NCBI GenBank assembly: GCA_007693325.1
Contig: REDW01000047.1
Coordinates: 1-34,651, forward strand
Direction of reading: 5' to 3'
DNA length: 34,651 nucleotides
DNA from: Spirochaetaceae bacterium
GTDB taxonomy: Bacteria; Spirochaetota; Spirochaetia; DSM-27196; PWMO01
The first letter of the stretch is position 1, and the number at the start of each line of letters is the position of its first letter. The notes beneath the pieces are model-generated. The model ran no database searches. It saw only the letters and a list, made by a program, of their open reading frames with translations, and had not been told where the DNA came from. The translations under genes were made by a program, and so were the position numbers. Below, piece by piece: positions 1 through 34,651 of the stretch.

Positions 1-56
1 GAGAAATCCAGCAAATACCGGGTGAATCTGCGTTTCTTTCACAAGGTTCGTAACAG

Positions 57-88
57 TTTTAAAAAGCCCCGGCAGGAGAAACCGGGGC
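57..88 (-). terminator. Rho-independent terminator of glnA
   Basis: Read on the minus strand, a 7-bp stem GCCCCGG/CCGGGGC (plus-strand 66-72 and 82-88) with a 9-nt loop is followed by TTTTT then AAAA. It lies about 120 nt past the glnA stop codon and in the right direction to end the glnA transcript. The T tract is short but the stem is entirely G-C apart from its loop. Confidence 0.8.
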
Positions 89-98
89 AAAGAGGGTT

Positions 99-140
99 GG
101 CTGCCGCGCTGCGCGGCGTGAGCTCACGCAACGGGCAGCC
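99..140. repeat. Nested palindromes in the glnA 3' region
   Basis: Between the glnA stop and its terminator there are several perfect inverted repeats that could compete in RNA: GCCGCGC-T-GCGCGGC (103-117), the palindrome GCGTGAGCTCACGC (116-129), and an outer pair GGCTGCC/GGCAGCC (99-105 with 134-140). A branched 3'-UTR structure is possible. In GC-rich sequence short palindromes also arise by chance, and I see no U tract directly after these. Confidence 0.45.
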
Positions 141-177
141 GGCAGGGCATAACGGCGGCAGGAGGCAACTAACCGCC

Positions 178-213
178 ATATCTACACCACGGCAGGGCCG
201 CGGTGTCAGATAT
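178..213. repeat. Imperfect inverted repeat across the glnA stop codon
   Basis: The arms ATATCT-ACACC-AC-GGC and, read in reverse complement, ATATCTGACACCGCGGC pair with one bulged base and one mismatch around a 4-nt loop (about 178-193 with 198-213). The right arm contains the glnA stop codon (206-208). The function is unknown; it could protect the 3' end or be incidental. Confidence 0.4.
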
Positions 214-1630
214 CGTAATAGAGTGCGAACTCCCACGGGTGGGGTCGCAGATCGAGCGCCTGAACCTCGTTGGTCAACTTGTAGTCGATCCAGGTCTCGA
301 TCACGTCCGGGGTGAAGACATCGCCCTTGAGCAGGAAGTCGTGGTCTCTCTCCAGTTCTTCCAGTGCTCCGCGCAGCGTACCGGGGGTCTTTGCTACCTT
401 GGCGGCTTCCTGCGGCGGAAGGTCATAGATATCCTTGTCAAGCGGTTCACCGGGGTTAATCTTGTTCTGAATGCCGTCGATAGCGGCCATCATCATGGCC
501 GAGAACGCCAGGTAGGGGTTGCACGAAGGATCCGGGCAGCGGAACTCGAAGCGCTTGGCCTTCTCGGAGTTGGAGTACATCGGGATGCGCACCGCCGCGC
601 TGCGGTTGCGCCGCGAATAGGCCAGGTTGACCGGCGCTTCAAATCCGGGGACCAGCCGCTTGTAGCTGTTGGTGGTGGGGTTGGTGAACGCCAGCACCGC
701 CGGAGCATGCTTCAACAGGCCGCCGATTGCGTAAAGCGCAGTCTCGGACAGGCCGGCGTAGCCGTCGCCGTAGAACAGGTTCTTGCCGTCCTTCCAGAAC
801 GACATGTGCACGTGCATGCCGCTGCCGTTGTCGTTCCACAGCGGCTTGGGCATGAAGGTGACCGTCTTGCCGTGCTTGCGTGCGGTATTCTTGACGATGT
901 ACTTGTACTTGAGCATGTTGTCGGCCATGCTGACCATCGGTGCGAACCGCATGTCGATTTCGCACTGACCGCCGGTGGCTACCTCGTGGTGATGCGCCTC
1001 AACCGGGATGCCGATAGCCTGCATCACCAGCACCATCTCGCTGCGGATATCCTGCAGGCTGTCGGTTGGCGCCACCGGGAAGTAGCCTTCCTTGTAGCGC
1101 GGTTTGTAGCCCAGGTTGGGGCCCTCGTCGCGGCCGGTGTTCCAGCGGCCTTCGCTGGAATCCAGGAAATAGTATCCGGCGTGTTCGTTCTGATCGAAGC
1201 GCACGTCATCAAAGATGAAGAACTCCGCTTCGGGCCCTACAAAGACGCTGTCGGCTACCCCGACTGACTTGATGTAGTTCTCGGCTTTGCGCGCGATATT
1301 GCGCGGGTCACGGGTATAGTCTTCACCGGTGATTGGGTCGCAGATATTGCAGGTCAGAACGATCGTCTTGTGCTGGGTGAATGGATCGATGAACGCGGTC
1401 TCGGGGACCGGCTTGACCAGCATATCGGACTCGTTGATTGCCTGCCAGCCGCGGATGCTCGAGCCGTCAAAGCCGAGCCCTTCGCTGAACATGTCTTCTT
1501 CAAACGCTGTGGCGGGAATCGAGAAATGCTGCCACATGCCGGGAAAATCCATGAAGCGGAAGTCAACGACTTCAACTTTCTCTTTCTCCATCAGTGCCAT
1601 GACGTCTTTGGATGTCTTTGCAGTACTCAC
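206..1630 (-). CDS. glnA: Glutamine synthetase type I
   Basis: This cytoplasmic enzyme makes glutamine from glutamate, ammonia and ATP, the main entry point of ammonium. The family signatures are plain: N-terminal beta-grasp with [12 protein letters not shown], then [25 protein letters not shown] (metal and glutamate ligands), [19 protein letters not shown], and NRSAAVRIP. The loop DIYDLPPQE near residue 400 keeps the tyrosine that is adenylylated in enteric GSI-beta enzymes. An ATG lies at 1651, but the GTG at 1630 has AGGAG 8 nt upstream and gives a 474-residue protein, near the usual 469, so I prefer 1630; the ATG has only a distant AGGAG. It is monocistronic, with its own terminator downstream and a repeat-rich control region upstream. 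Confidence 0.97.
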
Positions 1631-1711
1631 TATTCTGTCTCCTTGGTCCATTGGTGCGCGGGACGCTCTCCTGCCATTCCCGCGAAATGGGTGTTCAACT
1701 GCCTCGTACTA

Positions 1712-1727
1712 TACAAGATGCGTGCCA
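1712..1727 (-). promoter_or_regulatory. Possible sigma54 promoter of glnA
   Basis: On the minus strand TGGCACG-N4-TTGTA matches the -24/-12 sigma54 consensus TGGCACG-N4-TTGCA except for T in place of C at the critical -12 position, and the GG-to-GT spacing is the correct 10 nt. It lies about 80 nt before the GTG start, giving a leader of roughly 70 nt. The same bases also contain a sigma70-like -10, TATAGT, but no good -35 precedes it. The -12 mismatch keeps this tentative. Confidence 0.4.
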
Positions 1728-1805
1728 TCTATGCGAGACGCTGCGCAACAGTTGCCAGCTAAACGACTTAGTGTCTGACGGCCACGATTTGTTGCCACAG
1801 AGAGC

Positions 1806-1843
1806 GTAGCATATCGGTGCCAAGCATACCAAAATGTAGCATA
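1806..1843. repeat. Three 8-bp direct repeats at 15-bp period
   Basis: GTAGCATA (1806-1813), CAAGCATA (1821-1828) and GTAGCATA (1836-1843) recur at exactly 15-nt spacing. They lie about 80-115 bp upstream of the sigma54-like site of glnA and about 50 bp upstream of the pepT -35. The arrangement suggests an operator or enhancer-binding site for an unknown regulator. No clear fourth copy continues on either side; 1791-1798 matches in only 5 of 8 positions. Confidence 0.6.
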
Positions 1844-1874
1844 CGCCTGGAAGTAAATACAATGTTGTAGTTTG

Positions 1875-1898
1875 ATCCGGCTTTGGCATCCGGCTTTG
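1875..1898 (+). repeat. 11-bp direct repeat overlapping the pepT -35 box
   Basis: ATCCGGCTTTG occurs at 1875-1885 and again at 1888-1898, separated by GC (13-nt period). The second copy runs into the TTGACA of the pepT promoter, so a protein bound here would overlap RNA polymerase. It could be a repressor site or a small tandem duplication. Confidence 0.55.
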
Positions 1899-1924
1899 AC
1901 AGCCGTGACGCTTTGCCCTATTAT
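1896..1924 (+). promoter_or_regulatory. pepT sigma70 promoter, leaderless type
   Basis: TTGACA (1896-1901), a 17-nt spacer and TATTAT (1919-1924) form a near-consensus promoter. The ATG of pepT follows after only 8 nt, so transcription should start at or within 2 nt of the start codon. There is no Shine-Dalgarno sequence. Confidence 0.8.
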
Positions 1925-1932
1925 CGGGGTTC

Positions 1933-3204
1933 ATGGAATCACTTCACGACATGCAGCGTGATCGCCCCTGGTTCGAGGCCGAGGTGCTGCAGCGTTTTCT
2001 GCGCTACGTGGTAATCCACACAACCTCGGACCGCCACAGTGCGGCTCGGCCATCGAGCGCGCATCAGCTCGAACTATGCGACCTGCTGGCCCTGGAACTG
2101 GCCGAACTCGGCATCGATGACGTGTATCGCGACGCGGCTACCGGCAGCATCATAGCGCGTATTCCGGCCCGCGGCGCGGACTCCGGCGCTGTTACTATCG
2201 GTTTCATGGCGCACGTGGATACCGCGCCGGACTTCTGCGGCGAGGGTGTCTCGCCGCAGGTTATTGACAACTACAACGGCGGTGACATTGTACTGAGCGG
2301 TTCCGGGCACGTCCTGGGCCGCGCCGATCACCCGGCGTTGGCGGACTACGTAGGGGCTACCGTGATTACTACCGACGGCACCACGCTGCTGGGTGCCGAT
2401 GACAAGGCCGGGGTAGCCGAGATCATGACCGCCGCGGCGTACCTGGTGCGGCATCCCGAGATTGCGCACGGGCCGCTGGAGCTGATCTTCACCACCGATG
2501 AAGAAGTTGGCCGCGGGATGGACAACTTTCCCACCGAACGGTCATCGGCACGCTACTGCTACACGCTCGATGGCGGTGACGAGGGCAGTGTCGAGGCCGA
2601 GTGCTTCAGCGCCTTTCACGCCACGGTTGGTTTCAGCGGCTACGCGATTCACCCCGGTCAAGCACGCGGCAAGATGGTCAATCCGGTCAGCATGGCTTCC
2701 AGCTTTGTCACGCTATTGCCACGCAGCGAGAGCCCCGAGGCTACTGACGGCCGCTTCGGCTTCTATTGCCCTATCGAACTGACCGCCGGACTATCCGAGG
2801 CAACGCTGCACGTGCTGATTCGCGATTTTGAGCTCGACCAGGTTAAGCGGCGTATCGCAGCGCTTGAGGCGATAGCGGCTGCGGTTGAAGCCGCTTATCC
2901 CGGCGGCAGCGTCAGCGTCAAGGCTGAGCAGCAATACCTCAACATGCGCGACGTCATGCGTGACCACCCGCAGGTCAACGAGATGGTCGACCGCGCCATC
3001 CGCGCCACCGGGATCGAGCCGACCTGGCGCAGCATCCGCGGCGGTACCGATGGCGCCCGCTTCACCCAGATGGGGGTGCCAACCCCTAACGTGTTCAGCG
3101 GCGCGCACAACATGCACAGCCGCTTTGAGTGGGTGGCGCTGCCTGCTATGGTGCGCGCTGCCAAGACGGTGGTCAACCTGGCCCAACTGTGGTCTCAGGT
3201 GTAG
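1933..3204 (+). CDS. pepT: Peptidase T (tripeptide aminopeptidase, M20B)
   Basis: This is a cytoplasmic zinc aminopeptidase that removes the N-terminal residue of tripeptides. The M20 metal and catalytic residues are in order: GFMAHVDTAPD, GADDKAG, TTDEEVG (general base and metal-ligand glutamates), YTLDGGDEG and the final SGAHNMHSRFEW. At 423 residues it is slightly longer than the roughly 408 of enteric PepT because of a longer N-terminus. The ATG at 1933 is chosen because it follows the promoter directly; a second ATG at 1951 has no ribosome site either. The 3' end overlaps alr by 10 nt, convergently. Nothing else is in the transcript. Confidence 0.95.
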   Translation: MESLHDMQRDRPWFEAEVLQRFLRYVVIHTTSDRHSAARPSSAHQLELCDLLALELAELGIDDVYRDAATGSIIARIPARGADSGAVTIGFMAHVDTAPDFCGEGVSPQVIDNYNGGDIVLSGSGHVLGRADHPALADYVGATVITTDGTTLLGADDKAGVAEIMTAAAYLVRHPEIAHGPLELIFTTDEEVGRGMDNFPTERSSARYCYTLDGGDEGSVEAECFSAFHATVGFSGYAIHPGQARGKMVNPVSMASSFVTLLPRSESPEATDGRFGFYCPIELTAGLSEATLHVLIRDFELDQVKRRIAALEAIAAAVEAAYPGGSVSVKAEQQYLNMRDVMRDHPQVNEMVDRAIRATGIEPTWRSIRGGTDGARFTQMGVPTPNVFSGAHNMHSRFEWVALPAMVRAAKTVVNLAQLWSQV

Positions 3205-4325
3205 ACGCGCGGGACGCGCTTGTTGACCCAGCAGGTTATCTCGTAGGGAATGGTTGCGACAAGTTTTGCAAGCTCTTCAGCATCGGGGCCGGCGGCATCG
3301 GGGCCAAAGAGAACTACCTCATCACCGCGGCGTGCGGTGGCGTCTGCACCCAGGTCGATCATGAACTGATCCATGCAGACGCGGCCGGCTATTGGTGCGC
3401 GGTAGCGGCGGCCGCTGCGCTCGCAGACCAGCACCTCAGCGCGGTTTGACAACAGCCGGTTGTATCCGTCTGCGTAACCCGCAGGAATAGTGGCGATGGT
3501 TGTGGCGCTCGGAGCGCGGAAGGTCATGCCGTAGGAGATGGTTGCGCCGGCTTCGACCTGTTTGACAAACGAAATCTGCGACCGCAGTTCCATCACCGGT
3601 TTGAGCTCCAGATTACGCGGCTGCTCATCGGAGGGGTAGTAGCCGTAGACCGATATGCCCGGACGCACCATGTCGGCCCACGTGTCGGGGTGGCCGACTA
3701 CGGCGCCCGAGTTGGCCGCGTGAACGATACCCGGTTCCACGCCGGCTTCACGGATAGCCGCCAGCGCCTCGGTAAAGCGTGCGCTCTGTTCCCGGGTGGG
3801 GCGGTCGTCTGCGCCATCGGCAAGCGGGAAGTGCGTTGCAACACCCGCAAGCGTGATATACGGCATCTCGGTCAGCGCGTGTGCAAGTGCGGCAGCATCC
3901 TGCGTTCGGCAGCCGATTCTCCCCATTCCGGTATCGATCTTGAGATGCACCGCAGTCGAGCTGCCCAGGCGCGCGGCGGCAGCCGAGACAAGCTGCGCGT
4001 ATTCGCGGTCTGCAACAAACGGCGAAAGGCGGCTGCCGACCAGGTCTTCGATTTCCTGCTCAGCTGCCAGACCGTAGAGCAGAACCGGCGCTTCAATGCC
4101 GGCCGCGCGCAGCGTTGCTCCTTCTTCCACTGTGGCTACTCCCAGGTGCGTGGCGCCCTCTTCCAGTGCCACCCGCGCCACCTGCACGCTGCCGTGGCCG
4201 TAGGCGTCGGCCTTGACCGCTATGCACATCGCCGTGGCGCGCCCGTCTCGCTGCACGCGACTGCGCAGCTGGCGCAGATTGAAGCGCAGGTTGTCCAGGT
4301 GAATGATAGCCCGTGTTGCTCTCAT
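3195..4325 (-). CDS. alr: Alanine racemase
   Basis: This PLP enzyme interconverts L- and D-alanine to supply the cell wall. AVKADAYGHG carries the PLP lysine (K38), KIDTGMGRIG and HAANSGA lie in the barrel, and SYGMTF (about residue 266) carries the second catalytic tyrosine. IPAGYADGYNR and RVCMDQFMIDLG mark the C-terminal domain. At 376 residues it has full family length. The ATG follows a promoter -10 box by 6 nt and has no Shine-Dalgarno sequence, so it is probably leaderless. It is convergent with and overlaps pepT, and is divergent from the DMT transporter gene. Confidence 0.96.
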   Translation of the reverse strand: MRATRAIIHLDNLRFNLRQLRSRVQRDGRATAMCIAVKADAYGHGSVQVARVALEEGATHLGVATVEEGATLRAAGIEAPVLLYGLAAEQEIEDLVGSRLSPFVADREYAQLVSAAAARLGSSTAVHLKIDTGMGRIGCRTQDAAALAHALTEMPYITLAGVATHFPLADGADDRPTREQSARFTEALAAIREAGVEPGIVHAANSGAVVGHPDTWADMVRPGISVYGYYPSDEQPRNLELKPVMELRSQISFVKQVEAGATISYGMTFRAPSATTIATIPAGYADGYNRLLSNRAEVLVCERSGRRYRAPIAGRVCMDQFMIDLGADATARRGDEVVLFGPDAAGPDAEELAKLVATIPYEITCWVNKRVPRVYT

Positions 4326-4331
4326 AGCGCC

Positions 4332-4360
4332 ATATTACGACCGCCGGCGCATTACCACAA
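4332..4360 (-). promoter_or_regulatory. alr promoter, leaderless type
   Basis: On the minus strand TTGTGG (4355-4360), a 17-nt spacer and TAATAT (4332-4337) precede the alr ATG by 6 nt. The -35 is fair and the -10 good. Confidence 0.65.
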
Positions 4361-4398
4361 GTGGCGTTGCCACAACGGTGTGATTCCCGGCAGGGCGT

Positions 4399-4416
4399 CA
4401 ATTGCAATTGCAATTG
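4399..4416. repeat. Three tandem CAATTG palindromes
   Basis: CAATTG is repeated three times without a gap (4399-4404, 4405-4410, 4411-4416). The run forms the -35 area of the transporter promoter and lies about 40 bp upstream of the alr -35. It could be a regulator site serving both genes. Confidence 0.6.
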
Positions 4417-4437
4417 AAACGGCCCTGCGGCTATATT
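4408..4437 (+). promoter_or_regulatory. DMT transporter promoter, leaderless type
   Basis: TTGCAA (4408-4413), an 18-nt spacer and TATATT (4432-4437) are followed after 6 nt by the ATG at 4444. There is no Shine-Dalgarno sequence. Confidence 0.6.
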
Positions 4438-4443
4438 GTGGTT

Positions 4444-5397
4444 ATGACGCCCATTACCGGAATTCTGATTGCGATGCTGATCGGTATCGCCGGGACCTCC
4501 ACTATCCACCTCTCCAAGGGCGTAATGAAGCACGGGGTGGTGCTGCTGCGCGCCTGTGCACTGCCCGAAGCTGCAAAGGGCTCGCGGAGTGCAGCATTGG
4601 CGGAAACCGATGCGGCCAACGCCGCCGCCGGCTCGGCCGCCAGTGCGGCGCAGCGCGTCAAGGCGCGCGGGATCTACACTGCCGGGGTGGCGATGAACTT
4701 CACCAACCCGATCTGGGTCATTGTTGCCAATCGTTTTGCACCTACGGTCTACTACACCTCGATGTACGGCGTGGGGCTGGTGTCGCTGCTGTTCTTCTCA
4801 CACATCGTGCTGCACGAACGCCTCGACAGCCGGCGGCTGTTCGGCGCCGTGGTGGTAATAGCCGGGACATTGATTGTAGGCCTGGGCCGGATCGTCACGC
4901 CGGTACCCGGGATGTACCTGGCAAACCGCACCCTGGTGCTGCTGGTTGCCGCTGGCTGGGCGGTAACCGCACCTCTGATTGCACTGTTCAGCCGGCGTGT
5001 CTCGCTGACGCTGCAGGAACTGCTTTTTGGGCTCTTCGGCGGCGGGCTCGCTTCGCTGGAAGCCGTCCTCAAAGGAGTTGCCCAATCCGGGGCTGCCGGC
5101 AGCACGTTTCTGCCGCAGACGGGCCCAAACTGGGTAGTTTTTGTGGTGAGCTTCCTGGGAGCGGCCGGCGCATTTGCCATGATCCAGTGGTCTTATCTGC
5201 GCCGCTGCCGGGTTTCGGTTATGGCGGCGGCCTACGACGTCTCCTACGTGGCGCTGCCGCTGGTGCTGGTGGCGGTGGCCGTACCCGGCGAACAGCTCGG
5301 GTTGCTCTCGATCCTCGGACTGCTGGTACTCGCCGGCGGAGCGTTCATGATGCAGTCAAAGCCGGCCGCTGCCGTTGGCTCTCAGGTCCAGACGTAG
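4444..5397 (+). CDS. DMT superfamily membrane transporter
   Basis: This is a 317-residue, very hydrophobic protein with about nine to ten membrane segments, of the drug/metabolite transporter (EamA/NIPA-like) type. Segments are clear at the N-terminus (ITGILIAMLIGIAG), around residues 80-160, 168-190 and 230-310. An alanine-rich hydrophilic stretch of about 35 residues (roughly 42-77) between the first two segments is unusual for the family. The substrate cannot be told from sequence. The start at 4444 is preferred over an upstream in-frame start at 4402 because the latter lies inside the promoter. The 3' end overlaps the ABC ATPase gene by 16 nt, convergently. Confidence 0.75.
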   Translation: MTPITGILIAMLIGIAGTSTIHLSKGVMKHGVVLLRACALPEAAKGSRSAALAETDAANAAAGSAASAAQRVKARGIYTAGVAMNFTNPIWVIVANRFAPTVYYTSMYGVGLVSLLFFSHIVLHERLDSRRLFGAVVVIAGTLIVGLGRIVTPVPGMYLANRTLVLLVAAGWAVTAPLIALFSRRVSLTLQELLFGLFGGGLASLEAVLKGVAQSGAAGSTFLPQTGPNWVVFVVSFLGAAGAFAMIQWSYLRRCRVSVMAAAYDVSYVALPLVLVAVAVPGEQLGLLSILGLLVLAGGAFMMQSKPAAAVGSQVQT

Positions 5398-6224
5398 CGC
5401 AGTACGTGTTCGCGCATCTGTACAAACTCGGGGTCGGACTTGACCTCGCGCGGATCGCGGCCCTGGGAAGAGACGCTGAACGGCACCGGGATATCGGCAA
5501 TAACGTGCGCCGGGCGGTGCGACACAACCAGGATGCGGGTGGCGAGATATACCGCTTCCTCAACACTGTGCGTCACCAGCACCACTGCCCCGTGGGTTCT
5601 GCGCCAGATTGCCAGCAGCTCATCCTGCATGTGTTCGCGTGTCAGCGCATCCAGCGCCGCAAACGGCTCATCCATCAGCAGCGTGTGCGGTTCATTGGCC
5701 AGCACGCGCGCCAGTGCCGTACGCTGCTGCATTCCGCCGGACAGTTCATAGGGGCGCGCGTTGCGAAACTCCCATAGCTTGACCATCTGCACGTAGCGTT
5801 CGGCAATTTCTCGCCGCTGCGCCCGCGTTAGGCCGCGCATGCGCGGGCCAAACTCCACGTTGCCGAGTACCGATAGCCACGGATAGAGCTGCGGCTTCTG
5901 AAAGACCATACCACGGCGCCAGTCCGGGCCGCTGACTCGCTGCCCCTCGTCCAGTACACTGCCGGCGTCAGGGCTCAGGAATCCGGCCATCAGGCGCAGC
6001 AGCGTGGTCTTGCCGCAGCCCGAAGGACCCACAATACAGACCAGCTCTCCGTGATGGATCGATAGCGAAGTAGGCGCAACCGCTTCCACAACACCGCGGG
6101 CGCTGCGGTAGGCAAACGTGACATCCTTGAGTTCAAGCACCGCTACGGCGCGCCTGCCGCTTGAGGTTGGATTGGTCATGGTCTGCGGCCGTGTTGCAAC
6201 TGCTGTCCTGCCTTCGCGGTTCAT
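5382..6224 (-). CDS. tauB: Taurine-type ABC transporter, ATPase subunit
   Basis: This is the ATP-hydrolysing subunit of an importer of the nitrate/sulfonate/taurine class, acting on the inner face of the membrane. It has Walker A GPSGCGKTT (about residue 68), Q-loop VFQKPQLYPWLSV, signature LSGGMQQRTALARVLA (about 160), Walker B TLLMDEPFAALD (about 181) and H-loop VTHSVEEAVYLA. At 280 residues it is slightly longer than usual, with an extra 30 or so N-terminal residues; a second ATG 45 nt downstream could be the true start, and neither has a Shine-Dalgarno sequence. It is the last gene of the operon, one nucleotide after the binding-protein stop. The substrate is inferred from the binding protein. 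Confidence 0.88.
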   Translation of the reverse strand: MNREGRTAVATRPQTMTNPTSSGRRAVAVLELKDVTFAYRSARGVVEAVAPTSLSIHHGELVCIVGPSGCGKTTLLRLMAGFLSPDAGSVLDEGQRVSGPDWRRGMVFQKPQLYPWLSVLGNVEFGPRMRGLTRAQRREIAERYVQMVKLWEFRNARPYELSGGMQQRTALARVLANEPHTLLMDEPFAALDALTREHMQDELLAIWRRTHGAVVLVTHSVEEAVYLATRILVVSHRPAHVIADIPVPFSVSSQGRDPREVKSDPEFVQMREHVLRYVWT

Positions 6225-6225
6225 A

Positions 6226-7248
6226 CTATCGCTGGTTGACCGCTTGTTCCAGATAGGCGGGGTTGATCGCCCGTTCGAAAACCGCTCGGTCAGGAGCGCT
6301 GCGGATTGTTCCCTGATCCGCCAGGAACTGCCCGGTCTCTACAAAGACATCCGCCAATTCGCCGATCTGTCCGGGGCGGCCCATATAGGAAGCAGACAGC
6401 TGCTCTTCACCGGAGAGAAACAGCAGCGTGTTCATCTGGCGCAGCGCCTCCTGTTGCGCAATACCGAACTCTTCGGCAATCGAGCGCGCCGCGGCTTCGG
6501 GATCTGCGGCAATCAGTTCCACCGCGCGCATCTGATTCTCCAGGTAGGCTATCACCAGCTCGGGGTGAGACTCGGCAAATCCGCTGCGCGCAATGCCGAT
6601 GTCGCCGGTGAGAAAGCCCTGGGCGGCCAGTTCACCGCTTGATACCAGCACGCGGCCGCCGAGCTCCAGCATCGCCGCCAGCGTTGGTTCCCAGACAAAC
6701 CCGGCATCGATGTCGCCGCGCTGCCAGGCGGCGCGCATATCGCTGGGGGCCATGTCGAGGATCGTGAGCGAATCCGGATCAACGCCGGCAAGCTCGAGCG
6801 CCGCCAGCAGGTGGTAGTGGGTAGTAGCACCAAACGGAGCGGCTACACGCTTGCCAACCAGATCGCTAACCGCCTCGACGTCGCCGTCCTGCCGCACCAC
6901 CAGCGCTTCGTTATCGCCGATGATGTTATATATCCAGATCACCTCGGCCGGGACGCCCTGTGCCACCGCGGACACTGTGGTTGAGCTGCCGCCCAATCCC
7001 AGGTCAACACTACCGGCGGCCACCGCGGCGTTGAGCTCACTGCCGGAGTTGAACTGTACCCAGCGCACCGGCAGACCGAAGGCTTCCTCGTGCCAGCCGA
7101 GGTTTTTGGCCACAATCTCCCCGTTGGGAATAGCCTGAAAGCCGATGGTAACCTGGCGCAGTTCGCGCTCGGCGCCGCCGCGGCTGAAAAGCGGCACGGC
7201 AATCAGCACAAGCAGCGCCACAGTCAAGAGTTTCATTGTTCTTTTCAC
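6226..7248 (-). CDS. tauA: Taurine-type ABC transporter, substrate-binding protein
   Basis: This periplasmic protein delivers substrate to the permease. The start is GTG 7248, with GGGAG 6 nt upstream; the open frame runs further upstream but there overlaps the permease gene and is not family-like. A signal peptide (KLLTVALLVLIAVPLFS) precedes the mature region; there is no lipobox cysteine. The mature protein follows TauA closely: VTIGFQAIPNG, GLGGSSTTVSAVAQGVPAEV, NEALVVR, DLVGKRVAAPFGATTHYHLL and AAWQRGDIDAGFVWEP. From memory of E. coli TauA the last two blocks are nearly the same, which favours taurine over nitrate or thiamine precursors. No TauD-like oxygenase lies nearby. Confidence 0.85.
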   Translation of the reverse strand: MKRTMKLLTVALLVLIAVPLFSRGGAERELRQVTIGFQAIPNGEIVAKNLGWHEEAFGLPVRWVQFNSGSELNAAVAAGSVDLGLGGSSTTVSAVAQGVPAEVIWIYNIIGDNEALVVRQDGDVEAVSDLVGKRVAAPFGATTHYHLLAALELAGVDPDSLTILDMAPSDMRAAWQRGDIDAGFVWEPTLAAMLELGGRVLVSSGELAAQGFLTGDIGIARSGFAESHPELVIAYLENQMRAVELIAADPEAAARSIAEEFGIAQQEALRQMNTLLFLSGEEQLSASYMGRPGQIGELADVFVETGQFLADQGTIRSAPDRAVFERAINPAYLEQAVNQR

Positions 7249-7265
7249 GGGTTTCTCCCTTCTGG

Positions 7266-8054
7266 TTATTCGTACCCTTTCCAGGGCACAAAGCGGGCTT
7301 CGGCCGCGCGGATCAGGCCATCGAGCGCCAGTCCGGTCAGCCCCATCACAATAATGGCAACAAAGATAATGTCGGTTCTCAGAAAGCGGCCGGCGTCCAG
7401 TACCATCCAGCCTATCCCGTTGGCTGCGGCTACTATCTCGGATGAGACCAGCGTGGTATAGGTGAAGCCGATGCTGACCCGCAGGCCGGTGAAGATCTGC
7501 GGCAAGCATGAGGGAAAGATTACCCGCCGAAAGACCTGGCCGCGCGATGCGCCCAGGCTCAGGGCGCTCTCGATGCGCTCGTTGTTGACCGATTTTACCG
7601 CCGCCATGGCGTTGATCGACAGCGGCGGAAACGCGGCCAGATAGAGAAGCGCGATCTTCGACTCGTCTCCAATACCCAGCCACACAATCAGCAGGGTGTA
7701 GTAGGCCAGCGGCGGCAACGGGCGATAGAATTCGATAATCGGGTCCAGCAGCGCCTGAATTTTGCGGCTCTGTCCCATCAGCAGTCCTAGCGGAATTGCG
7801 CTGACAACCGCCAGCGAGTAGCCCACCGCCACGCGGTTCATGCTGCCCAGCAGATGGTATACCAGTGTGCCGCCGCGATACCCGGTGGAGGATACCTCGC
7901 GGAACGCGCGCCAGACGCTCGACGGCCGCGGCACAAACAGCTCCGGAACTACTTCCAGGTGCGCAATCAGCGCCCATCCGCCCAGGACCACCGCCACGGT
8001 GCCCAGGCTGATCAGGTAGTACGATGCTCGAAGGCGGTCAAATGAGAAACGCAT
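7266..8054 (-). CDS. tauC: Taurine-type ABC transporter, permease
   Basis: This is the inner-membrane channel subunit, 262 residues, with about six membrane segments as in TauC/SsuC. The cytoplasmic EAA loop that docks to the ATPase reads ALSLGASRGQVFRRVIFPSC, followed by LPQIFTGLRVSIG. DPIIEFYRPLPPLAYYTLLIVW is the usual segment of this subfamily. The ATG overlaps the end of the N-acyltransferase gene by 17 nt in another frame, and the stop lies 17 nt before the tauA start, so it sits inside the operon. The order permease, binding protein, ATPase is colinear with no gaps. Confidence 0.88.
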   Translation of the reverse strand: MRFSFDRLRASYYLISLGTVAVVLGGWALIAHLEVVPELFVPRPSSVWRAFREVSSTGYRGGTLVYHLLGSMNRVAVGYSLAVVSAIPLGLLMGQSRKIQALLDPIIEFYRPLPPLAYYTLLIVWLGIGDESKIALLYLAAFPPLSINAMAAVKSVNNERIESALSLGASRGQVFRRVIFPSCLPQIFTGLRVSIGFTYTTLVSSEIVAAANGIGWMVLDAGRFLRTDIIFVAIIVMGLTGLALDGLIRAAEARFVPWKGYE

Positions 8055-9009
8055 CGGGATTCACACTCTCATAGTTATCGATGAAACGCTTGCGCGTCCT
8101 GGCAGTGATGCTGTCAACGCTGACCATCAGCGCGGTCTCCAGCGCACCGCCAAAATCACTGTCCAGCGCGGTGTCGAAGGTCTGTACGTTATCGGCTGCG
8201 CGAAGGTAGGACACCAGAATCGGCGGCACGCTCAAACCGTCCGCCGCGAGCGTGCTGCTCATGTGCTGGTAGGCCGCGTCGTAATCCTGCGCCGGGTCTT
8301 GCGCCGGCTGTTTCGGCTCAGCGCTTGTCTGCCCGGCACTTTGCGCTTCGGCGGCCGGGGTGTAGCGGTAGCGTTCACGCGCAATCAGCAGCGGTTGACT
8401 GCCGCGGTGGTAGGTGTTCAGGAATCCTATTACCGCATCACGCGCAGCCTCAGGCCAGTTGGCGTAGATAGAGACGTTGCCAAAGAAGTAGCGCAGCCAG
8501 GGGTATTCGCATACCAGCGCGCCGAGTCCGCACCAAACTACAAACAGCCCGACTATCGCTCGCTTGGCGCTGCTGTTCACAACCGAGCGGCCAACCTCCA
8601 CCGCGTGCGGCAGATAATCGGACACAAACAGCGGTGAGAAACGGAACAGGCCGGCGGTGCGCAGCCTTTCAAGCGCGCCGCTTTCGGCCACGCGCCGCCC
8701 GAGTATGAAGCGATACATCGCAACAACCTCGGCAGTCTCGGGATCCCACGCTACAAGCTGGGTGTAGCCGTGGGCATCGGTATCGTGGTGGTCTATATCG
8801 CGCGCTACGTTGCGCCCCGCTCCCACGTTGCGATACTCAATCTCACGAATGCGGCCGATTTCATCCATGATCGGGGCGGACTGCAACGCGTGCAGCAGGT
8901 AGACCTGCAGGCCCTTGAACTCCCGCACCGGCTTGAAGCGTGCAAACTGGTCACGCAGCAGCTGCGGGTCAACCGGTGCCGCTACCGGAACCAGTTCCGA
9001 CTGTGTCAT
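8038..9009 (-). CDS. GNAT-fold N-acyltransferase (OlsB/GlsB-like, 'hemolysin' family)
   Basis: It resembles the acyl-ACP-dependent N-acyltransferases that acylate an amino acid in making ornithine or glycine lipids. Matching landmarks are IREIEYRNVGAG, DHHDTDAHGYTQLVAWDPE, VVAMYRFILG, HAVEVGRSVVN and YFFGNVSIYANWP. After the domain (about residues 30-215) comes a Gln/Ala/Pro-rich linker and a roughly 80-residue C-terminal part I cannot assign. The start ATG has a strong Shine-Dalgarno (GGGAGGT, 6 nt away) and overlaps the stop of the O-acyltransferase gene as ATGA. Pairing with a PlsC-like gene is the usual arrangement for aminolipid synthesis. The amino acceptor is not known from sequence. 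Confidence 0.78.
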   Translation of the reverse strand: MTQSELVPVAAPVDPQLLRDQFARFKPVREFKGLQVYLLHALQSAPIMDEIGRIREIEYRNVGAGRNVARDIDHHDTDAHGYTQLVAWDPETAEVVAMYRFILGRRVAESGALERLRTAGLFRFSPLFVSDYLPHAVEVGRSVVNSSAKRAIVGLFVVWCGLGALVCEYPWLRYFFGNVSIYANWPEAARDAVIGFLNTYHRGSQPLLIARERYRYTPAAEAQSAGQTSAEPKQPAQDPAQDYDAAYQHMSSTLAADGLSVPPILVSYLRAADNVQTFDTALDSDFGGALETALMVSVDSITARTRKRFIDNYESVNPDAFLI

Positions 9010-9875
9010 ACGCGCACCTCCCTTGTGTCTGGTGTGGCGCTGTCAGAATGCGGATGCCCGCCGAGGCGATGCACCTGCTGCCGAATACGCTCAGCCAGGG
9101 CGTGGTCGCTGCAGCTATCACCGTCTGAAACGTACAGCGGGGGACCAACGGTCAATTGAACGCAGCGGCCGCGCTGCTTGAACAGTTCATCGACCAGGTA
9201 GAGCATCTCAAGATTGGCGGTCAACCGCAGCACGCTGCGCAGCCGCCACACGGTATAGAAGAAGGACGAGTTGCGTCCCGCTATGTGCAGCGGCACAATG
9301 GCCCGATTGTGCGCGCGAGCCTTCTTGATGAAGGTCTTCGACCACGGATAGTCGAGCAAACCTTCGGGGCCCGGGCGCGCCGTGCGTCCGGATGGGAACA
9401 CCAGCACCGGATGCTCGGAGGCAAACAGAGTGTCGTACTGACGCACCTGGGCTGCGTTTGATCCGTATTTGTCCACCGGCACGATGAACTCGCGCAAGCC
9501 CGGCAGGGTCATCAGCAGATCGTTGGCCGGCACGCGCAGGCTGCCGTAGCGCCGGCACAGCAGCTGCATGGCGCACAGCCCGTCGGCTCCTCCGGTGGGA
9601 TGATTGGCGCACAGCACTATCCGCGGATTATCGGGCAGTCGATCGGCACAACGGGTCTCGGTGGACAGATTGAGGAATTGCAGCGCCTGCGCGACAAACG
9701 CGCAGCCCGAGGGCGCGGTGTTGTCCGATAGAAACGTGTTGATCTCCTGCTGGTGGACTATGCGGCGCAGGTAGCGGTAGCCGATTGCCGGGATGCGCGC
9801 GGCAACGCGCGGATTCTTGGCGTGAAACAGCGCCTGAACATCGATGTGCTGCCGTTGAACCTCACCCTGCCGCAT
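9006..9875 (-). CDS. PlsC-like lysophospholipid/aminolipid O-acyltransferase
   Basis: The protein (289 residues) has the LPLAT fold motifs: NHPTGGADG (the H-x4-D catalytic motif, about residues 90-98), VDKYG, VFPSGRTARPG and IVPLHIAGRNSSFFY. The NHPTGGxDG form is typical of OlsA/GlsA-like and hemolysin-linked acyltransferases rather than the housekeeping PlsC. It would esterify the hydroxyl of an N-acylated amino acid with a second fatty acid at the inner membrane. There is no obvious membrane anchor. The start has GGGAG 9 nt upstream and overlaps the cyclase 3' end by 14 nt; its own stop overlaps the next gene as ATGA. Acyl transfer to lysophosphatidic acid is the alternative. Confidence 0.8.
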   Translation of the reverse strand: MRQGEVQRQHIDVQALFHAKNPRVAARIPAIGYRYLRRIVHQQEINTFLSDNTAPSGCAFVAQALQFLNLSTETRCADRLPDNPRIVLCANHPTGGADGLCAMQLLCRRYGSLRVPANDLLMTLPGLREFIVPVDKYGSNAAQVRQYDTLFASEHPVLVFPSGRTARPGPEGLLDYPWSKTFIKKARAHNRAIVPLHIAGRNSSFFYTVWRLRSVLRLTANLEMLYLVDELFKQRGRCVQLTVGPPLYVSDGDSCSDHALAERIRQQVHRLGGHPHSDSATPDTREVRV

Positions 9876-12800
9876 CGACGAGTTCTCCCTGCAGCGCCGC
9901 AGCCGGATAGCGCCGCTTCATACGCTCCACAAACAGCTTCCAGCCCGCGGCCTCGGCCAGTCGCAGAGCTTCTCGATAGCAATCGAGCGCCTCGCCCTGC
10001 CGCCCGGCGGAATCGAGGTACGAGCCAAAGTAGTGCAGCGCCGGTATCAGGGTGTTGACGTAACCGGCAGCACGCGCGGTCTCAATTGCCTTGCCGAAGA
10101 ACGTTTCGGCGTCCTGGTTCTCTATCTCCGCACGCTCGGCAATCTCAGCCAGCTGCGAGCGTGCCTCATGCGTCAGCGTTGCGCCGCCTGCCAGCGCCAT
10201 CGCTACACCCATGAATGTGCGCCCGTTCTCGCCGTCGCTGCCGACCTCCTGCATGTTGCGGCTGTGGTACCAGGCCAGGCGAATTGCACGATTGGAGTCA
10301 CCGAGCCGCTGGTACAGGCACACCAGGTAGGACAGCGCGTAACCGTAGTAGCCTTTGGCCTTCAATTGACGCATCAGTTTCAGTGAGTCCTTCAGGTACT
10401 CGAGTGCCTTGCGGTCGTCGTGCATCTTGTAATAGGTTGCCCCGATACTGAAAAGGGTGTAAGCCAACGCCAGTTTTTCGTCAATGGCTTCGGCGATCCG
10501 GCGCGCCTGGACAAAATACTCGATCGCCGCGTCAAAATCTCCAACGCGGTCTTTGAGAACTCCAAGGTTCAACAGGGCGGCGGAAATACCGCTGCGGTAA
10601 CCGATCTGGCGGTAGACGGCGTGCACCTGTTCAAAATAGCGCTGTGACTGTTCGGTATCGCCCTGATACTGCAGTACGATGCCCATATCGTAGAGCGGAT
10701 AAGTCATAAGGCGGCTGTCACCGAGCTCTTCAAAGCGCTGGTGGGCCTGACGGTACTTCTGCATGGCCTCTTCGTAGCGTGACTGATCTCTGAGCACCAC
10801 CCCGTAGAAGTAGTGTGCAAGGCCCAGCTGCTTGAGGTCAGCGGCGCTTTCGGCGTCGCTCTCGGCCTGCTGCAGCGCAGCGAGCGCCTTGTCGTAGTTG
10901 CCCGAAGACCACTCTGCACGCCCGAGGCTGACCAGCGCTTCGGCGGCCAGGTCGGGCTGCTGCAGCGAGCGCGCAATGTCGATTGCATTATTCAGGACGC
11001 TGATCGCCAGTGCATTGTCGCCGCGGCGCTGATAGATTGCCCCGAGTCCGCTCAGCAGCTGGCCCTGGATCTGCGGCTGGCGCGCGATGACCGAGACACC
11101 GAGAGCCAGCGTAAGGGTTTCAGCGGCCCGGTCCCACTGGCCGGTTACCTCATAGATTCCGGCGGCCTGCTGATGCGCGCGCAGCTGGTCATGGTGAGAT
11201 GAGACCTGCTGCTGGTAGCGCGACAGGAAGTCGAGCGCGCGAGCATTCTTGAAATTGTCGCGCGCGTTCTCAAATGCGCGCCACAGCCACAGGCCGGCGT
11301 CCTCGCGGCGCGCGGCCTGCTCACAGTGGAATGCAATGTCTGCGGCGTACGCCGGGTTAGCGTGATGCTCGGCTATCAGCGCGTCGGCAATCCGTCCGTG
11401 CGTCAGACGCAGCTGATCGTGAAGCTGCATCGAGACTACCGCTTCGCGCAGCAGATCCTGGGTAAACCGATAGCCGCCTTCGCCGTCGCTGTCCCACAGT
11501 GCGCTACGGCTGCCTTCGTCCAGCGCGTGCTCCAGATCGATATCCGTGTCGGCGCTGAGTGACCGTATTATGCCGGCGGAAAACTGGCTGCCGACAACCG
11601 CTGCCAGCCGTGCCACCTCTTTGACCGTCACCGGCAGTGCATCGATGCGCTCGACCAGCAGCGCTGCCACGTCGTCTGGAATGGGCGTTTCGCCGTGGCG
11701 CACGCGGTAGCCGTCGCTGCCGCGCTGGAGTGCATCGTTGTCTGCCAGGTAGCGCGCAAGCTCGCCGGCAAAGAACGGATGCAAGCCAACGCGCTGTTCA
11801 ACAAACCGGCGCAACTCCTCGGATACCGGGCCACCGAGGACGTGTGCCAGCAACAGCGACAGAGCATCCGGCGAGATCGGTCCCAGACGCACGCGCTGGA
11901 GCTCCTCGGCGGCGGGGAGCGGGGCTGTACTGCCGGCGGTGCTGTGAGCGCTGTCTGTTCGGCTGTCCTGCGGGTAGAGGTTGCCGCGGGTCAGCAGCAG
12001 GATAGCCAGCGGCAACGAGCGTGCCTGCGTCACAATCCGCTGCAGCAGCCACAGCGAGTCCTCATCCAGAGCGTGGGCGTCTTCGATAACAAGCACCGCG
12101 GGAGTGTCGTGCACGGCCAGCGCAACCAGGGCTTCGATCAGTGCGCCGGTCAGTTCGAAGCGCGCCTGCGGATCGAGCTCGCTGTAACCGCGGCTGTCGA
12201 TCGGGAAGCCCAGTAACGCCGGCAGTGCGGCAGCGGTTCGGTCGAGTTCAGCCAGCAGCTCCTCGGCGGCTCCGCGTTCACGGTAGCTGGCGGACAGCTG
12301 CTGCACAGATTTGTCCAGCGTGTCGGCGGTGGGTGCGGGCAGTTCTGCACGCGCAAACAGCTGGTTTACCAGCGCCGGAAAGGGGTTGAGGCTCTTGCGT
12401 AGAATAGGGTCTGCGTGCAGCGCGAATACCGCCAGCTTTGTCTCGATTTCGCGGCAGAAGTGCAGCAGCAGCAGGCTCTTGCCGATCCCCGCTTCACCGC
12501 TGAGCTGCAGTACTCCCGCGGAGTGGCCGCTTTCCAGCGGTTGCAGCCACTGCCGCAGCGTCTGCATCTCCTCTTCGCGGCCGAACATCGGCTGCTCGGC
12601 GCTGACCGTGGCAACCGCAGCCGCCTGGAGCGGCGCTTCAACCTCAACCAGCGCTACCGGCTGCGCTACGCCCTTGAAGCTGCGGCTGTCGATGCCATGC
12701 AGGCGGTAGCCTTCATCGGGAGCGTTGCTGTGCGGCAGTTCTACCGCTCCCCAGCGGGCGCTGGTTGCAATGCGCGCCGCGAGGTTGACGGTTTCTCCCA

Positions 12801-13878
12801 GCACAGAGTAGGTAGCGCGGTGCTGTGACCCGATATATCCGGCGTATGCTATCCCCTCGGACAATCCGACCCGCGCAGACCGGCCCAGTTCAGCGGTGAC
12901 CGCGAGTGAGAACTCCACGGCGCGCTGCAGAATCTGCCCGTGGGACTGCGGCGCGCCGAACAGTACCAGCGCCAGCGGGCCCTTGTCGCTGAACTCGATC
13001 ATGTCGAAATAGCCGCGGTAGTCGTGGGCCAGGGTCAGCAGGCGCTCGGTGATCCGGCGGCTGGTCTGCTCATCATCCAGCTCGCGCAGCGAAAGAAATA
13101 CCGCCACGACGCGGCGGAACTCGCCGCCGAATTCGGGCGGAAGCTGTTCCAGCGGCCGAAACGGCGCGTCGCCGCGTGCCTGTTCGCCGGCCTCAGCGGG
13201 GGCCGGTTCGGCGGCAGGCCCGGAACCGCCGCCAACGCTGTGCCCGGCGTGATGCCTTGCGTGAGACGTTTCTACGCGGTAGAAGCCGTCTGCCAGCTGC
13301 TGGGTTGCCGGGTGCTGCTGCAGGTGGCTGCGCTGGCCGCCGGCAATTGCTACGCTTGCCGGTGCGGCGTGTTGCTCGGCAGCCGATGCGCTGTCCAGAG
13401 CCGGGCCGCGGAAGAACCAGGTACGCTGAGCGTCACCGGCATCCACTATAGACCACTGCACTTCGCCGTAACCGATACCGACTTTGGCATCGAGCGCAAA
13501 ATCACCGTACGGGGTGCGCTGGAGATGCATTGTGTTCAACAGCGCCAGCTGCGCGGAAGCGGCGTCGGCTACGTGGTCCAAGCCGGTGCGAGGATAGATG
13601 GCGCTCAGCGCATCGCCGGCAAAACCGGCTACGAAGCCGCCCGAGCGCTGCACCACGTCCACCAGCGGTCCGAATACTCGATTTATGATCTGAGCAATGG
13701 TCTCGGCGCCGTCGCCTCCGTGCTCCATCAGCGCGGACGTCATCTGCGTGAAACCGGAAAGATCCAGCACCAGCGAGCCTGCGCTGAAGCTGCCGTGCTT
13801 GCTCTGTGAGCGATACTGCTCCGCGATGAAACTCGGCACGAGTGCCGGCCGCGCATAAACCCTTGTATCTACAATCAT
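9862..13878 (-). CDS. Soluble adenylyl cyclase-like protein: tandem class III cyclase domains, AAA/STAND ATPase, TPRs
   Basis: This very large protein (1338 residues) has the layout of mammalian soluble adenylyl cyclase. Domain C1 (about 30-190) has LVLDLSGFT (D39) and GFAGDALSA (D89), the two metal aspartates. Domain C2 (about 240-410) has FSDKGPLALVLFGAP with the base-contacting lysine and VLGETVNLAARIA with the transition-state Asn and Arg, while its own first metal Asp is absent. The two halves therefore look complementary, so an active pseudo-heterodimer making cAMP is likely. Next come a P-loop ATPase (GEAGIGKSLLL about 463; VLVIEDAHALDED about 598) and about ten TPRs to the C-terminus. 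ATG 13878 follows a -10 box by 5 nt; TTG 13881 is an alternative start. It leads the acyltransferase/tau operon. Confidence 0.9.
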   Translation of the reverse strand: MIVDTRVYARPALVPSFIAEQYRSQSKHGSFSAGSLVLDLSGFTQMTSALMEHGGDGAETIAQIINRVFGPLVDVVQRSGGFVAGFAGDALSAIYPRTGLDHVADAASAQLALLNTMHLQRTPYGDFALDAKVGIGYGEVQWSIVDAGDAQRTWFFRGPALDSASAAEQHAAPASVAIAGGQRSHLQQHPATQQLADGFYRVETSHARHHAGHSVGGGSGPAAEPAPAEAGEQARGDAPFRPLEQLPPEFGGEFRRVVAVFLSLRELDDEQTSRRITERLLTLAHDYRGYFDMIEFSDKGPLALVLFGAPQSHGQILQRAVEFSLAVTAELGRSARVGLSEGIAYAGYIGSQHRATYSVLGETVNLAARIATSARWGAVELPHSNAPDEGYRLHGIDSRSFKGVAQPVALVEVEAPLQAAAVATVSAEQPMFGREEEMQTLRQWLQPLESGHSAGVLQLSGEAGIGKSLLLLHFCREIETKLAVFALHADPILRKSLNPFPALVNQLFARAELPAPTADTLDKSVQQLSASYRERGAAEELLAELDRTAAALPALLGFPIDSRGYSELDPQARFELTGALIEALVALAVHDTPAVLVIEDAHALDEDSLWLLQRIVTQARSLPLAILLLTRGNLYPQDSRTDSAHSTAGSTAPLPAAEELQRVRLGPISPDALSLLLAHVLGGPVSEELRRFVEQRVGLHPFFAGELARYLADNDALQRGSDGYRVRHGETPIPDDVAALLVERIDALPVTVKEVARLAAVVGSQFSAGIIRSLSADTDIDLEHALDEGSRSALWDSDGEGGYRFTQDLLREAVVSMQLHDQLRLTHGRIADALIAEHHANPAYAADIAFHCEQAARREDAGLWLWRAFENARDNFKNARALDFLSRYQQQVSSHHDQLRAHQQAAGIYEVTGQWDRAAETLTLALGVSVIARQPQIQGQLLSGLGAIYQRRGDNALAISVLNNAIDIARSLQQPDLAAEALVSLGRAEWSSGNYDKALAALQQAESDAESAADLKQLGLAHYFYGVVLRDQSRYEEAMQKYRQAHQRFEELGDSRLMTYPLYDMGIVLQYQGDTEQSQRYFEQVHAVYRQIGYRSGISAALLNLGVLKDRVGDFDAAIEYFVQARRIAEAIDEKLALAYTLFSIGATYYKMHDDRKALEYLKDSLKLMRQLKAKGYYGYALSYLVCLYQRLGDSNRAIRLAWYHSRNMQEVGSDGENGRTFMGVAMALAGGATLTHEARSQLAEIAERAEIENQDAETFFGKAIETARAAGYVNTLIPALHYFGSYLDSAGRQGEALDCYREALRLAEAAGWKLFVERMKRRYPAAALQGELVDAAG

Positions 13879-13883
13879 CAACT

Positions 13884-13914
13884 ATAATATGGCCCGAACG
13901 GCCCTGAGTTTCAA
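13884..13914 (-). promoter_or_regulatory. Promoter of the cyclase-acyltransferase-tau operon, leaderless type
   Basis: On the minus strand TTGAAA (13909-13914), a long 19-nt spacer and TATTAT (13884-13889) are followed after 5 nt by ATG 13878. The plus strand reads TATAAT over nearly the same bases (13883-13888), so the -10 could also serve the divergent lipoprotein gene, but no good -35 is seen on that side. The 137-nt divergent gap 13879-14015 holds nothing else that I can name. Confidence 0.55.
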
Positions 13915-14015
13915 GCCCTGCAGCCCGAATTCCGTAGAATTTGCAGCAACGGCGGCTATCGCCGTCATTTGTGGTGGTTTGCCGTGCCGCGTGGTATTTT
14001 TGAAGCAGGGCCAAT

Positions 14016-15902
14016 ATGCGGCGGGTAGCGCTGATACTCATGACAGTGCTGTTTTTCTCAGCGTGCGGGGACGGAGGCCTGGTCATGCCCTCGCTGTCCG
14101 AGGACGGCGATCTCAGGCTGCAGACTGTTGCCGATGGTACTGTAGTGACCCGCAGCGGGACTATCAGCGCGACGCTGCTGCCCGGCCCTCAGGGGCGTTA
14201 TCCTGACCGCGTCGAAGTAACGTTTATCGACCAGGACGGCGAGGCTGCCGCTGAACGAACAATCAGTGCCGCCGAGATCGATCGCGGCAGACTGCCGGCG
14301 TTAGCGGTTGAACAGCTGGCCACCGGATTCTACACCGTGCATTTTAAGCTGTTCAACGACGGCCGCCGCAGCGCAGAGTTTCAGCGGCGCCTGTTCGTCA
14401 GCGATGCGCCGTTTGCCGTCGCTTCAATCTCCGCCTACCCGCCTACCTTCATGACCGACTCGAAAGGTATACTACGCGCCGAGCTCGACATCCCGCCGCA
14501 GGCCGATCCGTTTCTGCGCTGGAGCTTCAATGGTGAACCGGTTATGCAGGGGCTGCTATCTGCCGGTGCTGGTGAGCTGATGCTGCGCTCACCGCAGAGC
14601 GAAGGCGTCTATCCGGTTGTGCTCGAACTGTTTCCGGCGGCGCCGCGCGGTGCCGATTTCGGTTTTGCTTCACAGGTCTCGCAGCAGAGCGATCTGGTGG
14701 TCAAGGAATCCCGCTCAGCCTCCGAACGCGGCTTTGGGCCGCCGCAATCGTACTACGTCCTGCTGCATTTTGCCGGTAATACGCGCGACAGCGGCATGCG
14801 CAACGCGCTGGTTGGCGCTACTGCGGCGAGTGCGCAGACCTTCGGTGCAGCGGAACTACGTATCGTGCACGAGCTGTTCGGCTACTACCTCGACGGTGCC
14901 GCCGCCATCGGCTTCGAAGAAGTCATTCTGCCGTTCACCAACGCAGGACTGGAGCCGTTTTCAATTGCGATGCGCCTCGCGCTGACCGAACCGCAGCGAG
15001 ACCGGGTCCTGTTTTCAGCTCGCGCTGAGGATTCATCGCTCGAGCTGCGGCTCGAGCTGGCTGATGAGGGTGAACTGCGCTTGCAGCTTGCTGCGCGCGG
15101 ACGCAGCGCTACGGTTACCTCCGAGGGGGCCGCGCTGCAGCCGGGACGGCCGGTGGACATCAATGTGGCGGTTGTGCCGCACGCCGGGTATACCTCGGTG
15201 GCGTGGTTTGTTGACCGCGAGCCGGCGGGTGCAGCCGATATTCCGCTGGGTTTTGCGCGGCCCAACAGGGGATTGGATGGCCGCTGGCAGCCGTTGGCCG
15301 GCCGCTCGGTTATCGGCGGCGAGGGCGGTTTCATCGGGGTGATCGACGAGTTCGGCATCTTCTTCCGCGACGAGCACAGCCGCCCGGCAGCCAACACGTC
15401 ACCGTTCCGGGTTGAACAGCTGAGGCGCCACGGTGAGTCGCTGATTGTTGCCGAGGGATTTGAACGGCCGCCTCTGCCGCAGTCGTTTGCAACGCGCGGC
15501 GAGGTAACAGTAGCGGGCGGCAGTGCCGTGCTGGAACCCGGAGCAGCGCTGATCGGTCCGGCGGTGGGCTTTGATTCGAGCGAGGTAACGCTGGAGCTGT
15601 CAATTGAGTTTGCCGGAACGCCCGCGCCGCGCGTTGAGCTGCTGAACGTGGCTGACGATGCGCCGCTGTTGAGCCACTCTCTCGGTGGCCCGGGAGTGCT
15701 GCGGTTCCAGCTGGAAAGACGAGCTGACCTGCTCTGGATCAGAGTAAATGATCGTGATCCGGTGCAGGCGCCAATTGCAGCGCCTTTCAGCGGGGTACGT
15801 CTGGAGATAGCAAATGACGCAGGTGCCGCGGAGGTCCGGGTTGACTCACTGCTTGCGTTCCACGGTACCAGCGGGATACGGCAATCGCTGCATGTACCGT
15901 GA
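14016..15902 (+). CDS. Large lipoprotein with a LamG/concanavalin-like region
   Basis: This is a 628-residue exported lipoprotein: the signal peptide RRVALILMTVLFFSAC ends in a lipobox cysteine at residue 17. The first 220 residues look like beta-rich, Ig-type segments (paired phrases on 'sense', 'body', 'mature' strands cannot be assigned to a family). Residues about 290-460 resemble a LamG/ConA-like jelly roll: a start FEEVILPFTNAGLEPFSIAMRL and an end GEGGFIGVIDEFGIFFRDE, the typical closing strand. A third beta-rich part follows. The function is unknown; carbohydrate or surface binding is possible. AGGG lies 5 nt before the ATG. It is divergent from the cyclase and separated from the next operon by its own promoter. 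Confidence 0.65.
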   Translation: MRRVALILMTVLFFSACGDGGLVMPSLSEDGDLRLQTVADGTVVTRSGTISATLLPGPQGRYPDRVEVTFIDQDGEAAAERTISAAEIDRGRLPALAVEQLATGFYTVHFKLFNDGRRSAEFQRRLFVSDAPFAVASISAYPPTFMTDSKGILRAELDIPPQADPFLRWSFNGEPVMQGLLSAGAGELMLRSPQSEGVYPVVLELFPAAPRGADFGFASQVSQQSDLVVKESRSASERGFGPPQSYYVLLHFAGNTRDSGMRNALVGATAASAQTFGAAELRIVHELFGYYLDGAAAIGFEEVILPFTNAGLEPFSIAMRLALTEPQRDRVLFSARAEDSSLELRLELADEGELRLQLAARGRSATVTSEGAALQPGRPVDINVAVVPHAGYTSVAWFVDREPAGAADIPLGFARPNRGLDGRWQPLAGRSVIGGEGGFIGVIDEFGIFFRDEHSRPAANTSPFRVEQLRRHGESLIVAEGFERPPLPQSFATRGEVTVAGGSAVLEPGAALIGPAVGFDSSEVTLELSIEFAGTPAPRVELLNVADDAPLLSHSLGGPGVLRFQLERRADLLWIRVNDRDPVQAPIAAPFSGVRLEIANDAGAAEVRVDSLLAFHGTSGIRQSLHVP

Positions 15903-15912
15903 TGCGCATCTC

Positions 15913-15921
15913 TGCTATACT
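15913..15921 (+). promoter_or_regulatory. Extended -10 promoter of the envelope operon
   Basis: TGCTATACT is an extended -10 element (TGnTATAnT). The -35 at 17 nt (TGTACC) is poor, as is allowed with an extended -10. Transcription would begin near 15928 and give a leader of about 45 nt before the GTG at 15972. Confidence 0.6.
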
Positions 15922-15971
15922 GCGCGCGCGGAAATTGGGTTACGGAACGCATCGACGTGCGGGGGGTGAAC

Positions 15972-17390
15972 GTGAATCGGTGGCTGCGCCGTCTGCTGAC
16001 GGTGTGTTGGCTCTTCTTGATAGTGCTGGCGCAGATAGGCGCGCAATACTTCTCTGAACGCCAGGAAATAGCGATCTTTCGCCTCAGTTATTATGGTGAA
16101 CCGCGCGATCCGGTTCCTGAGCGCCAGACGGTGGTGCAGCTCGGGCGCGTATTCCGCTACGAGCGGCGCGTGGAGGCGCGCACCTCGGAAATATTCCGCC
16201 AGGCGGTGGGCGCTGTGGATGAACAGATCCGCAGCGTGTTCATCAACCTGGGCCGTTTTGACGTTATCGGCCTGACGCACCGGCTGGACTACGAGAACGT
16301 GAGCGCGTTTGCCGATGCGCTGCGCCGTTACCGCGAGGACAGCGCGGAATTCCCCGAGGCGGTGCTGCTGGGTCAGGAGGCGTTCACCGCCGAGGAGCTC
16401 GAGCGCATCGGTGGCGGCTTCATTGTGGTGATTCCGTCGGTTTCGTTCTACAATCTGTCGCAGGATCGCGACGGTGACTATAACGCTACCATAGAGACCT
16501 CGTTTACCTTTCTCGATGTGGAGGACCTCTCTACCGTCGGACAGTTCTTTGTCGAGACCAGCGGATCGGACCGCAACGCGGTCAACGCTATGCGGCAGGC
16601 GGTCAACGGCATTGCACCGCAGCTGGTCTACCGCATCCGCGATATGGATATCTTTCAGATCCGCACCGGCATACTCGAGGTTGCCGGGCGTAGCGTGACT
16701 ATCGAGTTCGGCCGTAACATGGGAATAGAGCGCGGTGACGAGTACGCGATTGTGGCGCCGCGGCTAACCGCGCTTGGGCACCAGACCGTCGATGAGACCG
16801 GCATGATCGTGATCCGCGAAGTTCGTGAAGAGTTCTCGATAGGGTACCTGCTCTACGCGCAGCACGGTCCGTTTGTAGGCGATCAGCTGCAGGAGGTACC
16901 GCGTTTCGGGGCCGACATCGTGGTGTACGGGAATACGTTTGTCGACATTGCTGATCAGCGCACGGTATTTGCTGTGGGGCTGAAGGCGGTTCCCAGCCGC
17001 GGCTACTTTGGTTGGCGGCCGCTGATAGGAATGGAGGTTCCGTTTACCGGGACGGTGCTCGGGCTGCTGTTTCCGTTGAACCTCTACCTCGGCGGTGAGT
17101 ACAACCAGTACTTTGGCCGTCTGAAACTGACGCCCAGCGTTGCCTTTGGCGTTGGCGGTGCGGTCCCGTTCAATCCCGGCCTGTTTGGCGACGACTACTT
17201 TGTGAGCCATCTCGGCGGGAGCGCCCGGCTGACGGCCAACATCCTGCTGAACCGCGATACCATGCTCTTTGTGGAGGGCGGTTACGCGCGCTGGTTCGGG
17301 CTCTACGACGGGCTGGTACCGTCCGAGCTGACACGCTTTTTCGACGGTTACGGTGGAATTCTGATCGGGGCCGGGGTAACTTTCAAGTAG
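15972..17390 (+). CDS. Exported CsgG/FlgT-like protein with a probable C-terminal beta-barrel segment
   Basis: This is a 472-residue secreted protein whose exact family I do not recognise. A signal peptide (RRLLTVCWLFLIVLAQIGA) is followed by an alpha/beta region of about 200 residues (IAIFRL, RQAVGAVDEQIRSVF, RFDVIGL, GGGFIVVIPSV) that recalls CsgG or FlgT middle domains. Next is a small beta domain, ILEVAGRSVTIEFGRNMGIERGDEYAIV, resembling the FlgT C-terminal type. The last 140 residues alternate in outer-membrane-strand fashion and end GAGVTFK. I chose GTG 15972 because GGGGGGTGA lies just upstream; GTG 15957 and 15966 are alternatives. It is the first gene of a four-gene operon. Confidence 0.6.
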   Translation: MNRWLRRLLTVCWLFLIVLAQIGAQYFSERQEIAIFRLSYYGEPRDPVPERQTVVQLGRVFRYERRVEARTSEIFRQAVGAVDEQIRSVFINLGRFDVIGLTHRLDYENVSAFADALRRYREDSAEFPEAVLLGQEAFTAEELERIGGGFIVVIPSVSFYNLSQDRDGDYNATIETSFTFLDVEDLSTVGQFFVETSGSDRNAVNAMRQAVNGIAPQLVYRIRDMDIFQIRTGILEVAGRSVTIEFGRNMGIERGDEYAIVAPRLTALGHQTVDETGMIVIREVREEFSIGYLLYAQHGPFVGDQLQEVPRFGADIVVYGNTFVDIADQRTVFAVGLKAVPSRGYFGWRPLIGMEVPFTGTVLGLLFPLNLYLGGEYNQYFGRLKLTPSVAFGVGGAVPFNPGLFGDDYFVSHLGGSARLTANILLNRDTMLFVEGGYARWFGLYDGLVPSELTRFFDGYGGILIGAGVTFK

Positions 17391-17409
17391 ATTACAGGAG
17401 CGTGGCGGA

Positions 17410-18708
17410 ATGCGATCTCTGGTACGGTTTACCACGGCAGCGGCAGTGCTGCTACTGATTCTGGGATGCGCGTCGGGCCCATCGTCCGCGGGGGCACCCT
17501 CCGGCACGGCGCAAGCGGATGTCTACCCCGGCAACGGCCGCGGGCCGAGTCTGGCGCTGGCGATGAACGACGCCAAGATTGATGCGGTGCGCAACGCGGT
17601 AATAGACATGATAGGCGCAGACGCCGAGGCAGCGCACAGTGCTACGCTGGACGCGGTGCTCTACAATACCCGCAATCCCAACGCCTTTGTGCACAACGAG
17701 ACCATGCAGACGCTGCGGCGCGAAAACGTCGGCTCTATCGATGAGATGGACATGATCTACCAGATCTCGATCCGGGTCAATCGGCCGGCCATTGAGTCGG
17801 TGCTCAACGCCAACGGCATAGACTCGGATGCGGTGCAGGAGGCACACGCTGATGCCCAGACGCCGGCACAGCGCGCGCCGACAGCGGCGCTGGAAGCGCA
17901 GGTTGATGACTGGGATCAGGCCACTCCCGAGGAACAGCGTTTTATCCGGCGCTACGTCGACACCATGACCTACCTGGTGTACTTCAACCAGGAGTCACCC
18001 GAGAGCCCGTTTGTGATGCGTAGCGGTGTCAACCAGGCCAACAGTTACCTGACCTCCAACGGCATGACCGCCGTTGACGCCGGTCAGGTCGAGAGCCTGA
18101 CGCGCGACCAGCAGCTGGTCTACGAGCAGGAGACCGGGCGGGAGGTCAGTATCCTGCAATGGGTGGCGCAGCGCCTGGGCGCCGACGTCTACATCGAGCT
18201 GGACGCCGCTACCTCGGGTGAGACGCAGGGCGCCACGCACTACGGCAGTGCCAACGTGACCTTGCGCATGTTTGAGACCTCCACCGGGCAGCTGCTCGGT
18301 TCGGTCAACCGCCGCAGCCAGCGCACCGCCAGCCGCTCTTCGCAGCAGGACGCGGTTCTCAACGCGCTGCAGTCAACGGTCTACCAGGCGATGCCGCTGG
18401 CGGTGGAACAGTCACGGGTTCAGATGGCCAACACGGTGGCGCGCGGTGTGCGTTACCAGATCGTGATACAGGACTCTACAGATTCACGTATGATGAGCGA
18501 GTTTCGCCGCCGTCTGCGCAGCAGGGTCTCGGATATCATTACCGTGTCGCAGACCGCCGAACAGACACAGTACGACGTGTTCTACTTCGGCCGCATCGAT
18601 GAATTGGAAGACTTGATGTACAACGTGTCGGCAACGGTGCCGGGAATGGAGAACATGTACCACGTTATGACGCGTGGTAAGTCTATGACGTTCAACACCG
18701 GCTGGTGA
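17410..18708 (+). CDS. Envelope lipoprotein, FlgT/DUF6175-like
   Basis: The protein (432 residues) starts with a signal peptide ending in a lipobox (LLLILGC, Cys about 20). Residues about 35-140 (GRGPSLALAMNDAKIDAVRNAVIDMIG ... ISIRVNRPAIESVL, in fragments) look like a FlgT N-terminal or LPP20-like module, in which short sequences of related proteins are modified into a compact alpha/beta fold. Residues 180-400 include VAQRLGADVYIELDA and NVTLRMFETSTGQLLGS, a pattern seen in CsgG/LpoB-type periplasmic domains. AGGAG lies 9 nt before the ATG, and the upstream gene ends 19 nt earlier. No enzymatic motif is seen; a structural or assembly role in the envelope is plausible. Confidence 0.6.
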   Translation: MRSLVRFTTAAAVLLLILGCASGPSSAGAPSGTAQADVYPGNGRGPSLALAMNDAKIDAVRNAVIDMIGADAEAAHSATLDAVLYNTRNPNAFVHNETMQTLRRENVGSIDEMDMIYQISIRVNRPAIESVLNANGIDSDAVQEAHADAQTPAQRAPTAALEAQVDDWDQATPEEQRFIRRYVDTMTYLVYFNQESPESPFVMRSGVNQANSYLTSNGMTAVDAGQVESLTRDQQLVYEQETGREVSILQWVAQRLGADVYIELDAATSGETQGATHYGSANVTLRMFETSTGQLLGSVNRRSQRTASRSSQQDAVLNALQSTVYQAMPLAVEQSRVQMANTVARGVRYQIVIQDSTDSRMMSEFRRRLRSRVSDIITVSQTAEQTQYDVFYFGRIDELEDLMYNVSATVPGMENMYHVMTRGKSMTFNTGW

Positions 18709-18734
18709 TGCCGGTTCGTTCAGGAGGAATACCC

Positions 18735-19406
18735 GTGAAAAAGATGATCGTGTTGGCAACCCTGGCTTTGCTGACCCTGCTGATGATTGCCGGCTGCGCT
18801 TCAGAGCCCGAGCCGCGGCCGGTGACCGCCGATGTGCCCGAGCCGGTTGCCAGGCGCCCCGATGTGCTCGATCACAAGAACTACCGCTTTGGCCGCGACG
18901 TGCCCGACTGGGTGGTTCTGAGTGCGCTGGAACTGGAAGAGCAGTCGCGCTTTGACGATGTCTACGTGTTCAAGTTCGAGTCACCGCGTGCGCAGAGCCT
19001 GCAGGGCGCCGAGCTGTGGACCCGCAACTTCAGCGCTGCCTCCGAGATAGCGCAGACGGTACGCAACCGGGTGCAGACCAAGTTTGCCGGTGCTGCGGTG
19101 GGTGACATGGATCTGGTGGAGAACTACATGGAGCAGGTGGTGCTGACCTTCTCGGATGCCGAATTCTCCGGCTATCGTCCGGTAGACGACTACTGGATGC
19201 AGATGCGCTACTACACCCCGGATGGCGGCGTGGACGAAGACGCGTACAGCTACTACGTGCTCTACACAATTCCGCGGCCTACTCTGGACCGCATGATCCG
19301 CAACGCGCTTGATGACGCCGCGCGGCGCAACCAGCCGGCCAGCGAGGAAGAGCAGACCGCCCGGGACCGGGTCAAGGAAGCCTTTGAGAACGGTCTGAGC
19401 ATGTAG
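18735..19406 (+). CDS. Small LPP20-like lipoprotein
   Basis: This is a 223-residue lipoprotein with signal KKMIVLATLALLTLLMIAGC. The start is GTG 18735, which has AGGAGG 7 nt upstream; an in-frame ATG at 18705 overlaps the previous gene and would spoil the signal peptide. The mature part has DVPDWVVLS, reminiscent of the P-x-W motif at the start of LPP20-type domains, then alternating strands and helices (VYVFKFES, EIAQTVRNRVQTKF) and a charged helical tail. It has the size and layout of one LPP20/FlgT-N unit. It sits between two related, larger lipoprotein genes in the same operon. The function is unknown. Confidence 0.6.
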   Translation: MKKMIVLATLALLTLLMIAGCASEPEPRPVTADVPEPVARRPDVLDHKNYRFGRDVPDWVVLSALELEEQSRFDDVYVFKFESPRAQSLQGAELWTRNFSAASEIAQTVRNRVQTKFAGAAVGDMDLVENYMEQVVLTFSDAEFSGYRPVDDYWMQMRYYTPDGGVDEDAYSYYVLYTIPRPTLDRMIRNALDDAARRNQPASEEEQTARDRVKEAFENGLSM

Positions 19407-19414
19407 CCCGCGCA

Positions 19415-20902
19415 ATGGCTGATCGTCTACGCTTGTTGGCAATCCTGATCGCTGCCGCCTTCATGGCGGCAGCGTGTTCCTCTGCGCCGTCCACGGTGGC
19501 TCCCGCCGCTGAGCAAGCGGCGCCCGAGTGGGTGGTCACAAGGCCGCAGGCGGACGCGCGTTACGAATACTTTGTCGGCAGCGCCAGTGACCCGACGGGT
19601 GATGCAGCCGCGGCCGAGGAGTACGCGCTCAACAGCCTGATAGACGAGATCGTGCGCTACATCGGCGTAACGGTAACCACCGAGACCACAGCCGAGGCGC
19701 GCGCCAGCCTGCAGCGGTTTGAGACCTCGGTCACACAACAGGTGCGCCAGAGCGGCAGCGCCCGCGTCTCCGGTTTCCGCGTCCAGGACCGCTATATTGA
19801 ACGCCGCGATGACGCGGTTACGGCACACATCCTGGTTGCCTACGAGCGCGCCGCGCTGGAGGCCGAGAAAGCTCGTATCGCGGCGCTGTTTCGCGAGCGC
19901 CAGGAAGCGATCAGCCGACCGGAGCGCCAGGCGCGCGAGGCCGAGGCGGCCGGGGATACCTTTGCCGCAATTGCTGCCTATATCGAGGCCGCCGCGGCAG
20001 CCGCGCGTTCGGATATCGACAACGCAGAGATTCGCTTTCAGAGCAGCGTAAACGCCGCGCGCCGACTGGTGGCCGGGCTGAGGATCGAGCCGCAACGCGA
20101 CGCACAGTCGGCGGTTATCGGGGAACGCTTTGCCGAACCGTTCCGGGTTCGGGTGGTGGACAGCCTGTCGGGGCGCGGCATCGGCGGGGTTCCGCTCTCG
20201 GTGAGCTACCGCGAGATGATGCCCAACGGGCGCCTGGGGATGCGCTCGGCGCGGATCATCTCCGACGCGGACGGCAGCGCGTCGTTTGAGCATCCGGCAA
20301 CTACCTTTGTGGGTTCAGAGTCGTTGACGATCTCGCTCGACATGAGCGGAATGCTGCAGGAACTCGAAAGTGTGCCGCGCTCCGGGCAGCCGGTAGTGGA
20401 TGGCCTGCGCGATGCACTGGTGAGCCGGCGGGTGGTTATCCCCTATGAGGTGGTCTCGCACGCACGCGCGATACCAACCGCAGTGGTTGTGCTCGATACC
20501 GATATCGTTGGCAACGCCATAAACGGTAACGCCACCGCTGCCGGAATCGAGGCCGCGCTGTCGCGTGCCGACTTCACCGTTCAGTCACTGCCGTTTGATT
20601 CTTCACGCCTGGCAGACCGCAGCCGTGCACAGCTTGCCGCTGAGTGGCGCGAGCGCTTCGGCAACAGCGTGGATCGCGTGATCTACGGTGTTGCCGCGAT
20701 AGACGAGTTTGACGAGAGCGACGGCGTTATAGTGCGCGTCTCCGGTACGGTGTACGCAATCGATCTCCACAGCGGCGAGGTTCTGCACTCAATCACGACG
20801 TTCCAGCGCAGCCGCAGCAGCAGCGCCGCCGGGGCAATCAGCGCGGCGTTTCGCAATCTTGGGGTCAAAATGGGAGAGGAGTTCAGCGCACGACTGCGCT
20901 GA
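19415..20902 (+). CDS. LPP20 family lipoprotein with Ig-like and CsgG/LpoB-like parts
   Basis: The protein (495 residues) carries a lipoprotein signal (LAILIAAAFMAAAC, Cys at 21). The LPP20 region (about 35-150) begins APEWVVTRPQADARYEYFVG and has the usual AEEYALNSLIDEIVRYIGV helix. A helical stretch (150-220) leads to a beta-sandwich-like region (about 235-315: FRVRVVDSLSGRGIGGVPLSVSY, in part) as in invasin-type repeats. The C-terminal 150 residues (VVVLDTDIVGNAINGN ... VDRVIYGVAAIDEFD) look like a CsgG/LpoB fold. It follows the previous gene by 8 nt with no clear ribosome site, so it is probably translationally coupled. It is convergent with the phosphodiesterase gene, overlapping it by 20 nt. 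Confidence 0.7.
   Translation: MADRLRLLAILIAAAFMAAACSSAPSTVAPAAEQAAPEWVVTRPQADARYEYFVGSASDPTGDAAAAEEYALNSLIDEIVRYIGVTVTTETTAEARASLQRFETSVTQQVRQSGSARVSGFRVQDRYIERRDDAVTAHILVAYERAALEAEKARIAALFRERQEAISRPERQAREAEAAGDTFAAIAAYIEAAAAAARSDIDNAEIRFQSSVNAARRLVAGLRIEPQRDAQSAVIGERFAEPFRVRVVDSLSGRGIGGVPLSVSYREMMPNGRLGMRSARIISDADGSASFEHPATTFVGSESLTISLDMSGMLQELESVPRSGQPVVDGLRDALVSRRVVIPYEVVSHARAIPTAVVVLDTDIVGNAINGNATAAGIEAALSRADFTVQSLPFDSSRLADRSRAQLAAEWRERFGNSVDRVIYGVAAIDEFDESDGVIVRVSGTVYAIDLHSGEVLHSITTFQRSRSSSAAGAISAAFRNLGVKMGEEFSARLR
20883..20902. repeat. Inverted repeat containing both stop codons of a convergent pair
   Basis: TCAGCGCA and TGCGCTGA are perfect 8-bp arms around CGAC. The left arm gives the TGA of the minus-strand phosphodiesterase and the right arm the TGA of the plus-strand lipoprotein. 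No T run follows on either side, so it is not a standard terminator. Confidence 0.7.
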
Positions 20903-21650
20903 TGGCTTGTGGATCATCGCTGATTATTCCGCTACAGCCGAGCTCCAGCAGTTCACGCGCGGTTGCCGGATCGTTGATTGTCCACGGAACTACCGGCAGC
21001 CTGCGCCCGATACGCAGCCGCCGCAGCGCCGCGCGCGCCTGCTGCCGGCGCGGTTTGAGCACATCCACCGATACCAGCAAACGCCCCGCGCCACGGCGCA
21101 GAATCCACGGTACATCCGGATCATCAGCGTAGATAAGCCCCAGCGGTATTGACGGTGCGTGGCGCCGGAATCCGCGTAATGCGTACGGATTGAAGGACGA
21201 CACCAGACAGCGATGCTGCAGACCGCCGTGCCGTATGGCACGCGCAACGGCCGCCTCCAGCGCTGTCTCACCGTGCTCGCGATGCTTCAGTTCAATGTCG
21301 TAGACTACTCGCTCGCCGAGCAGCTCGAAGACCTCGTGCAGCCGTGGGATGCGCTCTGCAGCAAAGCGCGCGTCGAACCAGCTGCCGACATCGATGCCGG
21401 CCAGCTCGGGGTAGGCGGCGGCGGTGATTCTGGTGGGCAGCCCGGCGATGCGCTGCAGATCCCAGTCGTGAAACACCACCAGCTCACCGTCGGCGCTGAG
21501 CTGAACGTCGAGCTCAACACCGATGACAACCCGGCTGCCGGCGGTGACGCGCTGTGCCAGCTCGGCGAGCATGCCAAACGAGGCGATAGTGTTCTCCGGT
21601 GCGTGCGCGCTGCAGCCGCGATGGCCGTAGACCGTGATTGCCGCGCTCAT
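20883..21650 (-). CDS. ugpQ: Glycerophosphodiester phosphodiesterase (cytoplasmic)
   Basis: This enzyme hydrolyses deacylated phospholipids to glycerol-3-phosphate and an alcohol. It has the GDPD TIM-barrel motifs: GHRGCSAHAPENT (catalytic H10, R11), VELDVQLSADGELVVFHD (metal E46, D48; catalytic H61), DIELK and the closing WTINDP and GIISDDP. At 255 residues with no signal peptide it matches the cytoplasmic UgpQ type. The ATG overlaps the stop of the upstream coiled-coil gene as ATGA, so the two are coupled. The symbol rests on family resemblance only; other short GDPDs share these motifs. Confidence 0.85.
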   Translation of the reverse strand: MSAAITVYGHRGCSAHAPENTIASFGMLAELAQRVTAGSRVVIGVELDVQLSADGELVVFHDWDLQRIAGLPTRITAAAYPELAGIDVGSWFDARFAAERIPRLHEVFELLGERVVYDIELKHREHGETALEAAVARAIRHGGLQHRCLVSSFNPYALRGFRRHAPSIPLGLIYADDPDVPWILRRGAGRLLVSVDVLKPRRQQARAALRRLRIGRRLPVVPWTINDPATARELLELGCSGIISDDPQAISAVVR

Positions 21651-22021
21651 TCCTCGGGCGTTCCGCGCGCGGCGGCCTCCAGCTGGTCGGCCAGCGCGGT
21701 GGCAAACTGAACCGCAACGCCGGCGTTGCGCTGCAGCCGCAACTGCTGGATCAGTTCTGCGGCATCGTTCTGCAGGCGCCGGACCTCGCTCTGCAGCGTC
21801 TCAACCTCTACGCTGAGATCGATGAGCTTTTCCTCGGCGGCGCGCTTGAGATCATCGCGCCCGGCTTCAGCGGCCAGCCGGGCGCGTTTCTGCCAGCGGT
21901 CACGTTCCCGGGTACGCTCGGCAAGGCGGCGCCGCTGCATGTTGAGCTCGGTGACACAGTGCACTACGTAGCTGCGGGCGTCTTTTTCATCCATCTGCGA
22001 AAGGTCGTGCATCTCACTCAT
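21647..22021 (-). CDS. Small coiled-coil protein of unknown function
   Basis: This is a 124-residue hydrophilic protein, rich in Arg, Glu, Ala and Leu, with a nearly continuous predicted coiled coil from about residue 25 to 95 (RRRLAERTRERDRWQKRA, EEKLIDLSVEVETLQSEV). There is no signal or membrane segment and no family that I recognise. Its stop overlaps the start of the phosphodiesterase gene (ATGA), so it heads a two-gene operon. It is divergent from mnmE across only 53 nt; on its side CATTAT lies 16 nt before the ATG as a possible -10. It could equally start at the ATG for residue 4. Confidence 0.6.
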   Translation of the reverse strand: MSEMHDLSQMDEKDARSYVVHCVTELNMQRRRLAERTRERDRWQKRARLAAEAGRDDLKRAAEEKLIDLSVEVETLQSEVRRLQNDAAELIQQLRLQRNAGVAVQFATALADQLEAAARGTPEE

Positions 22022-22034
22022 ATCGGTTTCCCGG

Positions 22035-22063
22035 TTGATAATGGCCCATATTGGCGGTAGATT
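22035..22063 (+). promoter_or_regulatory. mnmE promoter with a palindrome over the -10
   Basis: TTGATA (22035-22040), a 17-nt spacer and TAGATT (22058-22063) lie 11 nt before ATG 22075. The -10 is embedded in the perfect palindrome GGTAGA-T-TCTACC (22056-22068). The predicted leader is only about 4 nt and lacks a Shine-Dalgarno sequence. Confidence 0.5.
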
Positions 22064-22074
22064 CTACCGCAGTC

Positions 22075-23439
22075 ATGGCTGATCATCAAAACCCGCCGAT
22101 AACAGCGCTGGCAACGCCGTGGGGCAGCAGCGCAATTGCGGTCATCCGCTGTTCGGGCTCGGGAGCTATCGAGCTGGTTGACCGCATCTTTGTACCGGCC
22201 GGCAAGCTGGCAACCGCGGCGCCAAACAGCGTGCACCACGGGTTCGTGGTTGACCCCGATAGCCGGGCGCGGCTGGACGAGGTGATGGTTGTGCTGCTGC
22301 GGGCGCCGGGGAGCTACACCGGTGAGGATACCGTTGAAATCATGTGCCACGGCAGTAGCGCCGGCATCCAGCGTATCCTGGCGGTGCTGCTGGCCATCGG
22401 GTTCCGCCAGGCCGAGCCGGGTGAGTTCACGTTGCGCGCCTTTATGGCCGGCAAGCTCGATCTGACGCGCGCCGAGGCGGTCAACGAGCTAGTGTCTGCC
22501 AGAACGGCCGAGGCGCACGAGATGGCGCTGCAACGGCTTTCGGGTGCCCTGGAGCAACGCATCAACGCTATCAAAGCGCGCCTGGTTACGCTGCTGGCCG
22601 CGGTGGATATCCAGCTCGATTATCCCGAAGAAGACAGCGGCGAGGTGGTGATTGCTCCCGAGGCGGTGGTTGAGGTACGCGACCAGATTCGGGAGCTTCT
22701 GGCCAGTTACCGTACCGGCCGCATCTACCAGCAGGGCGTGCGCGTGGCGATAGCCGGACGCACCAACGCCGGTAAGTCTTCTCTGTTTAATGAGCTGCTG
22801 CGCCAGGACCGTTCGATTGTCTCCGAGACCGCCGGCACCACGCGTGACTACATCGAGTCCACGATTGCACTCGCCGGTGTGCCGGTGCGGCTGTACGATA
22901 CCGCCGGTTTTCGCGACTCCAGCGAGCGGGTTGAAACCGAAGGCATGCGCCGCAGCCAGGAGATCCTCGATGCCGCCGACCTGGTGCTCTACGTCATCGA
23001 TGCCGGCGAGGGAGTGCACGATAGCGAATCTGCGATGCTGCAGCAACTGCGCGACAGCGGCCGGCTGGTGGGTGTCTGGAACAAGATTGACCTGCCGGCC
23101 GCCGGCGCACGTTCAGCCCCGCACGGCTTCACCGCGGTCAGCCTCAACAGCGGCGCTGGACTGCCGCAACTGATCGAGCTGATCAGCGAGCGCATATTGC
23201 CGGCGTCGCTGACGTGGAACGGTGAGCCGGTCATAGACTCGCTACGGCAGAAGCAACTGCTGGAGGCCGCCGATTCCGCGCTTGGCCACGTGCTCGAGGG
23301 TCTCGCCAGGCAGATACCGGTAGACGCGGTGGCGCTGGATGTAGAGGAAGCGTTGCACTCGCTGGGCGCCATCACCGGCGAGGTCACCACTGAAGACGTA
23401 CTCAGCGCGATGTTTGCCGGCTTCTGCGTCGGCAAATGA
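22075..23439 (+). CDS. mnmE: tRNA modification GTPase MnmE
   Basis: This GTPase, with MnmG, installs the (carboxymethyl)aminomethyl group on uridine 34 of tRNAs reading two-codon boxes. The N-terminal folate-binding domain has ALATPWGSSAIAVIRCSG and PGEFTLRAFMAGKLDLTRAEAV. The G domain has G1 GRTNAGKSS (about residue 227), G2 TTRDYIE, G3 DTAGF and G4 NKID. The C-terminus ends FCVGK, the expected F-C-[IV]-G-K with the catalytic cysteine. At 454 residues it has the standard length. ATG 22075 is used; an in-frame TTG at 22051 lies inside the promoter. mnmG follows 72 nt later with its own promoter. Confidence 0.97.
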   Translation: MADHQNPPITALATPWGSSAIAVIRCSGSGAIELVDRIFVPAGKLATAAPNSVHHGFVVDPDSRARLDEVMVVLLRAPGSYTGEDTVEIMCHGSSAGIQRILAVLLAIGFRQAEPGEFTLRAFMAGKLDLTRAEAVNELVSARTAEAHEMALQRLSGALEQRINAIKARLVTLLAAVDIQLDYPEEDSGEVVIAPEAVVEVRDQIRELLASYRTGRIYQQGVRVAIAGRTNAGKSSLFNELLRQDRSIVSETAGTTRDYIESTIALAGVPVRLYDTAGFRDSSERVETEGMRRSQEILDAADLVLYVIDAGEGVHDSESAMLQQLRDSGRLVGVWNKIDLPAAGARSAPHGFTAVSLNSGAGLPQLIELISERILPASLTWNGEPVIDSLRQKQLLEAADSALGHVLEGLARQIPVDAVALDVEEALHSLGAITGEVTTEDVLSAMFAGFCVGK

Positions 23440-23445
23440 GCCGCA

Positions 23446-23475
23446 TTGACAGCCGCGCGCCGCGGCGGCGATAAT
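23446..23475 (+). promoter_or_regulatory. mnmG promoter
   Basis: TTGACA (23446-23451), an 18-nt GC-rich spacer and GATAAT (23470-23475) begin 6 nt after the mnmE stop. The leader to the mnmG ATG would be about 30 nt. Confidence 0.7.
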
Positions 23476-23511
23476 GGCGGCTGGAAGTCGGCAACTGAGT
23501 GATGTAGCGCA

Positions 23512-25404
23512 ATGCAAGAGATAGATTTTGACGCAATTGTAGTCGGCGGTGGACACGCCGGGATAGAAGCGGCGTTAGCCGTTGCCCGGCTTGATTTCTC
23601 CGTCCTGATGATAACGCAGAACCTCGACTGTATCGGCAAGCTGTCGTGCAATCCGGCAATCGGCGGGCTTGCCAAGGGCAATATGGTGCGCGAGATCGAT
23701 GCGCTCGGCGGTGAGATGGGGCGCCTGATTGATGCCACCATGATCCAGTTTCGGGTGCTCAATCGCAGCCGCGGCCCGGCGGTGCAGGCTCCGCGGGCCC
23801 AGGCCGACAAGCTTGCCTATCAGACGCTGGCCAAGAAGACGCTCGAGCAGCAGAAGAATCTTTGCATCTTTCAGGACACCGCGGTTGACTTTATCCTCGA
23901 CTCGGCCGGGCGCGAGGTCCGTGGTATTGTAACTGAACGCGGTCGGCGCTTCCGCGCCGCCAAAGTGATTGTGACCACCGGAACCTTTCTCAACGGGCGG
24001 ATCTACATCGGCGAGTTCTCGATGCCCGCCGGCAGACTCGGTGAACCCGCCGCCACCGGGCTGGAGCACGGGCTGAGCCGGGTGGGATTCAAGCTCGGGC
24101 GGCTCAAGACCGGCACTCCGGCGCGGGTGCACCGCGATTCGCTGGACTTCAGCCGGATGGAGCCGCAGTTCGGCGACCAGGACATTGTACCGTTCTCGTT
24201 CTCCTACGATAGCGTTGACCGGCCCAGGCTGCCGTGCTACATCACCTTCACCAATCAAGAGACTCATCGGGTGCTGGCGGAAAACATGCACCGTTCGCCG
24301 CTCTACTCAGGCAGGATTGTGGGACACGGTGCGCGCTACTGCCCCTCAATCGAAGACAAGGTGGTCAAGTTTCCCGACCGCAGCCGACATCAGATCTTCG
24401 TGGAGCCCGAGGGGCTGCAGACCGCTGAGATGTATCTCAACGGTGTCTCTACATCGATGCCCGAGGACGTACAGCAGCGCTTCATTCACACCATTGCGGG
24501 CATGGAGCACGCCTGGATCATGCGCCCCGGCTACGCGGTGGAATACGACTACATCGATCCGTCGCAGCTCTATCCCAGCCTGGAGTGCAAGATGGTGCGC
24601 GGGCTCTACGTAGCCGGACAGACCAACGGCTCGTCGGGCTACGAGGAGGCCGCCGGGCAGGGCCTGATGGCGGGCATAAACGCTGCCCGCGCGCTACAGC
24701 GCAAAGAGCCGCTGATCCTCTCGCGCGCCGAGGCGTATATCGGTGTGATGATCGATGATCTCGTGACGCTGGGAACCGAGGAACCCTACCGCATGTTCAC
24801 CTCGCGCGCCGAGCACCGGCTCAGTCTGCGCCACGATTCCAGCGACATGCGCCTGGTGGAGATCGGGCGTGAGGTCGGCCTGGTGACAGACAGCTACTAC
24901 CAGCGCTTTCTGGCCAAATGCGTCGGTGTGGAGGAGATCAAGGAGCTGTTGCGCAAGCGGCGTGTGGCCGAGGCCGATGTCAGTGCGCTGCGCACGCTGC
25001 AGTTGGGCGGAAGTTTCGAACTGGACAGCAGTATGGGCAAGACATTCTACCAGTTGCTCAAGGTTCCCGAAGTGGCGATGGTCCATCTGGCAGCGGTGGA
25101 CCGCAGTCTGGCCGAACCGCGGCCGATAGAGTGGCTGCGGCAGGTTGAGCTGGACGTGAAGTACGAGGGCTACGTTGCCCGCCAGGACCGCCAGGTGGAC
25201 CGCTTCCAGCGTATGGAGCGAATGAAGATCGCGGCTGACTTTGACTACGACGCGTTGAGCGGAATCTCCAATGAATCGCGAGAGAAGTTCAAGCGCATTC
25301 GGCCGTTGTCAATCGGCCAGGCGTCACGGATCTCGGGTGTGCGCAATTCCGATATCGCTATTCTGATGGTCAGCCTGGGACGATGGGCAAAGCAGGCCGG
25401 TTAG
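23512..25404 (+). CDS. mnmG: tRNA uridine-5-carboxymethylaminomethyl modification enzyme MnmG
   Basis: This is the FAD-containing partner of MnmE. The N-terminal Rossmann motif is [12 protein letters not shown] (residues 10-21), followed by [18 protein letters not shown] with the conserved cysteine, [35 protein letters not shown] and [20 protein letters not shown]. The helical C-terminal tRNA-binding part runs to YEGYVARQ and ALSGIS-type sequence. At 630 residues it has the usual length. The ATG at 23512 has no real Shine-Dalgarno sequence. The 3' end overlaps the rsmG start by 22 nt in another frame, so rsmG depends on this transcript. Confidence 0.97.
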
Positions 25405-26138
25405 GCGGCCGCAGCCGCCGCAGCGAGCCGCCGTCGGGCTTGTCGCAGGCCGACAAGCTGCTGTTGCGGCAGGGCATCACGGCGCTTGCCGGCGGGCAAG
25501 CGGCCGCCGCTGAGGCGGAGCTGTCGCAACTGTGCGCTGCACTGGAACGCTATCTGCAAGAGTTGCTGCTCTGGAGTGGCCGCACAGACCTGGTGAAATT
25601 CGAAACGCCGCGTGATCTGGTTGTACGCCACGTTCTGGATAGCCTGGCCGCGGTGCCGCTTATTGAGCAGACGCTGGCGCAGTGCGGGTTGCAGCCGCAG
25701 CAGGTAAACGCCTGCGACATCGGTTCCGGGGCCGGCTTTCCCGGCGTGCCGCTGGCGCTGCGGCTGCCGTTGGCCTCGATGGTGCTGCTGGACCGGTCGG
25801 CGGCGCGTGTGGCGTTCTTGCGTACCGTGTGCGCGGTGCTGCACAGACCGGGGCTTTCGGTTACCGAGGCAGATCTCGCCCAGCTGAGCCACCCGTTTGA
25901 GCTGCTGCTGGTGCGCGCGCTCAGCCCGTTTGACAGCCGCGCGATTGCGGGACTATCGCGTTCCCTGTCTGCCGCTGGAGCGTTGCTGATCTACCAGGGA
26001 CGCAGAGAAACAACCGCCGCGGCTGCCGCACGGCTGGAAGCGGTCTTTGCCGACGTGCAGATCCGCGCTCTGGACGTCCCCTTTTTGGAGGCCGATCGCC
26101 ACCTGATTATCGCACGCGCTGTCAGGAAGTCTTGTTGA
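25383..26138 (+). CDS. rsmG: 16S rRNA (guanine-N7) methyltransferase RsmG
   Basis: This SAM-dependent enzyme methylates G527 (E. coli numbering) of 16S rRNA. The SAM motif [20 protein letters not shown] lies at about residue 110, with [17 protein letters not shown] before it and VRALSPFD plus LIYQGR after it. At 251 residues it is longer than the E. coli protein (about 207) because of a basic, Gly/Ser-rich N-terminus (residues 1-20) that overlaps mnmG; a later start, such as TTG 25440, is possible. The order mnmE-mnmG-rsmG is the widespread one, but no parAB, yidC or dnaA is present. The 3' end overlaps the TPR gene by 17 nt, convergently. Confidence 0.93.
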
Positions 26139-27471
26139 GAATCTTGACCAGTTGTTCTTTCTCGATCAGATCGATCAGGCGCGCTTCAACAAACTGTTTG
26201 GCGCCATCGGAGAACTGGCCGGCGGTTAGGCAAAAACCGCGCCCCGCCTTGAGGTCTTTCAAGCGGGCGTGAAAATCGCGCAGCATCAGTTCACCGATCT
26301 GACCGGTAGTGCGGTTGAAGCGGAACAGGATCAGGTCGACCCATTTGCTGGTTTCAACTTCCGCCAGAATATCGGCGTACTCGTTGCGCGTCACAGAGAT
26401 GTCGGTGATCTTGATACGCGCCTGCGGGAAGAAGTTGTCGGTTACCTTGCGGCACAGCGCCAGGAACTCCGATGAGTTTGCCACGAGAAATACCTGCAGA
26501 TTCTTATTCGAATGCAGCTCGCGCATGCGCCCGAGCTGTGCCGGGACGTCCTTGTAATCCGGGCGCGCTTGCTGGACCTGCTCCAGCAGCGCCAGCGCCT
26601 TGCCAATCTGCTGCATCCGGCTGTAGGCCCCGGCCAGGCGATAGCGCAGCTCGATTGCGATCTCGGGTTGGATGTTCTGGTGACGCAGCCCCAGCTCAAA
26701 ATCGGTCTGCGCTTTTTCGTACTGTTTCTGCTTAAGCCGGATAGTGCCCGAGAAGAGCGCCGCGCGCGGGCCGTACGTCGGGTCGGTACGCAGGTGCGAG
26801 AATATCCGCGCTGCCTGATCCTCCTGGCCCAATTCGAAGTAGGCCTGCGCCAGCACAAACAGCGACTCTTTGTCTTCGGGCTGCAGCTCTACAACGCGGC
26901 GCAACAGGCTGATTGCATCGTTGTACTTCTTGATCTTGTAGAGCGCTTGCGCCAGGTAGCGGCTGGTGCCCGCGTGATCGGGTTGCTCCTCGCGCGCGGC
27001 ACGCAGCATCGAAACAGCCTTCTCGTAGTTGCGGCGCAGGAACTCCAGGTAGCCCAGATTATAGTTCAGGTCAAATCCTTCACTATTCAACGAACGCGCA
27101 AAGACCAGCGACTTATAGGCGGTGTCGTGCTGCTTGAGCTGAAGTGCGCACAGCCCGTGGCGCAGGTTAATGTAGTAACCGTCCAGATCCGGATTGGTGG
27201 CGCTGATTTCCAGCAGTGCCGCGTAGGTTTTGAAGGCTTTGTCCCACGCCTGCTCGTCGTAGTAGAGGTCAGCGAGGGTCCGCAGCGCCTCGGGGTCCTT
27301 GGGGTTCTGGCTGAGTGCCCGGTTGGCTTCACGTACCAGCGATTCACGGTCGCGTTTGTGCTTGCGCTTCTTGCCGCCGCCGCCGGGCTTGCCGCGAAAA
27401 AGGATGAGCGAGAACCCCGCGAGGACAAAGATGACAAGAGTGAGCAGCGCTATCAGCGTGAAATCGACCAC
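26122..27471 (-). CDS. Membrane-anchored TPR protein with a Mrr-like C-terminal domain
   Basis: The protein (449 residues) has an N-terminal membrane segment (LIALLTLVIFVLAGFSLILF, about 5-24), a very basic stretch (KKRKHKRDR), then about six to seven TPR units (residues 50-310) including DPEALRTLADLYYDEQAWDK and HAGTSRYLAQALYKIKKYND. The last 120 residues ([65 protein letters not shown]) resemble the Mrr/PD-(D/E)xK fold, but the catalytic E/QxK is not visible (FRF instead), so it is probably not a nuclease. It likely acts as a cytoplasmic-face scaffold. The start GTG follows a consensus promoter -10 by 6 nt (leaderless). Confidence 0.75.
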   Translation of the reverse strand: MVDFTLIALLTLVIFVLAGFSLILFRGKPGGGGKKRKHKRDRESLVREANRALSQNPKDPEALRTLADLYYDEQAWDKAFKTYAALLEISATNPDLDGYYINLRHGLCALQLKQHDTAYKSLVFARSLNSEGFDLNYNLGYLEFLRRNYEKAVSMLRAAREEQPDHAGTSRYLAQALYKIKKYNDAISLLRRVVELQPEDKESLFVLAQAYFELGQEDQAARIFSHLRTDPTYGPRAALFSGTIRLKQKQYEKAQTDFELGLRHQNIQPEIAIELRYRLAGAYSRMQQIGKALALLEQVQQARPDYKDVPAQLGRMRELHSNKNLQVFLVANSSEFLALCRKVTDNFFPQARIKITDISVTRNEYADILAEVETSKWVDLILFRFNRTTGQIGELMLRDFHARLKDLKAGRGFCLTAGQFSDGAKQFVEARLIDLIEKEQLVKILNKTS

Positions 27472-27477
27472 TGACGC

Positions 27478-27506
27478 ATTATCCGGGCGCCATTGGCATC
27501 TGTCAA
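27478..27506 (-). promoter_or_regulatory. Promoter of the TPR gene, leaderless type
   Basis: On the minus strand TTGACA (27501-27506), a 17-nt spacer and GATAAT (27478-27483) are followed after 6 nt by GTG 27471. This is one of the best promoters in the window, and it leaves no room for a ribosome site. Confidence 0.75.
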
Positions 27507-27537
27507 CCGACGCGCGAGTGATCCATACTACGGTTCG

Positions 27538-27566
27538 TTGACAAATTGCCGATAAAGAAATAGGCT
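27538..27566 (+). promoter_or_regulatory. Promoter of the Hsp70-SBD gene
   Basis: TTGACA (27538-27543), a 17-nt spacer and TAGGCT (27561-27566) lead to a leader of about 20 nt that carries AGGAGG 6 nt before GTG 27593. This is a conventional leader, in contrast with the divergent TPR gene. Confidence 0.65.
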
Positions 27567-27592
27567 CATTTTGCGGGACCAGGAGGCTGCAC

Positions 27593-28735
27593 GTGTCGGG
27601 ATCCCATATCGGGATAAAAATCGCGGATGGATCCTTTTATCCCATCTTTGAGAAGACCGCGAAGGGAAAGAAACGTCTCACGCTCACAACAGCCCATGAG
27701 AATCAGCGGGCTGTTCACATATCGCTCTATCAGGGTGAGCCGGAGCAAGGCCAGTCCGGCGAGGCCGAATACGTCGGTACGCTGGTGGTAGAGAATATCC
27801 GCACTGCTCCGCAAGGCGAAGTCGAGGTCAGCCTGGTGCTCGGCATTGACGACGCGGGCAATCTCAACGCCACCGCCACCGATGTCTCCAGCGGTGAGTA
27901 CCAGAGCCTCTCGGTCAGTCTGGCCTCGATGGAAGAAAAGGGTCTTTACTCGGTACCGGATTTCTCGCTCGAAGAGCAGGAAGAGGACCTCGACCTGGGA
28001 CTGGAAGCGGATGACGATGATTTCGGATTGGAACTGGAGCCCGAGCCGACCGAAGCGTCTGAGACGGCGCCCGATTCCACCGCGTCAGAGCAGAGCCTTT
28101 CGGTTGACAACGGCCTCTCGCTGGATGAACTCGATGAAGAGTTCAGTTTTGAAACCGGTGAAGAACAGGATCAAGCGTGGCAGGAGGCCCTCGATCGTGA
28201 CGAGCAGCGGTTCGCCGAGGAACCGGAGGGCCAGGAGAGCGAAGTCGAAGACGCTGACTTCAGTTTTGATCTGGGCGGCGGCGAACCGAGCCTTGAACTG
28301 GAAACAGGGCCCGAGGAATCGGCCGAAGGCGACAGCGCAGCACCAACCGATGACGGTGACGACTTCAGTCTTGACGATCTGGAGCTCGACGGCGGCGACC
28401 TTGACCATCTCGAGGCCGATTTTTCCCACGTAGAGTCCGAGTTCGAGTCCGAGGACGAGCCGCAGCAGGAACACCAGCGCGCGGCAGCCCGCGGTTTTGC
28501 CGCCGAATTGGAATCCGAGCGCCAACCGCACGGAACCGGTGTAGTAATGTTTCTGGGATTTATCCTGCTGGCGCTTGCGGCGCTTGGTTTTCTGACGTAC
28601 ATTATTTTCCGTGCAATTGAATCTCCCGATGTGCCACCGATTGAAGCCGGGTTACTGCTTGGGCCGTTTTCTGGCGCTACTGCTGCTCGTGCTCGCGCCT
28701 GGGTGCGCCGACAGCGCCGACGTCTGGGGCTATGA
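27593..28735 (+). CDS. Membrane-anchored Hsp70 substrate-binding-domain protein without ATPase domain
   Basis: Residues 1-110 follow the beta-sandwich substrate-binding domain of DnaK: IGIKIADGSF, LTLTTAHENQRAVHISLYQGE (DnaK: STAEDNQSAVTIHVLQGE), GTLVVENIRTAPQGEVEV ([20 protein letters not shown]), then DAGNLNATATDVSSGEYQ. There is no Hsp70 nucleotide-binding domain. An acidic, low-complexity region of about 190 residues (Asp/Glu/Ser/Leu) follows, then one membrane segment (about 318-343, GVVMFLGFILLALAALGFLTYIIF). The SBD thus probably sits in the cytoplasm on a long acidic tether, with a short basic tail outside. The DnaK comparison is from memory. AGGAGG lies 6 nt before the GTG. The last 125 nt overlap the lytic transglycosylase frame. 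Confidence 0.8.
   Translation: MSGSHIGIKIADGSFYPIFEKTAKGKKRLTLTTAHENQRAVHISLYQGEPEQGQSGEAEYVGTLVVENIRTAPQGEVEVSLVLGIDDAGNLNATATDVSSGEYQSLSVSLASMEEKGLYSVPDFSLEEQEEDLDLGLEADDDDFGLELEPEPTEASETAPDSTASEQSLSVDNGLSLDELDEEFSFETGEEQDQAWQEALDRDEQRFAEEPEGQESEVEDADFSFDLGGGEPSLELETGPEESAEGDSAAPTDDGDDFSLDDLELDGGDLDHLEADFSHVESEFESEDEPQQEHQRAAARGFAAELESERQPHGTGVVMFLGFILLALAALGFLTYIIFRAIESPDVPPIEAGLLLGPFSGATAARARAWVRRQRRRLGL
28575..28603 (+). promoter_or_regulatory. Possible internal promoter before slt, leaderless type
   Basis: TTGCGG (28575-28580), a 17-nt spacer and TACATT (28598-28603) lie inside the preceding gene, 7 nt before GTG 28611. It is weaker than the others and could be chance, since these bases also encode the membrane segment. 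Confidence 0.35.
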
Positions 28736-30839
28736 CCTAGAGCAGGCGCGCGAAAAGCTGCGCAACCGCAGCTATGAACCGTTTCTCGAGCTCGATTTTG
28801 CCCGGATTGACGCTGCCGAAGTGCAGCGGCTGGGTGACGGCTCGGCGTACTACCTGGCGCTGATCTTCAGCAACGCCGGACACGCCGATCAGGCGCAGAG
28901 GCTGCTGCGGCAGTCGTGGTCAGCTGATCCCGATCCGTGGCGTCGCCGTTCGCTGATCCTGCTGCTGGACAGCTACTTGAACCTGGAAGAGTGGCAGGAA
29001 GTGATTCAGCTGAGCGAGCAGGCGCTGAGCGTTTTCCCCGATGACATTGAAATCGCCTGCTACGGTCTGGAAGCGCTCTATCGAAGCGAGCGCTACGATG
29101 AGCTGCTGCGCGAGCTTGATGCACTGCAACCGCTGAAGACCGAAGGCGGCGCCGGGCGCTGGTCGCCCGCAGTTGACGCCTCCTTGTGGCGCGCAGTGGC
29201 GGCGTACCGCTTGCAGACAGCTGACTGGCCGCAGCGGTTCTACGCGGCGTTTTCCGACCATCCGGCATCGGCTCAGCATTCACGGTTGTTTCTGTTTGCA
29301 CGCAACCAGGGCGATATCCTCGACAGGTTCGATCGGCAGCAGTCGCTGCTGATCGAGGCGCGCTACCACCTCGCGGACGGCCGCGAGGCAGAGGCCGCGC
29401 GACTGTTTCGCTTGCTCATTGCTGAGCGCGCCGCAGATCCGCCGCGCGCCGCCGAGTTGCTCGGTCCGGAGCTGCTGCCTGATCTGGGCCGGGCGTTGAT
29501 CTCCGGCGGAGATTTCCGGCTGTCTGCGGCGGCGCTTGAAACACTGCAGCAGGCGGTTCTCGGGCGCGCCACGGTGCAGCAGCGCGCGCGGCTCTACGAA
29601 TATCTGGGGCGGGTACAGCGCTCTGCGGGAAACCGCGGCGCGGCGCTGGAGTCGTTTGAGCAGGCGCTGCAGTCTGAAGCTTCCGGCGCGCAGCGCGACC
29701 GCGTTGCCTGGTACCTGCTGCAGACGCTGATGAGCGGCGATCCGCGGCGCGCGGTGCGGTTTCTGGAGCAGCAGGCAGAGAGCCTGCAAAGCCCGGCGTA
29801 CTTCAGTGGCGCGCTCGAGCGCCTGGCCTCGCAGCTGGTTGCGCTGCGCGACTGGGACTCGCTGCAACGGGCGTGGCGTGCACTCGACGGCTGGGCCGAT
29901 CAAGGCAGTCTGGCGCAGTACTCCGTCATTAACGCGGTGGCGGTTCGCTCCGGGCTGACAGCAGGCGGTCAGGCACACGCCGAATCCTATCTGGAGCAGG
30001 CCTACAACCAGTGGCAGAATCCCTATTACGCACTGGTTGCCGCGGTGCTTCTGGATCGCACCTCCGGCCTGCTCAACGGCGCAGAGACAGCCGATACCCG
30101 CCAGACCGCGGCAGTGCCGGAGAACGGAGGAACGCCGATAGAGGCGTACGTCGCCGGCTACTTTGACCACGGTCTGACCGAGCAGGGCTACCTCGCCGCG
30201 CGGCGCTACGCTGCAGAACTCTCCAGCCACGCGCTGGCCGGCTGGGCGGCAATTATCAGTGAAAGCGGCAATTACATTGATTCGATGCGCCTGATGGATC
30301 TGGTGGCGCGGCGCAGCAACCAGATCCCTCTGCGCGATTGGGCCTACCTGATGTATCCGCGTGCATTTGCCGCTGAAATGGGAGCGGTCATTCAGGCCGA
30401 AGTGCTCGAGCCCGAGATCTTCTACGCCCTGGTGCGCGAGGAGAGCTATTTCTCGGCCGACATAAGCTCCCACGTTGGGGCGGTTGGCCTGGCGCAGCTG
30501 ATGCCGGCCACCGCGGCCGAAGTTGCGCGTGCAATGCGGCTGGAAGACCCCATTCTGACCGATCCGGCTACCAATCTTACGCTGGGTGCGCGCTATCTGC
30601 GTGGCTTGATCGATCGATTTGACTCGCTGCAGGACGCGCTGCTGGGATACAACGCGGGACCAACGCGGGCGCGGCGCTGGCGGGCGCAGAACGGCGCGCT
30701 GCCGCCGATTCTGTTCCAGGAAGCAGTGCCGTTTTACGAGACACGCCACTACGTGCGCAAGATCTTTGTCAGTGCAGCCTTCTACGGTAGACTATACGGC
30801 GGAATCAACCCCGACGAGGTCTACGCAATGCTCTTTTGA
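28611..30839 (+). CDS. Soluble lytic murein transglycosylase (Slt-type) lipoprotein
   Basis: It cleaves the MurNAc-GlcNAc bond of peptidoglycan to form 1,6-anhydroMurNAc. A lipoprotein signal (LGRFLALLLLVLAPGC) anchors it in the envelope. The long helical middle (about 50-590) has TPR-like pairs, as in Slt70. The C-terminal SLT domain has FYALVREESYFSADISSHVG (catalytic Glu about 610), GAVGLAQLMPATAAEVA, NLTLGARYLRGL and ALLGYNAGP. At 742 residues (from the GTG) it is a little longer than Slt70. Possible starts are GTG 28611, after a possible promoter, or ATG 28629; neither has a Shine-Dalgarno sequence. It overlaps the Hsp70-SBD gene by 125 nt in another frame. Confidence 0.92.
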   Translation: MQLNLPMCHRLKPGYCLGRFLALLLLVLAPGCADSADVWGYDLEQAREKLRNRSYEPFLELDFARIDAAEVQRLGDGSAYYLALIFSNAGHADQAQRLLRQSWSADPDPWRRRSLILLLDSYLNLEEWQEVIQLSEQALSVFPDDIEIACYGLEALYRSERYDELLRELDALQPLKTEGGAGRWSPAVDASLWRAVAAYRLQTADWPQRFYAAFSDHPASAQHSRLFLFARNQGDILDRFDRQQSLLIEARYHLADGREAEAARLFRLLIAERAADPPRAAELLGPELLPDLGRALISGGDFRLSAAALETLQQAVLGRATVQQRARLYEYLGRVQRSAGNRGAALESFEQALQSEASGAQRDRVAWYLLQTLMSGDPRRAVRFLEQQAESLQSPAYFSGALERLASQLVALRDWDSLQRAWRALDGWADQGSLAQYSVINAVAVRSGLTAGGQAHAESYLEQAYNQWQNPYYALVAAVLLDRTSGLLNGAETADTRQTAAVPENGGTPIEAYVAGYFDHGLTEQGYLAARRYAAELSSHALAGWAAIISESGNYIDSMRLMDLVARRSNQIPLRDWAYLMYPRAFAAEMGAVIQAEVLEPEIFYALVREESYFSADISSHVGAVGLAQLMPATAAEVARAMRLEDPILTDPATNLTLGARYLRGLIDRFDSLQDALLGYNAGPTRARRWRAQNGALPPILFQEAVPFYETRHYVRKIFVSAAFYGRLYGGINPDEVYAMLF

Positions 30840-30846
30840 CGGTCAA
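30836..30846. repeat. Palindrome at the slt stop and ftsK upstream region
   Basis: TTGAC-G-GTCAA is a perfect 11-nt palindrome that includes the slt stop codon TGA (30837-30839) and lies 31 nt before the ftsK ATG. It may be a regulator site, or only a chance palindrome. Confidence 0.4.
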
Positions 30847-30867
30847 CGTCGGGCTTGGAAACACCGA

Positions 30868-30873
30868 TACAAT
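30868..30873 (+). promoter_or_regulatory. Possible ftsK -10 box, leaderless type
   Basis: TACAAT lies 4 nt before the ATG at 30878. No good -35 is found at 16-18 nt, so this is a weak call that gains support only from the same layout at other genes in the window. Confidence 0.3.
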
Positions 30874-30877
30874 AACT

Positions 30878-33238
30878 ATGATTCAGCAGCGATCCACAAC
30901 GCTCGTGGTCTCCTCAATTCTGGTGGCTACGGGTATGGTCCTTCTGGCGTCGTGCATCACGCACGTACTGGGTTTCGGCAGCCGCAGTTTCTTTCTTCTG
31001 ATCCTCGAGCTGCCGGGGCAGTTTCTCTATCACAGCTTCCACGCCGCCGGATTCTTTGTGCCGCTGTTCTTTCTGGCGGCCGGGGTACTCGTGACGCGGC
31101 CGGCGGTAGCCGCATCTTCGGTGCTCTACCTCAATGCGGCGGTGCTGCCGTTCCTGTCGCTGAGCCTGTCGCTGCGGCTCTTCTTCGGCGCCAATATCGA
31201 GCGTTCGCTCGGCACTCGTGTTATCGCGCAGCGGATGACGGCACTCGGGGGAGCCATTGCCTTGTTTGCGCTGTCGCTGGTTCTGGTTGGGCTGATCCGG
31301 CGTCTCGGGCTGTGGTTTGAACGCAGCGCGGAGCGGAGAGCTACGCGGGTGAAGGCTCTGATTGCCGATACGCGCGCAGAGACGATCCACGCAGACAGCG
31401 ATGTCGAGGACGACGTTGACGGTGAGCTGGAGAGCGCCGAGGTCGACTGGACGGCTATGCCGGTGTCGCAGATGGTGGCCGACTCGATCGCGGCGGTTCA
31501 GCAGCAGACAACGTCGGCACACGGCACTGAGCTGGAACAGGATCTGGAGCAGGATACCGAGGTCTGGACCGGGTTTGTGCACCAGGGCGAGCGCAGCGTT
31601 GGTCCGGATGATGATGATGACGCGCTGATCGATGACGCCGATCTGCTCGAAGAAGACGCCGGCTGGGCCGCTGACTCCGATGAAATGTCGGTTCTCAGCC
31701 TGAGGTTTGTCGGAGGCCGCTTCGAAGACTCGTTCGAGCCGCTGGAGCCGGCCGAAGAGCGGGTTGATCAGCCGCTGCAGTCAGATAATGCCGGCGGGGA
31801 AACCGGGCGCCGTGCGCCGCGCCGCCGCGGCGGGCGTTACTACGTCCCGATAGACGGGATCCTGGACAAGTACGCCGACGTGGGATACTGGGTGATCGAT
31901 GATGAGACGCGCGCGGCCGCTGAGCTCCTGCGCGTGACGCTGGAAGAGTTCCAGATAGCCGCCGAGGTGACCGGAATTCGCAAAGGACCGGTGATCACCA
32001 TGTTTGAAATCCTGCCGGCGCCGGGGGTCAAGCTGGCCAAGATCACCAACCTGGCCGACAACATAGCCCTGCGGCTGGCCGCGCAGAGCGTGCGCATCGT
32101 GGCGCCGATACCGGGCAAACACGCCGTTGGCATCGAGATCCCCAACCGCAACCGTAACATCGTCTCGTTCTCCGAGCTGCTGCAGGAGGAGCGATTCAAG
32201 AATCCCAAGATGACCATCCCGATTGCGCTGGGAAAGGATATCCCCGGGGATGCCCAGATTGTCGATCTGACGCGCACACCGCACCTGCTGATTGCCGGGG
32301 CAACCGGCTCGGGCAAGTCGGTCTGCGTCAACTCGATAATCTGCTCGATTCTCTACCGGCGCTCGCCGCGCGAAGTGAAGATGATGCTGATCGATCCCAA
32401 GATCGTCGAGCTCAAGTTCTACAACGATATCCCGCACCTGCTGACACCGGTCATTACCGATCCCAAGCGCGCATTTCAGGCGCTGCAGTGGTGTATCTAT
32501 GAGATGGAGCGCCGCTACAGCCTGCTGGACAGCCTGGCGGTACGCGACGTGCGCTCGTACAACGCCAAGGTCGAAAAACGCAGCCTGGCAACCGAGCCGC
32601 TGCCCTACATCGTGGTGGTGATCGACGAGTTCGCCGACCTGATGCAGACCAGCGGCAAAGAGCTCGAATCGACGCTGGCGCGTCTGGCAGCGATGTCACG
32701 CGCGGTGGGTATCCACCTGGTGCTGGCAACCCAGCGCCCCTCAACCGACGTTATTACCGGCCTGATCAAGGCCAACATTCCATCGCGCATCGCTTTCATG
32801 GTTTCCAGCAAAGTCGATTCGCGCATCATCCTCGATGCACAGGGCGCTGAGAAACTGCTCGGACAGGGCGACATGCTGTTCACCTCGGCCTGGGATCCCT
32901 TTCCGTCGCGGATGCAGGGGGCCTTTCTCTCCGAGGAGGAGGTCGAGCGTATCGTGGAGCACGTCAAGACGCTCGGCGAGCCGGAGTACATCGACGACGA
33001 AATCTTCCTCGACGAGGATGACGAAGATTTTGTGCGCGATGAGCTCGAGGACCCGCTGATGGAGAAGGCAATCGAGATTGTGGTCACGGCAAAAAAGGCC
33101 TCGGCATCCTACCTGCAGCGGCGGCTCAAGATCGGCTACAACCGCGCCGCGCGGCTGGTAGAGGAGATGGAGCGCATCGGGATTGTGGGGCCGCAGAACG
33201 GCAGTAAGCCGCGCGATATCATCAGCGCACCGCACTGA
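30878..33238 (+). CDS. ftsK: DNA translocase FtsK/SpoIIIE
   Basis: This septal ATPase pumps chromosomal DNA during cell division. Four hydrophobic segments (about residues 8-30, 45-75, 80-105 and 120-145) form the membrane part. An acidic linker (about 165-310, with DDDDDALIDDADLLEEDAG) is followed by the motor: alpha region YYVPIDGILDKY, Walker A LLIAGATGSGKSVCVNSI (about 475), Walker B YIVVVIDEFADLM and HLVLATQRPSTDVITGLIKAN. The C-terminal winged-helix gamma domain (ASASYLQRRLKIGYNRAARLVEEME, in part) would read orienting DNA motifs. At 786 residues it is the short SpoIIIE-like form. ATG 30878 is chosen over TTG 30836. The 3' end abuts the PHP gene with no gap. Confidence 0.95.
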   Translation: MIQQRSTTLVVSSILVATGMVLLASCITHVLGFGSRSFFLLILELPGQFLYHSFHAAGFFVPLFFLAAGVLVTRPAVAASSVLYLNAAVLPFLSLSLSLRLFFGANIERSLGTRVIAQRMTALGGAIALFALSLVLVGLIRRLGLWFERSAERRATRVKALIADTRAETIHADSDVEDDVDGELESAEVDWTAMPVSQMVADSIAAVQQQTTSAHGTELEQDLEQDTEVWTGFVHQGERSVGPDDDDDALIDDADLLEEDAGWAADSDEMSVLSLRFVGGRFEDSFEPLEPAEERVDQPLQSDNAGGETGRRAPRRRGGRYYVPIDGILDKYADVGYWVIDDETRAAAELLRVTLEEFQIAAEVTGIRKGPVITMFEILPAPGVKLAKITNLADNIALRLAAQSVRIVAPIPGKHAVGIEIPNRNRNIVSFSELLQEERFKNPKMTIPIALGKDIPGDAQIVDLTRTPHLLIAGATGSGKSVCVNSIICSILYRRSPREVKMMLIDPKIVELKFYNDIPHLLTPVITDPKRAFQALQWCIYEMERRYSLLDSLAVRDVRSYNAKVEKRSLATEPLPYIVVVIDEFADLMQTSGKELESTLARLAAMSRAVGIHLVLATQRPSTDVITGLIKANIPSRIAFMVSSKVDSRIILDAQGAEKLLGQGDMLFTSAWDPFPSRMQGAFLSEEEVERIVEHVKTLGEPEYIDDEIFLDEDDEDFVRDELEDPLMEKAIEIVVTAKKASASYLQRRLKIGYNRAARLVEEMERIGIVGPQNGSKPRDIISAPH

Positions 33239-33955
33239 TCAGCTTTCGATGCTGAGGCGGATCTGGTTGCGGGCCAGGGCGTCGGCCAGCGAGGCAAAAT
33301 CGGCGCTCTCGGCTTCAAACTCGAACCAGCGCGTACCGATATCGTCGAGGAAGTGCGCATCCGAATCGCAGATGCGCGTGTAGCCATAGGTATCCAGCGG
33401 ACAGGGTGAGCGTGTGACCTCGACGGCGGCGTAGGGGGCCTGCGGCAGAAACCCGAGCTGGGAGCCCATGCTGTTGACCGCCCGATCGATATGCGCCGGA
33501 ACAAACAGCCCTTCGTGCGAGGTTACCAGCTCGCGTATCTGGTCGACGCTGAGATCCAGCGCTCCCACCAGGTGCTTTTCAACGGTTCCGAGGATGTTCT
33601 CGTCAACGTCAACATAGACCTGGTCTCCAAGCTTTTCGGGTATATTGGGGACATCGGCCAGCGCCCGATAGAGCACTTCTCCGGCCGCAATTGCCTGCTG
33701 CAGCTCGCCGAACAGACACAGGAGATGGACTTCCTCGCGGCTGGTGGCTTCCAGGCCGAACAGCGCCGATAGCCCGTAGCGCCGACACGCTTCGGCAAAC
33801 GCCGGGCAGTTGAGCGCGCTGTTGTGATCGGTCAACGCCACCATATCGAGACCGCGCCGGCGCGCGGTGGCGGCAACTGCGGTTGGCGAGCATTCGAGAT
33901 CACCGCACGGGCTCAGGCACGAGTGCAGGTGCAGGTCTGCGCGGAACCACGGCAT
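33239..33955 (-). CDS. PHP domain phosphoesterase-like protein
   Basis: The protein (238 residues) has the PHP metal-site motifs DLHLHSCLSPCGD (H9, H11), VALTDHNSA (about 40-46), a central ALFGLEATSREEVHLLCLFG, VPAHIDRA, and the closing ICDSDAHFLDDIG. These are the ligands for a two- or three-metal phosphoesterase site, so a hydrolytic activity is likely. In anaerobes this type is often encoded next to the DRTGG and anti-sigma-type ATPase genes of [FeFe]-hydrogenase clusters, as here. The substrate is unknown. It starts 8 nt after the DRTGG gene, so it is in the same operon. Its stop TGA (TCA on plus) touches the ftsK stop TGA, forming TGATCA. Confidence 0.85.
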   Translation of the reverse strand: MPWFRADLHLHSCLSPCGDLECSPTAVAATARRRGLDMVALTDHNSALNCPAFAEACRRYGLSALFGLEATSREEVHLLCLFGELQQAIAAGEVLYRALADVPNIPEKLGDQVYVDVDENILGTVEKHLVGALDLSVDQIRELVTSHEGLFVPAHIDRAVNSMGSQLGFLPQAPYAAVEVTRSPCPLDTYGYTRICDSDAHFLDDIGTRWFEFEAESADFASLADALARNQIRLSIES

Positions 33956-33963
33956 CGACGGTT

Positions 33964-34299
33964 CTACCCCTGTTCGAGCTGGGCGTAGACCTCGGCGCTG
34001 ACGGTGAACTGATTCTTGTCTGTGACAAACAGTGCGATCTGCTCGTTGCGGGCCGCATCGACCATGTCATCGGGGATTGGACGCGAGTTGCAGATCACAA
34101 TCGCCGCGATGCCCGCCATGCTGGCCACCGCAACCGCGTTCTTGTGCGCCTGGATGGTGATAAGGACACTCTCTTCCGCGGCGTTGGCCATAACGTCGCT
34201 TAACAGATCCGAGGTGTAGCCCCCGCAGAGATCGCGGTCCTGGTAATCGTCCTGAACGGCGGTGTATCCGAGCACCGAGCCGAGCGCTGATAGCTTCAT
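33964..34299 (-). CDS. DRTGG-type domain protein
   Basis: This is a 111-residue protein with one DRTGG-like alpha/beta domain: DLCGGYTSDLLSDVMANAAEESVLITIQ, in parts, then AVAVASMAGIAAIVICN and IALFVTDKNQF. The canonical D-R-T-G-G is replaced by D-L-C-G-G, as is common in this small stand-alone subfamily. No enzymatic residues are visible; such domains are thought to bind small ligands or partners. Its ATG overlaps the stop of the ATPase gene (ATGA), so the two are coupled. In other anaerobes this gene lies between hydrogenase-linked ATPase and PHP genes, which matches the order here. Confidence 0.85.
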   Translation of the reverse strand: MKLSALGSVLGYTAVQDDYQDRDLCGGYTSDLLSDVMANAAEESVLITIQAHKNAVAVASMAGIAAIVICNSRPIPDDMVDAARNEQIALFVTDKNQFTVSAEVYAQLEQG

Positions 34300-34651
34300 T
34301 GCTGCTCTCCTCCTGGAAAATGAATTCGGGCGACTACCCGGGTGCCACTGGGCGAGGACTCGATGGTGAACTCATCGGCTACGCGCTTGGTGTTGGGTAA
34401 ACCCATTCCGGCACCAAATCCCAACGATCTCACCCATTCGGTAGCGGTTGTGTAGCCTTCTTCCACCGCCTGTTCTACGTCTGCAATGCCGGGACCGCGG
34501 TCAACGGCCTCGATTGTTGCGGTGTCGTTCTCCAACGAGAAGTAGATCTTGCCCCCGTTGGAGTGTACCACCAGGTTCATCTCGAGTTCGTAGGCTGCCA
34601 CCGCTACACGTCGCACCAGCTTGGGTTCGGGGTTGTGCTGCTTGCAGAGCT
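34296..34651 (-). CDS. Anti-sigma-type ATP-binding protein (HATPase_c), partial at the window edge
   Basis: The reading frame stays open to the window end, so the 5' part lies outside. The visible 117 residues have the GHKL motifs of RsbW-like Ser/Thr kinases: N box AAYELEMNLVVHS (Glu and Asn for Mg-ATP), G1 AVDRGPGIAD, and G2 GFGAGMGLPNTKR. A GTG at 34616 could be a start, but the upstream codons (read as LCKQHNPEPKL) continue the family pattern that leads into VRRVAVAAYE, so I treat it as truncated. It is the first visible gene of the ATPase-DRTGG-PHP operon. Members near hydrogenases probably act in a redox or phosphorylation control step; this is inference. Confidence 0.85.
   Translation of the reverse strand, partial: LCKQHNPEPKLVRRVAVAAYELEMNLVVHSNGGKIYFSLENDTATIEAVDRGPGIADVEQAVEEGYTTATEWVRSLGFGAGMGLPNTKRVADEFTIESSPSGTRVVARIHFPGGEQQ

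Follow-up and report, generated by a model that had tools for sequence, protein, structure and literature searches.

In enteric bacteria, NtrC recognizes a dyad of the GCAC/GTGC type, with a site pair about three helical turns apart. The upstream activating sequence of the nif-type NifA is TGT-N10-ACA, the GlnR/TnrA consensus is TGTNA-N7-TNACA, and that of NtcA is GTA-N8-TAC. The enteric glnA promoter glnAp2 is described as a sigma-54 promoter with tandem NtrC sites (PMC4740811). Two further systems are close by description. Leptospira EbpA is described as a one-component GAF activator that controls amtB together with sigma-54, is FhlA-like with two GAF domains, and has amtB and two lipoprotein genes as targets (PMC12655853). 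In Desulfovibrio vulgaris, the one-component activator DVU1949, whose gene is co-transcribed with others, is described as controlling nine operons labelled nitrogen metabolism and transport (PMC4641369). In the literature that we searched, with thin coverage of subscription journals, no NifA-like nitrogen-assimilation regulon was found in Spirochaetales.

The window analyzed here is the whole stretch of 34,651 nucleotides and corresponds to contig C12 in a draft genome of 3.47 Mb. Its divergent gap at 1652–1932 separates glnA on the minus strand (206–1651; type I glutamine synthetase, TIGR00653, 684 bits against a cut-off of 429) from pepT on the plus strand (1933–3204; peptidase T, PRK05469, 488.7 bits against a cut-off of 255). 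The true start of glnA is probably the GTG at 1630, which is preceded by the Shine–Dalgarno sequence AAGGAG, and not the ATG at 1651. Among named genomes, the closest glnA genes belong mostly to spirochaete MAGs (75–81% identical), with some otherwise labelled MAGs interspersed; on this basis the genome was taken as a probable member of Spirochaetota. The GTG and its ribosome site (window 1628–1651) also occur in the glnA loci L002–L004. An Rfam scan of positions 1–4000 gave no RNA element match.

Upstream of glnA lies a predicted sigma-54 promoter (TGGCACGCATCTTGTA, 1712–1727, minus strand) that matches the consensus as TGGCAC-N5-TTGTA, with a −12 element of TTGTA and not TTGCA; the aligned block is conserved in L001–L004. 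Farther upstream are two inverted repeats of the form TAC-N6-GTA, 31 bp apart and both on the minus strand, namely, a proximal dyad GCTACATTTTGGTATG at 1825–1840, matching 10 of the 14 consensus positions, and a distal dyad ACTACAACATTGTATT at 1856–1871, matching 9. The centres of the proximal and distal dyads are about 105 and 136 bp, respectively, from the promoter TGG, distances that are identical in L001, L002, and L004; in L003 the best-scoring pair lies elsewhere, yet the proximal dyad aligns with the others. In the relatives, the dyad reads CCTACAT-N2-ATGTAGG, often twice at 30–33 bp apart, upstream of TGGCAC-N5-TTG(C/T). A tandem-dyad bacterial enhancer would be expected to have at least two helically phased dyads about 100–150 bp upstream, and the pair shows this layout, in line with the expectation of the first-pass annotation that an enhancer-binding regulator of glnA would act at this place. 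A strong sigma-70-like promoter of pepT (TTGACA-N17-TATTAT, 1896–1924, plus strand, 11 of 12 matches) lies about 25 bp past the distal dyad. As that annotation had also stated, the region contains no NtrC, GlnR/TnrA, or NtcA site, and we found no NifA site at 1631–1932 either, all judged by the consensus sequences given above. Because no known nitrogen-regulator consensus is present, a regulator of other specificity, as already proposed there, is likely.

For a quantitative analysis of the dyads, we used the regions upstream of glnA in this genome and its relatives (30 in total, each at most 400 bp long), with 200 permuted palindromes as controls for the dyads and the reversed pattern as a control for the sigma-54 consensus. 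Since the dyad consensus was derived from the glnA sites, gltB and the regulator gene described below serve as independent tests. A dyad matching 11 or more of the 14 consensus positions was present in 23 of the 30 glnA, 21 of the 29 gltB, and 17 of the 30 regulator-gene upstream regions (the thirtieth gltB locus, L176, had no upstream sequence), against means of 0.5, 0.5, and 0.4 and maxima of 6, 11, and 4, respectively, for the permuted palindromes. At a score of at least 10, the glnA and gltB regions contained 28 site pairs 16–60 bp apart, 20 of them at 30–32 bp and 3 at 33 bp, compared with a mean of 0.12 and a maximum of 6 control pairs at 30–32 bp. The sigma-54 consensus was found upstream of glnA in 14/30, of gltB in 16/29, and of the regulator gene in 0/30 regions, with no match of the reversed control in any set.

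The distribution of the dyad pair was examined in 41 genomes with the pattern CTAC-N6-GTA, 18–20 bases, TAC-N6-GTA. In the genome of the window it occurs at exactly three places, with no match of the reversed control: upstream of glnA (C12, 1827–1870), upstream of gltB (C109, 86916), and between a nifA-like gene and amtB (C9, 18629), ahead of amtB-glnK. The pairs at amtB and gltB are followed by predicted sigma-54 promoters (TGGCATAGCTCTTGCT and TGGCACGGTTTTTGCA, respectively). The check proposed in the first-pass annotation, a search for the element at other nitrogen genes such as amtB and gltB, thus comes out positive for the dyad pair. The 8-bp repeats discussed below are not found upstream of gltB. 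Across the 41 genomes, the pattern was detected in 28 (reversed control, 2 matches in total) at 47 distinct places. By their coordinates, 16 lie immediately after the regulator gene, toward amtB, 12 are in front of gltB, and 9 are in front of glnA, which leaves 10 others. Two of these others precede ammonium transporter genes (L219 and L232; in L232 the transporter gene comes third in a cluster that has a sigma-54 promoter), two have by eye a sigma-54 match near transport-like genes (L210 and L217), and six of the 47 places show no clear link to nitrogen. In G007, which fits less well, 202 bp separate the regulator gene from the amtB-side pair. The list of amtB-side loci (L145–L174) is partial, as the HTH pattern missed about 10 of 30 regulator loci.

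Beyond these genomes, the pair was found in 5 of 79 glnA loci scanned from many phyla (80 fetched, of which 79 had sufficient length; reversed control, 0), belonging to three spirochaete MAGs, one MAG labelled Deltaproteobacteria (L047), and one Desulfobacteraceae MAG (L123). In both L123 and L047, pairs of TAC-N6-GTA precede a sigma-54 promoter of glnA. In a sample of the phylum, the pattern matched in 31 of 296 genomes with many reversed-control matches, so that at this breadth the pattern alone is not evidence. From 26 loci outside the order (L237–L262), we inspected 10 whose dyads resembled the consensus by eye; 8 of these precede nitrogen genes (six amtB, one nifH, and one type III glutamine synthetase). 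The pairs ahead of nifH and of the type III glutamine synthetase gene are those of L243 (G077) and L251 (G323), which belong to orders of the phylum other than this one.

The regulator acting on the dyads is likely the NifA-family activator P0001, the product of the nifA-like gene (C9, 18702–20261, minus strand). It passes TIGR01817 (nifA; 563.6 bits against a cut-off of 528.85), contains GAF, AAA+, and Fis-type HTH (HTH_8) domains, and its gene is followed by amtB and a P-II gene. Orthologs (E ≤ 1e-120) were found in 38 of the 41 genomes; the draft genome G031 (90% complete) has the gltB pair and no ortholog at this threshold. NtrC (TIGR01818) was above the cut-off in none of the 41 genomes, with 30 candidates scored per genome. 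No nifH above the cut-off was found in the genome of the window, and two of the 41 (G023 and G040) have one; both carry on the same contig, beside nifH, a second NifA that is 54–55% identical to P0001. The amtB-linked NifA is therefore distinct from the nif-specific one. In these two genomes (L236 and L235, respectively), a sigma-54 promoter is present at nifH, and inspection by eye shows CTACA/GTGTA half-sites with a wider spacing. As for the regulator gene itself, dyads lie about 40–140 bp from it in most relatives (L145–L174) with no sigma-54 match, and in the genome of the window a dyad, CATACGTTGATGTAGT, is at −51. The dyads ahead of the gene and the lack of a sigma-54 match suggest that the nifA-like gene may be autoregulated.

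Other readings of the same gap were weighed against an enhancer composed of dyads. The first-pass annotation had singled out three 8-bp direct repeats at 1806–1843, to which no strand is assigned, and these are present as it described: GTAGCATA at 1806, CAAGCATA at 1821, and GTAGCATA again at 1836, at a period of exactly 15 bp. Its view that they are unlikely to be random holds for the gap, where dinucleotide-preserving shuffles gave any comparable triple of 8-mers (period 10–40 bp, at most two mismatches) in just 6 of 1,000 cases and, in a second set, a period-15 triple in 0 of 1,000. It does not hold for the window as a whole, which has 10 triple placements, about as many as the richer of 20 shuffled windows (0–10). 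If the repeats themselves were the binding sites of a regulator, that is, iterons, they would be expected in relatives; however, more than one TATGCT/AGCATA core was seen in the glnA upstream region of the window only and in none of the 29 others, nine of which have a single core at scattered positions. The triple was likewise absent from the gltB upstream region of the same genome and from L002–L004, the three relatives of the same genus for which the region upstream of glnA was available, an absence in close relatives that the annotation itself had named as refuting its proposal; when the regions of this genus are aligned, the triple proves not to be kept, although L002 retains a degraded first copy, GGTATGTTGCG. 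Moreover, copies 2 and 3 overlap the proximal dyad and are explained as its half-sites. The direct repeats as a functional unit were therefore rejected owing to their lack of conservation and the dyad half-sites, and iterons are very improbable here; the conserved element at this spot is the inverted-repeat pair, not the direct repeats. Still less probable, to a degree that we regard as negligible, is that the dyads are there by chance with no regulatory function. The individual dyads of the window are imperfect, which would suit such an origin, but the pair pattern in this genome is confined to glnA, gltB, and amtB, its position relative to the sigma-54 promoter is conserved in L001, L002, and L004, and a chance palindrome was rejected by comparison with the permuted palindromes and the reversed pattern.

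A more serious alternative accepts the dyad pair as a real nitrogen-regulatory site and assigns it to another enhancer-binding protein, for example, one of the response regulators L034, L035, and L036, or to an unrelated repressor. Since the genome encodes 11 strong sigma-54 activator domains, P0001 among them, another protein could bind the dyads. A repressor would also suit 7 of the 30 glnA upstream regions (L015, L017, L018, L024, L027, L028, and L029; six of family f8 and one of f2), in which the dyad lies 1–2 bp behind the −10 element of a TTTACA/TATTTT-like (sigma-70-like) promoter with no sigma-54 match; in these operator positions, the same protein could act as a repressor, or another protein could bind. 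Further misfits are that the two dyads of the window are weak, which counts against the enhancer model, that the sigma-54 consensus is missing from 16 of the 30 glnA upstream regions, and that those of family f3 have one dyad, in many cases a strong one, and lack the sigma-54 consensus. Against a different binder, the site is linked, among the activator genes examined, to the nifA-like gene only, just behind which 16 of the 47 places are located, and a dyad with a score no lower than 11 was present in 17 of the 30 regions upstream of this gene; furthermore, L034, L035, and L036 all fall below both the NtrC and NtrX cut-offs. On balance, we consider another binder unlikely.

Collectively, it is probable, from sequence comparison, that the region is a sigma-54 enhancer at which the NifA-family protein, bound to the dyads, activates glnA and that the same protein co-activates gltB and amtB-glnK. 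In the mechanism proposed, dimers of this one-component activator would occupy the two dyads, which are separated by about three helical turns. The bound activator would then oligomerize and loop to RNA polymerase–sigma-54 at the glnA promoter, a course proposed because of the analogy with NtrC at the enteric glnA. ATP hydrolysis by the activator would drive formation of the open complex, presumably when nitrogen is short, and gltB and amtB-glnK would be co-activated via equal sites. P-II (GlnK) may signal the nitrogen status to the regulator, an input suggested by the gene order of regulator, amtB, and P-II.

With activator sites in tandem, spaced by about three turns and upstream of a glnA sigma-54 promoter, the locus resembles the enteric NtrC enhancer. 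It differs in that the dyad is CCTACAT-N2-ATGTAGG and not of the GCAC/GTGC type, and in that no NtrC is above the cut-off in the 41 genomes, the proposed activator being a one-component protein with a GAF domain. P0001 is like NifA in passing TIGR01817 and in its domain order of GAF, AAA+, and Fis-type HTH, but its recognition region, SERIMGLRVNKH, differs from the T(P/T)RQxxYxx of three annotated proteobacterial nif-linked NifA proteins. The predicted regulon is likewise unlike that of the nif type in a genome with no nifH above the cut-off, and the consensus TGT-N10-ACA was found at none of its glnA, gltB, and amtB. With NtrC above the cut-off in none and nifH in two of the 41 genomes, the site would therefore act in the manner of an NtrC enhancer, through a sequence that is neither that of NtrC nor that of the nif-type NifA. 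As described, the Leptospira EbpA–RpoN system shares the spirochaete host, a one-component GAF activator, sigma-54, and the amtB target, and is set apart by the FhlA-like protein with two GAF domains and the lipoprotein targets. DVU1949, as described, is also a one-component activator of a nitrogen regulon but is encoded by a gene that is co-transcribed with others. Its motif could be the same as the dyad found here, and a TAC-N6-GTA pair does occur at the glnA of a Desulfobacteraceae MAG (L123).

A wider scenario, which we advance tentatively as possible rather than probable, is that, in this spirochaete lineage, a protein of the NifA family, released from its nitrogenase role and endowed with a new recognition sequence, replaced NtrC as the master regulator of the nitrogen-assimilation genes amtB-glnK, glnA, and gltB. 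In some families of the order, the site would have changed from an enhancer to a glnA operator, at which the same sigma-54 activator would repress a sigma-70 promoter. The relatives form a set for comparing enhancer and operator use of one motif. For the free-living relatives of spirochaetes, the analysis provides a concrete predicted nitrogen regulon, consisting of a regulator, a site, and three targets, and it suggests that, where nitrogenase is absent, NifA-type proteins may act as regulators of nitrogen metabolism in general.
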